Positions 1 to 64,000 of a stretch of 64,000 nucleotides of DNA are shown here, in pieces. Every line of letters starts with the position of its first letter. Within the stretch, counting starts at the first letter, position 1. The notes under the pieces are model-generated. The model did not search any database. It had not been told where the DNA came from and saw nothing but the letters and a program-made list of their open reading frames with translations. Source of the stretch: Lactobacillus helsingborgensis. GTDB lineage: Bacteria > Bacillota > Bacilli > Lactobacillales > Lactobacillaceae. Made by a program: the position numbers and the translations under genes. The stretch lies in assembly GCF_000970855.1 (NCBI RefSeq), contig NZ_KQ034046.1, forward strand, positions 1,091,755 to 1,155,754, read 5' to 3'.

Positions 1-286
1 TGCCATCATTTGCTGGTGTTAAACCTAGGTTAGATGCTAACAGAGCATGTTCAATATTATCAAGACTATTTTGATCATAGGGTGTAATTAGCAAAACCCT
101 TGGTTCAGGAATAGTCACACTAGACATTTGAGTTAACGGTGTCGGTGCACCATAATAGTCGACTTTAACACCTTCAAGCAATGCAGCATTAGCTACACCA
201 GCTCTAATAGAGCTCAGGTTTTTCTCAAAGACGGTAATCGACTTTTTCATGTTTTCCTGAGCTTTTTTGATTGCATCATTATTCAT
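1..286 (-). CDS. frr: Ribosome recycling factor (3' part missing)
   Basis: About the first 95 residues of ribosome recycling factor, which with EF-G splits the post-termination ribosome. The C-terminal half lies beyond the window edge. The N-terminus starts [13 protein letters not shown] and carries the family stretch [13 protein letters not shown] followed by the [10 protein letters not shown] segment. The ATG is at 284-286, with a strong GGAGG ribosome binding site inside the last codons of pyrH. The two genes overlap by 8 bases, so translation is probably coupled. The pyrH-frr pair is the usual order next to rpsB-tsf in Firmicutes. Identity is secure; only truncation by the window is unusual. 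Confidence 0.93.
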
Positions 287-1013
287 TATTTTTTTCTCCT
301 CCAATCATTGTGCCGATATTCTCACCCATGACAACCTTCTTAATATTGCCTTCAGTATTAACATTGAAAACAATAAGCGGTATGTTTGTATCCATTGAAA
401 GTGAGCTGGCGGTTCTATCCATGACTTTTAAGTTTTTAGAGATAATATCTAATTGGGAAAGTTCGCTGTACTTTTTAGCATTAGGGTCAATCTTTGGATC
501 AGCAGAGTAGACTCCATCAACTCCATTCTTGGCCATTAAAATTACATCTGCCCCGATTTCAGCTGCTCTTAAAGCTGCTGTAGTATCAGTTGAGAAATAT
601 GGGTTTCCTGTACCTCCACCCATAATCACCACTCGTCCTTTTTCCAAGTGACGAATAGCTTTTCTTCTAATGTATGGCTCAGCAATCTGTCTCATTTCAA
701 TAGAAGTTTGTAATCTAGTAGGAACACCAATATGCTCAAGACCATCTTGAAGGGCTAAACCATTCATTATTGTGGCAAGCATACCCATATAATCTGCTTG
801 TGAGCGTTCCATACCTAGTTTGGCACCAGTCTCTCCGCGCCACATGTTACCGCCTCCGCAAACGATGCCGATGTCAACGCCTAAGTCATGCACCGACTTG
901 ATTTCTTTTGCCAGATGCCCAATTACAGTAGGACTAATGCCAGTTCCTTCATCTCCAGCTAAAGCTTCACCAGAAATTTTCAAAACTACTCGCTTATATT
1001 TAACTTTAGTCAT
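279..1013 (-). CDS. pyrH: UMP kinase
   Basis: Cytoplasmic hexameric UMP kinase, converting UMP to UDP in pyrimidine nucleotide synthesis. The 244-residue product has normal length. Visible landmarks are the N-terminal LKISGEAL phosphate loop, the CGGGNMWRG segment, the [15 protein letters not shown] nucleotide-binding stretch and [12 protein letters not shown], all typical of the amino-acid-kinase fold in this family. The ATG is preceded by GAGGAGG. The gene overlaps frr by 8 bases and is separated from the upstream kinase gene by that gene's terminator, so it probably has its own promoter. GTP activation and UTP inhibition are known for the family, not shown here. Confidence 0.97.
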
Positions 1014-1039
1014 GACAACCTCCTCTATTAACTTTAGTT

Positions 1040-1069
1040 ATTCTACCATATAAAGACGGCAAATGTGGA
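1040..1069 (-). promoter_or_regulatory. Weak candidate promoter for pyrH-frr
   Basis: On the minus strand TCCACA (1064-1069) and TAGAAT (1040-1045) are 18 bases apart. The -35 match is poor, but a promoter is expected here because a terminator at 1131-1162 isolates pyrH from the upstream gene. Confidence 0.3.
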
Positions 1070-1130
1070 CTTAGAAATAAAAGAGAGAGATTTCTTAAAA
1101 AAGGCTTTTGCTAAATCATGAAAGAATAGT

Positions 1131-1162
1131 AAAAAATCCTGAGGTGATTTAACTTCAGGATT
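1131..1162 (-). terminator. Rho-independent terminator of the ROK kinase gene
   Basis: On the minus strand the stem AATCCTGA (1155-1162) pairs with TCAGGATT (1135-1142) across a 12-base loop and is followed by a T run. It lies 23 bases past the ROK gene stop. Confidence 0.8.
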
Positions 1163-1184
1163 AATTTTTAATAAAAGAGAAATA

Positions 1185-2096
1185 TTAATATTTATTCTCT
1201 CTATTAATTTGTAGCAGTAAATTATAAAGAGAACCGTACAAATTTGATTCATTTCTAAAATGAGCAGAAACAATACTTGGTTTAGTCAATGTACTGCCAA
1301 TTATCGGATTATATTCGTTTACTAATTTGTCATACGCTTTATTGATACCATTGATTAAAATCGGCTGTGCGCTAATTCCGCCACCAATAGCTACTTTATT
1401 AATATCAACCACAGTTTGCATATTAAGGATCAGAACGGCAATTTTAAAACAATAATCATGAAAAATTGCAACAGCTTCCGGAACGCCTTCTTTTATAACT
1501 TCAAAGGCATGTAGACCATCATTTTCATCTTGATAATTAACTTTTTGATTAACAGCTTTAACAAATTTGACTGCCGAGCCATTAACTCCAAGCGCTCCCT
1601 GCATATCTTTAGGAAGAGAAAGGTTGCTAATCATAAAACTTAATTCTCCAGCCTGATAATGCGTACCGCGCAAAAGATGTCCGTTAATTATTATACCGCC
1701 GCCAACACCTGTTCCTAAAGTGATAGCGGCACAGTTAGTCTCATCTTTCAAACTTCCGAGCCAATTTTCAGCCAAAACGCTGGCCTTGCCATCATTAATC
1801 ACGGCTACAGGAATGTGGAATTTCCTGCCATAGATTTCCGCAAAATCAATCCCATCTAAAAAAGGTAGTGAACCACCAAATCTAATCTTGGTATTTTCAA
1901 TCTTGCCCGGGGAACAAAAAGCTATGCCTTTTACTTCATCTATGTGGTTTTTTACAATTTGATCTACATCGCTTAAAAATTGTTCTTTGTTTTGCTTAGT
2001 TGGTATCTTACTCTTTTTTATAATATTACCAGCAGAGTTTAAGACAGCAAATTTGATTTCAGTACCACCAATATCAACAGTTAAATAATTTCTCAT
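1185..2096 (-). CDS. ROK-family sugar kinase
   Basis: A 303-residue ROK (repressor/ORF/kinase) protein without a DNA-binding domain, so a cytoplasmic sugar kinase rather than a repressor. The N-terminal phosphate loop DIGGTEIKFAV, the catalytic-Asp region VINDGKASVLAEN (near residue 100) and the second phosphate loop ITLGTGVGGGII are present. The Cys-rich zinc motif (CxCGxxGC) normally following the GE(I/L) histidine region in glucokinase and NanK-type ROK enzymes is absent; the sequence runs GELSFMISNLSLPKDM. This resembles beta-glucoside kinase (BglK)-like members, but the substrate cannot be assigned. The gene is monocistronic: ATG with AAGGGAT upstream and its own terminator downstream. 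Confidence 0.85.
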   Translation of the reverse strand: MRNYLTVDIGGTEIKFAVLNSAGNIIKKSKIPTKQNKEQFLSDVDQIVKNHIDEVKGIAFCSPGKIENTKIRFGGSLPFLDGIDFAEIYGRKFHIPVAVINDGKASVLAENWLGSLKDETNCAAITLGTGVGGGIIINGHLLRGTHYQAGELSFMISNLSLPKDMQGALGVNGSAVKFVKAVNQKVNYQDENDGLHAFEVIKEGVPEAVAIFHDYCFKIAVLILNMQTVVDINKVAIGGGISAQPILINGINKAYDKLVNEYNPIIGSTLTKPSIVSAHFRNESNLYGSLYNLLLQINRENKY

Positions 2097-2219
2097 ATAT
2101 CCCTTGTAATTCCTTATCTAAAAAGCTCAATGCATTTTTGCAGCAGCAATAAAAATTATATTTTAAAAAAGTATAAATTCCAACCCCCTAATTTTGAAAA
2201 TGAGATTATCAAAAAATAA

Positions 2220-2248
2220 TTGAATAAGCTTCTTTACTTCTATCATAT
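2220..2248 (+). promoter_or_regulatory. Candidate promoter of the acyltransferase gene
   Basis: TTGAAT (2220-2225) and TCATAT (2243-2248) with a 17-base spacer, about 50 bases before the start codon. The -10 is imperfect. Confidence 0.35.
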
Positions 2249-2298
2249 TTTTTAAAATAATAAATGCAAGACTTAGTATTAAATAAGGATCTGAGTAA

Positions 2299-3435
2299 AT
2301 GAAAAAATACCCCTATCCAGCTTATAAAAAAGCTGATATTGGTGATTATCTCAAAGTATTTGCTTGCACAGCAGTCATGACTCAACCAATAATGTCCCTA
2401 ATTATGGCTGAAGGGCAATCTTACTATACCCAGGACATTTTTGGCATCATGTATAACTTAGTTAAATATACAGCACCAGCATTTATTTTTGGCATACTTT
2501 ATTCCACTATCCGCACTTGTGATCTAACTGGTAGTTTTTCTTATCAAAAATACCTGCGCTCAAATTGGTCAAATCTTTTTGTTCCAACTATATGGTGGAC
2601 TTTAATTTACTTACTAGGAATGCCGTGGTTACAACAAGTAAATAAGTTTACCAACTTCTGGTCATTTTGTTGGCACTTTGTTAGCGGCAACGCTGCACCT
2701 CATTTATGGTACAACACCATGATGTTGCAATTTATCATTTTAATGCCTTTTTTCTGGGCCCTTAGCCGCTTTATTGGTAAAGATGTCAAACGAGGCATCA
2801 CGGTAGCAATCATAACTTTTATCTTCTATTTTGCTTGGCTTAGATTCTATGATTATTTTGTTTTTCATGGCCAGCAAGAAAGAAGTTGGTACCTTCTTGA
2901 TCGTATTTTTATTTCTTTTATTATTTATGGTGTTTATGGTGTACTTGCTTGGCAACTGCGAGATTATGTCAATGCATTTTTGCAAAGATTTTGGTGGCTA
3001 ATATTGATTGCCTTTGGCGGATGCTTTTTTTGGACTAACTTTGAATTACAAAATTTTGGTCACCCGGTACTTTTTGCTAATGCACCATATTATAAACCGT
3101 CAATGACTTTTTATTGCTTAGCAGTCATTGCCTTAATTTCGTCTTTTTGCTTGTATCAAGTCAGAAAAAATTCAAAAATTAGTCTACAGGTTTTTCACTT
3201 TTTAGCCGCTTACGCCTACCGAGCTTACTTATCAAATGTCTTTTGGGACCAAATTATTTGGTATGGCTTAAATATCAAACATTATGCCATTCTCCATCCT
3301 TTTTGCAGCTTTTGGGCGACCTGGTTATTAACGTGGCTATTATCTTTTGTATCCGCATATTTTTTACATGTTTTCTGGGCTAATACTAAAAGCTATTTAC
3401 AAAACAAAATAAAAAGGCACTTATTAGTGCCATAA
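2299..3435 (+). CDS. Membrane acyltransferase, acyltransferase-3-like
   Basis: A 378-residue polytopic membrane protein with about ten hydrophobic segments, rich in Trp, Phe and Tyr. The arrangement, an N-terminal cytoplasmic stretch YKKADIGDYLKVFACTAVMTQP, then helices including TAPAFIFGILY and NAAPHLWYNTMMLQFIILMPFFWAL, matches the acyltransferase-3 family (OatA/OafA-type), which moves acyl groups onto surface polysaccharides or wall components. The usual N-terminal catalytic His is not obvious: the aligned position reads FACTAVMTQP, so activity is uncertain. ATG follows AAGGAT. It stands alone on the plus strand among minus-strand genes, and its last codons lie inside its own terminator hairpin. 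Substrate unknown. Confidence 0.7.
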   Translation: MKKYPYPAYKKADIGDYLKVFACTAVMTQPIMSLIMAEGQSYYTQDIFGIMYNLVKYTAPAFIFGILYSTIRTCDLTGSFSYQKYLRSNWSNLFVPTIWWTLIYLLGMPWLQQVNKFTNFWSFCWHFVSGNAAPHLWYNTMMLQFIILMPFFWALSRFIGKDVKRGITVAIITFIFYFAWLRFYDYFVFHGQQERSWYLLDRIFISFIIYGVYGVLAWQLRDYVNAFLQRFWWLILIAFGGCFFWTNFELQNFGHPVLFANAPYYKPSMTFYCLAVIALISSFCLYQVRKNSKISLQVFHFLAAYAYRAYLSNVFWDQIIWYGLNIKHYAILHPFCSFWATWLLTWLLSFVSAYFLHVFWANTKSYLQNKIKRHLLVP

Positions 3436-3444
3436 ATATTTTTT
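3416..3444 (+). terminator. Terminator overlapping the acyltransferase stop
   Basis: GGCAC (3416-3420) pairs with GTGCC (3427-3431) over a 6-base loop, followed by ATAAATATTTTTT. The stem encodes the last residues of the protein. Confidence 0.6.
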
Positions 3445-3461
3445 AAAATGCTTCTATCTAA

Positions 3462-3644
3462 TTAAGTAATTTCCATTACAAATGCTGCGCCTTGCGGAGT
3501 AGATAGAAAAATTGCCCCGGCAATTAAGATTAAACCAGTTAAAAAAAGCGTGACCTTAACTGATTGAGACGTGTTTTTGGCAAAACACATATATATTAAA
3601 AATGCCCCGACTGCTAATGAAATTAGCATTACCCAAAATCCCAT
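3462..3644 (-). CDS. Small two-helix membrane protein, unknown
   Basis: A 60-residue protein with two hydrophobic segments, about residues 4-21 (VMLISLAVGAFLIYMCF) and 29-47 (VTLFLTGLILIAGAIFL), joined by a short polar loop with KNTSQSVK. The ATG is preceded by AAGGACGG at good spacing, which supports real translation. It lies between the convergent acyltransferase gene and the tsf terminator region. I do not recognise a named family. The size and two-helix form fit many small lactobacillar membrane proteins of unknown role. Confidence 0.6.
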   Translation of the reverse strand: MGFWVMLISLAVGAFLIYMCFAKNTSQSVKVTLFLTGLILIAGAIFLSTPQGAAFVMEIT

Positions 3645-3800
3645 AAGTTTTCACCGTCCTTAAAATAATCTTAATTACAGAATAGATGATAGGTTTAATA
3701 ATATAAAGGAAATTTGAAAAGCTTAATTCTAATTAAATCACTTTTACTTTAACTTAACATTAGCAATAGTTTAATTTGGTGTAAATCTCATAAACGACAA

Positions 3801-3828
3801 AAAACCTTATCCTAATGGATAAGGTTTT
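3801..3828 (-). terminator. Terminator after rpsB-tsf
   Basis: A 12-base perfect stem AAAACCTTATCC (3801-3812) / GGATAAGGTTTT (3817-3828) with a TAAT loop and T runs on both strands. It lies 20 bases past the tsf stop on the minus strand and could work in both directions. Confidence 0.9.
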
Positions 3829-3848
3829 TTATAAAGAATTATCAAATA

Positions 3849-4724
3849 TTATTTCATTTGTTCTTTTACTTCAGCAGCAAAGTCTTCTTGCTTCTTTTCG
3901 ATACCTTCGCCAACTTCGTAACGCTTGTAGCCAACAACTTCGCAACCTTCAGACTTAGCGTATTCAGCAACAGTCATGTCACCATCTTTAACGTATGGTT
4001 GATCAACTAAGCATATTTCGCTAAGGTACTTGTTTACTCTACCTTCAACAATCTTAGGAATAATATTTGCTGGCTTACCTTCATTTTCTGTTTCTTTAGT
4101 GAAAACAGCCTTTTGACGGTCAAAATCAGCCTTTGGCACAGAGTCCTTATCAAGATATTCTGGATTGATTGCTGCAACGTGCATAGCAATGTTCTTAGCA
4201 GCTTCTTCACTGTTACCTTTTAAAGTAACAACAGCAACAATTGCACCGCCGTTGTGCTTATAAGCACCGAAAACTTCATCATCGTTTTTGGTAATCAAAT
4301 CAAATCTTCTTAAAGTGATTTTTTCACCAATAACGGCAGTAAGGTTAGTAATTTCTTCACCAATTGTGGAATTGCCCATTGGAGATTTTAATGCTTCCTC
4401 AACGTTAGCTGGTTTAGCTGCTAAAATCGCCTTAGTCACATCATCAACTAATTTGATAAATTTATCATTTGAAGAAACAAAATCAGTTTCAGAATTGATT
4501 TCGACTACAACAGCATTATTTCCTTCAAAAGCATATTCAGCTAGGCCTTCAGCGGCGATACGACCACTCTTCTTAGCAGCTTTAGCAACACCATTTTCTC
4601 TTAAAATGTCAATTGCTTTTTCAATATCGCCGTCAGCTTTAACCAAAGCCTTTTTGGAATCCATCATTCCGGCACCGGTACGGTCACGCAATTCTTTTAC
4701 TTGTTTAGCAGTAATATTTGCCAT
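3849..4724 (-). CDS. tsf: Translation elongation factor Ts
   Basis: Guanine-nucleotide exchange factor that recycles EF-Tu-GDP during elongation. The 291-residue product starts with the UBA-like domain, KQVKELRDRTGAGMMDSKKA, followed by the core motif INSETDFVSSND near residue 75, which contacts EF-Tu. The C-terminal coiled segment and the DQPYVKD stretch are also present. The length is close to the usual 283-295 residues. ATG follows GGAAGGAT. It is 39 bases downstream of rpsB in the same transcript and ends at a strong terminator, so rpsB-tsf is a complete two-gene unit. Confidence 0.97.
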   Translation of the reverse strand: MANITAKQVKELRDRTGAGMMDSKKALVKADGDIEKAIDILRENGVAKAAKKSGRIAAEGLAEYAFEGNNAVVVEINSETDFVSSNDKFIKLVDDVTKAILAAKPANVEEALKSPMGNSTIGEEITNLTAVIGEKITLRRFDLITKNDDEVFGAYKHNGGAIVAVVTLKGNSEEAAKNIAMHVAAINPEYLDKDSVPKADFDRQKAVFTKETENEGKPANIIPKIVEGRVNKYLSEICLVDQPYVKDGDMTVAEYAKSEGCEVVGYKRYEVGEGIEKKQEDFAAEVKEQMK

Positions 4725-4763
4725 TATTTATCCTTCCAAATAAAAACTTATTATTAACTAAGA

Positions 4764-5567
4764 CTAGTCTTCATCTGATTCAGAAGTTTCTTCAGCTTCA
4801 ACTGCTTTTTCAGCATCATTTTCAGCTTCAGCATTTTTATCTTCTGCACCTTTAGCCATCTCTGCTTCAGCACTGTCATCATCCTGACCTTGCTTACCTT
4901 CGATAACAGCATCAGCCATAGCTCCTGAAATTAAACGAATAGCACGAATAGCATCGTCATTTGCAGGAATAACTACGTCAACTGGATCTGGATCAGTATT
5001 AGTATCAACCATAGCTACTACAGGAATTCCAAGAATGTTGGCCTCGTGAACAGCAATCTTTTCCTTCTTTGGATCAACTACGAATAAAACATCAGGAATT
5101 CTAGGCATATCTTCAATACCGCCTAAAAATCTTTCTAATTTATCCTTTTCTTTAGTCAAAAGAGAAGCTTCCTTCTTTGGCAATACATCAAATGTGCCGT
5201 CTTCTGACATCTTCTTTAAATCTTTTAATCTTTGTACTCGGCTCTGGATAGTCTTCCAGTTAGTCAATGTACCACCTAACCAGCGTTGGTTAACGTAGTA
5301 TTGACCAGCACGAGTAGCTTCTTCAGCAATTGAATCTTGAGCTTGTTTCTTAGTACCAACAAATAGGATAACGCCACCATTTTGAGCAACGGCTCTAACA
5401 AATGAATAAGCATCATCTAACATTTTAATGGTTTTTTGCAAATCAATGATATAAATTCCATTTCTTTGCGTGAAAATATAAGGAGCCATCTTAGGATCCC
5501 ATCTTCTAGTTTGATGTCCAAAATGAACACCAGCTTCAAGTAATTGCTTCATAGAAACTACTGACAT
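4764..5567 (-). CDS. rpsB: 30S ribosomal protein S2
   Basis: S2 of the small ribosomal subunit, 267 residues. It begins [20 protein letters not shown], the family signature, and contains the second signature with [19 protein letters not shown]. Beyond about residue 228 it has a strongly acidic tail of roughly 40 residues (repeated Glu, Asp and Ala, ending SESDED), which is not part of the conserved fold. The start codon is preceded by TAGGAGG. A strong promoter lies just past the stop of the neighbouring methyltransferase gene and leaves a leader of about 118 bases with a long hairpin, suggesting feedback control. Confidence 0.97.
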
Positions 5568-5610
5568 ATTAACTTCCTCCTACGGTTTTATTCTTCTCAA
5601 GCGGTCATCT

Positions 5611-5644
5611 CAGTATTTCACCATTGTGAGGCACCAAAATACTG
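5611..5644 (-). promoter_or_regulatory. Candidate S2-responsive leader hairpin before rpsB
   Basis: On the minus strand CAGTATTT (5637-5644) and AAATACTG (5611-5618) form an 8-base stem around an 18-base loop rich in TGGTG repeats. It sits inside the rpsB leader, about 44 bases before the start codon, with no T run, so it is not a terminator. An autoregulatory ribosomal-protein leader is the natural reading, but this is inferred from structure and position only. Confidence 0.45.
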
Positions 5645-5691
5645 ATTGCTCTTGATGTTTTTTACATATATGCAATATGGCATACGATAAA

Positions 5692-5720
5692 ATAATACTA
5701 GATTATGGCTAAAGATGCAA
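5692..5720 (-). promoter_or_regulatory. rpsB-tsf promoter
   Basis: TTGCAT (5715-5720) and TATTAT (5692-5697) on the minus strand are exactly 17 bases apart, immediately after the stop of the upstream gene. Confidence 0.8.
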
Positions 5721-5722
5721 GA

Positions 5723-6754
5723 CTAAAAGTCAACTTTATGTTCTCTTAAAAATTGCTCTTTCCATAGTCGCGAGTGATGTTTAAACCAATATTCTCTTTT
5801 AAGAGCCAATTTCTTGTCCCGAAATTCTTCGTGGTAAATCATTTTCACCGGTCTTCTTGATTTAGTATATTTTGCTCCTTTGCCGGTATTATGAGCTTTA
5901 AGCCTTTTTGCCAAATCATCGGTAAAGCCCCCATAAAAGCTGCCATCATGACAGAGCAGTACATAAAAATAATAAGTTTTATCTTTTCCTCGTTCTGCTT
6001 TATCGCTATCTGTTTCGCGGATGATATGTTGGATTGCTGGAAGATAATTTCCTTGCTTGTCGTGAACCTCAATTGCATCTTTAAGCACCAAGCCATCACT
6101 ACCGGTATGCTTAACGGCCTCAATAATAATCAGATTGCTGTCCTCACCGCGATGAGAAACATAGGGCTGTACGATTTTAATACTCAAATCATGCTTAAGA
6201 CAAAAATAAGCAATTTCATTTAAGCGCTCGGGTCGATGCACCATAAACATTTTACCTTTCATTTTGAGCAGTCCGCTTGCCACCGTGATTATTTCTTCTA
6301 AATTTATTAGCAATTCATGACGAGCAATAGCTTTAGCTGGATCAGGATTAACCTTGTGATTTTGTGCTACTTTAAAATAAGGCGGATTAACAACGATCAC
6401 ATCATAGAAATCTTTACGCAAAAAGTCTGGAGCATCTTTAACGTTTTTTTGGAAAACCTGAATTCTGTTCTCCATTTGATTTAGGGCTATGGAACGCCGA
6501 GCTTGTGAAACAACCTCTTTTTGGATTTCAACAGCATCATAATGAGCACGATTAAAGTATGCCATGTACATTGTCGCGGCACAATTGCCAGCACATAAAT
6601 CAGCAACTTTAGAATTATCTTTAATAGCGTCTTTAGCAGCAGCAGCTAAAAGCAAGGTATCTAAAGAAAAACTAAAAGAAGTGTTATTCTGAATAATTCT
6701 CAGGTTATCGCTATACATATAATCAATTCGTTCATTTTTCAATAATTTTTCCAT
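5723..6754 (-). CDS. tRNA1(Val) A37 N6-methyltransferase fused to a GIY-YIG domain
   Basis: A 343-residue two-domain protein. Residues 1-250 are a class I SAM methyltransferase of the TrmN6/YabB type: substrate-binding N-terminus, SAM site [16 protein letters not shown] (near 49) and the adenine-N6 motif NPPY (near 124). Residues 262-343 form a GIY-YIG nuclease-like domain of the YazA/YhbQ type, with the first motif [17 protein letters not shown], then the Arg region [15 protein letters not shown] and KREYWFKHH with its Glu. In Bacillus yabB and yazA are separate adjacent genes; here they form one uninterrupted frame. The N-terminal activity is probably tRNA modification; the role of the C-terminal domain is unknown. 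SD is GAGAGG. Confidence 0.85.
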
Positions 6755-6759
6755 AAAGA

Positions 6760-6788
6760 TTTATCCTCTCTCGCAGCTTTGCTATAAT
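6760..6788 (+). promoter_or_regulatory. plsC promoter
   Basis: A consensus TATAAT (6783-6788) lies 24 bases before the plsC ATG, with TTTATC (6760-6765) at 17-base spacing as a poor -35. It sits between the divergent methyltransferase start and plsC. Confidence 0.5.
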
Positions 6789-6812
6789 ATTTTACATCAA
6801 TTGGAGGAAATT

Positions 6813-7427
6813 ATGTTTTATCATTTCATTCGTCCGGTAGCAAGATTCATAGTTTGGCTATTAAACGGACATTTACATGTTAATCACAAAGAGAGAATTC
6901 CTGACGGCAATTATATTTTGGCTGCCCCACACCGCACGTGGTGGGAACCAATTCTCTTTGCCTTAGCAGCCAGCCCGAAAGAGTTTATGTTCATGGCAAA
7001 AATAGAATTGTTCAAAAATCCAATATTAAGATTTATTTTAAAACATGCCCATGCTTTTCCGGTTGACCGTGACCATCCCGGTCCATCAGCTCTCAAAACG
7101 CCTATTAAAGGCTTAAGAAACGGCAATTATTCATTAATCATTTTCCCCTCTGGCACCAGGCATTCTTCTGAAATGAAAGGCGGAACAATTGCAATTGCTA
7201 AGCTGTCAAATAAGCCGATTGTACCTGTAGTTTATCAAGGTCCTCTAACATTTACCGGTTTATTAAAGCGGCAACCTTTAGAAGTATGTTTTGGTGAGCC
7301 ATTTATGGTTGATCGTAAAATAAAATTAACTCATGAAAATGAAGCAATGCTTGACAATAAGTTGAAAAAAGCCTGGGATAAAATCGATCACGAACAAGAT
7401 CCCAATTTTCACTATCTACCCAGATAA
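6813..7427 (+). CDS. plsC: 1-acyl-sn-glycerol-3-phosphate acyltransferase
   Basis: Membrane-associated LPLAT-family enzyme that acylates lysophosphatidic acid to phosphatidic acid. The 204-residue product has a short N-terminal hydrophobic stretch, the acyltransferase motif I as HRTWWEP (HX4E instead of the usual HX4D), the [13 protein letters not shown] block, the glycerol-3-phosphate motif FPSGTR and the VPV block. The ATG at 6813 is chosen because GGAGG (6803-6807) sits 5 bases before it; an upstream TTG at 6801 would lie inside that ribosome binding site. It precedes cfa on the same strand, so this is a small lipid cluster. Confidence 0.9.
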
Positions 7428-7513
7428 AAATTATAGTACACAATCTCCAAGTCTTTTTTTCAAAACGAGTGTTAGAATATTATTGTAGAAAATCTAGACG
7501 GAGGAATTTAAAA

Positions 7514-8689
7514 TTGTTGGAAAAAACTTTTTATAGGACTATGTTAAGCAAATCTTTTCCCTTTCCTGTTAAGGTAACTTACTGGGATGGTAAAAGTGAA
7601 GTTTACGGAAATGGTACTCCAGATATAGAGATTATTTTCAATGAAAAGATACCGACTAGTGCTATTTCTAAAAATGCTTCCCTTGCTCTAGGCGAAGCAT
7701 ACATGGATAAAAAAATTGAGATTAAAGGCAGTCTGCAAAAATTAATTTGTGGAGCTTATGAGAGTGCCGGTAGTTTTATGCGCTCAAGTAAATTCCGCAA
7801 ATTTCTACCAAAGGAAAAACATACTGAGGAACAAAGTGAAAAGGATGTTCAGAGCCATTATGATATTGGTAATGATTTTTACAAGTTATGGCTTGATCCT
7901 ACATTAACTTATTCATGTGCTTATTTTGAAGACGGAAACGAAGATTTAGAAGCTGCGCAGTTGGCAAAAATTCATCATATCTTGAATAAACTACATCCTG
8001 AAAAAGGAAAAACTTTACTTGATATAGGCTGTGGCTGGGGCACTTTAATGCTAATTGCCGCTAAAGAATATGGTTTAAAAGTAACTGGTGTCACACTCAG
8101 TGAAGAACAGTATAAACTAGTCCAGAAGAAAATTTACGATCAAAATTTGCAAGATGTTGCCGAAGTAAAACTGGAAGATTACCGTGAACTGGGAAACCAG
8201 CAGTGGGACTACATTACCTCTGTAGGAATGTTTGAACATGTTGGTAAAGAAAATTTAGGAAAATATTTTGCTGATGTAGCCAAGTACCTCAAGAAGGACG
8301 GAATTGCTCTTATTCATGGCATTACTCGTCAACAAGGTGGAGCCAAAAATGCCTGGATCAATAAGTATATATTCCCGGGTGGTTATGTGCCCGGTTTGAC
8401 CGAAAATGTTAACCATATAGTTGAAAATGGCATGCAGATAGATGATCTGGAAATGCTTAGAAGACATTATCAGAAAACCTTGGAAATTTGGGACAGTAAT
8501 TTTAACAGCAAACGAGACGAAATTCAAAAAAACATGGGTGAGCGTTTTACCCGTATGTGGGATTTGTACTTGCAAGCTTGCGCTGCATCTTTTGAATCAG
8601 GCAATATTGATGTAGTGCAGTATCTGCTAACTAAGGGTCCCTCTGGTAAAAACTTACCGATGACTCGAAAATATATGCTGGATAAATAA
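7514..8689 (+). CDS. cfa: Cyclopropane-fatty-acyl-phospholipid synthase
   Basis: Soluble SAM-dependent enzyme that methylenates double bonds of membrane phospholipid acyl chains, a common acid-stress response in lactobacilli. The 391-residue product has the conserved block [15 protein letters not shown], the [11 protein letters not shown] segment, the SAM-binding loop [12 protein letters not shown] and the later MFEHVGKEN active-site region. The start chosen is TTG at 7514 ([11 protein letters not shown]), 9 bases after GGAGG (7500-7504); the frame extends further to a GTG at 7469 with no good ribosome binding site. It lies 86 bases after plsC and ends at a strong terminator. Confidence 0.93.
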
Positions 8690-8691
8690 TA

Positions 8692-8721
8692 AAAAAGATG
8701 ATAAATATTTATCATCTTTTT
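8692..8721 (+). terminator. Terminator after cfa
   Basis: A perfect palindrome: AAAAAGATGATAAAT (8692-8706) with ATTTATCATCTTTTT (8707-8721), T-rich on both strands. It probably serves convergent cfa and glcD. Confidence 0.85.
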
Positions 8722-8756
8722 ATTTTGCATTATATTTCAGTTGCTATTTTTAAAAC

Positions 8757-10157
8757 TTAAGGTTTAAAAATCTTACCTGGGTTAACGATGTAGTTTGGAT
8801 CAAATAATCTCTTAACCTTACGCAGTAAGTCAGTATAATCCTTACCGTAAAAGTCTTCATAGTAGTTTGCTCTAGCATAACCAATTCCGTGTTCACCAGA
8901 CATATTACCATCAAGAGATTTAGCAGTTTTATAAAGTTCAGAAATAACTTTGTCACTGGTTTTAGCATATTCTTCATCTGTCATATCATCTGAGCAGAGG
9001 TAAATGTGCAAGTTGCCGTCTCCAGCATGACCAAAGTTTGGAATACGGATATTTAGTTGCTTTTCTAATTCTTCAATCCGGTCCAAGACTACTGGAATAT
9101 GATTAATTGGAACACAAACATCAATTTCATCCATCTTAGGTGTTGAATTTTGAATAGCGAGTAGCAACTCTTCACGGCATTTCCAAATCTTCTTAGCTTC
9201 TTCTGAGTCAGCACTTAAAACAATTGCTTTTTCTGCTTTAAATGGTTTGACAGCTTCCAAAGTTTCATTCAATTCTTCACGCCATTCATTTTCTGTGAAG
9301 GAGTCTAAGCCGATAATGATAAAACCATCACCATGCTTAATTGGAAATTCATCTTTTGCGTAAGTTTCCCATAGTTTAACAACTTTGCGTCCCATAAATT
9401 CAACTGTAGTTGGTACCACACCTGACTTCAAAATTGCTGGTACAGATCTAATTGCATCATTTAAAGTTGGAAATGGAATAATAGCATTAATTGACTTGTG
9501 CGGTCTCGGGTAAAGACGAATTGTTACCTCTGTGACAACGCCTAAAGTACCTTCTGAACCAATAATCAGGTCACGTAACGAATAGCCAGATGAAGATTTA
9601 ACTGCTTTAGAGCCAAATTTATACAATTTACCATTAGTCAAAACTACTTTGATTTCACGGATATGTTCTCTAGTAACTCCATACTTGATAGCTTTAAGTC
9701 CACCAGCATTGGTTGAAACATTGCCGCCAATAGTAGCCCAGTGCATAGCAGGTGCCGGCATGTACATAAACGGTTTATCTGCAAGGTATTCATCAAGGTC
9801 CTTTAAACGTAAACCTGCTTGCACAGTCATGGTCAAGCTTTCTGGATCATATTCCAAAACCTTGTTCATTTTAATCATGTCAAGTGAAATTCCGCCATCG
9901 ACTGCTAAGTTGGCACCCATTAAGCCAGTTGAATTACCTCTTGGAACTAAAGGTATTTTATTGTCATTGGCATATTTAACTACATGCATAACTTCTTCGT
10001 TAGTTACTGGTTGAATAACCAAATCAGGCATGGCTTTTACAGTCCCAAATTGATCATGATCCCAGTGTGTGGTTGGTTTGGTAATAAATCTCTCTGGGTC
10101 AGAAATGAATTTTCTTAAGTTATCAAGATCAGTTTGATTAATTTTATGATATTCCAT
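8757..10157 (-). CDS. FAD-linked oxidase, D-lactate/glycolate dehydrogenase type
   Basis: A 466-residue protein of the GlcD/D-2-hydroxyacid dehydrogenase family, which oxidises D-lactate or glycolate with FAD and passes electrons to quinone or oxygen. The PCMH-type FAD-binding domain spans about residues 35-215, with VPRGNSTGLMGANLAVDGG and IGGNVSTNAGG followed by the GSEGTLGVVTE signature. The C-terminal domain carries NFGHAGDGNLH and ends with the family signature SGEHGIGYARANY and DPNYIVNPGKI. No signal peptide or iron-sulphur cluster is seen. ATG follows AAGGGAA. A perfect cre match overlaps its promoter -35, so strong CcpA repression on preferred sugars is likely. D-lactate is the most plausible substrate. 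Confidence 0.87.
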   Translation of the reverse strand: MEYHKINQTDLDNLRKFISDPERFITKPTTHWDHDQFGTVKAMPDLVIQPVTNEEVMHVVKYANDNKIPLVPRGNSTGLMGANLAVDGGISLDMIKMNKVLEYDPESLTMTVQAGLRLKDLDEYLADKPFMYMPAPAMHWATIGGNVSTNAGGLKAIKYGVTREHIREIKVVLTNGKLYKFGSKAVKSSSGYSLRDLIIGSEGTLGVVTEVTIRLYPRPHKSINAIIPFPTLNDAIRSVPAILKSGVVPTTVEFMGRKVVKLWETYAKDEFPIKHGDGFIIIGLDSFTENEWREELNETLEAVKPFKAEKAIVLSADSEEAKKIWKCREELLLAIQNSTPKMDEIDVCVPINHIPVVLDRIEELEKQLNIRIPNFGHAGDGNLHIYLCSDDMTDEEYAKTSDKVISELYKTAKSLDGNMSGEHGIGYARANYYEDFYGKDYTDLLRKVKRLFDPNYIVNPGKIFKP

Positions 10158-10206
10158 TGTAATTCCCTTCTTAAAAAATCATAATTTAGCTACTGCTAAC
10201 ATGATA

Positions 10207-10235
10207 AATTTACTCTATAATGTAAACGCTGTCAA
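10207..10235 (-). promoter_or_regulatory. Promoter of the FAD-linked oxidase gene
   Basis: On the minus strand a perfect TTGACA (10230-10235), a 17-base spacer and TAAATT (10207-10212), about 50 bases upstream of the ATG. Confidence 0.6.
10221..10234 (+). promoter_or_regulatory. cre (CcpA-binding) site
   Basis: TGTAAACGCTGTCA agrees at every position with the cre consensus TGWAANCGNTNWCA. It overlaps the -35 hexamer and spacer of the minus-strand oxidase promoter, a position at which CcpA represses. Confidence 0.8.
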
Positions 10236-10245
10236 TAGCTATCAT

Positions 10246-10279
10246 AAAAAAGCACAAAGTTTTATCTTTGTGCTTTTTT
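10246..10279 (-). terminator. Terminator of the ABC exporter operon
   Basis: AAAAAAGCACAAAG (10246-10259) and CTTTGTGCTTTTTT (10266-10279) form a 14-base stem with a 6-base loop, directly after the stop of the second exporter gene. Confidence 0.88.
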
Positions 10280-12070
10280 TCACTTTTGGCTATTTTGCAA
10301 GGTGTATAAATTATAATAATAACCTTTTTGTGAAAGAAGTTTTTCGTGATTACCTCTTTCAACAATTTTACCGTCATTTAGAACAATAATTTGGTCGGCA
10401 TCAACAATCGTTGAAAGCCTGTGTGCAATAGCCAAAGTGGTACGACCTTTGCGCAAGCGTTTCAATCCTTGTTGAATTAATGTCTCCGTTTCGGTATCAA
10501 CATTTGCAGTAGCTTCATCCAAAACTAAAATTTTTGGATCTGTTACTAAAGTTCTGGCAAAAGAAATTAACTGTCTTTGACCCTGACTGAATTCACTACC
10601 ACCTTCACCAACTTTAGCATGATATTTACCTGGGAGGTTTTCGATAAAAGTATCAGCTTGAACTGTTTCGGCCGCTGCTTTTATCTGCTCATCAGTGATA
10701 TTTTTGTTGTACAAACGAATATTCGAATTAATATCACCGTAAAACATAAAAGGTTCCTGTAAAACTAAGCCTAACTTTTTACGTATTTCAGCTTTAGGAT
10801 ATTTCTTAATGTCAACGCCGTCTATCAAGACCTCGCCTTTATAAAATTCATAAAAGCGCATCATCACGTTAATAATAGAACTTTTCCCGGAACCTGTGTG
10901 TCCGACAATTCCCAACGTTTCGCCCGGATTAACAGTGAATGAAATATCATGTAGTATTTCGTTCTTACCATCATAAGAAAAACTTACATGCTTGAACTCA
11001 ATTTTACCTTGGTTAATTGTCAAACCCGCTTCAGCATTCTGTTGTGGTTCATAATCAGTATTGTCCAAAATACGAAAAATTCTTTTACCGGCAACAATTC
11101 CGTCTTGGAAGAAAGTCATTTGATCCATCATATTTGCAATTGGATTAAAGAATTGCGAAATATATTGTGAAAAGGCATAAACCACACCTGCTGGTACAAA
11201 CGTTTCTCTCAAAGGAAAACCAAAGTACATTAGTGTCAGGGCTAAAGCAAGGGAATAAAGCAAACTAGTTAACGGTGAAAGCAAGAGCGAATTAAGGTTG
11301 ATCATATCAAACCTGGTTTTCATCAAAGCATGGTTTTCATTTTCAAAATTATTAGTCATGCGATCTTCCTGCTTAAACTGCTGAATTAAGGAGACTCCCT
11401 CAATCGACTCGTTTAAGTTAGTATTGATACGACTCAGTCTTTCACGATAACTACGATAAAGTTTTGAACTTCTTTTCGAATATTGCCAAATAATCACTAA
11501 GAGCAGTGGTAAAAATGCCAATACTATAAAGCCGGCTGTCACATTTGTTGAAAACATTGCCACCATGGCGGAAATGATAGAGAAGAATGACATGACCACA
11601 CTTGACAAAACGGTCAGGAAATTACTCAAAGTCATGGTATCATTTGTCACTCTTGAAACAATTGAACCTGCTGGAGTTTGGTCAAAATAGCGCATCCCTA
11701 GTGTGTGCAACTTTTTGTATAATTCAGCACGCAAGCCTTCAAGTGATTTTTCAGAACCTAAAGCAAAAAAATATTCATAAGTAAATTGCAGAATACCTTT
11801 AATTACTGAACCGAAGGCGTAAAGAAAACCTGCAAATAAAATGACCTGTGTTGTTACATCAGTTTTAACCAAGAAGTTATCAAGAAAATACTGTAAACCG
11901 TAAGGCAATAGCACATTAATAATACTTACAAGGAGAGCACCAATGCCCGCGATTATCATTTCATTTTTAAAATGCAAGACAAAACGCAGAAGTCGTCTAA
12001 ATATGCTAAGTTGTTCTTTTACCGGAATTTCCTGAGACCAAACAGACTGGAAAGATTTTTCATCATCCAT
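10280..12070 (-). CDS. ABC exporter half-transporter, LmrD/YheH-like subunit
   Basis: A 596-residue half-transporter: about six membrane helices (residues 30-330) and a C-terminal ATPase. It shows Walker A GHTGSGKSS, Walker B ILVLDEAT with catalytic Glu, the H-loop AHRLS and an altered signature EFSQGQRQ in place of LSGGQ. It starts 2 bases after the preceding exporter gene, whose ATPase has a canonical signature but an Asp in place of the catalytic Glu. Complementary degeneracy of this kind is the hallmark of heterodimeric exporters such as LmrCD, so the pair probably forms one multidrug or lipid exporter. Substrate unknown. Confidence 0.9.
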   Translation of the reverse strand: MDDEKSFQSVWSQEIPVKEQLSIFRRLLRFVLHFKNEMIIAGIGALLVSIINVLLPYGLQYFLDNFLVKTDVTTQVILFAGFLYAFGSVIKGILQFTYEYFFALGSEKSLEGLRAELYKKLHTLGMRYFDQTPAGSIVSRVTNDTMTLSNFLTVLSSVVMSFFSIISAMVAMFSTNVTAGFIVLAFLPLLLVIIWQYSKRSSKLYRSYRERLSRINTNLNESIEGVSLIQQFKQEDRMTNNFENENHALMKTRFDMINLNSLLLSPLTSLLYSLALALTLMYFGFPLRETFVPAGVVYAFSQYISQFFNPIANMMDQMTFFQDGIVAGKRIFRILDNTDYEPQQNAEAGLTINQGKIEFKHVSFSYDGKNEILHDISFTVNPGETLGIVGHTGSGKSSIINVMMRFYEFYKGEVLIDGVDIKKYPKAEIRKKLGLVLQEPFMFYGDINSNIRLYNKNITDEQIKAAAETVQADTFIENLPGKYHAKVGEGGSEFSQGQRQLISFARTLVTDPKILVLDEATANVDTETETLIQQGLKRLRKGRTTLAIAHRLSTIVDADQIIVLNDGKIVERGNHEKLLSQKGYYYNLYTLQNSQK

Positions 12071-12072
12071 AT

Positions 12073-13827
12073 TTATTCACCCACCTTGTCTTCTAATTCC
12101 TGTCTTTGCCACATATCAGCGTACCATCCGTTCAGTTCCAATAAATCATCGTGTGTGCCGCGTTCAACAATTTGACCATCTTTGAGAACCAAGATTAAAT
12201 CCGCATTCATTACAGAAGTCAACCTATGCGTTGCAATCAATGTCGTCTTACCTTCGCGCTCTTTTCTTAAAGATTTTAATATTGCCATTTCAGTTCTGGC
12301 ATCAACCGCTGATAAAGCGTCATCCAAAACTAGAATTTGACTTTGCTTAAGAAGCGCGCGGGCAATTGACATCCGTTGCTTTTGTCCTCCAGATAATGAA
12401 ACACCGTTTTCACCAACTAAAGTATTGTAGCCACCTGGCATTTGTAAAATATCATTGTGCAAATCACTTTTCTTAGCTGCAGATACAATGGCACTCTCAT
12501 CGCTGTCAGCTTTAGAAAAGGCGATGTTTTTTTGGATACTAGTCGAAAAGAGGTAATTATCCTGCGGTACATAAGAAATTTGACGCAATAATACATTAAG
12601 AGGAATTTCTCTGATGTCATGACCATTTAAAGTAATTTCACCGTCATATTTGTCAAATTCACGCAGTAGTAATTGAATAATGGTAGTTTTTCCAGCACCG
12701 ACTTTTCCTACCAGTCCTAAAGTTTGTCCTGTATGCAAAGTAAAATTAACGTTTTTTAATACTGGTACTGTTGGTTCATCAGGATAGGCAAAAGATTTAA
12801 CGTGATATTCCAAATTGCCGGCAATATCTTGGGCTGAGAGGCTCTGGTCTGCGTATTTATCCGTAATTTCTGATTTTTCATTTAGCAGTTTTTCAACTCT
12901 GTCATAACTGGCGCTCCCGCGTTCCAAGATATTAAAAAGGTAGCCGATTGCAAACATTGGCCAAACCATGTTGCCGATATATGCGATAAATGAAACCAGT
13001 TGCCCGATTGTCAATACTTTATTTAAAACTAGCAAGCCACCATAAATAATAGTTATTGTGTATGTTAGTCCAATAAGTAAAGTTCCCAGAGGGTCAAACA
13101 GTGAATCCCATTTAAATACTTTTTTATTAATATTAATGGTTTCATCAATCATCTGGTCAAAGGCTTCCGTGTCTTCCTTGCCTTGCCCAAAAGTTTTAAT
13201 TACCTTGATGCCAGAAACAGATTCTTGTGTTTTGTTATTCAGCTTGGAGAAAGCAGCTTGAGATTTATCAAAAGCATCGTGCAGACGATCACCTAATTTC
13301 CAAGCACCCCAAGCTAAGAATGGTAAAGGCAGTAAAGCCACAATGGTTAAGCGCCAGTCAACAAAAGCAATCATGGCAACCATGGTGGAAACACTCATAA
13401 TAAGCGAGTCAACTAGCGTTAAAACGCCTTCTCCTGCAACTTCCTGAATTGCGGAAACATCGTTAGTGGCATGAGCCATTAAGTCGCCAGTCCGGTGCCG
13501 CTGATAAAACGTGCGATCCATTGCCATAAAATGACTAAACAATTTAGACCGCATTTGCAGCTCCAACTCTGCAGCACCGCCCCAAATTTGCTTACGCCAA
13601 AAATAGCGGAAGCCATAAAGTAAAAGTGCGGCAAAAATAATTGCTAAAATAAGCAGTCCGTATTGCTCCCAACTAATATGACCACGGTCTAATTGATCCG
13701 CCATCAAACCCAAAATCCGAGGTGGCACTAAATTTACAACAGAAGTAAGTGCCAAAAATGTGACACCGATAAGGTAACGCTTTTTTTCCTTTTTAAAAAA
13801 CCAACCTAATTTAAAAAATATTCCCAT
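12073..13827 (-). CDS. ABC exporter half-transporter, LmrC/YheI-like subunit
   Basis: A 584-residue partner of the adjacent exporter gene. The membrane domain (about residues 15-310) is followed by an ATPase with Walker A GKVGAGKTT, signature VSLSGGQKQR, Walker B ILVLDDALSAVD and H-loop THRLT. The Asp after the Walker B Asp replaces the catalytic Glu, so this subunit's own ATP site is expected to be degenerate. ATG follows CAGGTGA. Only 22 bases separate it from an upstream terminator, leaving no room for a normal promoter; expression probably depends on read-through or on a promoter within the preceding gene. Confidence 0.9.
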   Translation of the reverse strand: MGIFFKLGWFFKKEKKRYLIGVTFLALTSVVNLVPPRILGLMADQLDRGHISWEQYGLLILAIIFAALLLYGFRYFWRKQIWGGAAELELQMRSKLFSHFMAMDRTFYQRHRTGDLMAHATNDVSAIQEVAGEGVLTLVDSLIMSVSTMVAMIAFVDWRLTIVALLPLPFLAWGAWKLGDRLHDAFDKSQAAFSKLNNKTQESVSGIKVIKTFGQGKEDTEAFDQMIDETININKKVFKWDSLFDPLGTLLIGLTYTITIIYGGLLVLNKVLTIGQLVSFIAYIGNMVWPMFAIGYLFNILERGSASYDRVEKLLNEKSEITDKYADQSLSAQDIAGNLEYHVKSFAYPDEPTVPVLKNVNFTLHTGQTLGLVGKVGAGKTTIIQLLLREFDKYDGEITLNGHDIREIPLNVLLRQISYVPQDNYLFSTSIQKNIAFSKADSDESAIVSAAKKSDLHNDILQMPGGYNTLVGENGVSLSGGQKQRMSIARALLKQSQILVLDDALSAVDARTEMAILKSLRKEREGKTTLIATHRLTSVMNADLILVLKDGQIVERGTHDDLLELNGWYADMWQRQELEDKVGE

Positions 13828-13849
13828 GTTTCACCTGAACATTAACAAT

Positions 13850-13873
13850 AAAAAAACGGAGACATACGCTCCG
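13850..13873 (-). terminator. Terminator after yneF
   Basis: On the minus strand CGGAG (13869-13873) and CTCCG (13857-13861) enclose a 7-base loop, followed by seven Ts. Confidence 0.75.
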
Positions 13874-13897
13874 CCTTTAATTCAATTTAGCAAATTT

Positions 13898-14113
13898 TTA
13901 TTTTTGGTGCTTCATCATGTTCATCACTTGGTTAACCTTCTTGGCTGAAGGTTTTTGTCCCATTTGTGACATCATAGCAACAATCATATCTTCACTAATT
14001 GGCGGATTATCCTTAAAGTATTTTTTCATATATGCTCTTGCACCATAAAAACCACCGACTAGGCCTAATAAAAGTGCTATAACAATTAAAAAAATAGCTA
14101 AACCCAATTTCAT
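13898..14113 (-). CDS. YneF family membrane protein (UPF0154)
   Basis: A 71-residue protein with one N-terminal membrane helix (about residues 3-25, [21 protein letters not shown]) followed by the family's conserved tail [17 protein letters not shown] and a Met/Gln-rich end. Length and motif are those of YneF/UPF0154 proteins of Firmicutes, which remain of unknown role. It is downstream of ynzC and ends at a terminator. The assignment to the family is firm; no function is known. Confidence 0.88.
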
Positions 14114-14181
14114 AAAAAATCACCTCAATTTGTCCAATAGGTATATCTTACCTAAAAATTAAGTAAAATTAAAGGTCAAAG

Positions 14182-14430
14182 TTAATCTTTTCTTAAACCT
14201 TTCTGACGTTGTGCTTTTTTGGCTTTTTCAGATGTTATTTCCTTGCCATTTTTATCAATAATGACCAAATTCTCAACATCTTGTTTAAAACCAGCTCTGA
14301 AATTTTTAATAAATTCCTGATGTAATTTTTTTCTTTCGTTTTCCTCTGCAGCAGTCAAACCACTGCTTTTTTTCTTATGATAGAGTTCATTAATACGATT
14401 AATTAATTTTTGTTCATTATCTTCTGTCAT
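14182..14430 (-). CDS. YnzC family protein (DUF896/UPF0291)
   Basis: An 82-residue cytoplasmic, highly charged helical protein. It matches the DUF896 pattern: RINELYHKKKSSGLTAAE, then ENERKKLHQEFIKNFR. Such proteins (YnzC of Bacillus) are small helical hairpins; the Bacillus gene lies beside lexA (dinR), as here. The ATG at 14430 is chosen because GAGAGGTG precedes it at good spacing; an upstream in-frame TTG at 14445 would overlap that site. It diverges from lexA, so both promoters share a short region with an SOS box. No molecular function is known. Confidence 0.88.
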   Translation of the reverse strand: MTEDNEQKLINRINELYHKKKSSGLTAAEENERKKLHQEFIKNFRAGFKQDVENLVIIDKNGKEITSEKAKKAQRQKGLRKD

Positions 14431-14495
14431 TTTCGCACCTCTCAATTATGAAAGTCTACCTTATTTTTGGTAATAAAAAAAGTTAAACATTTTTC

Positions 14496-14509
14496 AGAAC
14501 ATTTGTTTG
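14496..14509 (+). promoter_or_regulatory. LexA box (SOS operator) of lexA
   Basis: AGAACATTTGTTTG matches the Gram-positive SOS consensus CGAAC-N4-GTTYG at all but the first base. It overlaps the -35 region of the lexA promoter. Confidence 0.8.
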
Positions 14510-14535
14510 TAGTATCAAAATAAATCTGCTAAAAT
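14507..14535 (+). promoter_or_regulatory. lexA promoter
   Basis: TTGTAG (14507-14512), a 17-base spacer, and extended -10 TGCTAAAAT with TAAAAT at 14530-14535, about 40 bases before the ATG. Confidence 0.7.
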
Positions 14536-14575
14536 AAATAGTATCAAGAAAACGTTTAAAATACTGGAGATTACA

Positions 14576-15199
14576 ATGACGACGAAACAAAATACCAAGC
14601 AGTTACAAATTTTACGTTATATTTATGAAACCGTGGCAGATCGCGGCTTTCCACCAACTGTTCGTGAAATTTGCCATGCAGTTGACCTATCGTCAACTTC
14701 TACCGTTCACGGACATTTATCTCGTTTAGAGCGTAAAGGATATTTAATTAAAGATGCAACGAAACCCCGAGCTCTTGAAATAACTGAAGAAGGCAAAAAA
14801 GCTATTGGCATCAAGCCTAATGAAATTCCTGTTATTGGTGATGTGGCTGCCGGTCAACCGATCTTAGCAGTCGAAGATATCGAAGATTATTTTCCTCTGC
14901 CGCCTGATTTAGCTAATGATGCTGGTGACCTCTTCATGTTGAGAGTTCACGGTGAAAGTATGATTAATGCTGGTATTTTAAATGGTGATAATGTCATTGT
15001 CCGCAAGCAAAGTACGGCAATTAACGGTGAGATAGTAGTAGCCATGACTGATGAAAATGAAGCCACCGTCAAACGCTTTTATAAGGAAAAAGGTCATTAT
15101 CGCCTTCAGCCTGAAAATGATACGATGGATCCAATTATCTTGTCCAGTGTACATATCCTGGGTAAAGTTGTTGGTCTTTATCGGAGTTCAATAGTTTAA
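14576..15199 (+). CDS. lexA: LexA repressor
   Basis: SOS-response repressor, 207 residues. Residues 1-70 form the winged-helix DNA-binding domain ([28 protein letters not shown]). The self-cleavage site Ala-Gly is in DVAAGQPI near residue 92, and the catalytic Ser/Lys dyad lies in GESMINAG and in the [17 protein letters not shown] region. RecA filaments trigger cleavage in this family. The gene is preceded by GGAGAT and by its own SOS box, so it is autoregulated. It diverges from ynzC. A second set of LexA boxes in the window is upstream of the yolD-like gene at 60984. Confidence 0.97.
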
Positions 15200-15210
15200 T
15201 TTAAAAATTT

Positions 15211-15246
15211 GCACTATTTTTCTCTTGATTCAATAGTGCTTTTTTT
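15211..15246 (+). terminator. Terminator after lexA
   Basis: GCACTATT (15211-15218) pairs with AATAGTGC (15232-15239), followed by seven Ts. It overlaps the 3' end of the convergent merR gene. Confidence 0.85.
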
Positions 15247-15588
15247 CTGCAAAGTTTCTTTTACTTCTGCCAATAATTTTTTCTGCATTTTTAATTTGTT
15301 AATTTTGGCAGATATAGTAGTAATTTTTTCTGCAATCAATTTTAAGTTTTGCTTACACTGCTTTTCAGTACTACACGATTCATCGTGTAGTTTTTTTATT
15401 TCCTTAATTTCTTGCAGTGAAAAACCCAAGTCTTGAAACTCTTTTACTGCTTCAAAAATATCACGTTCGTTTTCAGTAAACCAATAGTTTCTTCCCTTAC
15501 GAGCAGGAGTTAATAAGTTTAAGTAGATATAATGTCTAATTGTATCACGTGTAGTATTTTCCTTTTGGATAAATTCTTTCAAATACAT
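15214..15588 (-). CDS. MerR-family transcriptional regulator
   Basis: A 124-residue regulator. Residues 1-70 form the MerR winged-helix domain (MYLKEFIQKENTTRDTIRHY, then GRNYWFTENERD and LGFSLQEIKEI). A dimerisation coiled coil follows (about residues 75-115). There are two cysteines, C72 and C78 in SCSTEKQC, at the start of the coil; in other MerR proteins cysteines here can sense metals or oxidants, but this is only a possibility. No separate ligand domain is present. It is divergent from a small membrane-protein gene, with a MerR-type promoter and dyad between them, so that gene is its likely target. The inducer is unknown. Confidence 0.87.
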   Translation of the reverse strand: MYLKEFIQKENTTRDTIRHYIYLNLLTPARKGRNYWFTENERDIFEAVKEFQDLGFSLQEIKEIKKLHDESCSTEKQCKQNLKLIAEKITTISAKINKLKMQKKLLAEVKETLQKKSTIESREK

Positions 15589-15598
15589 AATTATCTCC

Positions 15599-15629
15599 TT
15601 GACGTAGGGTCGACCCCAGATGATTAAAT
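15599..15629 (+). promoter_or_regulatory. MerR-type promoter with operator dyad
   Basis: TTGACG (15599-15604) and TTAAAT (15624-15629) are separated by 19 bases, the over-long spacer characteristic of MerR-controlled promoters. The spacer contains the perfect palindrome GGGTCGACCC (15607-15616). It lies between divergent merR and the membrane-protein gene. Confidence 0.65.
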
Positions 15630-15648
15630 TTTAGCAGGAGGTATTAAA

Positions 15649-15948
15649 ATGTCATATCTAACAATCTCTTTAACTATTATCTATGGTGCTCTTATGATTA
15701 GCGCCAGCTTTCTGCTAATCACTAGTCTGCCAATTTGGCTGATCATGGTCAACGTTTTGTTTGCATTAGGCATTATTGCTGGAAGTATTCTAAAGATACC
15801 ACTTTTAACTACTATATTTCTAGTAGCACTTTTATTTACCGCTTTAGCAAATGGTTTTTCTCTCCATCACCAAATTACTTGGATTCACTGGTTCATAAGA
15901 CTCATTTTAACCGTAGCCTTAATCTGGCTAAATTTAAGGTTTCGCTAA
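15649..15948 (+). CDS. Small membrane protein, probable MerR target
   Basis: A 99-residue, almost wholly hydrophobic protein with three to four predicted membrane segments (about residues 4-25, 27-45, 50-68 and 78-96), including WLIMVNVLFALGIIAGSIL and WFIRLILTVALIWL. The ATG is preceded by a strong GCAGGAGG. The length is near that of small multidrug-resistance pumps, but their conserved membrane Glu is absent, so SMR function is not supported. I do not recognise a family. Its place behind a MerR-type promoter suggests expression induced by some stress. Confidence 0.7.
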   Translation: MSYLTISLTIIYGALMISASFLLITSLPIWLIMVNVLFALGIIAGSILKIPLLTTIFLVALLFTALANGFSLHHQITWIHWFIRLILTVALIWLNLRFR

Positions 15949-16165
15949 GCTAGCAAGTATCTTTTATTCATTTTTATGACTATCTTAAAACGGCTTAAAA
16001 TACTCTTACAAAAGGAAAAAAGTAACTTTCCACAAGCAATGCTATATTTGTTTTCACAAATTTTTATAAGTAAAAACGTTGATTATTAGGCATGCATTTA
16101 GATAACTTGTGAATTATGCGGCTGTTTCACTTTAGTTCCACAGCAGTATTTTTTCACAAACTTGG

Positions 16166-16930
16166 TTAAATTTCACTAATGATATTAGCTGCTAAATTAA
16201 TTGCTGCTTCATGAGCATACCTGCCCCAGCCTCTTTCATCATGCTTTTCTATGTCTTTAAGAGAATCCGCTGTAAATAATATTTGTGCAAAGTCGACCCC
16301 TCTAAATTGTGCACAAGCAGCGAGCGCTGCACATTCCATTTCAACACATGAGGCGCCCAGTGCTTCAGCCTGTTTTACTTTCTTGGCAGTTTCTCTAAAA
16401 AAACCATCAGTAGTCCACGTAGTTACTTCTTTAACCGTAAATCCATTTTCGTTCATTAGTTTCTTTGTTTTGTCTAAAAATGCAGATTCTAACTCGACAA
16501 ATGTCCCTGGTTTTAAATAATGAAATGACGTACCTTCGTCTCTTATGGCTTTTGTAGGCACCAGAAAATAATTTTCCGGTAAATCAACCAAACAACCTGC
16601 TGAGCCAATTGCTAAAATCTGTTTAACACCGTAGCCTATTAACCAATCTAACAGTTGTACTGCAGCAGCGGCGCCCATTTTAGCCTGACAAAGGGTAAAC
16701 TTTGCTCCATCTAAATCAACTTCATAAATGGGAGTTTTTCCTTCAAAACATTCAAAAAATCCCACTTGTTTATGAGGACGACCAACTAAAAATTTGTTGA
16801 TTGCAGCTGTAGTTAAAAATGCAAACAGCAATTTAGCTTGAAAATGAAAGTGATTAATTTCTTTTTCGTGCTCTGGTTCTAAAACTGCTTTTGGACTAGT
16901 ATCAAAATTTAATAAAAATGGTTCATTCAT
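16166..16930 (-). CDS. Nucleoside phosphorylase (PNP/uridine phosphorylase family)
   Basis: A 254-residue cytoplasmic enzyme that phosphorolyses nucleosides to base and pentose 1-phosphate, feeding salvage. Family features include the ribose/phosphate region ILAIGSAGCLVDLPE (near residue 110), the base-binding signature ASCVEMECAALAACAQFRG (near 200) and TADSL. The substrate (uridine or purine nucleosides) cannot be told. The ATG at 16930 is chosen because GGAGGG lies just before it; the frame stays open further upstream but that part is not protein-like. It lies beyond the rplS terminator, so it is expressed separately. No clear terminator was found in the 217 bases downstream. Confidence 0.85.
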   Translation of the reverse strand: MNEPFLLNFDTSPKAVLEPEHEKEINHFHFQAKLLFAFLTTAAINKFLVGRPHKQVGFFECFEGKTPIYEVDLDGAKFTLCQAKMGAAAAVQLLDWLIGYGVKQILAIGSAGCLVDLPENYFLVPTKAIRDEGTSFHYLKPGTFVELESAFLDKTKKLMNENGFTVKEVTTWTTDGFFRETAKKVKQAEALGASCVEMECAALAACAQFRGVDFAQILFTADSLKDIEKHDERGWGRYAHEAAINLAANIISEI

Positions 16931-16980
16931 AATTCTACCCTCCATAAAAAATATTTTGCTGAAGATTTTAACATAAACAA

Positions 16981-17017
16981 AAAAGAGAATCATCCCTTTA
17001 CGGAATGATTCTCTTTT
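16981..17017 (-). terminator. Terminator after rplS
   Basis: AAAAGAGAATCAT (16981-16993) pairs with ATGATTCTCTTTT (17005-17017), 14 bases past the rplS stop on the minus strand. Confidence 0.88.
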
Positions 17018-17030
17018 ACTTAAGCGTGAA

Positions 17031-17378
17031 TTAGCGACGCTTTTCTGCAATTCTAGCAGACTTGCCGTGACGATCACGTAAGTAGTAAAGTTTAGCACGA
17101 CGTACACGACCGTGACGCAATACTTCAACCTTGGCAACACGTGGATCGTTTACTGGAAAAGTACGCTCAACACCAACACCAGATGCGATCTTACGTACAG
17201 TGTAGCTGGCACCAATACCAGTTCCCTTACGCTTGATAACTACGCCTTCAAACATCTGAATACGTTCATGTGAGCCTTCAACAACACGAACATGAACACG
17301 AACTGTGTCCCCTGCACGAAAGTCAGGAATATCGTCACGTAATTGTTCTTTGGTTAATTCTTGAATTAATGGATCCAT
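17031..17378 (-). CDS. rplS: 50S ribosomal protein L19
   Basis: L19 of the large ribosomal subunit, 115 residues. It has the [17 protein letters not shown] and [14 protein letters not shown] segments and the signature [17 protein letters not shown], ending in a basic tail RIAEKRR. The ATG at 17378 is chosen because GAAGGAG precedes it; the frame runs further upstream into the leader. It has its own promoter, overlapping the 3' end of trmD, and a leader whose hairpin matches the L19 autoregulatory type, and it ends at a strong terminator. The gene can thus be expressed apart from rpsP-rimM-trmD. Confidence 0.97.
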
Positions 17379-17398
17379 TTTTATTTTCTCCTTCTGCG

Positions 17399-17432
17399 GC
17401 ATTCATTAGCGTTTTCTACGTCAGCGGAATAC
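17399..17432 (-). promoter_or_regulatory. Probable L19 leader structure
   Basis: In the rplS leader GTATTC (17427-17432) can pair with GAATGC (17399-17404) around a loop containing GCTGACGT and ACGCTAAT, about 20 bases before the start codon. Firmicutes rplS genes are known to carry an L19 leader at this place. Recognised from position and general form; a covariance-model search was not possible. Confidence 0.55.
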
Positions 17433-17470
17433 CCCTAACTATTAGTGCAAAATAAATTCACACCTCAGTT

Positions 17471-17499
17471 ATACTAGCAAAATTAACAGCTAAAATCAA
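17471..17499 (-). promoter_or_regulatory. rplS promoter
   Basis: TTGATT (17494-17499), a 17-base spacer and TAGTAT (17471-17476) on the minus strand. The -35 overlaps the trmD stop codon. Confidence 0.7.
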
Positions 17500-18221
17500 G
17501 TTTGATCTTCTTCCTGCTCTATTTGCGCCAGCATTTTTTCTTCTTCTTTACTCAAAGTATAATTTTTAAGCAAATCTGGGCGATACAAATAAGTTGCCCG
17601 TAAAGCTTCCTTGTGCCGCCATTGAGCTATTTTTTGGTGATTGCCAGACGTTAAAACCGCAGGAACTTTCATACCCTCAAAATCATCAGGTCTAGTATAT
17701 TGGGGATATTCCAGCAAGCCGTGAGCAAAGCTTTCTTCCACTGGTGAGGCATCATTGCCTAAAATTCCCGGTATCAATCTAACTGTGGCATCAATCATAC
17801 TCATTGTCGGCAATTCCCCACCCGTTAGGACATAATCACCGATTGAAACAATTTCATCAGCTAGATCATAAACGCGCTGGTCGAAGCCTTCATAGTGACC
17901 ACAAATAAATGTGAGATTTTCTGCTTGAGACCACTCTTGAGCCATTTTTTGATTAAAAGTTTTACCCTGAGGCGCGGTAATGATTACTTTGCCTTTATTC
18001 CTAATTGAGTCGAGTGCTTTTTTGATCGGCATAATTTGCAAGACCATGCCAGCGCCACCACCATAAGGACTGTCATCAACATGGTGGTGAATATCAGTGG
18101 TAAAATCACGAAAATTGACTAAGTTGAGCTGCCATTTACCATCTTCAAGACCACGCCCGAGCATTGAAGTCGTCAGCGGAGTAAACATATCCGGAAAAAG
18201 CGTCAATACGTTAATCTTCAT
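17496..18221 (-). CDS. trmD: tRNA (guanine-37-N1)-methyltransferase
   Basis: SPOUT-class enzyme that makes m1G37 in tRNAs to prevent +1 frameshifting, 241 residues. The deep trefoil-knot SAM site is seen as [15 protein letters not shown] and [12 protein letters not shown], with [14 protein letters not shown] upstream and the C-terminal substrate-binding part around [17 protein letters not shown]. The start codon lies within the end of rimM (11-base overlap) behind GGAAGGAT, indicating coupled translation. Confidence 0.97.
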
Positions 18222-18726
18222 TGCGTAATCCTTCCAAGAGTTCTACAAAAACTTTTTTATGTTCAACGTCTATCTTTTTAACAACTTGATCTATATAGGG
18301 AATTAAATACTCATTACCATTTTCTTCGGTAATTTCCCAGACATCGTTCGCACCAGGAGTTTCAATACCAGTTATTTGACCCAAATTAGCCCCCGATTGA
18401 TTATCTAACACATCACAGCCCAATATATCGCGATAATAATAAGATCCTGCAGGCAGTTCATGTTGATTTTGCTCGCTGACAACCAAAGTTTCCCCAATTA
18501 GCTTTTCAGCACTGTTAATATCAGTAATTTCATTAAATTGAATCAGCCAAAATTGCTTAAAGGGTCTGCTTTTTTTGACTGTTAAAACCGTTTCGGAATC
18601 ATTTTTGATAGCTAACTTTTTATTCAAGTCAAACCGTTCTTCAGGAAAATCGGTTATTAACGCAACTTTTACTTCCCCTTTAAGTCCGTGAGTAGACAAT
18701 ATCCGTGCAACATCATAAAATTGCAT
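18211..18726 (-). CDS. rimM: Ribosome maturation factor RimM
   Basis: 16S rRNA processing factor that binds S19 during assembly of the 30S head, 171 residues. The N-terminal beta-barrel ([16 protein letters not shown], residues 7-90) and the C-terminal PRC barrel ([15 protein letters not shown] through [15 protein letters not shown]) are visible. ATG follows TAGGAG. A terminator-like hairpin lies in the 64 bases between rpsP and rimM, so rimM-trmD are probably expressed at a lower level than rpsP. Confidence 0.95.
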
Positions 18727-18740
18727 AATTTCTCCTAGTC

Positions 18741-18777
18741 AAAGAAAAAAGTTTGAAGTAGTCAACTTCAAACTTTT
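18741..18777 (-). terminator. Terminator/attenuator between rpsP and rimM
   Basis: A 13-base stem AAAAGTTTGAAGT (18747-18759) / ACTTCAAACTTTT (18765-18777) with a 5-base loop and T run on the minus strand, 14 bases past the rpsP stop and 15-20 bases before the rimM ATG. Confidence 0.85.
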
Positions 18778-18790
18778 AACAAACGATTCA

Positions 18791-19063
18791 CTATTTATTG
18801 AATTTGGAATCATGCAGTTTCTTCATTAAGCCTGCACCTGAAAGAAGTGAACGTACAGTATCTGAAGGTTGTGCACCTTTCTTCAACCATTCAAAAATCT
18901 TGTCTTCGTCTAATTTCAATTCCTTAGGAACAGAAACTGGGTTATAGTAACCAACTTCTTCAATAAAACGACCATCACGTGGCATTCTTGAATCAGCGAC
19001 AACGATTCTATAAAATGGCTTTCTCTTAGCACCCATGCGGCGCATACGAATTTTTACTGACAT
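18791..19063 (-). CDS. rpsP: 30S ribosomal protein S16
   Basis: S16 of the small ribosomal subunit, 90 residues, with the signature [20 protein letters not shown], the [19 protein letters not shown] segment and the [10 protein letters not shown] end. ATG follows TAGGAGG. Its own promoter lies in the 86-base gap after ffh, and a terminator follows directly. The KH-domain gene (khpA/ylqC) often found between rpsP and rimM in Firmicutes is not present here. Confidence 0.98.
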
Positions 19064-19094
19064 AAATTTATTCCTCCTAAAAGTTACGTTAAAT

Positions 19095-19123
19095 AATATA
19101 GCACTTATTTTTTTAGGTGTAAA
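19095..19123 (-). promoter_or_regulatory. rpsP promoter
   Basis: TTTACA (19118-19123), a 17-base spacer and TATATT (19095-19100), about 30 bases before the ATG. Confidence 0.75.
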
Positions 19124-19149
19124 GTGTTTTTACTTAACAGGTGCTTTTT

Positions 19150-20577
19150 TTATGAATGATACCTCTTGACCTTCATCCGCTTTTTCTTATTCTTCTTAAA
19201 TTTCTTCCCCATGTGACGCATAGCCATTCGTCCCATAGGAGAATTCATCCCCGGTAGATTATCCATTCCTTTAAAATTACCCTTGGTAATCTTGCTCATC
19301 ATATCGCGGGCCTGTTTAAATTGCTTAATCATTCTGTTGACTTCAACTACCGGCCGTCCAGAACCAGCTGCAATTCTTCTTCTACGGCTAGGGTTAAGTA
19401 ATTCAGGGTTCTCACGTTCTTCATTTGTCATAGAAGAAATAATGGCTTTAACATAAACAATCTGTTTTTTATCAAAATTGACATTTTTAAGTTGCGGATT
19501 GTTCGCCATCCCCGGAATCATCTTCATTAATTGATCAAGAGGGCCCATTTTTTCAACTTGTTCCAGTTGATCGACAAAGTCGTTGAAATCGAAAGTATTT
19601 TCCTTCATCTTTTCAGCAACTTCTTCAGCCTTTTTAGCGTCATAATCTTGTTGAGCTTTTTCAATCAAAGTCAGCATGTCACCCATGCCCAAGATTCTTG
19701 ATGCCATGCGGTCAGGGTAGAATTGTTCTAAATCAGTTAGTTTTTCACCCTGCCCAGTATAAATGATTGGTTTACCAGTCACTGCCCTAATTGATAGAGC
19801 AGCACCACCACGGGTATCACCATCAAGTTTAGTTAAAATGACACCAGTGATATCTAAGCGGCTATCAAATCCTCTGGCAACATCAGTTGCAGCTTGACCC
19901 GTCATGGCATCTACTACCAATAAAATGTTATCTGGCTGCGCCACCTTTTTAACTTGCTCAAGTTCCGCCATTAGCGGTTCATCGATTTCCAGACGACCGG
20001 CCGTATCGATAATGACATAATCATTTTTGTTTGTTTCAGCTTGACGTAAACCGTTTTGGACAATTTGAGCCACATCTTTTTGGTCCTTTTCGCTATAAAC
20101 CGGAACTTTTAATTGGTCGCCAATTTGCTGCAACTGGTCAATAGCAGCAGGACGGTAAATATCGCCTGCGATTAATAAAGGGCGGGCTTTTTCTTTTTGC
20201 ATTAATAGGTTAGCGAGCTTGCCTACAGTAGTTGTTTTACCAGTACCTTGAAGTCCCACCATCATAATTACGGTTGGAATGTGCTTAGACTTATTTAAAG
20301 TTACGGCACTATCACCCATCATCTTAGTCAATTCATCATTGACAATTTTAATAACCTGTTGACCGGGATTAAGACTTTCTTGGACTTCTTTTCCTAGTGC
20401 TTCCTGTTTAATTTTCTTAATAAAGTCTTTTACAACTTTAAAATTGACGTCGGCTTCAAGCAAGGCAAGTCTTATTTCACGACTGGCACTGTTGATATCG
20501 TCTTCTGATATTTTTCCTTTACCGGTTAAATTTTTTAAGGCCTTTTGAATCCTCTCACTTAAATTTTCAAATGCCAT
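19150..20577 (-). CDS. ffh: Signal recognition particle protein Ffh
   Basis: GTPase subunit of the signal recognition particle, which binds signal peptides and SRP RNA and docks with FtsY. The 475-residue protein has the N domain (1-90), G domain with P-loop GLQGTGKTTT (near 108), DTAGR and TKLDGDTRGGAAL, and a Met-rich M domain (from about 325) with the RNA-binding GSGRPVVEVNRM and a Lys-rich tail. It starts 4 bases after ylxM, so the two are co-transcribed. The partner receptor ftsY lies at 28604 in the rnc-smc cluster. Confidence 0.98.
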   Translation of the reverse strand: MAFENLSERIQKALKNLTGKGKISEDDINSASREIRLALLEADVNFKVVKDFIKKIKQEALGKEVQESLNPGQQVIKIVNDELTKMMGDSAVTLNKSKHIPTVIMMVGLQGTGKTTTVGKLANLLMQKEKARPLLIAGDIYRPAAIDQLQQIGDQLKVPVYSEKDQKDVAQIVQNGLRQAETNKNDYVIIDTAGRLEIDEPLMAELEQVKKVAQPDNILLVVDAMTGQAATDVARGFDSRLDITGVILTKLDGDTRGGAALSIRAVTGKPIIYTGQGEKLTDLEQFYPDRMASRILGMGDMLTLIEKAQQDYDAKKAEEVAEKMKENTFDFNDFVDQLEQVEKMGPLDQLMKMIPGMANNPQLKNVNFDKKQIVYVKAIISSMTNEERENPELLNPSRRRRIAAGSGRPVVEVNRMIKQFKQARDMMSKITKGNFKGMDNLPGMNSPMGRMAMRHMGKKFKKNKKKRMKVKRYHS

Positions 20578-20581
20578 ATAT

Positions 20582-20923
20582 TTATTCTCCCCTTAGTTGT
20601 TTTAATAGATTAGTGGACAGCTCCAAAGCCTCATTTGGATTGTCTTTTTTTATTGCGGATATAACTTGGTCTAAATTAAGCTCTATTTTATTGTAATCAC
20701 GCTTCATATGTAAATTATCTTCGTAATTTTTTAATAGTTTACGGCAGCGACGTAAATTATCGTAGACTGCCTGCCGAGAAACATGATGGTTGGCAGCTAT
20801 TTCTCCTAAAGATAAATCATTATAATAATAATCCTCAAAATAGTTTTGTTGGCTTCTGGTTAAAAGACGACCATAGTATGCGTATAGGTCACCTAAAATT
20901 TCATTTTTTTCGAGTTCGTTCAT
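20582..20923 (-). CDS. ylxM: YlxM/p13-like DNA-binding protein
   Basis: A 113-residue helix-turn-helix protein of the YlxM/p13 family, known to be co-transcribed with ffh and, in streptococci, to modulate SRP function. The sigma-factor-like helix-turn-helix is LSLGEIAANHHVSRQAVYDNLRR (residues about 42-64), preceded by the family stretch LLTRSQQNYFEDYYYNDLS. The ATG at 20923 is chosen because AGGTGA precedes it and the protein then has the usual length; the frame stays open upstream. A promoter with an extended -10 lies just before it. Confidence 0.9.
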   Translation of the reverse strand: MNELEKNEILGDLYAYYGRLLTRSQQNYFEDYYYNDLSLGEIAANHHVSRQAVYDNLRRCRKLLKNYEDNLHMKRDYNKIELNLDQVISAIKKDNPNEALELSTNLLKQLRGE

Positions 20924-20940
20924 TACTCTCACCTTGAACC

Positions 20941-20969
20941 AGTATAGCAAAAATGTTGGTAATTGACGA
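20941..20969 (-). promoter_or_regulatory. ylxM-ffh promoter
   Basis: TCGTCA (20964-20969), a 17-base spacer and extended -10 TGCTATACT with TATACT at 20941-20946 on the minus strand. Confidence 0.65.
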
Positions 20970-21105
20970 TCTTGAAAACCGGATTTTAAGTATGCAAAAG
21001 ACACAAGTTCTTGCTTTTCACTATAAAAATTTGTATCATGGTTTTTAATGAATTTTTTGGATATTTATATAGCGATTATAAATTGAGTTATTCTTAAAAT
21101 TTATC

Positions 21106-21148
21106 AAAAAGTTGGTACGAGAATTATTAATTTAGGTACCACTTTTTT
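21106..21148 (+). terminator. Terminator-like hairpin, no upstream gene
   Basis: AAAAGTTGGTAC (to 21118) pairs with GTACC-ACTTTT (21136-21146) with a one-base bulge and 17-base loop, followed by T7. It might end a short non-coding transcript or act as a leader attenuator. Confidence 0.55.
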
Positions 21149-21203
21149 TATTGAAATTGTTAATTTGCAAAAAATGTTAGTTTTGATCTTTTAATTTATA
21201 TTA

Positions 21204-21243
21204 AAAAAGTTCACACCTTAGTCACTTACTGTGTGAACTTTTT
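21204..21243 (+). terminator. Second terminator-like hairpin before the permease
   Basis: AAAAAGTTCACAC (21204-21216) and GTGTGAACTTTTT (21231-21243), a perfect 13-base stem with a 14-base loop, 60 bases before the permease start. T- and A-rich flanks make it active in either direction. Confidence 0.75.
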
Positions 21244-21302
21244 GCTGGTTCGCTGATAAATTAATTTGTAAATTAAACACTAAACTTTAAGGAGCATAAA
21301 CT

Positions 21303-22736
21303 GTGAATTTATGGGAAAAAATGAACCGTAAAGAAGATCCTGGCATTTATCAGGAAAAAGACGGTCATTTAGTTAGAACACTTAAAGTGCGTGATTTTTT
21401 GGCGCTTGGTGTAGGGACTATAGTTTCAACTTCAATTTTTACTTTACCAGGTGAAGTTGCAGCTTTACATACTGGACCCGCGGTGGCTATTTCATGTGTC
21501 ATAGCATCAATTGTAGCTGGTTTAGTTGCATTTGCTTATGCAGAAATGGCTGCGGCGATGCCTTTTGCTGGTTCCGTATATTCTTGGATTAACGTGATTT
21601 TTGGAGAATTTTGGGGTTGGTTTTCCGGCTGGGCCTTATTAGCTGAATATTTAATTGGAATGGCCTTTATTAGTTCAGGTTTGTCAGCTAATCTGCGTGC
21701 ATTAATTGCACCCCTTGGTTGGAAATTACCAGCTGCCTTAGCTAATCCATTAGGTGTCAATGGTGGTTTAGTTGATTTAGTGGCATTAATAGCAATTTTA
21801 CTGGCCGCATTTTTAGTCAGTTTCGGGGTCTCAAAAGCCTCTCGCGTAGAAAATGTGTTAGTAGTAGTCAAAGTTTTAGCAATATTGCTTTTTGTTATTG
21901 TGGGCTTGACAGTTGTTAAAAAAGCCAACTTTATTCCTTTTATTCCTCATTACCGCGCAACTGCAAAGGGACCGTTTGGTGGCTGGCAAGGTATTTACGC
22001 TGGGGTTTCCATGATTTATATTTCATTTTTAGGATTTGATACCATAGCGTCTAACTCAGCAGAAGCTGTTAATCCTCAAAAAACACTGCCAAAAGGAATT
22101 ATTGGCTCATTGTTCATTGCTGTGGCCTTATTTGTGGCAGTAAGCTTAGTTCTGGTGGGCATGGTGCCTTATCAACAATACCTAAACTCGGCTGAGCCAG
22201 TTGGTTATGCTTTGAGAAAAACCGGTTTTACTCACATTGCTACTATTGTGCAATCAATCGCAATTTTAGGTATGTTTACGGCCTTAATTGGGCTTTGTAT
22301 GGCAAGCTCACGTTTAGTTTACTCACTTGGACGTGATGGCATGTTACCTAAAAAACTGGGTAAGTTAAATCGTGAACATCGCCCAGCCAATTCGTTATGG
22401 ACAATCGCCATTGTTTCAATCATCATCTCGTCTTTTATACCATTTACATTCCTAACACAATTAGTTTCTGCCGGAACTTTAATTGCCTTTATGTTCGTGT
22501 CAATTGGAATTTACCGTTTAAGACCGCGAGAAGGAAAAGACATCGTTGATCCAGCATTCAAAATGCCTTGTTACCCTGTTTTACCGCTTTTAGCATTTTT
22601 AGGTTCATTAGCTGTGTTTTGGGGCCTAGATCTTCAAGCAAAGAAATATATGTTAATCTGGTCAATTATTGGCATTATTATTTATTTGGTTTATGGCATG
22701 CAGCATTCAACTATGAACAATAACATTAAGAAATAA
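21303..22736 (+). CDS. APC-superfamily amino-acid permease (YfnA/CAT-like)
   Basis: A 477-residue proton-coupled amino-acid transporter with about twelve membrane helices. The N-terminal half has the conserved LALGVGTIVSTSIFTLPG loop of helix 1 and AYAEMAAAMPFAGSVYSW; later come FLGFDTIASNSAEAVNP and GMFTALIGLCMASSRLVYSLGRDGMLP, all typical of the cationic-amino-acid transporter/YfnA group. The start is GTG at 21303, 8 bases after AAGGAG. The substrate cannot be named. It stands alone between two hairpins upstream and a strong terminator downstream. Confidence 0.9.
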   Translation: MNLWEKMNRKEDPGIYQEKDGHLVRTLKVRDFLALGVGTIVSTSIFTLPGEVAALHTGPAVAISCVIASIVAGLVAFAYAEMAAAMPFAGSVYSWINVIFGEFWGWFSGWALLAEYLIGMAFISSGLSANLRALIAPLGWKLPAALANPLGVNGGLVDLVALIAILLAAFLVSFGVSKASRVENVLVVVKVLAILLFVIVGLTVVKKANFIPFIPHYRATAKGPFGGWQGIYAGVSMIYISFLGFDTIASNSAEAVNPQKTLPKGIIGSLFIAVALFVAVSLVLVGMVPYQQYLNSAEPVGYALRKTGFTHIATIVQSIAILGMFTALIGLCMASSRLVYSLGRDGMLPKKLGKLNREHRPANSLWTIAIVSIIISSFIPFTFLTQLVSAGTLIAFMFVSIGIYRLRPREGKDIVDPAFKMPCYPVLPLLAFLGSLAVFWGLDLQAKKYMLIWSIIGIIIYLVYGMQHSTMNNNIKK

Positions 22737-22737
22737 G

Positions 22738-22767
22738 AAAAGCCTGGGGTCTCCCAGGCTTTTTATT
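22738..22767 (+). terminator. Terminator after the amino-acid permease
   Basis: AAAAGCCTGGG (22738-22748), loop GTCT, CCCAGGCTTTT (22753-22763) and more Ts. It also faces the convergent bgl operon. Confidence 0.92.
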
Positions 22768-22782
22768 TAAGTAAAAATTGTC

Positions 22783-24264
22783 CTATTCAAAAAACTTTTT
22801 GGGTATCTGTCGATCATAAGATAATAAATCCTTGTACCAATAAAAAGAATCCTTTTTATATCGCTGATACGTTCCCTTGCCGTAATCATCGAGATCAACG
22901 TAAACTAGGCCATAACGTTTAGACATTTGAGTAGTTGAAGCTGAAACCATATCAGTTGTCCCCCACATTAAATAACCCATTAATTCAATACCATCATTAT
23001 TAACTGATTCAAGCATTTGTGCAATATGTTTTTTCAAATAATCAATGCGATACTCATCGTGAACCTTTTGTTCTTTAGTCAAAGTATCTTTAGCACCTAG
23101 TCCATTTTCAACTATAAACAAGGGCTTTTGGTATCTATCATATAAATTAATCAATGTTAATCTTAAACCGATTGGGTCAATTTGCCAGCCCCATTCACTG
23201 ACAGGGAGATATTTATTAAACACTCCTGCGGTTCTGTTAGCCTTCGTGACCTTGAGTCCCTCAGTATTATAAGCAGTGCAAACGGAAGAATAGTATGAAA
23301 AGGCAACAAAATCTGCTGTACCCTTGGCAATGATCTGTAATTCCTGTTTCGTCATTTTTACATTAAGTTGCAATTTCTTTATTTTTTGCAATAAAACAGG
23401 AGGATATTGACCTCGTATCTGCACGTCGCTAAAATTCAAACTTTCCCGCATCACCGCTGTAGCCTGCAACATATTTTGGGGATCACTGTTATAAGGATAA
23501 ACCATCGTACTAGTGATCATACTGCCAACCATCAGGTCAGGATAATTTTCATGAATGTAATTGGTAATCGCTGCAGAAGCAGTAATTTGATTATGCAGAG
23601 CTTGATAAATTACCTCTTGAAAATTTTTATGAGGAAACCTATCTTCAACTAATCCTCCAGAAGAATATGGGTGGCGCAAAATACTATCTATTTCGTTGAT
23701 GGGTATCCAGTATTTTACCAACCCATGATAGCGATCAATGACTAATTTAGCGAATTTAACGAAATAATCAGCAACTTTTTTATCATACCAAGCATTATAT
23801 TTTAATACTAATTGCAGTGGAATTTCATAATGGGACAAAGTGATTATAGGTTGAATTTTTAAAGCCTGCATCTTAGCAAATAAATGGTCGTAAAATTTTA
23901 AGCCATCTAAATTGGATTCTTTTTCGTCACCTTGAGGAAAAATTCTACTCCAGGCAATTGAAGTTCTCATAGCACTGATTCCTGTTTGTTTTAAAAGGGT
24001 GAGGTCGCTGTCATAACGATGATAAAAATCTACCCCATGTCTTTTGCCGTAAGCAGCCGTGTTTTTATCTGCCATTGCTGTTTGAATATCACTAGTCGTT
24101 ATTTGGTTTACTTTTTGATAATCATTTTGGTCTTTAGCTGAATCATATTTTTCAACATCCGCAATTGAAAAACCTTTTCCACCCTCATTCCAGGCTCCTT
24201 CAACTTGATTTGCTGAAGTTGCCAAGCCCCAAATAAAATTTGGGGGAACATTATAATAATTCAT
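22783..24264 (-). CDS. 6-phospho-beta-glucosidase (GH1)
   Basis: Cytoplasmic family-1 glycoside hydrolase, 493 residues, that cleaves beta-glucoside 6-phosphates made by the PTS. It begins with the GH1 signature FIWGLATSANQVEGAW. The acid/base Glu is in WIPINEIDS (near 180) and the nucleophile Glu in PLFIVENGLGA (near 386). SKRYGLVYVDLDD near the C-terminus matches the Ser/Lys/Tyr phosphate-binding loop of 6-phospho enzymes. The -1 region NEID differs from the commoner NEP/NEIN form. It is the last gene of licT-bglP-bglA, 8 bases after bglP. Confidence 0.93.
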   Translation of the reverse strand: MNYYNVPPNFIWGLATSANQVEGAWNEGGKGFSIADVEKYDSAKDQNDYQKVNQITTSDIQTAMADKNTAAYGKRHGVDFYHRYDSDLTLLKQTGISAMRTSIAWSRIFPQGDEKESNLDGLKFYDHLFAKMQALKIQPIITLSHYEIPLQLVLKYNAWYDKKVADYFVKFAKLVIDRYHGLVKYWIPINEIDSILRHPYSSGGLVEDRFPHKNFQEVIYQALHNQITASAAITNYIHENYPDLMVGSMITSTMVYPYNSDPQNMLQATAVMRESLNFSDVQIRGQYPPVLLQKIKKLQLNVKMTKQELQIIAKGTADFVAFSYYSSVCTAYNTEGLKVTKANRTAGVFNKYLPVSEWGWQIDPIGLRLTLINLYDRYQKPLFIVENGLGAKDTLTKEQKVHDEYRIDYLKKHIAQMLESVNNDGIELMGYLMWGTTDMVSASTTQMSKRYGLVYVDLDDYGKGTYQRYKKDSFYWYKDLLSYDRQIPKKFFE

Positions 24265-24272
24265 ATTCTCTC

Positions 24273-26156
24273 CTAAACTAGTAACATAACGTTGTCGTTA
24301 TCCGATACATTTTTCTTTGCTGCTTCTTTATCTATTATTGGTAACACTTGCAAAAAGTCCTTAGTATTGGTTACAACCATTAAAACCGTGGGATCATAGC
24401 CCGCTTTTTTTATTTCAGCAATATTAAATCTAATTAACTCTTGTCCTTGTTTAACCTCGTCTCCCTTTTTGACAAATTGCTCAAAGCCGCGACCTTTTAA
24501 TTCAACCGTATCTATGCCAATGTGAATTAGAACATCCGCGTTATTCTTTAAATGTAATCCAATCGCATGTTGACTTTCAAAAACGGCGGTAACTATTCCA
24601 TCAGCAGGTGCAACAATTCGACCTTCTTCTGGTATTATGGCAATTCCTTTTCCCATTACGTTGCTTGAAAATGTCGGATCACTAACTTGTGTAATGTCTT
24701 CTAGTTTTCCTTTGACAGGTGCTTTTAAGTTAAAACTTGGATGACGTTGTGAATTAACCTTATCTTGTTTACTTTCTGCCTGCTCTGTCTGAACCGGGTC
24801 ATCAAAGCCAATTAGCCAGGTAGCTATGAAAGTGACAATACTGGCAACTATCATAATAATGATTGCCTGAATGACAAAGTTTTCAGTCTTAGAAACCCAC
24901 ATTGGTAAACTTAAAATAGCGGGAGTAACATAAATGAATGCTTTTAACTTCAAGAAACTGGCTACTAAGCCGGCAATTGCTCCTCCAATCATTGCGCCAT
25001 ACATGGGCTTTTTTAGCTTAAGGTTGACACCAAATAATGCCGGTTCTGTTATACCACCTAAAAAAGCTGTCGCACTTGACGAAAGGGCAAGAGATTTTAA
25101 CTTTTTATCTTTGCTTTTTAAGCCAACTGCAAGAGAAGCTGCCGCTTGTGAGATATTAGAACAAAGCGCAACGACACGAATAATCGGATCAAAACCCTGT
25201 TCAGCCACTAATTGAATACTAATAGGCGATAAAGCTTTATGAATACCAACTGAAACCAACCATGGATATGCGGCAGCTAAAATAGGAATTGCTATGAAGC
25301 CGGCATTATGGAATAACCACAATGAAATAAACGCAATACCTTGAGAAATCCAGTTTGAAAGTGGACCAATAAATAAAAATACTAAGGGAGCAGTAATTAA
25401 CATCGTCAGCATTGGTTCCATGAAAACTTTAACCATCCCTGGTGTGATTTTCCTAACAAACTTATAAATGTACGACATTATCCACACAGACAGAATTGCA
25501 GTGATTAAAGTCGAAGAATATTGAATTAGTGGCACTTGCAACCCTAAAAATTTAAATGGTTTATTTGCTGTTACGATGCCCACCCAATTAGGATTGACGG
25601 TAACTAAACCGATAAAGGCACCTAGCATACTATCCGTTTTAAATATTTTTGCTGCAGAAAAGCCTACATAAGCTGGAATGAAATAATATCCCGTATCAAA
25701 AATCAAATTTAAAAGTTGGTATGTTTGACTTTTATCAGACATTACATGGGTAATTGTCAAAATCAAGAGTAAGACCTTACCCATACCAGCACCCGCTAAT
25801 AAAGGTATAGCAGGGGCAATTGAACCAGTAATCGCACTGATAATTGCATCAAAGATACTTACTTTTTTCTTCTCACCACTTGAATTTTCAGCATTAGATT
25901 GAGAGTCTTCCAGCTTAATATCACTTGCAAGTTGGTCGTATACTTCTCCCACATTATTTCCTATTACAAATTGGAATTGTCCCCCTTTTTGTATTACTTG
26001 CAGGACACCGTCAATCTTTTCGGCTTGTTTGGGATCTGCTTTTTGATCATTTTTTAAAACAAACCGCAGTCTAGTTGAACAGTGGACCACAGATTGAATA
26101 TTATCTGCACCTCCAATTGCAGCTAAAATTTCTTTAATCATCTCTTCGTATTTCAT
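24273..26156 (-). CDS. bglP: Beta-glucoside PTS transporter, EIIBCA
   Basis: Membrane phosphotransferase permease (627 residues) that imports and phosphorylates beta-glucosides. The EIIB domain (1-90) has the phospho-Cys in SVVHCSTRLRF (C26); EIIC (about 105-455) has roughly ten membrane helices with the GITEPALFGVNL motif; EIIA (about 485-627) has the active His in ADVLIHIGIDTVELKG. Start and regulator stop overlap by 23 bases, so licT, bglP and bglA form one transcript. In this family the permease also phosphorylates the LicT PRD domains to silence it when substrate is absent. Confidence 0.95.
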   Translation of the reverse strand: MKYEEMIKEILAAIGGADNIQSVVHCSTRLRFVLKNDQKADPKQAEKIDGVLQVIQKGGQFQFVIGNNVGEVYDQLASDIKLEDSQSNAENSSGEKKKVSIFDAIISAITGSIAPAIPLLAGAGMGKVLLLILTITHVMSDKSQTYQLLNLIFDTGYYFIPAYVGFSAAKIFKTDSMLGAFIGLVTVNPNWVGIVTANKPFKFLGLQVPLIQYSSTLITAILSVWIMSYIYKFVRKITPGMVKVFMEPMLTMLITAPLVFLFIGPLSNWISQGIAFISLWLFHNAGFIAIPILAAAYPWLVSVGIHKALSPISIQLVAEQGFDPIIRVVALCSNISQAAASLAVGLKSKDKKLKSLALSSSATAFLGGITEPALFGVNLKLKKPMYGAMIGGAIAGLVASFLKLKAFIYVTPAILSLPMWVSKTENFVIQAIIIMIVASIVTFIATWLIGFDDPVQTEQAESKQDKVNSQRHPSFNLKAPVKGKLEDITQVSDPTFSSNVMGKGIAIIPEEGRIVAPADGIVTAVFESQHAIGLHLKNNADVLIHIGIDTVELKGRGFEQFVKKGDEVKQGQELIRFNIAEIKKAGYDPTVLMVVTNTKDFLQVLPIIDKEAAKKNVSDNDNVMLLV

Positions 26157-27006
26157 TCTTTTTCTCCGTTTCTGAAGTTATTTTGTTTATGTGAATGGCT
26201 AAATACATTACTTCTTCGTTGCTAAGATCATAATTGTATGTCTTAGTGATATATTCTTTGATCTTCAAAGCACATTTATATGCGGCAACATCACTATTTT
26301 TTATGACTTCAAGAATTTCACTACTCAAGTCACCAAACGATTTTTTATCCTTTTGATAGACCATATATTTCCAAAAAAATTTTAAATGTATTACGAACCG
26401 GTTATAACTTAAAGATTGATAATCAATATTTATCTTAAAGTAATAACGAACTATTTTGGTAATTTCCTTAATAAAATCAACTGATTTCTTGAAATCACTA
26501 ATATCGTTACCTAACTCTCCACTAATAATATGAACGGCTATAAAACCGGCTTCATCTTCTGGAAAATTTAACTTAAACTGCTTATTTAATAACTTTAAAG
26601 CCCAAATTCCATATCTATACTCTTTCGGATAATAATTCTGAATTTCCCACAGAAAACTATTGCTTAAATAAAGTCCCTTCTTTCCCCTTTCTACGCTGGT
26701 TGCCAAGTGATCAGTCAATGTAATATAAACACTGTCTGCGAGCTCTATCCCTTCTTCCTTTTTTAACCTATCAACAATTTTTTGTGCAATTTGAAAAAAG
26801 ATGGGATCTGTTTCGTGAATCGTTTGCAATAAAACTTTTCTTTGTTCGTCACTTACCGGAGAAAAAATTTTATAAACTTTGTCTTGAGGAATGGTATCTC
26901 CCACTTTTTTACCAAAAGCAATTCCTTTTCCCAAGACAACAATTTCTGCCCCATTTTTATTAGTGGTCACTACTCCGCCGTTATTCAGTATTTTTTTAAT
27001 AATCAT
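26134..27006 (-). CDS. licT: BglG/LicT-family transcriptional antiterminator
   Basis: RNA-binding antiterminator, 290 residues: an N-terminal CAT RNA-binding domain (about 1-55, IIKKILNNGGVVTTN and EIVVLGKGIAFGKKVGD) and two PTS regulation domains with the expected histidines, in TDHLATSVERG and AVHIISGEL (PRD1) and VIHLKFFWKYM and LAIHINKI (PRD2). The ATG at 27006 is preferred to one at 27012 because AAAAGGGA lies 7 bases before it. Directly upstream are a terminator and an overlapping RAT-like hairpin, so the gene controls its own operon. Confidence 0.95.
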   Translation of the reverse strand: MIIKKILNNGGVVTTNKNGAEIVVLGKGIAFGKKVGDTIPQDKVYKIFSPVSDEQRKVLLQTIHETDPIFFQIAQKIVDRLKKEEGIELADSVYITLTDHLATSVERGKKGLYLSNSFLWEIQNYYPKEYRYGIWALKLLNKQFKLNFPEDEAGFIAVHIISGELGNDISDFKKSVDFIKEITKIVRYYFKINIDYQSLSYNRFVIHLKFFWKYMVYQKDKKSFGDLSSEILEVIKNSDVAAYKCALKIKEYITKTYNYDLSNEEVMYLAIHINKITSETEKKNEIRRDD

Positions 27007-27029
27007 TTTCATTCCCTTTTGACAAAAAA

Positions 27030-27066
27030 AGACTCACTCATCCTCAGATTAAGGATAAGTGAGTCT
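27030..27066 (-). terminator. Conditional terminator of the bgl leader
   Basis: On the minus strand AGACTCACT (27058-27066) and ATCC pair with GGAT and AGTGAGTCT (27030-27038), followed by seven Ts and then the licT ribosome binding site. Its 5' arm overlaps the RAT-like element. Confidence 0.9.
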
Positions 27067-27092
27067 TGCGCCACATTGTAGCTAACAAATCC
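27061..27092 (-). promoter_or_regulatory. Ribonucleic antiterminator (RAT) target of LicT
   Basis: On the minus strand GGATTTGTTAGCTAC then AATGTGGCGCAAGACTC resembles known RAT sequences (GGATTGTTACTG...GGCAAAACC). The 3' end shares 27061-27066 with the terminator stem, so the two structures are mutually exclusive, the known LicT mechanism. Confidence 0.75.
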
Positions 27093-27115
27093 ACTCTTAT
27101 TCACTTGCCATATTA

Positions 27116-27144
27116 ATAATATCGCTTTCATGAATTATGTTCAA
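27116..27144 (-). promoter_or_regulatory. bgl operon promoter
   Basis: TTGAAC (27139-27144), a 17-base spacer and TATTAT (27116-27121) on the minus strand, giving a leader of about 100 bases that contains the RAT and terminator. Confidence 0.75.
27117..27130 (-). promoter_or_regulatory. cre-like site in the bgl promoter
   Basis: TGAAAGCGATATTA matches the cre consensus TGWAANCGNTNWCA except at position 13. It covers the spacer and part of the -10 hexamer, so CcpA binding would block the polymerase. Confidence 0.65.
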
Positions 27145-27150
27145 GTTTTT

Positions 27151-28575
27151 TTAGAGATTTTCATCCATATTAAAGGTTAATTTAGACATATTGATTGAGT
27201 CAATCATCATTTGTGCCCACAATTTTTCTGACCGTTTGCGAGTATAAGTCACTGTTTCTTGATTAGCCTTAGTCAAATATGAAGTCAATTCAGCACCAGT
27301 TTTGCCTTGAGCTTGAGCAATCACATCTTCTACACGCCTGCGATAATATTGATTAAGTTCATTTAAATAGTCAGTATCTAATTGCACAAATTGTGGGTAA
27401 TGACTTTCTACTAAAACAGCCAAAGATTTATAATACCACCAAGCATCATCAAGATTATATTCCATAGAAGTATTGTTGTATGAAGGATCAGTGTCATTCA
27501 TATTGGCAAAAAATGGCACAAAAGGTGTGAATGTAGGTCCGCCGATACATAACCACATGATTGCAGCCTTATCACTTTCAATATCGTTTCTTATCTGTAA
27601 AATATGTGAATTTTGCGTTCTGTTCAATCCAATGGGACGGAAACGATGTTTTTCTTCTTCTGTTCCTTTGCCAAAGGGATCATAAGGTGTGTTTTGGTAA
27701 TGGCTACCAAGCACAAATTCAATGTCTTCTCTGGTAATTTTCTTAGCTGCTCGACGAATAAATGGCAAATCTCCGTCAGTAGGATCTTGCTCAATTTCAG
27801 GATTAAAATATTTTTGACCGTACCACACGCGGTTAGTATTATAAAATCGATCTTGCTGACTATAGGTACCAAAAATATGACGGAAATTCCAACCCTGATG
27901 ATCAACGTTTAAATGATGTTGCGCCACAAAGTCTTGAATGCCTTCACTCCACATAAAGTTCTCTGAATCATCAAAGTCCACTTGTTCAATTGATACACGG
28001 TTAGCAGCTATGGCATAAGCATCATCTGGAATACGCTGTGCCACCCAATGATGACCGGTAACGATTTCCATGTACCAAATTTCATCCTTATCACCAAAAA
28101 GGACTGAATTACCTGCTGGTGAGCCATATTTGGCAATTAGTTTACCTAAATATTCAACACCATTTCTGGCAGAGTGAATATAAGGTAAAACAACAGACTG
28201 CATACAATCTTCGTCAAGACCATCTTTTACCAGTGGATCAAAAGCAAGCGCACGTTCATTACCGTATGTTGATTCAGTACATGACATTGCCACGTTTTCT
28301 TTATTAATACCACTTTCATCGTAATATCCACGGTTTTTGTAATCAACATTTGGTACAGCCGGAACAGCTTGAGCATTTTCAGGTAAGTCTAATTCAAACT
28401 TATTCAACCAAGACTTAATTTTACGACCAGATTCATTTTTAGCAGCAGGTCTGATAATAAACTTTTGCGGTGTAATGGGACGAAAAGTATCATCATTACG
28501 AGCAATCATGGTCGAACCATCAATCGAAGCTTTTTTGCCAACTAAAATAGTAGTACATGCACTGTATTCTTTCAT
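27151..28575 (-). CDS. pepD: C69-family dipeptidase
   Basis: Cytoplasmic N-terminal-nucleophile dipeptidase, 474 residues, that finishes hydrolysis of peptides brought in by oligopeptide transporters. After a short leader MKEYSA, Cys7 (ACTTILVGKKASIDGSTM) is the expected nucleophile exposed by self-processing. GNSVLFGDKDEIWYMEIVTGHHW is the other family block. The usual length is 465-475. ATG follows GGGGAGAT. It lies 28 bases after ftsY on the same strand and may be read from that transcript. No convincing terminator follows it before the bgl promoter. Confidence 0.92.
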   Translation of the reverse strand: MKEYSACTTILVGKKASIDGSTMIARNDDTFRPITPQKFIIRPAAKNESGRKIKSWLNKFELDLPENAQAVPAVPNVDYKNRGYYDESGINKENVAMSCTESTYGNERALAFDPLVKDGLDEDCMQSVVLPYIHSARNGVEYLGKLIAKYGSPAGNSVLFGDKDEIWYMEIVTGHHWVAQRIPDDAYAIAANRVSIEQVDFDDSENFMWSEGIQDFVAQHHLNVDHQGWNFRHIFGTYSQQDRFYNTNRVWYGQKYFNPEIEQDPTDGDLPFIRRAAKKITREDIEFVLGSHYQNTPYDPFGKGTEEEKHRFRPIGLNRTQNSHILQIRNDIESDKAAIMWLCIGGPTFTPFVPFFANMNDTDPSYNNTSMEYNLDDAWWYYKSLAVLVESHYPQFVQLDTDYLNELNQYYRRRVEDVIAQAQGKTGAELTSYLTKANQETVTYTRKRSEKLWAQMMIDSINMSKLTFNMDENL

Positions 28576-28603
28576 TAATATCTCCCCTTGAAATTGTTTT
28601 ATA

Positions 28604-29818
28604 CTAAATTAAATCATGAAATAGACCCACTGCATAGTTTGCAGCATCAAAATCGGCTAGATCGCTAGGTTTTTCGCCTAAACCAACTAATTTAACCGGT
28701 AGTTTCATTTCGTTTCTGATCGCTAAAACCACTCCCCCTTTAGATGAGCCATCTAACTTGGTTAAGACCAATCCAGTTAGTTTCGTGGTTTTATCAAAAT
28801 CCTTAGCTTGTAAAAGCGCATTTTGACCAGTTGAGCCATCCAAAACTAATAAGGTTTCTGTCGGTTCAGCAGGTGCCTGCTTCTTAATAGTGCGCTCGAT
28901 TTTCTCAAGCTCACTCATTAAATTCTTTTTATTTTGCAGGCGTCCTGCAGTATCCACCAACAAATAATCATAATTTTCTTTTAGAGCTTTATCAGTTGCA
29001 TCGTAAACTACTGAAGCGGGATCAGCCTGCTGCTGTCCCGTAACAACCGGCACACCAACTTTTTCGCCCCATTGTTCGAGTTGCTCAACAGCTCCTGCTC
29101 TAAAAGTATCAGCTGCTGCTAAGAGAACAGATTTGCCTTGGTCTTTAAAACGTTTCGCCAATTTACCAATCGTGGTGGTTTTGCCTGCTCCATTGACACC
29201 TACAAAAAGATAGATGTTAGGTTTGCCATCATTATGTACTTTAAGCTTTTCATTTTCAGAATTACCATTTTCGTCATAAAGATTAACTAATTTTTCTACT
29301 ATGACTTTCTTCAAATCATCACGAGATTTTGCTTTTTGTAATTTTGCCTCATCTCGCAACTCATCAGTTAATTCTTCAGCTGTTTCATAACCGACATCGG
29401 ATTCTATCAGTAACTCTTCCAGATCATCAAAAAAATCTTCATCAACTGTACGAAATTGAGCAAAAAACCGATTTAGTCTTGCGCCAAAGCCTTGGTTGGT
29501 TTTTTCTAAACCCTTTTCGTATAATTCAGTTTCATTTGTGGCTTCTTTTATATCTAAATCATTATCGCTCAGCGATTCACTAGATGAAGACTCACTCTCA
29601 CTGTCTTCGCTTTTTGCGGTAGCAGTTGCATCCTTTTCTTCTTGTGCTGAATCATCACTTAATTTTGAATCATTTTTTGTCTCTTTGTCTAGTTGAGTTT
29701 GATCTCTATCCTGCCCTTCTTTTGAGCCCTCTTTTTCAGTCTGCTTTTTTTCTTCTGCAGTATTCTTTTCTTCATCTTCGCCAAATAAAGACTTTTTAAT
29801 TTTATCAAATAATCCCAA
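28604..29818 (-). CDS. ftsY: Signal recognition particle receptor FtsY
   Basis: Membrane-associated SRP receptor GTPase, 404 residues. The first 100 residues are a highly charged A domain (EKKQTEKEGSKEGQD, then DSESESSSSESLSDNDLD). The NG domain follows: P-loop GVNGAGKTTTIGKLA (near 207), DTAGRLQNKKNLM and TKLDGSSKGG. The start is TTG at 29818, after GAGGTGA and 2 bases beyond the smc stop, so coupled to smc. It works with Ffh (19150) to bring ribosomes to the SecYEG translocon. Confidence 0.96.
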   Translation of the reverse strand: MGLFDKIKKSLFGEDEEKNTAEEKKQTEKEGSKEGQDRDQTQLDKETKNDSKLSDDSAQEEKDATATAKSEDSESESSSSESLSDNDLDIKEATNETELYEKGLEKTNQGFGARLNRFFAQFRTVDEDFFDDLEELLIESDVGYETAEELTDELRDEAKLQKAKSRDDLKKVIVEKLVNLYDENGNSENEKLKVHNDGKPNIYLFVGVNGAGKTTTIGKLAKRFKDQGKSVLLAAADTFRAGAVEQLEQWGEKVGVPVVTGQQQADPASVVYDATDKALKENYDYLLVDTAGRLQNKKNLMSELEKIERTIKKQAPAEPTETLLVLDGSTGQNALLQAKDFDKTTKLTGLVLTKLDGSSKGGVVLAIRNEMKLPVKLVGLGEKPSDLADFDAANYAVGLFHDLI

Positions 29819-29820
29819 TT

Positions 29821-32800
29821 TTATTTCACCTCATTTTTTAATTCTTTTAAAGAAACAGACAATACTTGTGATACACCCGATTCTTGCATCACTACGCCGT
29901 ATAACTGATCTGCCCTTTCCATTGTTCCCCGTCTATGTGTTATCACAATGAATTGCGTGTGCATATCATATCTTTCCAAAAATTGGGCAAAACGAGTAAC
30001 GTTGGCATCATCTAGTGCTGCTTCGACTTCATCAAGTACGCAAAATGGTACTGGTTTAACTTTAAGCATAGCAAACAATAAGGTGATGGCAGTTAAAGCT
30101 CTTTCTCCACCCGAAAGCAAGCTCAATTTTTGCAGCTTCTTTCCTGGTGGTTGGGCAATAATTTCAATTCCGGTTGCAAGTAAATCTTCAGGTGCGGTTA
30201 ACACCAGTTTGGCATTGCCACCACCAAATACTACCGGAAATAAATCTGAAAAACTCTCTGCCACAGCATTAAATGTTTTGCTAAAACGATTGCAAACTTC
30301 TTGATCCAACTCCGACATTGATTTTTCCAAATTATCCCGACCTTTTAACAAGTCGTTTTGTTGTCCATTGAGAAAATCATAGCGTTTCTTAACATTCTCA
30401 TATTCTTCAATAGATTTCAAATTAACCGGACCAATATCTTCTAAGGACATACGATGTAATTTGACATCCCGCTCGAGTTGCGCCCTATTCTCCTTGTTAT
30501 TAGTAGTTTTTGCCTGCTCAAGGGCAGCTTCATAAGTTAGGGAATAGTCCTCACTTAGTCTAGTGAGTCGCTGGTCAATTTTACTGTTAAATTGTGCAAT
30601 TGCCACAGAAAATCTTTCTTGTTCAGCAGCAGCATCTTTACGTAAGTCATAGTTACGACTTGCTACCTGATCAAGCTGATTGATCTTGGCATCAAATTGA
30701 CCCAATTTTGAGCTTAATGTATTCAGTTGCTTTTGTAAATCTTGCCTTTGTGTTTCACTCTTTGTTTTTTCAGTTTCATACTTGGTCTTGTTTTCATGAT
30801 CAAGATTACTGTTTTGCTCAAGACTGTGTAATTTTTCTGTTAAGGCGGTAACTTGCTTTTGCTGCCGCCCTAGTTCACGTTTTTTCTCGGATTCCTGATT
30901 AGCGATGTTTTCCAGCTTATTGGCATAAACGGCGATTTGAGGGTCAAGTTGACCTAATTTATCTTGCACTTGCTCATTTAATGTGGAGAAGTTCTTGATT
31001 TTATTTTGTAGATCAGCAATCAAACCTTTTTGAGTGATTATTTCCTTTTCAAAAGTTGCTTTTTTGGCAGTAGCTGATTCTAATGCCTCTTTGGTTGAAG
31101 CAATTTCTTTATTTCTTTCTTGTTCCTGATGCTCAAATAATTTGTTTGCTTCTTTCAGTCTGTTAACTTCTTTTTCTTGATTTTGATAAGAAAGGGCGGC
31201 TTCTCCCAAGTCACGACTTAGTTGCTGTTTTTCTTCCTGTTTCTGTGCTATTTCTTTTAACAGGTTATTTTCTTGAGCGTCTATTTTGGTAAATTGTTCT
31301 TCTTCACCTGCAATTTTGCTGCGTATTTCTTTAATAGCTGCCTGCAACTTGTTAATTTCAGCAACTGTCTGCAGGGGCGAATTGCTTTTTTGATTGCGAG
31401 TACCGCCAGTCATGGATCCACCTGGTGAAATGACATCACCATCAAGTGTGACTATGCGGTAGCGGGCAACGCGCTGCCTAATTGTCATAGCACTTTCAAT
31501 TGTATCAACGACTATAGTACTACCTAGCAAATAATTAATGGCAGAGTTGATATCTACTCCTGGAATACTGGCAACTAATTCACTCGCTATGCCTTGATAA
31601 CCTTCATAAGCTGATATAATTTTGACAGTTGAAGGGGGTATTGTATATTCTCTAAGGCCATCTAATGGTAAAAAAGTTGCTCGTCCTGCCCCCCGTTTTT
31701 TGAGCTTATTAATTGCATCGCGGGCGTCAGTTTTTGTTTTGGTAACTAGGTCTTGCACTCCGCTACCTAATGCAGTTGCCATAGCTGCTTCAAACTTAGC
31801 CGGAAAAGAAATTAATTCACCTACGGCACCAATTACCCCGGGATAATCTGCCAAATTATTGAGAACGTTCTTAACACCATAATAGTAGCCTTCATGACGT
31901 TTGCGAATATTTTCTAAAGCATCATTACGCGCTTTTAACTGGTTGTATTGCTGCTTGTGACTTTCTAAAGCTTGTTTAACAGCAAACAGTCTTTTTTGCT
32001 TTTCTGTTTGTTTTTTAGTGAGATCTTCTAATTCTGTTTTTTCAGACTGATATTTTTCCTTCAGTCTCTTGCCTTCATCTCTTAAACGTTTTAGTTCATC
32101 AGTCTCATTTGCAAGTTGTTGGGCGACATCTGTAGTTTGATACTGGCTACCATCCAATATTTTCTTCAACTCAGACTTAAGATAAACTATTTCATTGTTA
32201 TTTGAAGTTTGATCTTGCAACAGTTGAATGTAATCAGTTCTCATTTTTTCAAGACGGGCATTTAATTCATCTGGATTATCTTTTAGCTGGTGCGCAAGTT
32301 CAGCTCGCTTTTCTTGCAAACTTTTTTGTCTTTCAAGCAAATCGTCTTCTTGTTCTCTTAAAGATGAGCAATCTGTTTTTAAAGTGGTAATTTGTTTTTT
32401 TAATTCTTCTAGTTCAGACTGATACTCTTTTTTGGTTGCTTCACTGTATTGCTTGCTCTGCTCAACAACTTGCAGATTAGTATTGATATCAGAAAGTTTC
32501 TTTGTCAAAGCCAGCAAATTTTGTTGAATTTGCTCTCGTTGAGTATTTAATTTTTTATACTCTTCCCTTTTAGAGGCAACAGCATTTTGAGACTCTTTTA
32601 CTTCACGGTCAAGTTTTGACAAAAGAACTTGGTTTTGATCAGCCTTTTCCTGTTCTGCATGTTTTTGCTTATCTAGGTCCTGTATCTCAAAAGCTAGCAA
32701 AGCTTTTAGTTTCTCATCTAAACCTTTTTTCTGAAATTGGTATTCCTTAGCTAAAGAACTTTGTTCATGAAGTGGTTCAATTCGTTGCGCCAATTCCTTA

Positions 32801-33384
32801 ACTAAATCGTTTATCCTAATTAAATTTTCAGTCGTTTGCTTAAGTTGAACTGCTGCTTCTTCTTTTTGTTTTTTAAAATGCAAAACTCCTGCTGCTTCTT
32901 CAAATAATGACCGGCGCTCTTCCGGTCTGGAATTGAGGATTTGGTCCACTCGACCTTGAGATATAATAGCAAGACTGTCTTGAGAAATACCAGAATCTAA
33001 AAACAACGCGCGAACATCTTTTTGTCTGACGTTTCTCTTGTTGATTAAGTATTCGTTATCTCCCGAGCGCAAAATTCGGCGGGTCACGACTACTTTATCA
33101 TCTTTAAAGTTCAGCTCACGCTTTTTATTGTCAAAAATTAGGGAAACTTCTGCATGATTAGCGGGTTTACGAAATTCACTGCCGGCAAATATCACGTCTT
33201 TCATATTTGAACCCCGTAATGATTTAGCGCTGGATTCACCCATAACCCAGCGAATTGCCTCAGTGATATTACTTTTGCCACTACCGTTAGGACCAACTAT
33301 ACCAGTAATACCGGTATCAAATTGTATCTTTGTTTTTTCTGCAAAAGATTTGAACCCGTCAATTATCAACTCTGTAAGTGGCAC
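29821..33384 (-). CDS. smc: Chromosome segregation ATPase SMC
   Basis: Structural-maintenance-of-chromosomes ATPase, 1187 residues. It has the N-terminal Walker A GPNGSGKSN (near 31), two long coiled coils (about 170-500 and 670-1010), a hinge (about 515-640, GVIGAVGELISFPAKFEAAM), the C-terminal signature LSLLSGGERALTAI and Walker B FCVLDEVEAALDDANV. With ScpAB it loads and organises the chromosome. The start is GTG at 33384, 8 bases after AAGGAG. It lies 12 bases after rnc in rnc-smc-ftsY. Confidence 0.98.
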   Translation of the reverse strand: MPLTELIIDGFKSFAEKTKIQFDTGITGIVGPNGSGKSNITEAIRWVMGESSAKSLRGSNMKDVIFAGSEFRKPANHAEVSLIFDNKKRELNFKDDKVVVTRRILRSGDNEYLINKRNVRQKDVRALFLDSGISQDSLAIISQGRVDQILNSRPEERRSLFEEAAGVLHFKKQKEEAAVQLKQTTENLIRINDLVKELAQRIEPLHEQSSLAKEYQFQKKGLDEKLKALLAFEIQDLDKQKHAEQEKADQNQVLLSKLDREVKESQNAVASKREEYKKLNTQREQIQQNLLALTKKLSDINTNLQVVEQSKQYSEATKKEYQSELEELKKQITTLKTDCSSLREQEDDLLERQKSLQEKRAELAHQLKDNPDELNARLEKMRTDYIQLLQDQTSNNNEIVYLKSELKKILDGSQYQTTDVAQQLANETDELKRLRDEGKRLKEKYQSEKTELEDLTKKQTEKQKRLFAVKQALESHKQQYNQLKARNDALENIRKRHEGYYYGVKNVLNNLADYPGVIGAVGELISFPAKFEAAMATALGSGVQDLVTKTKTDARDAINKLKKRGAGRATFLPLDGLREYTIPPSTVKIISAYEGYQGIASELVASIPGVDINSAINYLLGSTIVVDTIESAMTIRQRVARYRIVTLDGDVISPGGSMTGGTRNQKSNSPLQTVAEINKLQAAIKEIRSKIAGEEEQFTKIDAQENNLLKEIAQKQEEKQQLSRDLGEAALSYQNQEKEVNRLKEANKLFEHQEQERNKEIASTKEALESATAKKATFEKEIITQKGLIADLQNKIKNFSTLNEQVQDKLGQLDPQIAVYANKLENIANQESEKKRELGRQQKQVTALTEKLHSLEQNSNLDHENKTKYETEKTKSETQRQDLQKQLNTLSSKLGQFDAKINQLDQVASRNYDLRKDAAAEQERFSVAIAQFNSKIDQRLTRLSEDYSLTYEAALEQAKTTNNKENRAQLERDVKLHRMSLEDIGPVNLKSIEEYENVKKRYDFLNGQQNDLLKGRDNLEKSMSELDQEVCNRFSKTFNAVAESFSDLFPVVFGGGNAKLVLTAPEDLLATGIEIIAQPPGKKLQKLSLLSGGERALTAITLLFAMLKVKPVPFCVLDEVEAALDDANVTRFAQFLERYDMHTQFIVITHRRGTMERADQLYGVVMQESGVSQVLSVSLKELKNEVK

Positions 33385-33396
33385 ACACTCATCTCC

Positions 33397-34083
33397 TTAA
33401 TTGAGTTTAGACAAGGCAACCTTGGCAGCTTCCTGTTCGGCAGCCTTCTTATTATGCCCTTGTCCTTGAGACATTATCTTACCATTAACTACTAATTGAA
33501 CCGTAAAGTTTGACGGCATTTGTTCTTCTTTTAAAACCTCATACTCAATTTTAACAGGACCATCTTGTTGTAAGAACTCCTGCAAATCGGTCTTGTAATC
33601 GCGTGAAGCATCAAATTTGCCCGCATCAATTAACGGATAGACAGTCAAATTCAAAAAATGTTCGACAGCTTCCATGCCTTGATCAAGAAAAAGCGCACCA
33701 TTAAATGCTTCAAAAACATCTTCTAAAAGCGTCTTACGTGAGCGCGCACCTGCTTTTTCCTCACCATGACCCAGATTAATTTCCGCTGGAAAACCAAATT
33801 TTTGGGCAAACTCTGCAAAGCCTTCTGTATCTACAATATTAGAACGCATTCTGGTTAACTCACCTTCATTTAAACTAGTGAAGTTGCGGTAAAGGTAATC
33901 AGAAATTGCTAACTCAAGAACAGCGTCTCCCAAAAACTCTAGTTTTTCGTAATCACGAATTCCCTCTTCTGGATGTTCGTTAGCATAAGACGAATGGGTA
34001 AACGCTTCCTCTAATAACTTTGGATTATTAAATTTAATTTTATATTTTGCATATAGACGATTAATAAATTTAGTACTAACCAT
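33397..34083 (-). CDS. rnc: Ribonuclease III
   Basis: Double-strand-specific endoribonuclease, 228 residues, for rRNA processing and RNA decay. The catalytic signature YEKLEFLGDAVLELAISDYL is at about residues 43-62, the second acidic cluster in KTLLEDVFEAFNGALFLD, and the double-stranded-RNA-binding domain covers about 156-228 (GQGHNKKAAEQEAAKVAL). ATG follows AAGGGGA. A promoter with an extended -10 begins the rnc-smc-ftsY operon just after the oppA terminator. Confidence 0.97.
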   Translation of the reverse strand: MVSTKFINRLYAKYKIKFNNPKLLEEAFTHSSYANEHPEEGIRDYEKLEFLGDAVLELAISDYLYRNFTSLNEGELTRMRSNIVDTEGFAEFAQKFGFPAEINLGHGEEKAGARSRKTLLEDVFEAFNGALFLDQGMEAVEHFLNLTVYPLIDAGKFDASRDYKTDLQEFLQQDGPVKIEYEVLKEEQMPSNFTVQLVVNGKIMSQGQGHNKKAAEQEAAKVALSKLN

Positions 34084-34106
34084 TTTGTCATCCCCTTAAT
34101 ACAATG

Positions 34107-34116
34107 ATTATACCAG
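34107..34116 (-). promoter_or_regulatory. rnc operon promoter (extended -10)
   Basis: CTGGTATAAT on the minus strand contains TGGTATAAT, an extended -10 with consensus TATAAT (34107-34112), 24 bases before the rnc ATG. No good -35 is visible. Confidence 0.65.
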
Positions 34117-34132
34117 TTTTTACTAGTAAAAA

Positions 34133-34166
34133 AGAAAACTATTGTCTCTAATGACAATAGTTTTCT
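34133..34166 (-). terminator. Terminator after the oppA copy nearest rnc
   Basis: AGAAAACTATTGTC (34133-34146) and GACAATAGTTTTCT (34153-34166) with a 6-base loop; a T run follows on the minus strand. Confidence 0.92.
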
Positions 34167-34190
34167 CAACATTAGTTTCTAAGCTTTAGT

Positions 34191-35960
34191 TTATTTCGCG
34201 TAGGCAACTTTATACCATAATGGGTGGCCATTGTTCATTTCACTGGGACGTAAAGAATAGCCGGTTAAATCCTTATTAATGGCATCGATTTGGTAAGAAT
34301 TGTATGTTGGAATAACATAAGCTTCATCAATCATGTACTTTTGCCATTCATGGAATTTTGCAGCTCTGTAATCATGATTAAATGATTTTTGTGAATCCAT
34401 TTCTTTAATTAATTTGGTATTTTCTGGAGTAACAAAACGAGAATAATTTGACATAGTTCCTGCACTGTACATTTGCGCTTGCGAAGGTTCACTTGAAAGC
34501 GACCAACCTGCCATAAAAACATCTATACCTGGTGCATCATGCTGAACTTTATCATAAAATGAATTAAATTCTGTCAAACGACCGCCAACAAGTTTTACGT
34601 TTAACCCAATTTTTTCCCATTGTTGGATATAATTTTGCATAATAGGTTGCTGAATCGAATCCCCCGATTTTGCTAAAAGATTGATTTGAAGGGGCTTACC
34701 ATTTGGTTTTGTTCTCCATTTACCGTTCTTCTTATAGCCTGCCTTATCTAATATTTGATTGGCCTTTTTAAGGTTATATGAATAGCCAGCTACATCTTTA
34801 TTAAAATAATCACCAAATTCAGCTGGAACTAAAGTCGGTACTTGAAAACTCAAGCCATCAGTATAATGCTTATATACAGCGTCTGTATTCATAGAATAGG
34901 CCATTGCTTGCCGCAGCGCCTTATCGCCCATTTTGGCATTAGGATTCATAACATTTTTTGATTTCTTGGCATCCCATTTTCCCACCTTAAATGCCATATA
35001 ATTATAGGCTAAAGGAATTTCTGCCACAAAATTAACCCCACTTGTGTCCTTGACTTCTTTCCACTGACTATTTACAACTCTTGCAATATCAAATTTATGA
35101 TTCTTGATTGATTGAGATGCTGAATTAGGTGAAACCACTTGATAAATAATTTTATCTAATTTGGGTTGACCGCGCCAATAATATTTATTTGGTATCCACG
35201 TCACGGATTGGCCCTGAACAATCTTTTGCACCTTAAAAGGACCAAAATATAAAGGCTTTTTCCTAATTTGATTAGATGATTCAAGTTTAGCAAAAGGGAT
35301 ATTTTTTAAATAGTGGTATGGGGCAGCAGCTTCCCAAATATAACCGTTACCGCTATAATACATTCCCGGCTTCAATTCTTTACAATGCAAAACTACTTTT
35401 CGACCCTCAGGTCCATTCGGCATTTCTATACCAGAAATAGCATCAGCTTTCCCCTCATGATATTCTTTCATACCATTAATAATATTAAATTGAGATGAAT
35501 ATCTTTGTGATTTTGTAGCTTTATTAGCAATAATTTCATAAGCAAACTCAATATCTTTGGCAGATACCTGTTTACCATCTGACCATTTTACCCCGTTTTT
35601 GATAACGATAGTCACGGTTTTTGCTTTACGATCCAATCTCAACGTCGCAGGACCTTCATCATTAATCTTATAATGATCATCGGTATCAAATAATGATTCT
35701 TGACCAGGACTTGAAACATCTGCATCAGTCTGACTCATTTGTAATTCTTCATTAAATATACCGGTAAAAGGCGTATCTGTTTCTTCAGCAACCCTAATAG
35801 TGCCACCTTTTTTTGCAGTTTTAACAGGCGTTTGTACCGCAAATTTTTTAGTCGAATTCTTATTTTCGGTTTTACTGCCTTCATTTTTTCCACAGGCAGC
35901 TAAAGTCAAAACTGCTGCTGTTATAACACCCATAGAAGCCAAAGCTTTTCTTGTTTTCAT
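34191..35960 (-). CDS. oppA: Oligopeptide-binding lipoprotein OppA, copy 1
   Basis: Extracellular peptide-binding lipoprotein (589 residues) of the Opp importer. The N-terminus MKTRKALASMGVITAAVLTLAAC is a lipoprotein signal with lipobox LAAC, the Cys being the lipid anchor. The family-5 solute-binding fold follows, with VKWSDGKQVSAKDIEFAYEI typical of peptide-binding proteins. It is closely related to the two upstream oppA copies. It has its own promoter and terminator, so it can be expressed apart from oppDFBC and from the other two. Sequence variation between copies probably gives different peptide preferences. Confidence 0.93.
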   Translation of the reverse strand: MKTRKALASMGVITAAVLTLAACGKNEGSKTENKNSTKKFAVQTPVKTAKKGGTIRVAEETDTPFTGIFNEELQMSQTDADVSSPGQESLFDTDDHYKINDEGPATLRLDRKAKTVTIVIKNGVKWSDGKQVSAKDIEFAYEIIANKATKSQRYSSQFNIINGMKEYHEGKADAISGIEMPNGPEGRKVVLHCKELKPGMYYSGNGYIWEAAAPYHYLKNIPFAKLESSNQIRKKPLYFGPFKVQKIVQGQSVTWIPNKYYWRGQPKLDKIIYQVVSPNSASQSIKNHKFDIARVVNSQWKEVKDTSGVNFVAEIPLAYNYMAFKVGKWDAKKSKNVMNPNAKMGDKALRQAMAYSMNTDAVYKHYTDGLSFQVPTLVPAEFGDYFNKDVAGYSYNLKKANQILDKAGYKKNGKWRTKPNGKPLQINLLAKSGDSIQQPIMQNYIQQWEKIGLNVKLVGGRLTEFNSFYDKVQHDAPGIDVFMAGWSLSSEPSQAQMYSAGTMSNYSRFVTPENTKLIKEMDSQKSFNHDYRAAKFHEWQKYMIDEAYVIPTYNSYQIDAINKDLTGYSLRPSEMNNGHPLWYKVAYAK

Positions 35961-36021
35961 AATACGAATCTCCTTAATTGATAAAGTTAAAGGTATTTTG
36001 GAAGCAAGTTAACAGATATAA

Positions 36022-36049
36022 ATATTAGCATTTAGCATGAAATTTGCAA
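36022..36049 (-). promoter_or_regulatory. Promoter of oppA copy 1
   Basis: TTGCAA (36044-36049), a 16-base spacer ending TGC, and TAATAT (36022-36027). Same design as the promoters of oppA copies 2 and 3. Confidence 0.7.
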
Positions 36050-36153
36050 TACTATGTTAAGCTAAAGCATAAACAAATTAAAATTTTTAGTTTTAATTTT
36101 GCGTAATATGATATCTTGATTAATTGTTCAATAATTAAATTTTTAGAGAACAA

Positions 36154-36195
36154 AAAAACAGATAAAATGCTTTAATGCGAATTTTATCTGTTTTT
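36154..36195 (-). terminator. Terminator after oppA copy 2
   Basis: AAAAACAGATAAAAT (36154-36168) and ATTTTATCTGTTTTT (36181-36195) form a 15-base stem with a 12-base loop, 34 bases past the stop. Confidence 0.9.
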
Positions 36196-36229
36196 ATTGT
36201 ATATAAACTATATTTTTAATTAAATAATA

Positions 36230-37996
36230 CTATTTTACATAACCCAACTTAAAGTAAACGGTGTTGCTGTCAGAAGGCTTTAATGAATAATTTGTCAGCT
36301 TCTTGTTAACAGCAGTCACTGAGTATGAATTCGTAGTTGGAATGACAAATGCTTGATCAAACATATACTTCTGCCACTCGTGGAACTTTTGCACACGATA
36401 TTTATGGTCAAAAGCTTTTTGTGAATCCATTTCCTCAAGTAGTTTCGTATTTTCAGGTGTCGCAAATCTCTCATAATTAAATGGTGAACCTTCGCTATAA
36501 AGTCCTTGAGGTGATGGCTCGGAAGAAAGGTTCCAGCCAGCTTCAAACATATCAACTGCTGGATCATCGTTATGAACTTTATCGTAGAATGAGTTACCCT
36601 CAGTTAATCTTCCTCCGACTAAACTAACATTTAAACCAATTTTATGCCATTGTTGTAGATAGTTTTGAATAATTGGCTCTTGGGTGGCACCACCACTCAT
36701 AGCCAAAAACTTGATTTTAAGAGGTTTGCCGTTTGGTTGAACACGCCATTTGCCCTTCTTTTTGTATCCAGCTTTATCTAGGATTTGGTTGGCCTTTTTT
36801 AAATTATAAGTGTAACCTTTAATGTCCTTATTAAAGTAATCACCAAATTGTGCCGGAATAAGAGTTGGCACATGGAATGATATACCGTGAGTATAGTGCT
36901 TAGTTACTTCATCAACATTCATAGCATAAGCAATGGCTTGACGTAAAGCCTTATTATTCATCTTTGATTTATGGTTCATCACTACTTTATTGGTCTTCGA
37001 GTCAAATTTACCCAATTTGAAACCAACATACCAATATCCTAACCCAATTCTGGCTACAAAGTTAACGCCTTTGGTATTTTTAACCTGTGTCCATTGGGAA
37101 CTTACAACACTCGAAATATCAAATTTGTGACTTTTAATCGCTTGCGAACTTGAATTAGAAGATACTACCTGAAATACTATCTTATCTAGTTTTGGTTTAC
37201 CACGCCAATAATATTTATTTGGTGTCCAGGTTGCCGCTTGACCACGAACAAGTTTAGTTAACTTATAAGGTCCAAAGTACAAAGGCTTCTTTCTAACTTT
37301 ATCAGACTCCATTAACTTGTTAAAAGGCACATCTTTCAGGTAATGATACGGCTCTGCACTTTCCCAGAAGTAGTCATTACCGCTATTTGTCATACCAGGT
37401 TTTAATTGAGTAAAGTGCAAGATTACTTTTCTACCATTTTCACCATCAGGCATTTCAATTCCTGAAATGGTCTTTGCTTTACCTTCATGGTAGTCTTTCA
37501 TTCCCTTAATATTCTCAAGCTGGCTTGAATATCTTTGCGACTTAGTTCCCTTATTAGCTAAAATCTCGTATGGGTATTCAACATCTTTAGCTGTCACTTG
37601 CTTCCCATCAGACCACTTGACGCCTTTTTTAACGACAATAGTCACAGTTTTGTTTTTACGGTCAAGCTTAATCGTGGCAGGACCTTTATCATTGAAACGA
37701 AATTGATCGTCTGTATCAAACAGAGATTCATTTCCTGGTCCTGAAACTTCGTAGTCTGTTGAAACCGTATATAATTCATTTGAAAAAATCCCAGTAAATG
37801 GGGAATTACTTAGTAAAGCAATTTTGACTGTTCCACCTTGTTTAGCTTCCTTCTTTGGCACGGCTTCAGGGAACTTGCTAGCTGTCTTAGCTCCTTCATT
37901 ACTGTTATTGTTATTATTACTCTTACCACAGGCTACTAGAGTTAAAGCTGCAGCAGATAATAACCCTATAGAACCTAGAAACTTTCCTTTTTTCAT
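36230..37996 (-). CDS. oppA: Oligopeptide-binding lipoprotein OppA, copy 2
   Basis: Second intact copy, 588 residues, with lipoprotein signal MKKGKFLGSIGLLSAAALTLVAC (lipobox LVAC) and an Asn-rich linker after the Cys. The peptide-binding domain shows VKWSDGKQVTAKDVEYPYEI and YNLKKANQILDKAGYKKKGKWR, near-identical in the other copies. It has its own promoter and is followed by a terminator; no clear terminator separates it from the broken copy 3 upstream. Function is uptake of oligopeptides with OppDFBC, important in amino-acid-auxotrophic lactobacilli. Confidence 0.93.
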   Translation of the reverse strand: MKKGKFLGSIGLLSAAALTLVACGKSNNNNNSNEGAKTASKFPEAVPKKEAKQGGTVKIALLSNSPFTGIFSNELYTVSTDYEVSGPGNESLFDTDDQFRFNDKGPATIKLDRKNKTVTIVVKKGVKWSDGKQVTAKDVEYPYEILANKGTKSQRYSSQLENIKGMKDYHEGKAKTISGIEMPDGENGRKVILHFTQLKPGMTNSGNDYFWESAEPYHYLKDVPFNKLMESDKVRKKPLYFGPYKLTKLVRGQAATWTPNKYYWRGKPKLDKIVFQVVSSNSSSQAIKSHKFDISSVVSSQWTQVKNTKGVNFVARIGLGYWYVGFKLGKFDSKTNKVVMNHKSKMNNKALRQAIAYAMNVDEVTKHYTHGISFHVPTLIPAQFGDYFNKDIKGYTYNLKKANQILDKAGYKKKGKWRVQPNGKPLKIKFLAMSGGATQEPIIQNYLQQWHKIGLNVSLVGGRLTEGNSFYDKVHNDDPAVDMFEAGWNLSSEPSPQGLYSEGSPFNYERFATPENTKLLEEMDSQKAFDHKYRVQKFHEWQKYMFDQAFVIPTTNSYSVTAVNKKLTNYSLKPSDSNTVYFKLGYVK

Positions 37997-38053
37997 AAAT
38001 TCTCTTCACTTTCTTAAATTATTATTTCTGAACTGGAACAAGTTAATAATTTT

Positions 38054-38081
38054 ATAATAACACGTTAAATTAAATTTGCAA
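38054..38081 (-). promoter_or_regulatory. Promoter of oppA copy 2
   Basis: TTGCAA (38076-38081), a 16-base spacer, extended -10 TGTTATTAT with TATTAT at 38054-38059. Confidence 0.72.
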
Positions 38082-38189
38082 GTTGAATATTAATCTTGTT
38101 TTAATTAGTTTTATATTTGTGTATATCAAAAATAATTTAATGACTTTTTATTATAACTACTTTTGTCAACACAACAACATTTCAAATTA

Positions 38190-39956
38190 CTAGGCATAAC
38201 CAACTTGATACCAGAGACTGTTACTTTGCGATGGTCTCTTAGAATAACCGGTTAATGCACTATTAACAGAGGTAATTTCATAGGAATTGCTCAAAGGTAT
38301 GACATAGGCTTCATCAAACATGTACTGTTGCCATTTGTGAAATTGCTCCACACGATATTTATGATTAAAAGACTTTTGAGAATCTAATGAATTCATCAGT
38401 TTAGTATTTTCTGGTGTAGCAAAGCGACTATAGTTGGATGGTGCACCAACATCATATAATGCAGCAGGTGAAGGCTCGCTTGATAAGTTCCAGCCAGCAA
38501 TAAACATATCGACTTCAGGAGCATCATGTTGAACTTTGTCATAAAAAGCATTAAATTCTGTCATCCTATTGCCAACTAATTCAACATCTAAGCCAATTTT
38601 ATGCCACTGTTGAATATAGTTTTGAACAATTGGCTCATCCATAGGAGTACGGCTTTTTGCCAAAAGGTTGATTTTAAGTGGTTTACCATTTGGTTGAACA
38701 CGCCATTTACCTTTTTTCTTGTAACCGGCTTTATCCAAAATTTGACTAGCTTTTTTTAGATCATAATTATAACCCTTAATATCTTTATTATAGTAATCAC
38801 CAAATTGTGCGGGAATTAATGTAGGAACGTGGAAAGTTAATCCATTGGTATAATGCTTTGAAACTTGTTTAACATTCATTGCATAGCCAATTGCTTGTCT
38901 TAGAGACTTGTTTGCCATCTTAGAATTCTTGTTCATGACATTTTTATTTGTTTTAGCATCCCATTTACCTACTTTTATACCTAAATAATCATATGCTAAC
39001 GGAATCTTAGCTACAAAATTGACTTTTTTAGTATTTTTAATATCCTTCCAGTAAATATTAATGACATCTATCACATCGAATTTGTGGCTCTTTATCGCCT
39101 GTGTGGCTGACTTAGTAGATACAACCTGACAGACAATCTTATCTAATTTAGGTTTTCCTCTCCAATAATATTTATTGGGAGTCCAAGTTGCTGATTGTCC
39201 TCGCACCAATTTGGATAATTTGTAAGAACCAAAATAAAGCGGCTTTTTTCTAATTTTGTCAGATGATTGCAATTTACTGAACGGAACATCTTTCAAATAA
39301 TGATAGGGAGCAGCTGCCTCCCAAAAGTAGCCATTACCACTGTTAGTCATACCCGGCTTAAGTTCCGAATAATGCAAAACCATCTTTCTACCAGATTCAC
39401 CATCCGGCATTTCTATTCCAGAAATTGTTTTGGCTTTCCCTTCATGAAAAGCTTTCATCCCTTTGATAAATTCAAATTGACTAGTATATCTTTCTGTCTT
39501 AGTCGCTTTTGATGCCATAATTTCATAGGAGTATTCCATATCTTTGGCAGTGACTTGCTTACCATCAGACCACTTTACGCCCTTTTTGACTGTAATCCTA
39601 ACCGTTTTATCTTTTTGATTAATTCTTAAAGTAGCTGGACCTTAGTCGTTAATTCTATAATTATCATCTGTGTCAAAAAGAGATTCATCTGCTGGCCGAG
39701 CAACATTAGCGTCAATTTGCGTCATGGAAATTTCATCACTAAAAATCCCAGTAAAAGGTGAATCGGTTTCAATCGCAATTTTTACAGTTCCACCCTGCTT
39801 TACTGCTTTTTTCGGCACTGTTTGAGAAAACTTGTTGGCAGTCTTTGCATCATTACTATTACTTTTGTTATTATCTTTACCACATGCTACTAAAGTCAAT
39901 GCTGCAGCACTGATTAATCCTACAGAACCAAATATTCTTGATTTTTTCATTTTCAT
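38190..39956 (-). pseudogene. oppA: OppA copy 3, interrupted by one in-frame stop
   Basis: A full-length oppA reading frame of 588 codons with a single TAA at 39642-39644. The first 104 codons encode a lipoprotein signal (MKMKKSRIFGSVGLISAAALTLVAC) and the start of the binding domain, up to NYRIND; the sequence then continues in the same frame with GPATLRINQKDKTV to the normal C-terminus. The paralogues have GAA or AAG at the stop position, so one base change explains it. No other lesion is seen, so the event is recent, or it could be a sequencing error. The promoter is intact. A truncated lipoprotein could not bind peptides. Confidence 0.88.
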
Positions 39957-40012
39957 AACTCCTTTTATTTATTTATGAAGTTGTAAAACAAACTTATTAT
40001 TAAATTTATTAA

Positions 40013-40040
40013 ATAATAGCACATAATATTAAAATTTCAA
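40013..40040 (-). promoter_or_regulatory. Promoter of oppA copy 3
   Basis: TTGAAA (40035-40040), a 16-base spacer, extended -10 TGCTATTAT with TATTAT at 40013-40018. The leader is about 50 bases, ending in AAAGGAG. Confidence 0.75.
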
Positions 40041-40223
40041 TATAATACTTTTATTTATATAATTATTTATTATTTTTAAGCTAATGTTTAAGCGAAAAAT
40101 GACAAAAATATGGATAATCTTAATTAATACTGCGGATTAAATAATTAGTTTTCATATTCTTAAGATATAGCAAAGTTACTAAGTAGTGATAATTCTTCTC
40201 TTTATATATTTTACTAAAAATAT

Positions 40224-40257
40224 AAAACCTGATATTGCTTTTGCAACATCAGGTTTT
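40224..40257 (-). terminator. Terminator after the gene relic
   Basis: AAAACCTGATATTGC (40224-40238) and GCAACATCAGGTTTT (40243-40257), a 15-base stem with one wobble pair and a 4-base loop. Confidence 0.8.
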
Positions 40258-40268
40258 TGTATTAATTA

Positions 40269-40406
40269 TTAATCATCAATTGGTGTAATTTCCGGTCTCG
40301 GTTGAGTTTCACGTTTTTTCTTAGGAAACCGGTTTTTATTCGAGGTGGTTGTATTAAAAGCTGACCGTATGATACAAAATAAATTACATCTGTAACTAAA
40401 AGTTTT
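40269..40406 (-). pseudogene. Possible 3' relic of a deleted gene
   Basis: An open stretch of 45 codons ending in TAA (40269-40271), with no ATG, GTG or TTG start in frame. It would encode a tail reading NRFPKKKRETQPRPEI then TPIDD, a charged C-terminus that looks like real protein, and a terminator follows 12 bases later. This is what would remain if an internal deletion removed the body of a gene. The parent protein is not recognised. It could also be chance. Confidence 0.4.
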
Positions 40407-40438
40407 TTAATTTACTAATTTACTTTTTATCTAACATA

Positions 40439-40469
40439 AAAAAGCATTTTTTAACCAAAAATGCTTTTT
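40439..40469 (-). terminator. Terminator of oppDFBC
   Basis: AAAAAGCATTTTT (40439-40451) and AAAAATGCTTTTT (40457-40469), 15 bases past the oppC stop, with T runs on the minus strand. Confidence 0.85.
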
Positions 40470-40484
40470 AAGAATGAATATCTC

Positions 40485-41402
40485 TTAATTTTCTCTTTGT
40501 CTTGCGTCACCTGCTCTTTGCAGTGCCCGACCAACATAATTTATACTTAGCGAGATTGCCAGCAACAGAACCGTAGCAGGAACCCATAGCCACGGCCGAC
40601 TAACAACGTTAGTCGGATCATTGGCAAAACCGATCAATGTACCAAGAGACGGAACAGTAGAAGGAAGTCCGTAATTAATAAATGATAGGGTGGTTTCAAT
40701 ACCAATATTTCCAGCAATTGTTAAAACGACATCAATAATTAACATCGAACCAATATTGGGTAAAACTTCCCGAAACATAATCTTGATATCAGATGATCCA
40801 GAAGTTTTGGAAGCTAAAACATAGTCCCTTTCTCTTTGAGAAAGGACAAAGGCCCTAAAATATCTAGCGGTTCCAGTCCAACCAAAAATTGAAATTATCC
40901 AAACCAAAGTTACAGAGCTATAGTGAGGAATAACTGTAACCAGTACAATTTCAATAGGCATAGCTGGTAAAACTTGAACAAAATCTACAATTCTCATTAT
41001 GACAGCATCAATATAACCACCATAATAGCCAGAAACTAGACCTACAATCAGACCCACAGTTTCACAAACGAGGGTCACTCCCAATCCAATTAAAATTGAG
41101 TTACGACCACCCATAATTAGAAGTTGTAATATGTCACGGCCCCCATCATCAGTGCCGAGAAAGTGCCCGCTAGTACCCCAGCTGATATAAGCATCAAGGA
41201 TTTTCGTTTCAGTTACTTGATCAGAGTGCAAAAATAGTGAACCACCAAACGTAAATAGAAATATTATGACAATCACTATAAATGCAGTTAGAGCTACTTT
41301 GTCTTTAACAACTTCTCTTGCAATTACTTTAAAACTTGAAGCAGGAGAAGAAACTTGCTGTTTTTCTTCTTTAGCAGAAGCGTCTTTTTCTTTCTTAAAC
41401 AT
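40485..41402 (-). CDS. oppC: Oligopeptide ABC transporter permease OppC
   Basis: Second membrane subunit of the Opp importer, 305 residues. It has a cytoplasmic N-terminal arm rich in Lys and Glu, one helix (about 40-60), then the conserved five-helix permease core with the EAA-type loop VLASKTSGSSDIKIMFREVLPN that docks on the ATPases. FLGTDDGGRDI is the typical OppC signature after the first helix. It starts 14 bases after oppB behind GGGAGG and closes the oppDFBC transcript. Confidence 0.95.
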   Translation of the reverse strand: MFKKEKDASAKEEKQQVSSPASSFKVIAREVVKDKVALTAFIVIVIIFLFTFGGSLFLHSDQVTETKILDAYISWGTSGHFLGTDDGGRDILQLLIMGGRNSILIGLGVTLVCETVGLIVGLVSGYYGGYIDAVIMRIVDFVQVLPAMPIEIVLVTVIPHYSSVTLVWIISIFGWTGTARYFRAFVLSQRERDYVLASKTSGSSDIKIMFREVLPNIGSMLIIDVVLTIAGNIGIETTLSFINYGLPSTVPSLGTLIGFANDPTNVVSRPWLWVPATVLLLAISLSINYVGRALQRAGDARQREN

Positions 41403-41416
41403 TGTTTCTTCCTCCC

Positions 41417-42376
41417 TTATTTTATCCTAATCCTTGGATCAACTATACTCATGATAATATCAGAAAGTAGGTTGCCCAGAAGTGTTAATATACCAAAAAT
41501 CAAAATTAAAGCTGTAAGTGTAGTGTAATCACGTTGGTCTATTGAATCCAAGAAAAGTTTACCCATACCAGGATAACTAAACACTGTTTCAATAATCATG
41601 GACCCACCTAGTAAACCAGTGATCACAGTCCCAAATGAAGAAGCTATAGGTAAAAGTGAATTGCGCAGAATATGTTTATTAAATACGACATTTTCTGGAA
41701 CACCCTTACTATGCGCCGTACGGACATAATCTTCAACCTTATTATCAACAATCCCTGTTCTCAAGTACTGGACAATACCAGTAGTTGTTATCAAGGCACT
41801 CAAGATAGCAGGTAAAATCATATGATAAAGTTGACTGCCTAGTGTCCCCCAAAAACCAGAAGCATTAGGAGAAACAGACCCTGAAATGGGGAACCAGCCT
41901 AAAGTAAAACCAAACAGCCAAATTCCTAAAATGTAGAAAACAAAGCCTGGAATAGCAAATGTCACATAATTAAATATTTGTACTGCCTGATCCTGCCATT
42001 CATCTTGATGACGTCCAGCAATGACACCCAGAGGAATAGAAATAGAATAACTAATAATTGTTGTTAATAAAGATAGCCAAAAAGTATTAACTGCCCGATC
42101 TGCAATTAACGATGTTACTGGTACATGCTGAATATAGCTGGTCCCCAAGTCGCCTCTAAATAAATTGCTTACCCAGCGACCATATTGTATAGGTGCTGGA
42201 TCATATAACCCAGCTGCCTTCTTCAAAGCTTCTATTTGCTTAGGGTCAGTATTTGGATTTATTTGACCACTAAATGGATCACCTGGCATCATTTTTGCCA
42301 AGAAGAAGACCAAAATACTTAAAATGATTATTTGCGGAATCATAACTAAAATTCTTCTTAAAACTGTTTTCCACAT
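41417..42376 (-). CDS. oppB: Oligopeptide ABC transporter permease OppB
   Basis: First membrane subunit of the Opp importer, 319 residues, six helices. The N-terminal helix MIPQIIILSILVFFLAKMMPGDP, the GDLGTSY segment and the ATPase-contact loop YVRTAHSKGVPENVVFNKHILRNSL are family features. ATG follows AGGGGGA that overlaps the end of oppF, so translation is coupled. Confidence 0.95.
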   Translation of the reverse strand: MWKTVLRRILVMIPQIIILSILVFFLAKMMPGDPFSGQINPNTDPKQIEALKKAAGLYDPAPIQYGRWVSNLFRGDLGTSYIQHVPVTSLIADRAVNTFWLSLLTTIISYSISIPLGVIAGRHQDEWQDQAVQIFNYVTFAIPGFVFYILGIWLFGFTLGWFPISGSVSPNASGFWGTLGSQLYHMILPAILSALITTTGIVQYLRTGIVDNKVEDYVRTAHSKGVPENVVFNKHILRNSLLPIASSFGTVITGLLGGSMIIETVFSYPGMGKLFLDSIDQRDYTTLTALILIFGILTLLGNLLSDIIMSIVDPRIRIK

Positions 42377-42378
42377 AA

Positions 42379-43356
42379 TTAGTCTTCCCCCTTTTCATTC
42401 ATTTGTTCTTGTTCGACTTCTTCTTTTGGAAGAGCTACCCAATGCCTACCAGATACTTGTTGCAAAGGATATACCCGACCATCTTTGTCGTACCATTTGC
42501 TTTGGTCATTTTGAAATTCTTGTTCAACTTTTTCACGATGCTTTTTATGTTCTTCACGATGTTCAACATCAACTTGAGGAATAGCTGAAAGCAATCTTTT
42601 AGTATATATATGAACAGGATGATTATAGATGTCTTCACGAGATCCTATTTCGACTAAACGACCTCTATGCATGATAGCCAAGTTCTCAGACATGTGCTTT
42701 ACAACACCCAAGTCATGGGAAATAAAAAGATAAGCTATATTATATTGTTGTTGAATATGTTTCATGAAATTTAACACCTGTGCTTGAACTGATAGGTCCA
42801 AAGCACTAGTAGGTTCATCGGCAACGACTAAGCGAGGGTTGGTGGCAACAGCACGAGCTACACCAATTCTTTGTCTTTGTCCCCCAGAAAATTCGTGCGG
42901 ATATTTATAAATTGAATCACTTGGCATCCCAACGATATCCAATAATTCTTGTACCCGATCCCTTTCTTGATCTGTCGTTAGATTTTCAAAATTACGGATT
43001 GGTTCAGCGATAATATCTTCAATGCGTTTTCTCGGATTAAGACTTGACAAAGAATCTTGAAAAATCATCTGCACATCTTTGTTATAGTTTAATTTGCGCC
43101 GATTTCTTGATTTAGTAATGTCAACGCCCTTATAAAAAATGTGCCCACCAGTAACTTTTTCAACACCGACTATTGCTTTACCAGTCGTGGACTTTCCTGA
43201 ACCGGATTCTCCAATCAGACCATATGTTTCACCTTCGTTGATGGTAATACTGACATCATCAACTGCGCGCACATAATCAGTAATTCTGTTCCAAAAGCCT
43301 GATCTGATAGGATAATGAACCTTTAAGTTTTTTACCTGAATAATCTCTTTAGCCAT
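42379..43356 (-). CDS. oppF: Oligopeptide ABC transporter ATPase OppF
   Basis: Cytoplasmic ATPase, 325 residues, that with OppD powers peptide import. Walker A GLIGESGSGKST (near 48), Q-loop IFQDSLSSLNPRKRI, signature HEFSGGQRQRIGVARA, Walker B LVVADEPTSALD and H-loop ISHDLG are intact. The C-terminal extension (from about 250), rich in Glu and Lys, is the oligopeptide-type extension. It follows oppD by 2 bases. Confidence 0.95.
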   Translation of the reverse strand: MAKEIIQVKNLKVHYPIRSGFWNRITDYVRAVDDVSITINEGETYGLIGESGSGKSTTGKAIVGVEKVTGGHIFYKGVDITKSRNRRKLNYNKDVQMIFQDSLSSLNPRKRIEDIIAEPIRNFENLTTDQERDRVQELLDIVGMPSDSIYKYPHEFSGGQRQRIGVARAVATNPRLVVADEPTSALDLSVQAQVLNFMKHIQQQYNIAYLFISHDLGVVKHMSENLAIMHRGRLVEIGSREDIYNHPVHIYTKRLLSAIPQVDVEHREEHKKHREKVEQEFQNDQSKWYDKDGRVYPLQQVSGRHWVALPKEEVEQEQMNEKGED

Positions 43357-43358
43357 AT

Positions 43359-44369
43359 TTATTCCCCACTTACTTCATCTTGAAAGTGGAATGTCTTCCA
43401 ACAAGTACATCTTACCCAGTGACCAGGTTCAACTTCGTGCATTACCGGATTCTTTTCATGAGCACTAGCTGGAATCCATGGGATTCTAGCTGCAAACCTG
43501 TCTCCTTCTCTAGGCATATTTTGCAATGATGGAACTGTTCCCTGAATAACGTGCAAATCTTCTTCTTCATCCTCAGACTGAGGCATGGAATTAAGAAGAG
43601 AGCGTGTATATGGATGCAGAGGATGTTCAAAAATTGTCTTAACATCAGCTTTTTCAACAATTTGTCCACCATACATAACAGCAACTTGATCAGCTGTTTC
43701 AGCCACTACTCCTAAATCGTGGGTAATTAAAATAATACCAGATTGAGATTCTTTTTGAATATCTTCAAGTAAATCAAGAATTTGAGCTTGAATAGTAACA
43801 TCTAAGGCAGTGGTCGGCTCGTCCGCAATAATGATCTCCGGTTTACATGCAACTGCCATAGCGATCACAACACGCTGTCTTAATCCCCCAGAAAGTTCAA
43901 AGGGATACATTGCATAAGTTTCTTGCGGCTTGGGCATTCCAACTTGATTGAAAAGTTCGATTACACGATCATGCCGTTCCCTTTCCTTCATATTAGTATG
44001 ATAATATAGAGTTTCTGCGACCTGATCACCGACACGCATCAACGGGTTCAAACTAGCTAAAGGATCCTGAAAAATCATGCCAATCTTATTACCACGTATT
44101 TTATCAAAGAGTGATTCATTTAAGCCTACTAAATTCAATTCATTATAAAGAATATCACCAGTGACTTTCGTGTTTTTGTGGTCATACAAGCCAATAATAC
44201 TAGATGCAATTGTACTCTTACCACATCCAGATTCGCCTACAATAGATAGAATTTCATTTCGCTTCAATGTTAAATTGATATCATCCGCAGCATCATAAAA
44301 CTTTCCATTTAAACGATATGCAGTATGCAAATGCTGGATATCCAGTAAGAGATCACTTTGTTTTTCCAA
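43359..44369 (-). CDS. oppD: Oligopeptide ABC transporter ATPase OppD
   Basis: First gene of the opp operon, 336 residues. Walker A SIVGESGCGKST, signature FELSGGLRQRVVIAMA, Walker B IIIADEPTTALD and H-loop ITHDLG are all present, and the C-terminal region contains the CxxxxxxxC-type segment ending WVRCTCWK found in OppD proteins. The start is TTG at 44369, 9 bases after GGGAGGGG; an ATG at 44376 is only 2 bases from that site and opens a 7-codon frame that stops, so it is not the start. A strong promoter lies about 70 bases upstream. Confidence 0.95.
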   Translation of the reverse strand: MEKQSDLLLDIQHLHTAYRLNGKFYDAADDINLTLKRNEILSIVGESGCGKSTIASSIIGLYDHKNTKVTGDILYNELNLVGLNESLFDKIRGNKIGMIFQDPLASLNPLMRVGDQVAETLYYHTNMKERERHDRVIELFNQVGMPKPQETYAMYPFELSGGLRQRVVIAMAVACKPEIIIADEPTTALDVTIQAQILDLLEDIQKESQSGIILITHDLGVVAETADQVAVMYGGQIVEKADVKTIFEHPLHPYTRSLLNSMPQSEDEEEDLHVIQGTVPSLQNMPREGDRFAARIPWIPASAHEKNPVMHEVEPGHWVRCTCWKTFHFQDEVSGE

Positions 44370-44437
44370 AGGTCATTTCCCCTCCCAAATTTTCAAACAA
44401 TTTATTAAAGATATTTAATAAATTTATTTAATTTCTA

Positions 44438-44466
44438 ATTATAACCATGAAACTTGTCGTATGCAA
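44438..44466 (-). promoter_or_regulatory. oppDFBC promoter
   Basis: TTGCAT (44461-44466), a 17-base spacer and a perfect TATAAT (44438-44443) on the minus strand, 20 bases past the acpP stop. Confidence 0.82.
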
Positions 44467-44487
44467 ATTTATAATTAAATTTTTTGT

Positions 44488-44730
44488 TTATTTTTTATGT
44501 GCAACAATGTAATTAACAGCATCTCCAACTGTTTTTATTTTTTCTGCATCTTCATCAGAAATCTCGGCGCCGAATTCATCTTCTAATTGCAGAATGAATT
44601 CTACCAAGTCAATGGAATCAGCGTCCAAATCACTTGTAAAGTTTGTATCCTTGGTAATTTTATCCTTATCTACTTCAAAGTTATCTGCCAACATATCACG
44701 TATTTTTGTAAAAATCTCTTCTTCAGTCAT
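44488..44730 (-). CDS. acpP: Acyl carrier protein
   Basis: Small acidic carrier, 80 residues, that holds acyl chains on a phosphopantetheine arm. The attachment Ser39 lies in FTSDLDADSIDLVEF; the usual DSL motif is DSI here. ATG follows AAGGAG. It lies 20 bases downstream of plsX, so acyl-phosphate, PlsX and ACP are genetically linked. No obvious terminator separates it from the opp promoter 20 bases downstream. Confidence 0.95.
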   Translation of the reverse strand: MTEEEIFTKIRDMLADNFEVDKDKITKDTNFTSDLDADSIDLVEFILQLEDEFGAEISDEDAEKIKTVGDAVNYIVAHKK

Positions 44731-44750
44731 TTTAGTACTCCTTGTTAATA

Positions 44751-45749
44751 TTATTCTTTATTTGCAAATTCAGCTTTAAACTCATCAATAATTTTTTCTT
44801 GTAGTATTTTATCAACTTGTTTAAGAGTGAAATAAACAGCACGTTCACCTGAGCGTCCATGCGTTTTTACCACTGGTGCATTAACACCAAGCAGAACCGC
44901 TCCACCGTATTTATCAACATCAAATTTTGACACTAGTCCTTTTAATGCCTTTTTGATCATTAATGCTCCTAATTTAACAAAAAGACCATTATTTAGCAAA
45001 CTGTTTTTTAAGAGGTGGATTAAAACTCCCGAAGTTCCCTCAATATTTTTTAAGACAGCGTTGCCAGTAAAACCATCAGTTGCAATAACATCAGCTTTAC
45101 CATCAAGGAGTTCATTTCCTTCAATATTGCCAATAAAGTTTAATTTACTGTCGAGCAGTAGCTGATAAGCTTTTTGATGAACATCATCGCCTTTATCATT
45201 TTCTGCTCCATTATTGAGTAAACCAACTCGGGGATTGTTTATGCCCCTCACCTTTTCGGCATAGTATGAAGCCATTTTGGCCCAATCAAGCAGATATTCC
45301 GGCTTGCTCTTAGCATTTGCACCAACATCTATCATATTAAAACCATCATCAGAATTTTTAACAGGTAAAGTCGGCATCAAACCAGGACGAGCTACACCCT
45401 TAATACGGCCAATGATAAATATTCCGGAAGCTAAAATAGCACCAGTGTTGCCCATTGAAAAAAGTGCATCAGCCTTGCCTTGCTTCACAAATTGCGCTGC
45501 AACGACAAGTGAGGAATCCTTTTTTTGGCGAATGGCTTTTACGGGTTCGTCGTCATCCTTAATAACTTCAGTAGTATTCACAATTTCTATTTGACTTATA
45601 TCATTACCTAATAAACTTTTTATTTTAGTTTGATCGCCAAATAAAACGAATTGAGTATGGGGCAATTCTTTCTTGACTCGTAATACTGCTTTTATAACAG
45701 CTTCAGGTGCTTTTTCTCCACCCATTGCATCAATTGCAATAGTTTTCAT
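44751..45749 (-). CDS. plsX: Phosphate acyltransferase PlsX
   Basis: Peripheral membrane enzyme that interconverts acyl-ACP and acyl-phosphate, linking fatty-acid supply to phospholipid synthesis. The 332-residue product begins MKTIAIDAMGGEKAPEAV, the family N-terminus, with ALFSMGNTGAILASG and the later DGFTGNAVLKNIEG. The ATG at 45749 is preferred because homologues begin there; a GTG at 45758 is also in frame, and neither has a strong ribosome binding site, suggesting coupling to recG, whose stop lies 8-17 bases before. Confidence 0.94.
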   Translation of the reverse strand: MKTIAIDAMGGEKAPEAVIKAVLRVKKELPHTQFVLFGDQTKIKSLLGNDISQIEIVNTTEVIKDDDEPVKAIRQKKDSSLVVAAQFVKQGKADALFSMGNTGAILASGIFIIGRIKGVARPGLMPTLPVKNSDDGFNMIDVGANAKSKPEYLLDWAKMASYYAEKVRGINNPRVGLLNNGAENDKGDDVHQKAYQLLLDSKLNFIGNIEGNELLDGKADVIATDGFTGNAVLKNIEGTSGVLIHLLKNSLLNNGLFVKLGALMIKKALKGLVSKFDVDKYGGAVLLGVNAPVVKTHGRSGERAVYFTLKQVDKILQEKIIDEFKAEFANKE

Positions 45750-45766
45750 AGTTACCACAATCTTTT

Positions 45767-47803
45767 CTAAGTTCTTTTTTGTTGTAATTGTTTATATTCT
45801 AACACTTGCTTTAAATTTTCATTTGCTGGATTCTTTAATGAAGGATCAGTTCTAATTAATTTTTTAGCTTCTTTTTGCGCAACGACCATCGTTTCGTAAT
45901 TATTGACTACACTGCCAACTTGAAATTCCGGTAAGCCAGACTGCGCTTTGCCAAATAAGTCCCCTTCACCACGCATCTTCAAATCTTCTTCAGCTAATTT
46001 AAAACCATCTGTAGTTGATGCCACGATTTTCATTCGCTTTTTACCGGCTTGAGTATTGGGATCGGCCAAAAAAATACAATAACTTTGAGTTTTTCCTCTA
46101 CCTATTCGCCCCCTTAATTGGTGCAATTGACTGATGCCAAAACGATCAGCATTAAAAATTACCATCATATTCGCATTAGCCACATCAACTCCAACTTCAA
46201 TCACACTGGTAGTCACTAAGATGTTGATTTTGCCCTCCGCAAAATCACTCATAATTTCATCTTTTTTATTTCCAGGCATTTGCCCATGCAACAATTCAAC
46301 TTGTTCTTGCGGAAAATCATGTCTTAATTTAGTAAAAAGCTGTTCAGCATTTTTTAAATCAAGAACTTCAGATTCTGAAATTAACGGTGTGACGGCATAG
46401 ATTTGAAAGCCCTGCTTTAACTGTTCTCGCATCAACTGATACACTTGATCCATTTGTGTACTTGTTTTCCACGAAGAAATTATTTTTTTACGACCAGCTG
46501 GTAAATGATGTATTTCTGAAATGGTCATATTACCATAGACAGTTAAAGCAAGTGTTCTCGGAATTGGCGTCGCAGTCATAGCCAAAATGTCTGGGAGATT
46601 GCCTTTATTAATTAAAGCTTGTCTTTGATTGACACCAAAGCGATGCTGTTCATCAATAATCACCAATCCTAATTTTTTAAAAATCACATTTGGCTGTATT
46701 AAAGCATGGGTACCAATTACTACATTAATTATGCCCTCAGTTAACTCATGATAGATTTCTCTTCGTTCCAAAGTTTTTGTAGTACCCGTTAATAACGCGC
46801 AGCGCACACCTAAAGGCTTTAGTAATTCATCAATTTTTTTAAAATGCTGTACGGCTAGGATTTCAGTAGGCACCATAAGTGCCACTTGGTAACCAGCTGT
46901 AATTGCGGCAAAAATTGCATAGACAGCCACAATTGTTTTACCGGAACCCACATCCCCTTGCAACAGCCGCTGCATTTGAATTGGGGAAAAAAGATCAGCA
47001 AATATTTCATTAATCACTTTTTTTTGATCTGGCGATAATTCAAAGGGCAATGCTTTGGTAAGCTTGGCAATTTCTTCTAAGTCATACTTTTTGGCATATC
47101 CCTGATTACGCGGATTAAGTTCTGTTAATTCTGCCAGTTCGGTTTGAAAAATAAAAAACTCTCGAAAAATGGCACTTCTTTTAGCTAATTTGGCTTCTGT
47201 CAAATTTTGCGGATGATGCATCTGCTGCACAATTTTTTGCTCAGGTAACAGCCGATACCTTTGCCTAATTGATAACGGAACAATGTCCGCCACATTGTCA
47301 GAAAATTCGGTTAAAGCAATATTTATTATGTCGACTAATTTTTTCTGCTTAATGTGGCGATTTACCGAATAAATTGGCGCCATGCCACTGTCATTTTCTT
47401 TAGCAGCGATAAATTTAAACGCTGCCAGACTTTGGCGCGCCACGTTATATTTGCCGTAAATTGCTACTTCTTTACCAACAATGACCTTTTCTTTTAACCA
47501 CGGTTGATTAAAAAAATTGACCATGACAACATCATGGTCAATTCGTAACTTAAAGCTTAATTTGCTTTTTTTATATCCAAATCGGCTCACAAAAGCTTCA
47601 GTCGCTACAATTCCTTTCAACATTACCTTTTGCCCATCCATGATCTGGTCAAGTGGAATTGTCTGCAGTTCATCATAGCGAAATGGAAAATAATATAACA
47701 AATCATAAATACTATAAATTCCCAGACTACCCAGTGCGGCGGCAGTTTTAGTACCGACACCCTTCAAGTCAGTCACAGGAGCAAATAGTTCTTTTGCAAT
47801 CAT
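45767..47803 (-). CDS. recG: ATP-dependent DNA helicase RecG
   Basis: Branch-migration helicase that rescues stalled replication forks, 678 residues. The N-terminal wedge/OB domain (about 60-150) is followed by SF2 helicase motifs: I GDVGSGKTIVA, II IIDEQHRFG (the RecG DEQH box), III TATPIPRTL, and VI QLRGRIGRGKTQSYC. ATG begins 2 bases after the fakA stop with no good ribosome binding site, so translation is probably coupled. Confidence 0.97.
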   Translation of the reverse strand: MIAKELFAPVTDLKGVGTKTAAALGSLGIYSIYDLLYYFPFRYDELQTIPLDQIMDGQKVMLKGIVATEAFVSRFGYKKSKLSFKLRIDHDVVMVNFFNQPWLKEKVIVGKEVAIYGKYNVARQSLAAFKFIAAKENDSGMAPIYSVNRHIKQKKLVDIINIALTEFSDNVADIVPLSIRQRYRLLPEQKIVQQMHHPQNLTEAKLAKRSAIFREFFIFQTELAELTELNPRNQGYAKKYDLEEIAKLTKALPFELSPDQKKVINEIFADLFSPIQMQRLLQGDVGSGKTIVAVYAIFAAITAGYQVALMVPTEILAVQHFKKIDELLKPLGVRCALLTGTTKTLERREIYHELTEGIINVVIGTHALIQPNVIFKKLGLVIIDEQHRFGVNQRQALINKGNLPDILAMTATPIPRTLALTVYGNMTISEIHHLPAGRKKIISSWKTSTQMDQVYQLMREQLKQGFQIYAVTPLISESEVLDLKNAEQLFTKLRHDFPQEQVELLHGQMPGNKKDEIMSDFAEGKINILVTTSVIEVGVDVANANMMVIFNADRFGISQLHQLRGRIGRGKTQSYCIFLADPNTQAGKKRMKIVASTTDGFKLAEEDLKMRGEGDLFGKAQSGLPEFQVGSVVNNYETMVVAQKEAKKLIRTDPSLKNPANENLKQVLEYKQLQQKRT

Positions 47804-47805
47804 AA

Positions 47806-49464
47806 TTATTCAACAGAAATTAAAAAGTTGTATACGGGTTGACCACCATCATGAATTTCAAATTCAAGGTCGTCGTGCTTTTTCTTAACAGCATCTACAA
47901 TCTCTTGAGCTTCTTTTTTATTAGAATCGCGCCCGTACATCACAGTAATAATTTCCGCATCTTCATCAAGCATTTTCTCAATCATTGTTGAGGTAGCAGT
48001 GATTAAATCTGTATTCGCAACTTTAATATCACCGTCTACAATGCCCAAGAAGTCATTTTGATGAATTTCAATATCATTAATAGTAGTGTCGCGATTAGCT
48101 TTGGTAACTTCTCCTGAAACAACTGTATCAAGTGCATCAGTCATGTTTGCTACGTTATCATCTAGAGAATCATCAGGATCAAATGACAGCATTGCCGTCA
48201 AACCTTGTGAAATAGTTTTTGTAGGAACTATGCCAACTGGTATATCGCTAACTTCTGCTGCTTGTTTGGCTGCCATGATAATATTACCGTTATTAGGCAT
48301 TACAATAGCTTTCTTGGCACCTGATTTTTTGATGGAGTCAATAATGTCTTGAGTTGAAGGGTTCATTGTTTGACCACCAGAGATAATGCGGTTTACTCCT
48401 TCACTCTCAAATAATTTTCTAATACCATTGCCGGAAGCAACAGCAATTACTGCAAAATCAACGCTCTCCTGATTTTCTTCACTGTTGTTAACTATTGTTT
48501 CATGCTGGATCCGCATATTATCAATTTTGATTTTTCCCAGCTGTCCGAATTGACTTCCATAAGCAAAAATGGCAGCAGGATGCTCAGTATGAACATGAAC
48601 CTTAGCTACTTCGTCATCAGAAACAGCTAAAAGTGAATCTCCTAGTTTAGATAAGTGATCTCGAAATTCATCTAAATTGAATGTCTTTTTATTAGGAACA
48701 TCGGCAGTTAAGTCAACCATAATTTCAGTACAGTAGCCATTAGCAATATCTTGAGTTGAAAGTTGAGATTGAACTGACTGGTGGTGCATTGCATTAATCA
48801 TTTCATCCATTTCACCTTCATCAGGCTGGTAGCGATCAGCAAATTCCTCACCAAGAAGACCTTCTAGAAAGCCTTCATAAATAAAGAGCAGTCCTTGACC
48901 ACCTGAATCAACTACGCCAACTTGCTTTAAAACTGGCAATAAGTCTGGTGTAGTCTTCAGCGCCTTTTTTGCACCTTCAACGATTGCTTTCATAACTTCT
49001 TCAACATCATCGGTTTCATTGGCCTTATTGGCGCCTTCTTGCGCACCAACTCTAGCAACGGTCAAAATAGTACCTTCAACTGGTTTCATCACGGCTTTAT
49101 AAGCTGTTGCAACACCATTAGAAAAAGCATTTGCCAACTCCTGTGCATTAAGAGTTTTCATACCCTGAGTTGCTTTATAAACGCCTCTGAAAAGTTGGGA
49201 AGAAATAACCCCACTATTGCCGCGTGCTCCCATCAACATCCCTTTAGCAAGACTTTCAGTTAAATCACCGACACTATTACTTGTGTTTTGAGCAACCGCT
49301 TTAGCACCACTTTCAATAGTTAAGTTCATATTAGTTCCTGTGTCTCCATCAGGAACTGGGAAAACGTTCAAAGAGTTAATAAACTCTGCGTTGCGACCAA
49401 GTCTATGTGTAGCAACGCGAACCATATCTCTAAATTTCTTACTATCTATTTCCTTTAAAACCAA
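47806..49464 (-). CDS. fakA: Fatty acid kinase subunit FakA (DAK2/DegV-like)
   Basis: Cytoplasmic kinase, 552 residues, that phosphorylates fatty acids held by FakB to acyl-phosphate. The N-terminal Dak2-type nucleotide domain (1-210) has FPVPDGDTGTNMNLT and GARGNSGVISSQLFRG with the metal-binding aspartates; a middle domain and a C-terminal DegV-like region (HDGGQPVYNFLISVE) follow. Its position next to plsX and acpP fits the route host fatty acid to acyl-phosphate to acyl-ACP. The start is TTG at 49464, 9 bases after GGAGG. Confidence 0.94.
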   Translation of the reverse strand: MVLKEIDSKKFRDMVRVATHRLGRNAEFINSLNVFPVPDGDTGTNMNLTIESGAKAVAQNTSNSVGDLTESLAKGMLMGARGNSGVISSQLFRGVYKATQGMKTLNAQELANAFSNGVATAYKAVMKPVEGTILTVARVGAQEGANKANETDDVEEVMKAIVEGAKKALKTTPDLLPVLKQVGVVDSGGQGLLFIYEGFLEGLLGEEFADRYQPDEGEMDEMINAMHHQSVQSQLSTQDIANGYCTEIMVDLTADVPNKKTFNLDEFRDHLSKLGDSLLAVSDDEVAKVHVHTEHPAAIFAYGSQFGQLGKIKIDNMRIQHETIVNNSEENQESVDFAVIAVASGNGIRKLFESEGVNRIISGGQTMNPSTQDIIDSIKKSGAKKAIVMPNNGNIIMAAKQAAEVSDIPVGIVPTKTISQGLTAMLSFDPDDSLDDNVANMTDALDTVVSGEVTKANRDTTINDIEIHQNDFLGIVDGDIKVANTDLITATSTMIEKMLDEDAEIITVMYGRDSNKKEAQEIVDAVKKKHDDLEFEIHDGGQPVYNFLISVE

Positions 49465-49485
49465 TATTTCTAACCTCCGCTTGAG

Positions 49486-49848
49486 TTATTCGTCAAGCAC
49501 TTTGACACTTTGAACGATGACATTGACAGCTTTAGTTTCAATTCCAAGTTGATTTTTCAAATTAAACTTTACACTATCTTGAACGTTGCGGCTGACCTCG
49601 GAAATTTTAAGACCATAGCCGACAATTATATAAACATCAACCGTAATCTTATTATCCTCAGATTTAACAACAACTCCGCGTTTATAATTTGCACGATTTA
49701 ATATTCCATCGAAACCATCACGGATAGCATTTTTTGAAGCCATGCCGACAACGCCATAATTGGATGTAGCTGCGCTACCAACAACAGTTGCAATCACTCC
49801 GTTTGAAATATCAATCAAACCATTTTTTGTTTTGATTTTTACAGCCAT
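49486..49848 (-). CDS. Asp23/YloU-family protein
   Basis: A 120-residue member of the Asp23 (alkaline shock protein 23) family, with DISNGVIATVVGSAATSNYGV and the following KNKITVDVYIIVGYGLKIS-like segment (EDNKITVDVYIIVGYG). In Firmicutes YloU is regularly encoded just upstream of fakA, as here (21 bases). Asp23 proteins are membrane-anchored or cytoplasmic cell-envelope proteins of uncertain role. ATG follows ACGGAGG. Confidence 0.92.
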   Translation of the reverse strand: MAVKIKTKNGLIDISNGVIATVVGSAATSNYGVVGMASKNAIRDGFDGILNRANYKRGVVVKSEDNKITVDVYIIVGYGLKISEVSRNVQDSVKFNLKNQLGIETKAVNVIVQSVKVLDE

Positions 49849-49886
49849 GTTTACCTCCGTATCATTGTTCTCAATATTATGTATCT

Positions 49887-49895
49887 ATTTTATCA
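49887..49895 (-). promoter_or_regulatory. Candidate asp23-fakA operon promoter
   Basis: Extended -10 TGATAAAAT on the minus strand, with TAAAAT at 49887-49892; TTGTAT lies 19 bases upstream as a poorly spaced -35. Confidence 0.45.
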
Positions 49896-49946
49896 TAGTA
49901 ATCAAGTTTAAATACAAAAATCCCTTCTTAAAAAATACTTTTGCAG

Positions 49947-49975
49947 TTGCAATGATCTTAAAGTTATGCTATCTT
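49947..49975 (+). promoter_or_regulatory. rpmB promoter
   Basis: TTGCAA (49947-49952), a 17-base spacer ending TGC and TATCTT (49970-49975), 38 bases before the ATG. Confidence 0.7.
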
Positions 49976-50012
49976 AACTTAGTATGAAAACACAACAAAG
50001 GAGGTTTAGCAA

Positions 50013-50198
50013 ATGGCAAAAGATTATATTACTGGCAAAAAGACAACTTTTGGTAATACACGTTCACACTCACTGAATTCATCACGTCGTGCGTGGAAGC
50101 CAAACCTTCAAAAAGTTCGTATTCTTGTTGATGGCAAGCCTAAGCGAGTATGGGTTTCAACTAAGACATTAAAATCTGGTAAAGTTACCCGTGCATAA
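50013..50198 (+). CDS. rpmB: 50S ribosomal protein L28
   Basis: L28 of the large ribosomal subunit, 61 residues, with the family features [29 protein letters not shown] and [13 protein letters not shown]. It lacks the Cys pairs of the zinc-binding form, so it is the C-minus type. ATG follows AAAGGAGG. It is the only plus-strand gene in this stretch, with its own promoter and a strong terminator; in Bacillus the same gene sits between yloU and thiN, also divergent. Confidence 0.97.
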
Positions 50199-50207
50199 TA
50201 AGTTTTA

Positions 50208-50241
50208 AAAAAACTAGCAGAATCAATTCTGCTAGTTTTTT
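50208..50241 (+). terminator. Terminator between convergent rpmB and thiN
   Basis: A 16-base stem ending CTAGCAGAAT / ATTCTGCTAG with a 2-base loop (50224-50225) and A/T runs on both sides; usable in both directions. Confidence 0.92.
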
Positions 50242-50246
50242 GTTTC

Positions 50247-50933
50247 TTAAATATTTTGAAAACGATCAATATCTTTTGATTGAATAACAGCAACAGTGCC
50301 TTTTTTTAAAGATAGTTCAAGCGGCTTTTTTTCTGATAGAAATTCATTTGAACTGAAAGAAATCGGATAATCCCCGTTAAAGTCAGCTAGAGAGTATTTG
50401 GCACCGGCAATATTTAAGTGCTGTACTGCAGTTAAAGTGACAACGCCAAAATAATTGTAGTCAGGTATTTGGTATATCGTGTGTTTGCCGGCATTATAAA
50501 ATTTAATTGAGTTTTGCTGGTCAATAAGTTCTATTTTTTCAGCAAAAGGATTAAATTCAGGTTTTAATACCATCAGCAAGTTAGACATAAAATGATCTAA
50601 TCTGCCCCCTGTTGCTCCCAAAATAGCTAAATGCGATACCTGATAATCACAAAAAGCACACCGCATAATAAGCTCGCTATCCGTTAAGTCTTTTTCTGGA
50701 AGTGAATACCTAATATCACTAACTTTACTCTCAATTCGCTCTAACTCATCTTTTTGTAGAGAATCAAAATCTCCGACAGCTAAATCAGCAGTTAAACCCA
50801 GTTCTTCCAGCAGAAGCGCGCCCCGATCGACGCCAATAATTAAATCTTTACTTTTCTTAGCTGCTAAAAGTTTGGCCTTAATATTGCTAGGCCACTGATT
50901 CTTAGGTGCACCTAAAAGAGCCCATGCTTTCAT
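50247..50933 (-). CDS. thiN: Thiamine pyrophosphokinase
   Basis: Cytoplasmic enzyme, 228 residues, that transfers pyrophosphate from ATP to thiamine to make the cofactor directly. The catalytic N-terminal domain has GVDRGALLLEELGLTADLAVGDFDS and the GATGGRLDHFMSNL motif; the C-terminal part binds thiamine. ATG overlaps the rpe stop by 4 bases (ATGA). It is the last gene of the long gmk-to-thiN run. Confidence 0.93.
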   Translation of the reverse strand: MKAWALLGAPKNQWPSNIKAKLLAAKKSKDLIIGVDRGALLLEELGLTADLAVGDFDSLQKDELERIESKVSDIRYSLPEKDLTDSELIMRCAFCDYQVSHLAILGATGGRLDHFMSNLLMVLKPEFNPFAEKIELIDQQNSIKFYNAGKHTIYQIPDYNYFGVVTLTAVQHLNIAGAKYSLADFNGDYPISFSSNEFLSEKKPLELSLKKGTVAVIQSKDIDRFQNI

Positions 50934-51577
50934 TTTAAAATCTCCGCCAGCTCATCAACTTGCTTATTAATATCTCCCTCACAGAAAAGATAAGAACCTG
51001 CCACAAAAACATTAGCGCCAGCCATTTTTGCCTGTTTTGCAGTTTGGGCATTAATACCGCCGTCGACTTCAAGCGGAAAATCAGCTTTAACTAATTCTTT
51101 AACCTGACTAATTCTTTTGACAGATTCAGGAATAAATTTTTGTCCACCAAATCCAGGGTAAACTGTCATCAATAATATTTGATCAAGTTTAGGGATAAAC
51201 TTGTTTAGGACAGAAATTGGGGTATCAGGGTTAAGAACAACACCAGCCTTAACGTGATTTTGCTTAAGATAGTCCAACCAGTAATTTAGCTTTGCTTCAT
51301 TCATTGCCTCATAATGCAGCAGCATTATTTGTGCACCTGCTTTAACAAAAGCAGGCACTAACACGTCTGGGTTATTGCTCATCAAATGAATTTCGGCCTC
51401 TAAATGAGGAAACTCTTTTTTAAAATCTGAAACAAGCTGCGGTCCAAAGGACAAATTTGGTACAAAATGTCCATCCATAATATCAATATGAAAACGTGTT
51501 ATACCAGCTTTAGCTGCTATTTTAATATCATCTTTAAGATCAAGATTATTAATATTTAAGATTGATGGTGCAATCAA
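50930..51577 (-). CDS. rpe: Ribulose-phosphate 3-epimerase
   Basis: Pentose-phosphate-pathway TIM-barrel epimerase, 215 residues. Signatures seen: the N-terminal IAPSILNINN, the metal-site HIDIMDGHFVPNLSFGP, MTVYPGFGGQKFIPES and VDGGINAQTA. The start is TTG at 51577 after GGAGGA. It is placed 11 bases after rsgA and overlaps thiN by 4 bases. Confidence 0.96.
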   Translation of the reverse strand: MIAPSILNINNLDLKDDIKIAAKAGITRFHIDIMDGHFVPNLSFGPQLVSDFKKEFPHLEAEIHLMSNNPDVLVPAFVKAGAQIMLLHYEAMNEAKLNYWLDYLKQNHVKAGVVLNPDTPISVLNKFIPKLDQILLMTVYPGFGGQKFIPESVKRISQVKELVKADFPLEVDGGINAQTAKQAKMAGANVFVAGSYLFCEGDINKQVDELAEILK

Positions 51578-51588
51578 TTTTTTCCTCC

Positions 51589-52482
51589 TTATTTTAAATA
51601 TTCGGGTAATCTGCCATTTTCGATTTCTTTGCGCATTAATAAGTAATTTTCATACCGGGATTTTTTTATTTGCCCTTCTGCAACTAACTGCTTTACTTCA
51701 CACTTAGGTTCGTTTATGTGCTGGCATCCCCTAAACTTACAGTTTTGACTGGCCTTTTTGAACTCAATAAAATAATCACATAATTGGTTTAATTTTATCG
51801 GAGTTAGATCAATAGCAGAAAATCCCGGCGTATCAGCTAGGTAGCCGTTACCTAATTTAAAAAGTTGTACCGTCCTGGTAGTGTGTTTGCCGCGATTTAA
51901 ACTTGTAGAGATAGCAGCAGTTTTTTGCGCTAAATCTTCCTTGAGAGAATTGATCAAAGTCGATTTACCGGCACCAGATTGACCAGCTAAAGTCCAAATT
52001 TGCTCAAAACCGATATTAACTGGTAGTGTTTTACTCACTGCTTCTTGACTTAAGTAAATTTCATAACCGATTTTTTGGTAATATGCAAGATTTTCGTTAA
52101 TATCTGCAAGTTCTTCTGAATTGACCAAGTCGCTTTTAGATAAATAGATGCTTACTGCCACATTTTGCCATGAAAAGAAAGTTAAAAACCTGTCTAAAAG
52201 TGGCAATGAGAAATCTGGTTCGACTGCTGAAATTACCAGCAGGATATGGTCAACATTGGCTAATGCAGGGCGACCAATCAAATTTTTACGTGGTAAAACT
52301 TTCACTAAATAACTGGTACCTTGGTCATCTATTTGTATTTCAACGTGGTCTCCTACAGTAGGTTTTAATTTATTTTTGCGAAAAACTCCTCTAGCCCTAG
52401 TTCTCACAACCCGGCTTTTAGTCTGCACATCATAAAAACCGGCGATTAGGCCAGTAATAATTCCTTGAGTATTTTTAGCCAT
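51589..52482 (-). CDS. rsgA: Small ribosomal subunit biogenesis GTPase RsgA
   Basis: Circularly permuted GTPase, 297 residues, involved in 30S maturation. An N-terminal OB fold (about 1-70) is followed by the permuted GTPase with G4 STYLSKSDL-type motif (LSKSDL), G1 [14 protein letters not shown] and G3 DTPGFSAID, and a C-terminal zinc motif in [14 protein letters not shown]. The ATG at 52482 is chosen because AGAAGG precedes it; it overlaps the prkC stop by 8 bases, indicating coupling. Confidence 0.95.
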
Positions 52483-54460
52483 TTTTGACCTTCTCACTTA
52501 AAATAGTTTGACCGTCGCGAACAACCTTAAGTGCGCCAGGTCCATCTTTAAGCTGGAACGGGATTGAAAAGTTCATATCTCGTTTAATGTATAAATCGCG
52601 ATATATGTCGTCAATTGAATGATTGTCATCTGCAATATAAATTTGGATATGATTGCCACGATTGTTATCAGAATCATCTTCATCATTATTTTCATAGCTG
52701 ACTGTGAAGTTTTTAATTGCAGTAAGATTGCGCTCCTTTTTCTGCCCTTCGGAAACACTGATAGAAATTGTACTTCCACGTGGTACTTCTGTTCCTGCAG
52801 CTGGACTCATTGAAATTATCATACCCTTTTTTACCTTAGACGAGTATGCCGAACTTACCTGCAAAGTAAGTCCATGCTTGTGGGCATATTCTTGGGCATC
52901 TTTTAAGGAATAGTCTTTTAAGTCCGGCAATTTAATCATATGGTGCTTGGCACGATCGTTTTTACCTTTTGAAACGGTTAAAGTAATAGTAGTTTGTGTA
53001 GGTTTGACTTCAACATCTGCTGCAATACTCTGCCCAATAACATGATTAGGTGGCACGCTAGCAGAAAACTGATTTTCGCGAATTACTTCAAAACCCATCT
53101 TTTCTAGTTTTTCAACTGCAATTTCATATTCATCCCCAGTCACATCCGGTACTTTAACCATGCCGGCACCGTCAGAAACATAAAGATCGATAAATCTGCC
53201 CCGCTTTATTTGTGAACCTGCTGGAGGCGTAGTCTTAATGACTTTGCCCTGATCAATACTATCAGAACTTTTATGCTTTATTCGACCAACTTTTAAGCCT
53301 ACATTTTCAAGCTCATTCCGGGCTTTTTTCTCGCTTAAATTTGTTACATCAGGTATGCGCACATCCTTACGACTATTATTGGTCAGAACAAAAATCATTA
53401 ACCCAGCAATTAAAACGGCAGCAAACCCGATAAACAGCCACCACCATTTATGCTTGCGCATTGCCTGCGTAAAACTAGCTTTTTTGGGGCGAGAATTTTC
53501 TGTCATGTTCTCAGTGTTGGTCTGGTCCTCTTTTATTTCCTCTTTTTGCTTAGAATTAGGCTTAAAATTAGGTAAAATAATTGTTTCATCATTATTATTA
53601 CCATGTGTCGGATTAAAAAGCGGTTCGTTAGCGCGGCTGGGATTAAGGCTAGTATCTAAATCATCCTGCATTTGTTTAGCAGAATGATAGCGATCTCTTG
53701 GATCTTTGGCAGTTGCTTTTAAAACAACATTTTCCAGCGCTTGAGGGACCTCAGGATCCTGCTTTCTAATTGAAGGAATTGGCTCCTGAGCGTGTTTTAA
53801 AGCTATTGAAACGGCTGAATCGCCATTAAATGGTACATGTCCAGTAATTAATTCATATAAAATTATTCCTAAAGAATAAATGTCTGACTGCTTGGTAACC
53901 AGCCCCCCGCGTGTTTGTTCAGGAGACATGTAGTGCACTGAACCAATAGCAGAGTTAGTTTGAGTAACTGAATTTTGATTTAAGGCAACAGCAATACCAA
54001 AATCAGCAATTTTAATATTGCCATGCTTATCCATTAGAATGTTTTGCGGCTTAAGATCGCGGTGAATAACATTATGTTTGTGCGCTAAAGACATTGCACT
54101 TAAAATTTGATCCATAATTTTAATTACAAGTCTTAAATTTAAGGGCGAATTTGTCCTAATATAGTCCTTTAGATCTGGACCATCGACGTATTCCATAACC
54201 ATGTAAGGCAGGCCGTGATCTGCTCCAACATCAAGCACCATAACAATATTCGGATGACTTAATTCACTGGTCGCTAAAGCTTCTCTTTGAAAACGTGCTA
54301 ATGTTTGCGGTTCTTTTTGTAAATCTAAGCGTAATATTTTTACCGCAACTTTGCGTTGCAGGATGATATCTTCAGCGAGATAAACATTAGCCATCCCACC
54401 TTCGCCCAACGTATCAATAATCCGGTAACGATCTCCCAGTAGATAGCCTTTATTAATCAC
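52475..54460 (-). CDS. prkC: PASTA-domain Ser/Thr protein kinase PrkC/StkP
   Basis: Membrane kinase, 661 residues, that senses peptidoglycan and regulates growth and division. Kinase domain (about 11-270): glycine loop [14 protein letters not shown], catalytic [12 protein letters not shown] and DFGIA. A linker leads to one membrane helix (about 340-360, [19 protein letters not shown]). Outside are three PASTA domains (about 370-570), each with a P-D motif ([37 protein letters not shown]), then a C-terminal tail of about 90 residues without PASTA signature. ATG overlaps the pppL stop by 4 bases, so kinase and phosphatase are produced together. Confidence 0.96.
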
Positions 54461-55206
54461 TGCTCATCACCGCCTTCATTCAAAATTAGGCAAGCAGTGA
54501 TATTATCCTCACCGCCAACGCGGTTGGCTTCATCAATTAATTTTTGGCAACGTTCTTTTAGTGATAGGTCTTTTGTAGCTAAAATTTGCTGAATTTGAGG
54601 GTCACTTAAAGAGTTGGTTAGGCCGTCTGTACATAGCAAAATAATATCATTTTCACCTAGCGATACTTGTCTATATTCGGGATCAATCGTACTTGAAACT
54701 CCTAGAGATTGAGTAATGATATTTTTTTGAGGGTGGTTTCTGGCCTGCTGCTTAGATATTTGGTGCAACTTTACCAGCTCATTAACAAGAGAGTGATCTT
54801 CCATTAATTGGGTAAATTCACCAGCTGAATAGCCGTAAGCACGTGAATCGCCTAAATGTGCAATCAAAGCTTCATTTGCAAAAACGATTGCCAAAACAAT
54901 AGTAGTTCCCATGCCATTGAGATCTGGAAAACGGTCAGCAGTTTTCAAAATAGTTTCATTTTCACTACTTAGCTGCACGTTAAGCCATTTTTGTGCTCTA
55001 TCACAGTCATAAAAATCGGTATCAACAAAATTATGACCTAAATGGCTGACAGCCATTGTAGAAGCAACATCGCCACCCTGGTGACCTCCCATACCATCAC
55101 AAACTATTGCCATTAAAGCATTGTTTTTATTCTTAAAAACCTGTACGCAATCTTGGTTACTTTTGCGTATTCGTCCAATACTAGAAGCAAATGCTGTTTT
55201 AATCAA
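54457..55206 (-). CDS. PP2C-type protein phosphatase PppL/PrpC
   Basis: Metal-dependent Ser/Thr phosphatase, 249 residues, partner of the adjacent kinase. The PP2C motifs RKSNQDCV, VCDGMGGHQGG, AHLGDSRAYGY, LMEDHSLVNEL, CTDGLTN and GGEDNITACLI are all present with the metal-binding aspartates. The start is TTG at 55206 behind GAGGTTA. It lies 4 bases after rsmB. Confidence 0.95.
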   Translation of the reverse strand: MIKTAFASSIGRIRKSNQDCVQVFKNKNNALMAIVCDGMGGHQGGDVASTMAVSHLGHNFVDTDFYDCDRAQKWLNVQLSSENETILKTADRFPDLNGMGTTIVLAIVFANEALIAHLGDSRAYGYSAGEFTQLMEDHSLVNELVKLHQISKQQARNHPQKNIITQSLGVSSTIDPEYRQVSLGENDIILLCTDGLTNSLSDPQIQQILATKDLSLKERCQKLIDEANRVGGEDNITACLILNEGGDEQ

Positions 55207-55210
55207 AACT

Positions 55211-56536
55211 TTAACCTCGCACTATAAACTTTGCAATAAAAAAGCCATCACTATCATAACTATCAGGTAAAATCTTTAACATGCCGCTAGGAGCCGATAA
55301 TTTACCTGCTGTAAAAGGTTGCAGCTCAAACTGAGAATGTGTTTCTAAAAAAGATTTTACTACATCTTCGTCTTCTTCTTTTGTAATTGTACATGTTGAA
55401 TAGACTAATTCACCACCAGCAGATATTAAGGAACTAATATGATCCAAAATTTCAAGTTGTATTCTTTGTAAATTAATAAGATCAGACTTTGTTTTAGTAT
55501 AACGTATTTCAGGTTTGCGCCTGATAAGACCTAGACCAGAACATGGTGCATCAACTAAAATTTTAGCAAATTCACCTTTGTCAAAAACTGTATCAGCCTT
55601 TCTGGCATCAAGTGGCTTAACCAGCACCTTAGAAGCGACATTCATGCGCCTGCTGTTTGCCAATACTAAATTGAGTTTTTTCTCATGGATATCTAAAGCA
55701 GTAACTTGCCCCTGAGGTAAGTTTTCAGCGATTTGTACCGTCTTTCCGCCGGGAGCACTGCAAGCATCAAGTACTTTTTCATTTCCAGAAAAATTGAAAG
55801 CACTTACTGCCAAACTAGCAGCTTCATCTTGAATTGTCAATTTTCCTTCATGAAATAATTGCGTCTTAAAAACTCCACCATGGGCTAAAATCAATTCATC
55901 ATTGGCTATTTCAGAATCTATAGGGGCAAAACCCAAATTAGTTAAATTTTCCTTAACTAATTTTTGCTCTGCTAAGTGAGATACTCTCACTGTATTTTTA
56001 GCGCTTTTATTAATGCTGGCTAAAATTTTAGCAGCTCTCTGTTCACCCCAGTGACTAATTAAATAACTTACCAACCATTTCGGAGTACTTTCTTTTACAC
56101 TAAGATAATCAATTTTATCTTTTACACTTGGTAGAACTGAGCCCTGTCTAATTAAAGAATGCAAAATACCATTCACAATTTTATAGCCCACAGAATGTTT
56201 CTTGCCGAATTCTTTGGCTAATTTGTTGGCTTCATTCAAAACTGCCCTGTTAGGAACACTATCCATGAAAAAAATCTGGTATGCAGACAGCAAAAGCAAG
56301 GGATAAAGGTAATTCTCCTTTAGCTTAGTTTTGATTAAACGCCGCAGTTGATACTCTAAATAGATTTTCTCTTGAATAGTACCGTAAACTATTCTAGCGG
56401 CAAAATTCTGGTCAGCCTGCGAAAGGTTACTTTTTATTAAGTTATTATTCAAACTGATATTGGAATAGGAATTATCATCTAAGACACGGATAAGCGTCTG
56501 CAAAGCCACCGCTCGGGCACTTTTAAGAGTCGACAA
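55211..56536 (-). CDS. rsmB: 16S rRNA (cytosine-967-C5)-methyltransferase
   Basis: RNA m5C methyltransferase, 441 residues. The N-terminal NusB-like RNA-binding domain (about 1-130, ARAVALQTLIRVL) is followed by the SAM domain: LDACSAPGGKTVQIAENL, ALDIHEKKL and the two catalytic cysteines in VDAPCSGLGLIRRKPEIR and VYSTCTI. The start is taken as TTG at 56536 because AGGTG lies 6-7 bases before it; a GTG at 56545 is an alternative that would overlap that site. It overlaps the end of fmt. Confidence 0.94.
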   Translation of the reverse strand: MSTLKSARAVALQTLIRVLDDNSYSNISLNNNLIKSNLSQADQNFAARIVYGTIQEKIYLEYQLRRLIKTKLKENYLYPLLLLSAYQIFFMDSVPNRAVLNEANKLAKEFGKKHSVGYKIVNGILHSLIRQGSVLPSVKDKIDYLSVKESTPKWLVSYLISHWGEQRAAKILASINKSAKNTVRVSHLAEQKLVKENLTNLGFAPIDSEIANDELILAHGGVFKTQLFHEGKLTIQDEAASLAVSAFNFSGNEKVLDACSAPGGKTVQIAENLPQGQVTALDIHEKKLNLVLANSRRMNVASKVLVKPLDARKADTVFDKGEFAKILVDAPCSGLGLIRRKPEIRYTKTKSDLINLQRIQLEILDHISSLISAGGELVYSTCTITKEEDEDVVKSFLETHSQFELQPFTAGKLSAPSGMLKILPDSYDSDGFFIAKFIVRG

Positions 56537-57467
56537 TTTTTTCACCTATCTTAAACTTCTGGCCCTGACCATTCAAAAAGCTTTTAATCGCCATTTTATT
56601 CTTACCAGCAGGTTGAACTTCAATTAAATTTAAAACAGTGTTGTCCGCAAAACTGATAGCAAAGCGGTCTTTATTAGCCACTACGCAGCCTGCTGGCAAA
56701 GCAGTTTTATCTTGGGCAACTTGAGCTTGCCATATTTTAAACCTTTTGTTATCAACTAGTAGATATGCACCTGGATCAGGATTTAGTCCTCTAATTAAAT
56801 TATTGGCAGCAGCTGCTGTCATATTTAAAGTGATCTGTTCCTGCTTTTTGCTAATATTAGGAGAAAAAACTACTTTACTAGTATCTTGTGCCTTTTTATT
56901 TTCCGGATTAGCAATTATTTGAGGCAATGTTTTCAGTAATAAGTCACGCCCCAGTAATGACAGTTTTTCAAATAACGTACCGGCAGTATCATTCTCATCA
57001 ATAGCAATTGCTTCTTGCGCATAAATATCCCCGGCATCCATTTGCTTAACCATTTCCATAATAGTTACGCCAGTTTTTTGGTCACCGTTAATAAGAGCAT
57101 ATTGAATTGGTGCTCCTCCACGATATTTAGGCAAAAGTGAACCATGAACATTAACAGCAGCAATTTTAGCTGATTGCAAAAGCTTAGTGGGTAAAAATTG
57201 TCCATAAGCAGCGGTAATTACCAAATCAGCATGCATCTCAACTAATTGATTAAGTTCGTCTGATTTACTTAATTTTGCAGGTTGAAAAACAGACAAATTT
57301 AACTTTTCAGCCAGTTCTTTTACTGGAGACTGCGTTAGTTTTTGTTTTCTGCCCACTTTTTTGTCAGGTTGAGTTACTACGGCTTTAATTTCGTAATTAC
57401 TGTCGGAAAGTGCCTTTAAAATAGGAACAGCAAAATTCGGCGTTCCCAGAAAAATTATTGATGTCAT
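56523..57467 (-). CDS. fmt: Methionyl-tRNA formyltransferase
   Basis: Enzyme, 314 residues, that formylates initiator Met-tRNA with 10-formyl-THF. It has IIFLGTPNFAVPIL at the N-terminus, the catalytic NVHGSLLPKYRGGAPIQYAL (Asn, His, then Asp in the later VTIMEMVKQMDAGDI) and the C-terminal tRNA-binding domain. ATG follows GGGGATA. The def gene often next to fmt is absent here. Confidence 0.96.
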   Translation of the reverse strand: MTSIIFLGTPNFAVPILKALSDSNYEIKAVVTQPDKKVGRKQKLTQSPVKELAEKLNLSVFQPAKLSKSDELNQLVEMHADLVITAAYGQFLPTKLLQSAKIAAVNVHGSLLPKYRGGAPIQYALINGDQKTGVTIMEMVKQMDAGDIYAQEAIAIDENDTAGTLFEKLSLLGRDLLLKTLPQIIANPENKKAQDTSKVVFSPNISKKQEQITLNMTAAAANNLIRGLNPDPGAYLLVDNKRFKIWQAQVAQDKTALPAGCVVANKDRFAISFADNTVLNLIEVQPAGKNKMAIKSFLNGQGQKFKIGEKIVDS

Positions 57468-57481
57468 TAAACATATCCCCT

Positions 57482-59881
57482 TTACATAATGCGCTCCGGT
57501 TCATTGTCAATATAAACAGATAAACCATACTTTTTAACCTTTTGCGCAGAATCTTGAATTTGGTGTAATAATTGGTTGAGTTGATCCTCTTTTTTATATT
57601 TTACCAGTATTTGATAATAATATTGATTTTTTAAGCGAGAAATTGCGCTGGGAGTTGGTCCTAATACAATCGTTTGACGGTTTAATTGTGGCTGCAACCA
57701 ATTCTTTATTTTATATGCTTCGCGAGCAGCATTTTGTTCTTTTTTAGCAGCAACTGAAATTAAAACCGTGTAAAAATAAGGTGGATAATTGCCTGCGTGG
57801 CGCACACGCATTTCATATTGATAGAACCGTTCATAATCCTGCGTTTGCGCCAGTTTGATGGCATAGTGATCAGGATTAAAAGTTTGTATGATAACTTCAC
57901 CCTTTTTTTCGGCTCGGCCTGCTCTACCTGCTACTTGAGTCAAAAGCTCAAATGTTCTCTCAGAGGCATTGTAATCAGGCACCCACAGACCAGTATCAGC
58001 ATTAATCACTCCTACAAGAGTAACGTTAGGAAAGTCTAACCCTTTGGCAATCATTTGTGTACCCAGTAAAATATCTGCTTCATGATCACCAAAAGCATCC
58101 AATATTTTTTTAAAAGAACCTTTTCGTCTGGTGGTATCAACGTCCATACGTAAAATACGCGCCTCCGGTATTAACTTATTGAGTTCTGCCATGACCTTTT
58201 GCGTACCGGTACCCAAAAAACGAATATTTTTACTATGACAATTAGGACACTCTCTTGGAATAGCAGCAGTATAGCCACAATAATGGCACTGCATTTTTTG
58301 TGTATCTTTATGCATTGTTAACGAAAGATCACAATTAGGACATTTCATTACGTAGCCGCATTCTCTACAGAGCATAAAGTTGGCAAAACCACGTCGATTT
58401 AGCATTAGAATAACTTGTTCTTTATTTGCCATTCTATTTTTTATTGCCGTGACGAGTTCAACAGACAAGTCAAATTGACCACCAGTAAAGTTGGCTTTTT
58501 TTAAGTCAATTAAGTTTACTTCAGGCAAACTTTGTTTATTTGCACGTTGTGGCAGCCGCAGTAATTGATAGACTCCCTTTTGTGCACGTGCTCTGCTCCC
58601 AAGTGCCGGCGTTGCACTACCTAATAGTAAAGGGCATGAGTTGTATTTGCTGCGCCAAATGGCAACATCGCGCGCATGGTAACGGGGATTATCTTCCTGT
58701 TTATAGGAAGATTCGTGTTCTTCATCAATTACGATTAACCCGATATTTGTTAATGGTGCAAATACAGCACTACGGGCTCCCACAACAACACGTACTTCAC
58801 CCCGTCTTATTCGGCGCCATTCGTCATATAATTCTCCTTCAGACAAGCCACTATGCAAAACAGCAACTTGTTCACCGAAATGACTTTTGACTTGTTCTAC
58901 CATTTGTGGTGTTAAAGAAATCTCCGGTACCAGCATGAGTGCATTTTTGCCGATTTTTAAAGTTGCACTAATAGCATTTAAGTATACTTCGGTTTTACCG
59001 CTACCGGTCACACCTTCCAGCAGAAAAGTCTGCGCTTGTTTTTCATTAATGATCGGTATAATTTTTCTTAATGCGTTTTTCTGATCAGGATTCAAAATAA
59101 TCTTTTTATTTTGATTTTCGTCTTTATCATAGTCATCTAGCGGATTACGATATATTTCCACCTGTTTTTTATTAAGCCAACCTTTTTTGACAGCATTAGT
59201 TAACGAAACAGTATTAATTTTGGCATCTTGCTCAATCTCGTTTTGTAAAAGAGGAAACTTGGCATAATTTTCAATTAAAAACATGACCAGCTTTTTCTGT
59301 TTGGTGGCGTTTGAGCGTATCGCTTCATATATATTTACGTAATCTTCTTTTGTTTTTGTTAATAAATATTGGCTTTCAGTTTTAACTTTAGCGCGATTTT
59401 CCACCAGGTATTCGACTTTAGCATCATTTGAGCGTAAAAGATGGCGAATTTCAGCAATTTGCTTGTTGTTAGTCACTCTATTTAAATCAAGTGGTTCCCC
59501 TTGAAACAGACGTAATTTTTTGGCTTTAGCAGACACTGGAACCAGAATTTTGCGATAATTTGCCCGCATAACTCTAGGCAGCATAGTTTTTAAAATTGAA
59601 ATGCGATATGAATAAACGTGATTGGCTAAAGCTTGGGAAAGCGTAATTAATTCTTTGGTTAAAGGCGGCATCTCATCCACCACCAAAAGTAGGTCTTTTA
59701 ATTCACCTTGATATTTACTTTTTGTACTTAGACCAATTACAAATCCTTGTACTTTCCGCGGGCCAAAAGGCACAAAAACGCGCGAACCAACCTCTACTTC
59801 GCCCAGTTCATCAGGGATATGATACTCAAAAACTCGATCTGTTTGCTTAGCAGCAACATCAACAATAACTTGCGCAATCAT
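57482..59881 (-). CDS. priA: Primosomal replication restart helicase PriA
   Basis: Replication-restart helicase, 799 residues. The N-terminal DNA-binding part (1-230) is followed by SF2 motifs: Walker A EGVTGSGKTEVYL, DEEHESSYKQE, GSATPALGS, and the zinc-binding cluster of eight cysteines in CRECGYVMKCPNCDLS and CHYCGYTAAIPRECPNCHS, then QVAGRAGRAEKKGEV. ATG follows CAAGGTGA. A strong terminator ends just 12 bases upstream of the start codon, so expression must come from read-through or a promoter further upstream. Confidence 0.97.
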   Translation of the reverse strand: MIAQVIVDVAAKQTDRVFEYHIPDELGEVEVGSRVFVPFGPRKVQGFVIGLSTKSKYQGELKDLLLVVDEMPPLTKELITLSQALANHVYSYRISILKTMLPRVMRANYRKILVPVSAKAKKLRLFQGEPLDLNRVTNNKQIAEIRHLLRSNDAKVEYLVENRAKVKTESQYLLTKTKEDYVNIYEAIRSNATKQKKLVMFLIENYAKFPLLQNEIEQDAKINTVSLTNAVKKGWLNKKQVEIYRNPLDDYDKDENQNKKIILNPDQKNALRKIIPIINEKQAQTFLLEGVTGSGKTEVYLNAISATLKIGKNALMLVPEISLTPQMVEQVKSHFGEQVAVLHSGLSEGELYDEWRRIRRGEVRVVVGARSAVFAPLTNIGLIVIDEEHESSYKQEDNPRYHARDVAIWRSKYNSCPLLLGSATPALGSRARAQKGVYQLLRLPQRANKQSLPEVNLIDLKKANFTGGQFDLSVELVTAIKNRMANKEQVILMLNRRGFANFMLCRECGYVMKCPNCDLSLTMHKDTQKMQCHYCGYTAAIPRECPNCHSKNIRFLGTGTQKVMAELNKLIPEARILRMDVDTTRRKGSFKKILDAFGDHEADILLGTQMIAKGLDFPNVTLVGVINADTGLWVPDYNASERTFELLTQVAGRAGRAEKKGEVIIQTFNPDHYAIKLAQTQDYERFYQYEMRVRHAGNYPPYFYTVLISVAAKKEQNAAREAYKIKNWLQPQLNRQTIVLGPTPSAISRLKNQYYYQILVKYKKEDQLNQLLHQIQDSAQKVKKYGLSVYIDNEPERIM

Positions 59882-59893
59882 TAAATCACCTTG

Positions 59894-59930
59894 AAAAAAT
59901 GACCTCCATCTCTTTTAGGATGGAGGTCAT
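59894..59930 (-). terminator. Terminator between rpoZ and priA
   Basis: A 12-base perfect stem ATGACCTCCATC (59899-59910) / GATGGAGGTCAT (59919-59930) with an 8-base loop and T6 on the minus strand. Confidence 0.92.
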
Positions 59931-59943
59931 AAAATTTTATTAA

Positions 59944-60162
59944 TTACTGATTAACCTCGCGATGATTGGGATCAACGGTAACTTTGCCAGCTTCTATTTC
60001 TTCTAAAGCTTTGCCAACAGGCTTTTGCGATTTATAATTTTTTAAAGCCTCAGGCTCACCGTCTTCCAACTCATGCGCCCTCTTAGCAGCTAAAACTGAT
60101 AATGAATATCTTGAATCAACTTGAGCCAACAATTTATCTATAGATGGATATGTAACTCTCAA
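59944..60162 (-). CDS. rpoZ: RNA polymerase omega subunit
   Basis: Small RNA polymerase subunit, 72 residues, that helps assemble beta-prime. Features are [20 protein letters not shown], then [32 protein letters not shown]. The start is TTG at 60162, 6 bases after GGGAGG and 1 base past the gmk stop; the frame remains open upstream, inside gmk, but there it has no ribosome binding site. Coupled with gmk. Confidence 0.94.
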
Positions 60163-60163
60163 T

Positions 60164-60778
60164 TTAATCCTCCCTAACCATTTTACGATATGTATCAATT
60201 ACGCGTTTAACACTTACATGTTCCGCATCGACGATAGCTTTAATGTGATCAACAGCATTAGCCACGGTATCATTTACCACAGCATAATCATAATCCTGCA
60301 TAACTAGAATCTCATGCCGAGCCTGCTTAATTCTGCCCATGATCACATCTTCGGATTCAGTGCCCCGATTTTCCAACCGCAAATGTAATGTATGCAAGTC
60401 AGGCGGTGTCAAAAATATAAAAACACCATCAGGCATCTTCTCACGCACTTTTTGCGCACCGTTGACGTCAATTTCTAGTAAAACATCTTTACCTTCATTA
60501 AGCATCTTCTTTACAGGTGCCAATGGAGTACCGTAAAAATTATTTACATATTGATTATACTCCAAAAGTTCACCTTGGTTGATAGCCTGCTCAAATCGCT
60601 CTTGAGTGACAAAATAATAATCTTTGCCGTTAACTTCACCAGGTCGAGGCTTTCTAGTGGTCATTGACACTGAATACTCAAACGGAAAGACTTTATTTTC
60701 CACAATTGCACTTTTAACGGTACCTTTTCCAACTCCCGAAGGTCCCGAAAGGACAAGTAACAAACCTTTTTCTGCCAT
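60164..60778 (-). CDS. gmk: Guanylate kinase
   Basis: GMP kinase (GMP to GDP), 204 residues. P-loop [17 protein letters not shown] near the N-terminus, the GMP-binding signature [21 protein letters not shown] and the later [13 protein letters not shown] are present. The ATG at 60778 is chosen because GGGGAG lies 6 bases before it. It heads the long minus-strand run and diverges from the yolD-like gene. Confidence 0.97.
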
Positions 60779-60910
60779 GCCATACTCCCCTATCAAAAGC
60801 TATTACGTCTAGTTTGCACTAAAATGAAAATATTTTCAAGTTTTGACAATTTTATGTAATTAACTAGCAAGCAGTATATTGGATTTTACCAAAAATATTT
60901 GATTTAATAC

Positions 60911-60939
60911 TTGTGTTTTTGAACAAATGTTCTTATAAT
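60911..60939 (+). promoter_or_regulatory. Promoter of the yolD-like gene
   Basis: TTGTGT (60911-60916), a 17-base spacer and a perfect TATAAT (60934-60939), 45 bases before the ATG. Confidence 0.85.
60920..60933 (+). promoter_or_regulatory. LexA box 1 of the yolD-like gene
   Basis: TGAACAAATGTTCT has the perfect GAAC-N4-GTTC core of the Gram-positive SOS box. It lies wholly within the spacer between -35 and -10. Confidence 0.88.
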
Positions 60940-60948
60940 ATTGATAGT

Positions 60949-60962
60949 CAAACGAATGTTCG
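60949..60962 (+). promoter_or_regulatory. LexA box 2 of the yolD-like gene
   Basis: CAAACGAATGTTCG matches CGAAC-N4-GTTCG at all but one position. It starts about 3 bases past the expected transcription start, 29 bases (about three helical turns) centre to centre from box 1. Confidence 0.78.
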
Positions 60963-60983
60963 GTCTAAATTGAGGCATTTATA

Positions 60984-61259
60984 ATGAAAAATTCACTAAG
61001 AAAAATATATCATTATTTTTTTGATTATGATGAAGATAGATTAAGCATATACAGTCAGTACAATTATGAAGTTTTGGCTGCCCTCAACAAAGCATTAATG
61101 CAACACTCTTTTGTCTTGATTTCTTATCAAGATGGTCTAAGTGAGATTGGTCAAATTACAGGACGAGTATCTGCGGGAAGGTATGTTTTGCGCTCAGCCA
61201 ATAAAAAAATAATCAAAATAGTTGATCTTGATTCAATCTTTCGTATTGACTTTGCCTAA
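60984..61259 (+). CDS. YolD-like SOS protein
   Basis: A 91-residue protein. Its C-terminal half, HSFVLISYQDGLSEIGQIT then GRYVLRSANKK and IIKIVDLDSIFRID, follows the YolD-like pattern (a helix, then beta strands ending in a D-x-x-x-I motif). YolD proteins are usually encoded beside Y-family DNA polymerases and are LexA-regulated; no polymerase gene is nearby here. The N-terminus (KIYHYFFDYDEDR) is aromatic and charged. The ATG follows TGAGG at 8-base spacing. Two LexA boxes and a strong promoter indicate damage induction. Family assignment is inferred from pattern; function is unknown. Confidence 0.72.
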   Translation: MKNSLRKIYHYFFDYDEDRLSIYSQYNYEVLAALNKALMQHSFVLISYQDGLSEIGQITGRVSAGRYVLRSANKKIIKIVDLDSIFRIDFA

Positions 61260-61284
61260 AACAACTGGATTTAATAAAAAATTT

Positions 61285-61315
61285 AGTCAAGGATCTTTAT
61301 GATTCTTGGCTTTTT
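61285..61315 (+). terminator. Terminator after the yolD-like gene
   Basis: AGTCAAG (61285-61291) pairs with CTTGGCT (61305-61311) and T5 follows. It overlaps the end of the convergent GNAT gene. Confidence 0.6.
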
Positions 61316-62181
61316 AAATACAATGTTTCGCTTAATATTTTAAAACCAGCTTTTTCATAAATATGAATAGCCGCTTTATTGGTGACGTCAGCATTTAAAG
61401 CAAAAACTCTGCTACCTTCTTTTTGCAAAATTGCAATCATTTTTTTGATAAAAAAAGTACCAAACCCTTGTCCCCGAAATGGCTTATCAATAAACAATCC
61501 GAAAAAGTAATCTTCATTATCACCATGATCAACGGCACAATAGCCAGCAACTTCATTATCTTTTAATAAAATAAAACTTTTAGTATCTTTATCCAACAAG
61601 GAATTTTTGATGTATTTAGTAGAAGTGGCAATGGCATCTCCAAAAGCGTTACTGTGTGCTGTGGCAACTTGAGCAACGTAGTTCGTTGTTAAAGGCTTAA
61701 CGGCTAAAACCTGATTTAATTTGTCAGCCTTTTCAATTGATACTGGCTCTGAGGTTTGCATATAATAATCAGAATCTTCTTTGACCACTGTTAAGTTACA
61801 ATTTGCTAAAAAGTCTGGATTTTTTGCTAAAAAAACTTTTTCTGACACAAATTCCCATTTATGATAACCATATTGCAACATAATTTGTTTGGCATGCGCC
61901 CACATCTTTGTAGCAACATGGTGCCTGCGAAATTCAGGATCAACTACCAAGTGAACTTCTACTTCTTCATTTGGACCGTCATCAGCATATAGCATTGTTA
62001 AACCGATTAACTTTTGTTCCTCATAAGCTAAGACAAATGTTGGCATATCACTAAAATAGTTGTATTTATTGCTTAAATAAATTTTTGAGTAGGTGTTATC
62101 TGCTTTATTTATTTTTTTATTTAAACCAATAGCCTGTTTGGTCTCCTCGTTATTTAAAGTAATTCTTTCAATAACTTTCAT
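61297..62181 (-). CDS. Tandem GNAT-domain protein
   Basis: A 294-residue protein made of two GNAT acetyltransferase folds. The N-terminal half (about 1-150) has VHLVVDPEFRRHHVATKMW; the C-terminal half (about 170-294) has the full acetyl-CoA pyrophosphate loop in FRGQGFGTFFIKK and the typical ending IHIYEKAGFKI. The first domain's acetyl-CoA loop is degenerate (RRHHVATKM rather than R/Q-x-x-G-x-G/A), so only the second is likely to be catalytic. ATG at 62181 follows GAAAGG. It lies 20 bases after recN and may be co-transcribed. The substrate is unknown. Confidence 0.82.
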   Translation of the reverse strand: MKVIERITLNNEETKQAIGLNKKINKADNTYSKIYLSNKYNYFSDMPTFVLAYEEQKLIGLTMLYADDGPNEEVEVHLVVDPEFRRHHVATKMWAHAKQIMLQYGYHKWEFVSEKVFLAKNPDFLANCNLTVVKEDSDYYMQTSEPVSIEKADKLNQVLAVKPLTTNYVAQVATAHSNAFGDAIATSTKYIKNSLLDKDTKSFILLKDNEVAGYCAVDHGDNEDYFFGLFIDKPFRGQGFGTFFIKKMIAILQKEGSRVFALNADVTNKAAIHIYEKAGFKILSETLYLKSQES

Positions 62182-62201
62182 TCTTTTGCCTTTCAATATT
62201 A

Positions 62202-63890
62202 TTATTTCTTTTTTCTTTTAAAGCTCCTCATCAGATCCTTGGCATTTTGTTTAGCTGCCTGCGTCACGTCACTACCAGCCATCATTTCTGCAATTGCAGT
62301 TATTGTTTCTTCCTGAGTTAAAGGCCCGATTTGAGTATAAGTAGCACCATCTTTGACTTTCTTGGCTACCAAATATTTCTGATCTCCCGCAGCTGCTACT
62401 TGGGGTGAATGTGTAATCGCAATTACTTGTTTATTTTCACCAATTGAATGCAATTTTTGACCAATTGCCGCGGAAACGCGACCGGAGACGCCAGTATCAA
62501 TTTCATCAAAAATCATTGTCCCCACTGGTTCAACTTTACTAAAAATTGCCTTCAAAGCCAGAATTAACCGTGATTGCTCTCCGCCAGAGACGATCTTAAC
62601 CAGCGGCATTAATTCTTCACCGGGATTTGGCGCTATTAAGAAGACAATATTATCGGTGCCCTTCTTGGTAAAAGTCTTAGTTTTGGAAAAATCAATACTA
62701 AAACGGGCCTTAGCCATATAAAGATCTGCCAATTCCTGTTTTATTTTCTTTTCCAAAGTGGAAGCGACATTTTTCCTAATTTCATGCAAATTCTGTGCTT
62801 CAACTTTTAATTTATTTTCTAGTTCTCCCAGCTGTTTTTGCAATTTTTCTTCATCAAGTCCGCCAGTTTCATATTGTCCCAGTTCCTTTTGTACTTTGGC
62901 ATAAAATGCAAATACATCCTCTAATGAAGGACCGTATTTTTTCTTTAAACCGTTAAGCAGATCCAGCCTATTTGAAACATACTGAAATCTTTCTTCATCA
63001 AAATCCATATCATCTAAGACATTTGACAGTTCACTACGGGCATCACTAATAGCGAAAACTCCGTCATCAATTGTCTTAGCTATATCTTTAAACTTAGACC
63101 CATACTCAGCCAATTCATTTGCGGCATTTTGCGCTTTTCCAAGTAAAGTTTCAATGCCGTGATCTTCATCATCGTACATTTGCATTAAATAGTTGGCTGT
63201 ATTAACAATTTTCTGATAATTATTTAACTCATCATATTCGTCTTCAAGCTCATCATCTTCATGAGGATCCTTTAAATCAGCTTTAGATAATTCCTCATTT
63301 TGAAAAGATAAAATATCCTGCTTTTGTGCTAGTTCCTGTGCGTCTTGATGTAAATGATTAATTTGAGCAGTTAATTTTTGCCAATTACTAAAATCGGTTT
63401 GATATTGGGCAAGCTCCTGCTTAAATTTGGAAGAAGCGTAATTATCCACCAGATCAATTTGCCTATCCTGATCCATTAAAATTTGTTGATCATTTTGACC
63501 GTGAATATCAACTAAATAATTACCCAGTTCGCGTAAAACATTAATCGTAGTCAGTTGACCGTTGATGCGCACGACATTTCTTCCTTTAGCAGCTAATTCA
63601 CGGCTAATAATCAATTGTTCTTCTGAATCTGGTATACCATATTGTTCACAAAGTTCGGTAATCTTTTTAGTTTCATGGTCCAGTTCAAACAGACCAGTGA
63701 CCACAGCCTTTTTTTCACCACTACGGATCATTTCCTTTTGGCCGCGACCGCCCATCAATAGTGAAACTGCATCAATAATAATTGATTTACCAGCACCAGT
63801 TTCACCAATTAATACAGTCATATTTTCTTGAAAGCGAACCTTCAATGCTTTAATAATGGCAAAATTTTTAATATCCAGTTCAACTAACAT
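62202..63890 (-). CDS. recN: DNA repair ATPase RecN
   Basis: SMC-like double-strand-break repair protein, 562 residues. The N-terminal Walker A VLIGETGAGKSIIIDAV, a central coiled coil (about 150-380), and the C-terminal signature VSGGEQSRLILALKAIF with Walker B MIFDEIDTGVSGR are present. The ATG follows TAGGAGAGG that overlaps the tlyA stop. No SOS box could be checked, because the promoter would be upstream of tlyA, outside the window. Confidence 0.97.
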   Translation of the reverse strand: MLVELDIKNFAIIKALKVRFQENMTVLIGETGAGKSIIIDAVSLLMGGRGQKEMIRSGEKKAVVTGLFELDHETKKITELCEQYGIPDSEEQLIISRELAAKGRNVVRINGQLTTINVLRELGNYLVDIHGQNDQQILMDQDRQIDLVDNYASSKFKQELAQYQTDFSNWQKLTAQINHLHQDAQELAQKQDILSFQNEELSKADLKDPHEDDELEDEYDELNNYQKIVNTANYLMQMYDDEDHGIETLLGKAQNAANELAEYGSKFKDIAKTIDDGVFAISDARSELSNVLDDMDFDEERFQYVSNRLDLLNGLKKKYGPSLEDVFAFYAKVQKELGQYETGGLDEEKLQKQLGELENKLKVEAQNLHEIRKNVASTLEKKIKQELADLYMAKARFSIDFSKTKTFTKKGTDNIVFLIAPNPGEELMPLVKIVSGGEQSRLILALKAIFSKVEPVGTMIFDEIDTGVSGRVSAAIGQKLHSIGENKQVIAITHSPQVAAAGDQKYLVAKKVKDGATYTQIGPLTQEETITAIAEMMAGSDVTQAAKQNAKDLMRSFKRKKK

Positions 63891-63899
63891 ATTCCTCTC

Positions 63900-64000
63900 C
63901 TAAAGATTGGCAACGGCCTGTGCAACAATATCTTCTGGTCTCTTAGCCCAGAGCAATTTGCCGCCATCTTTTTCGTCTTTTTGTAAATGAATTAAAAATT
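63900..64000 (-). CDS. TlyA-family rRNA methyltransferase, 3' end only
   Basis: The last 33 codons of a protein ending FLIHLQKDEKDGGK then LLWAKRPEDIVAQAVANL and TAG. The FLIHL segment fits the C-terminus of TlyA/YqxC-type (FtsJ-like) 2'-O-methyltransferases, and tlyA is the expected neighbour of recN in Firmicutes. No argR lies between them. The rest of the gene is outside the window, so identification is tentative. Confidence 0.65.
   Translation of the reverse strand, partial: FLIHLQKDEKDGGKLLWAKRPEDIVAQAVANL

Follow-up and report, generated by a model that had tools for sequence, protein, structure and literature searches.

The stretch of DNA analysed here (the window) comprises 64,000 nucleotides of contig NZ_KQ034046.1 (positions 1,091,755 to 1,155,754) from the 2.02 Mb genome of Lactobacillus helsingborgensis. 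Near its end lies a small solitary gene, hereafter the orphan gene, whose open reading frame is preceded by GAGG and encodes 91 residues, in agreement with an earlier note on this DNA. The gene stands divergent to gmk and is followed by a terminator-like stem with a T run. The convergent neighbour of the site is an open reading frame which we take to be recN from its translation, without a family assignment. The earlier note had placed the orphan gene at a conserved site between gmk and recN; the synteny is indeed conserved, but in the present genome a GNAT gene intervenes before recN. Coordinates of the features are listed in Table 1.

Table 1. Features of the orphan locus (window positions).
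Feature	Position	Strand	Basis
gmk (guanylate kinase), divergent neighbour, marker of the conserved site	60164..60796	-	Pfam; synteny
Promoter-like site TTGTGT-17-TATAAT	60911..60939	+	direct reading of the sequence
-35 element TTGTGT	60911-60916		
LexA-type box 1, GAACAAATGTTC, perfect GAAC-N4-GTTC	60921..60932	+	fills the -35/-10 spacer; kept in relatives
-10 element TATAAT	60934-60939		
LexA-type box 2, AAACGAATGTTC, one mismatch	60950..60961	+	begins near +4 relative to the inferred transcription start; kept in relatives
Orphan gene, 91 codons, ATG start	60984..61259	+	ORF list; homologues, profile match to the YolD core
Terminator-like stem, then T run	61285..61311	+	one found against a shuffle mean of 0.2
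GNAT gene between the orphan gene and recN	61297-62196		
Presumed recN, convergent neighbour of the site	62202..63890	-	ORF list; synteny

Direct reading reproduces the promoter-like site that had been described before, with a perfect LexA-type box inside its 17-nt spacer; the site is absent from the output of a mechanical, threshold-bound promoter scan. The second box, earlier placed at about +3, is present but begins slightly further downstream and carries a mismatch. The two boxes are 29 nt apart from start to start, which is about 2.8 turns of the helix rather than the three turns claimed, and the spacing is 27-29 nt in most relatives.

A single perfect box in a window of 64 kb is unsurprising, since 0.62 are expected and at least one occurred in 47 of 100 shuffles. 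A pair of boxes 25-30 nt apart, with at most one mismatch per box, is found only once in the window and was given by two of 100 mononucleotide shuffles. In the whole genome, at no more than 2 mismatches, the 29-nt tandem pattern is present at two loci only, the orphan gene (0 mismatches) and a umuC-yolD gene pair (1 mismatch). With up to 3 mismatches allowed, three forward and five reverse matches appear; these are meaningless because the backward-read control gives 10 and 6. The operator of the orphan gene is real, and the pair of boxes is not expected by chance. Four further perfect GAAC-N4-GTTC sites are present in the genome (G000:C2:367714, 549632 and 909892; C3:55052), none of them at a promoter of evident SOS character by eye; a parE-like gene follows the site at 909892 at a distance of about 0.8 kb. 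The lexA locus (window 14497 and 14594-15187) has one box with one mismatch.

Homologues of the orphan gene were found in 55 of the 75 Lactobacillus genomes searched, many of which are close kin and not independent. The closest proteins at named loci, those of L. kimbladii, L. laiwuensis and others, are 73-79% identical. Two copies are decaying or partial (G052:C1:1066373-1066642, with two internal stops, and G040:C56:3593-3754, with one); these two and G045, which contains unknown residues, were left out of the genus alignment, which kept 47 distinct sequences out of the 55. Comparison of the upstream regions across the genus showed that 50 of the 55 loci have two boxes at a spacing of 25-30 nt, neither with more than one mismatch. 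The pair is 35 nt apart in G001, and four loci have fewer than two boxes, namely G072, G036, the broken copy of G052 and the partial copy of G040, whose upstream region falls outside the sequence. This conservation supports the SOS-type control of the orphan gene that was proposed earlier.

The chromosomal site of the gene is conserved as well. gmk is present at 53 of the 55 Lactobacillus loci, and recN is within reach at 46, a count lowered by the length of the loci, which extend only about 1.5 kb. The 17 loci of other Lactobacillaceae genera given by the first profile search below occupy the same site, with gmk in all 17 and recN in 16. The orphan gene is not in an operon with a YqjW/UvrX-type polymerase; gmk was found beside it at the loci just counted. 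Among the 20 Lactobacillus genomes lacking the orphan gene, gmk could be located in 19, and none of these has a homologue or a pair of boxes beside it; a single box with one mismatch near gmk occurs in one of them (L227). recN lies inside 16 of the 19 orphan-less loci (two of the remaining three, L220 and L232, are shortened), and in several genomes recN and gmk almost touch. Gene and operator are thus either both there or both missing, as one unit. In a genus-wide gmk tree (72 genomes), the orphan state changes ten times (direction not told), and the gene is therefore not indispensable.

Beyond the genus, homologues are remote and were found by protein profile only, with 15-27% identity to the far members of the family. 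A profile search matched 34 of 301 Lactobacillaceae genomes, and a wider profile, with E values allowed up to 0.01, matched 140 of 395 Lactobacillales genomes in 35 of 80 genera; the weakest of these order-wide matches, at E 0.001-0.01 and in some cases interrupted by stops, may be spurious. Among the 140 matches, the flanks of 33 new loci (20 + 13) were scanned for boxes. Two boxes, mostly 27-29 nt apart, are present at all 34 loci examined in other Lactobacillaceae genera and at all ten loci of families f42, f43 and f45, which makes 44 of 44 for these groups outside the genus. The ten loci of f42, f43 and f45 have other neighbours, which by eye are DegV-, V-ATPase-subunit- and cardiolipin-synthase-like. 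No boxes were found at six of six loci of families f3 (four), f2 (one) and f4 (one). Family f3 is taken for Streptococcaceae from its gene content, and passages of PMC3616900 describe Streptococcaceae as lacking LexA. The f3 proteins (L197-L200) are about 105-110 aa long and match the profile of the family better than that of YolD (hhalign 96 and 76, respectively), and their neighbours are partly bioY-, rimM- and trmD-like by eye.

The product had been described as YolD-like, which is supported for its C-terminal domain and not supported for the protein as a whole. The Pfam YolD profile (PF08863) gave no match to the orphan protein at E<=1, none is listed for 32 family members, and NCBIfam does not recognise the protein as YolD; we have therefore rejected its plain assignment as a YolD member. 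The Pfam score by itself draws no distinction, since the UmuC-linked YolD-like protein of the same genome also falls under the curated cut-off (E 0.019, 15.5 against 27.5 bits) and no protein of the genome exceeds it. In profile-profile comparison (hhalign), the wider family matched the YolD core (columns 39-116) at 94% with E 1e-7, against 0 of 100 shuffles, and its score of 45.2 compares with 17.7 for the best of 15 unrelated segments. A profile of the genus alone scored lower against YolD (26.3; 0 of 150 shuffles) and gave no signal against the UmuC-linked Lactobacillus YolD, where its score was reached by 12 of 150 and 6 of 100 shuffles. The link to YolD thus rests on the wider family, which by these profiles is homologous to the C-terminal barrel of YolD.

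What the family does not have is the N-terminal arm. The arm motif (DRG..KW...LPEH or LSDH) is seen in one of 60 family members, as a chance PEH, and in all 24 UmuC-linked Lactobacillus YolD sequences (taken stop to stop from 24 of 30 umuC loci). Its presence in 20 of 20 Bacilli YolD sequences is no evidence, because these were retained from 30 fetched loci for the motif PEH; for the same reason, the core comparison covers arm-bearing YolD only. Passages of PMC12926913 report modelling in which the arm of YolD/YqjX inserts into the Y-family polymerase, and describe the arm as the sole part common to three small-subunit variants. Compared with YolD/YqjX, the small subunit of a putative YqjW-YqjX-RecA mutasome, the orphan protein shares the SOS-type operator and a helix followed by a five-strand barrel; it differs in lacking the arm, in having a mostly basic barrel where that of YolD is acidic, and in being solitary where YolD stands beside a Y-family polymerase.

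The earlier note held that Y-family polymerases are absent. For the genome this is wrong, and we rejected it: two are present. One of them is a umuC-like gene that overlaps an arm-bearing YolD-like gene (G000:C3:244828-246547; L045 357-2079). This operon-like pair lies on another contig than the orphan gene, and its two boxes are also 29 nt apart. It is conceivable that the orphan protein is an accessory factor or regulator acting in trans on UmuC (or DinB), as a free second subunit whose barrel binds the polymerase or competes with the YolD encoded in the operon. The core homology to YolD points in this direction, as does the tandem operator that the two loci alone share in this genome; within the genus, 18 of 30 umuC loci likewise carry two boxes, 26-31 nt apart. 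In its favour, too, passages of PMC6511836 describe the YolD homologue and uvrX of Staphylococcus aureus as separate and both SOS-induced.

The distribution of the two genes speaks to the same question. UmuC was matched in 50 of 75 Lactobacillus genomes, a count in which some matches are partial or contain stops (G005, G011, G015, G031, G040, G043 and G072, among others), while absence was scored on one genome per species at E 1e-30. In the 60 good genomes, both genes occur in 33, the orphan gene only in nine (one being the broken copy of G052), UmuC only in eight and neither in ten. Ignoring kinship, the two are associated (Fisher p 0.015 for 60 genomes, 0.026 for 75), and this raw association, together with the shared tandem operators, leaves room for a functional link. 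Over independent pairs on the gmk tree (72 genomes), on which UmuC changes state 13 times (direction not told), no association is seen, a comparison of little power; an obligate partnership with UmuC is thereby weakened.

Several further observations weaken the earlier suggestion of action on a distant polymerase. The orphan protein lacks the arm that the published small-subunit variants have in common, and the UmuC of this genome already has an arm-bearing YolD-like partner of its own. No UmuC match exists in nine of 42 well-assembled genomes bearing the orphan gene (eight of 41 without G052), and in such genomes the gene is under purifying selection. Among UmuC-less genomes of one clade its dN/dS is 0-0.03, save for the pair G022/G023 (0.24 on two differences), and between G022 and the common sequence of G058, G059 and G069 dN is 0 at a dS of 0.25. 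For the UmuC-less G050 against UmuC-bearing kin, dN/dS is 0.04-0.07; in many other pairs dS is saturated. As to DinB, passages of PMC6511836 (2019) state that no YolD link was found for the DinB-like YqjH.

YneA, SosA and SulA are small solitary SOS genes, and by its operator the orphan gene may be another. Its product could in principle be a functional counterpart of these cell-division inhibitors, since it is small and diverged between genera and stands alone under a double operator; by eye, no YneA/LysM-like open reading frame of at least 100 codons lies beside lexA in the fetched locus. We consider this improbable. No Pfam domain, LysM included, was found in the orphan protein, no membrane segment is evident by eye, the gene is missing from more than a quarter of the Lactobacillus genomes searched, and a YolD/Sm-like barrel is not known in such a role. 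Domain search and the modelled YolD/Sm-like barrel set the protein apart from these inhibitors.

The AlphaFold2 model of the protein consists of a low-confidence N-terminal part (residues 1 to about 25) and an alpha-beta5 barrel of the Sm/WYL/YolD-like type (residues 26-91). As modelled, the barrel resembles Hfq as well as the domains with which PafBC and DriD bind ssDNA, and it shares the Sm-like SH3 barrel fold with the WYL domain. Also improbable is an Hfq-like RNA-binding protein that is made under SOS and regulates transcripts: Foldseek ranks Hfq structures first (E 2.6e-4; TM-score 0.81, computed over the target) and the barrel is mostly basic, but WYL and YolD belong to the same fold class, identity is 12-26% in the matches listed and Pfam Hfq gave no hit in 32 members. 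The fold is a simple and widespread one, a designed barrel being its top VIA match, and therefore gives no function. A PDB sequence search returned sub-threshold matches only, including Like-Sm 4xq3 and Sm D2, and PHROGs and Rfam gave no useful match.

Charge also distinguishes the family from YolD. Net charge over the barrel is positive in 48 of 60 family members, zero in four and negative in eight, and it is positive in one of 24 Lactobacillus YolD and none of 20 Bacilli YolD. Whole-protein charges (positive in 55/60, 4/24 and 1/20, respectively) are rough because the sequences run from stop to stop, and the barrel-only figures are preferred. Basic residues recur at positions 41, 60/61, 66, 70 and 78 (57-78% K/R/H). 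Passages of PMC11804915 describe the WYL domain of PafBC as binding ssDNA via conserved arginines, and WYL domains are predicted, according to parts of PMC4012209, to bind nucleotides or nucleic-acid fragments. Unlike the WYL proteins PafBC, DriD, CapW and BrxR, the orphan protein is a stand-alone barrel; no hit to the WYL domain (PF13280) at E<=1 is listed for 32 members, and no counterpart of the paired PafB arginines is evident by eye. By its operator it would be an output of the damage response and not its sensor. A free, mostly basic, WYL-like barrel suggests, by analogy, binding of ssDNA or other nucleic acid.

We therefore favour, at a probability of roughly 0.4, that the orphan gene represents an unannotated family of the Lactobacillales SOS regulon, in which a YolD barrel has been uncoupled from the polymerase and probably acts on nucleic acid or RecA-ssDNA. 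According to this proposal, LexA bound to both boxes would block the promoter and keep the gene silent, and DNA damage would free the promoter and induce the gene; both steps are suggested by the operator and its conservation. The product would be the Sm/WYL-like C-terminal barrel of YolD without the arm, and since the arm is missing it is most likely no subunit of a polymerase. Being mostly basic, the barrel would most likely bind nucleic acid made by the damage, either ssDNA or RecA-ssDNA, and might protect it or tune RecA/SOS activity. The 12 of 60 members with a neutral or acidic barrel count against this proposal. As the part modelled to hold the polymerase is gone and the gene is kept where the polymerase is not found, this shortened cousin of YolD probably has its own job in the DNA-damage response, and the independent SOS role suggested in the earlier note gains support. 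Taken together, the observations of that note were partly confirmed and its interpretation partly supported. A more far-reaching version is less probable, namely that the family is an unannotated SOS effector found across the order, a YolD barrel that has lost its polymerase-binding arm. As a free, basic and WYL-like protein it would bind ssDNA or RecA-ssDNA and, independently of translesion synthesis, damp, protect or time the SOS response. If this is true, the fold used by PafBC and DriD to sense damage would here be the induced output.

The literature consulted regards YolD as the UmuD equivalent of Gram-positive bacteria, a role proposed in passages of PMC6511836, and links it to a polymerase. 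The orphan family separates the two halves of YolD; the same barrel and type of operator, the missing arm and retention where UmuC is not found suggest that the YolD barrel can have its own job in the SOS response. With this family, the likely SOS regulon of lactobacilli, and of other Lactobacillales that keep LexA-type boxes, gains a conserved gene that has no name. Neither a description of the gene nor expression data for it came up in the literature consulted on Lactobacillus and Enterococcus SOS regulons and on YolD. It may already be listed as an unnamed LexA target in PMC3616900, passages of which report 13 predicted LexA target operons in Lactobacillaceae. The 75-aa Listeria protein Sif (lmo0946) was dropped as a possible relative on the strength of its description; parts of PMC10794523 present it as conserved and without a known function. 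Phage and plasmid searches gave no lead on the orphan gene itself. Among five plasmid matches, two were read, one with and one without annotation. At one locus, on the Enterococcus faecalis plasmid NZ_CP138654.1 (L236, 3638-5634), a Y-family polymerase gene is followed by a YolD-like gene that is annotated as hypothetical and has both arm and core.
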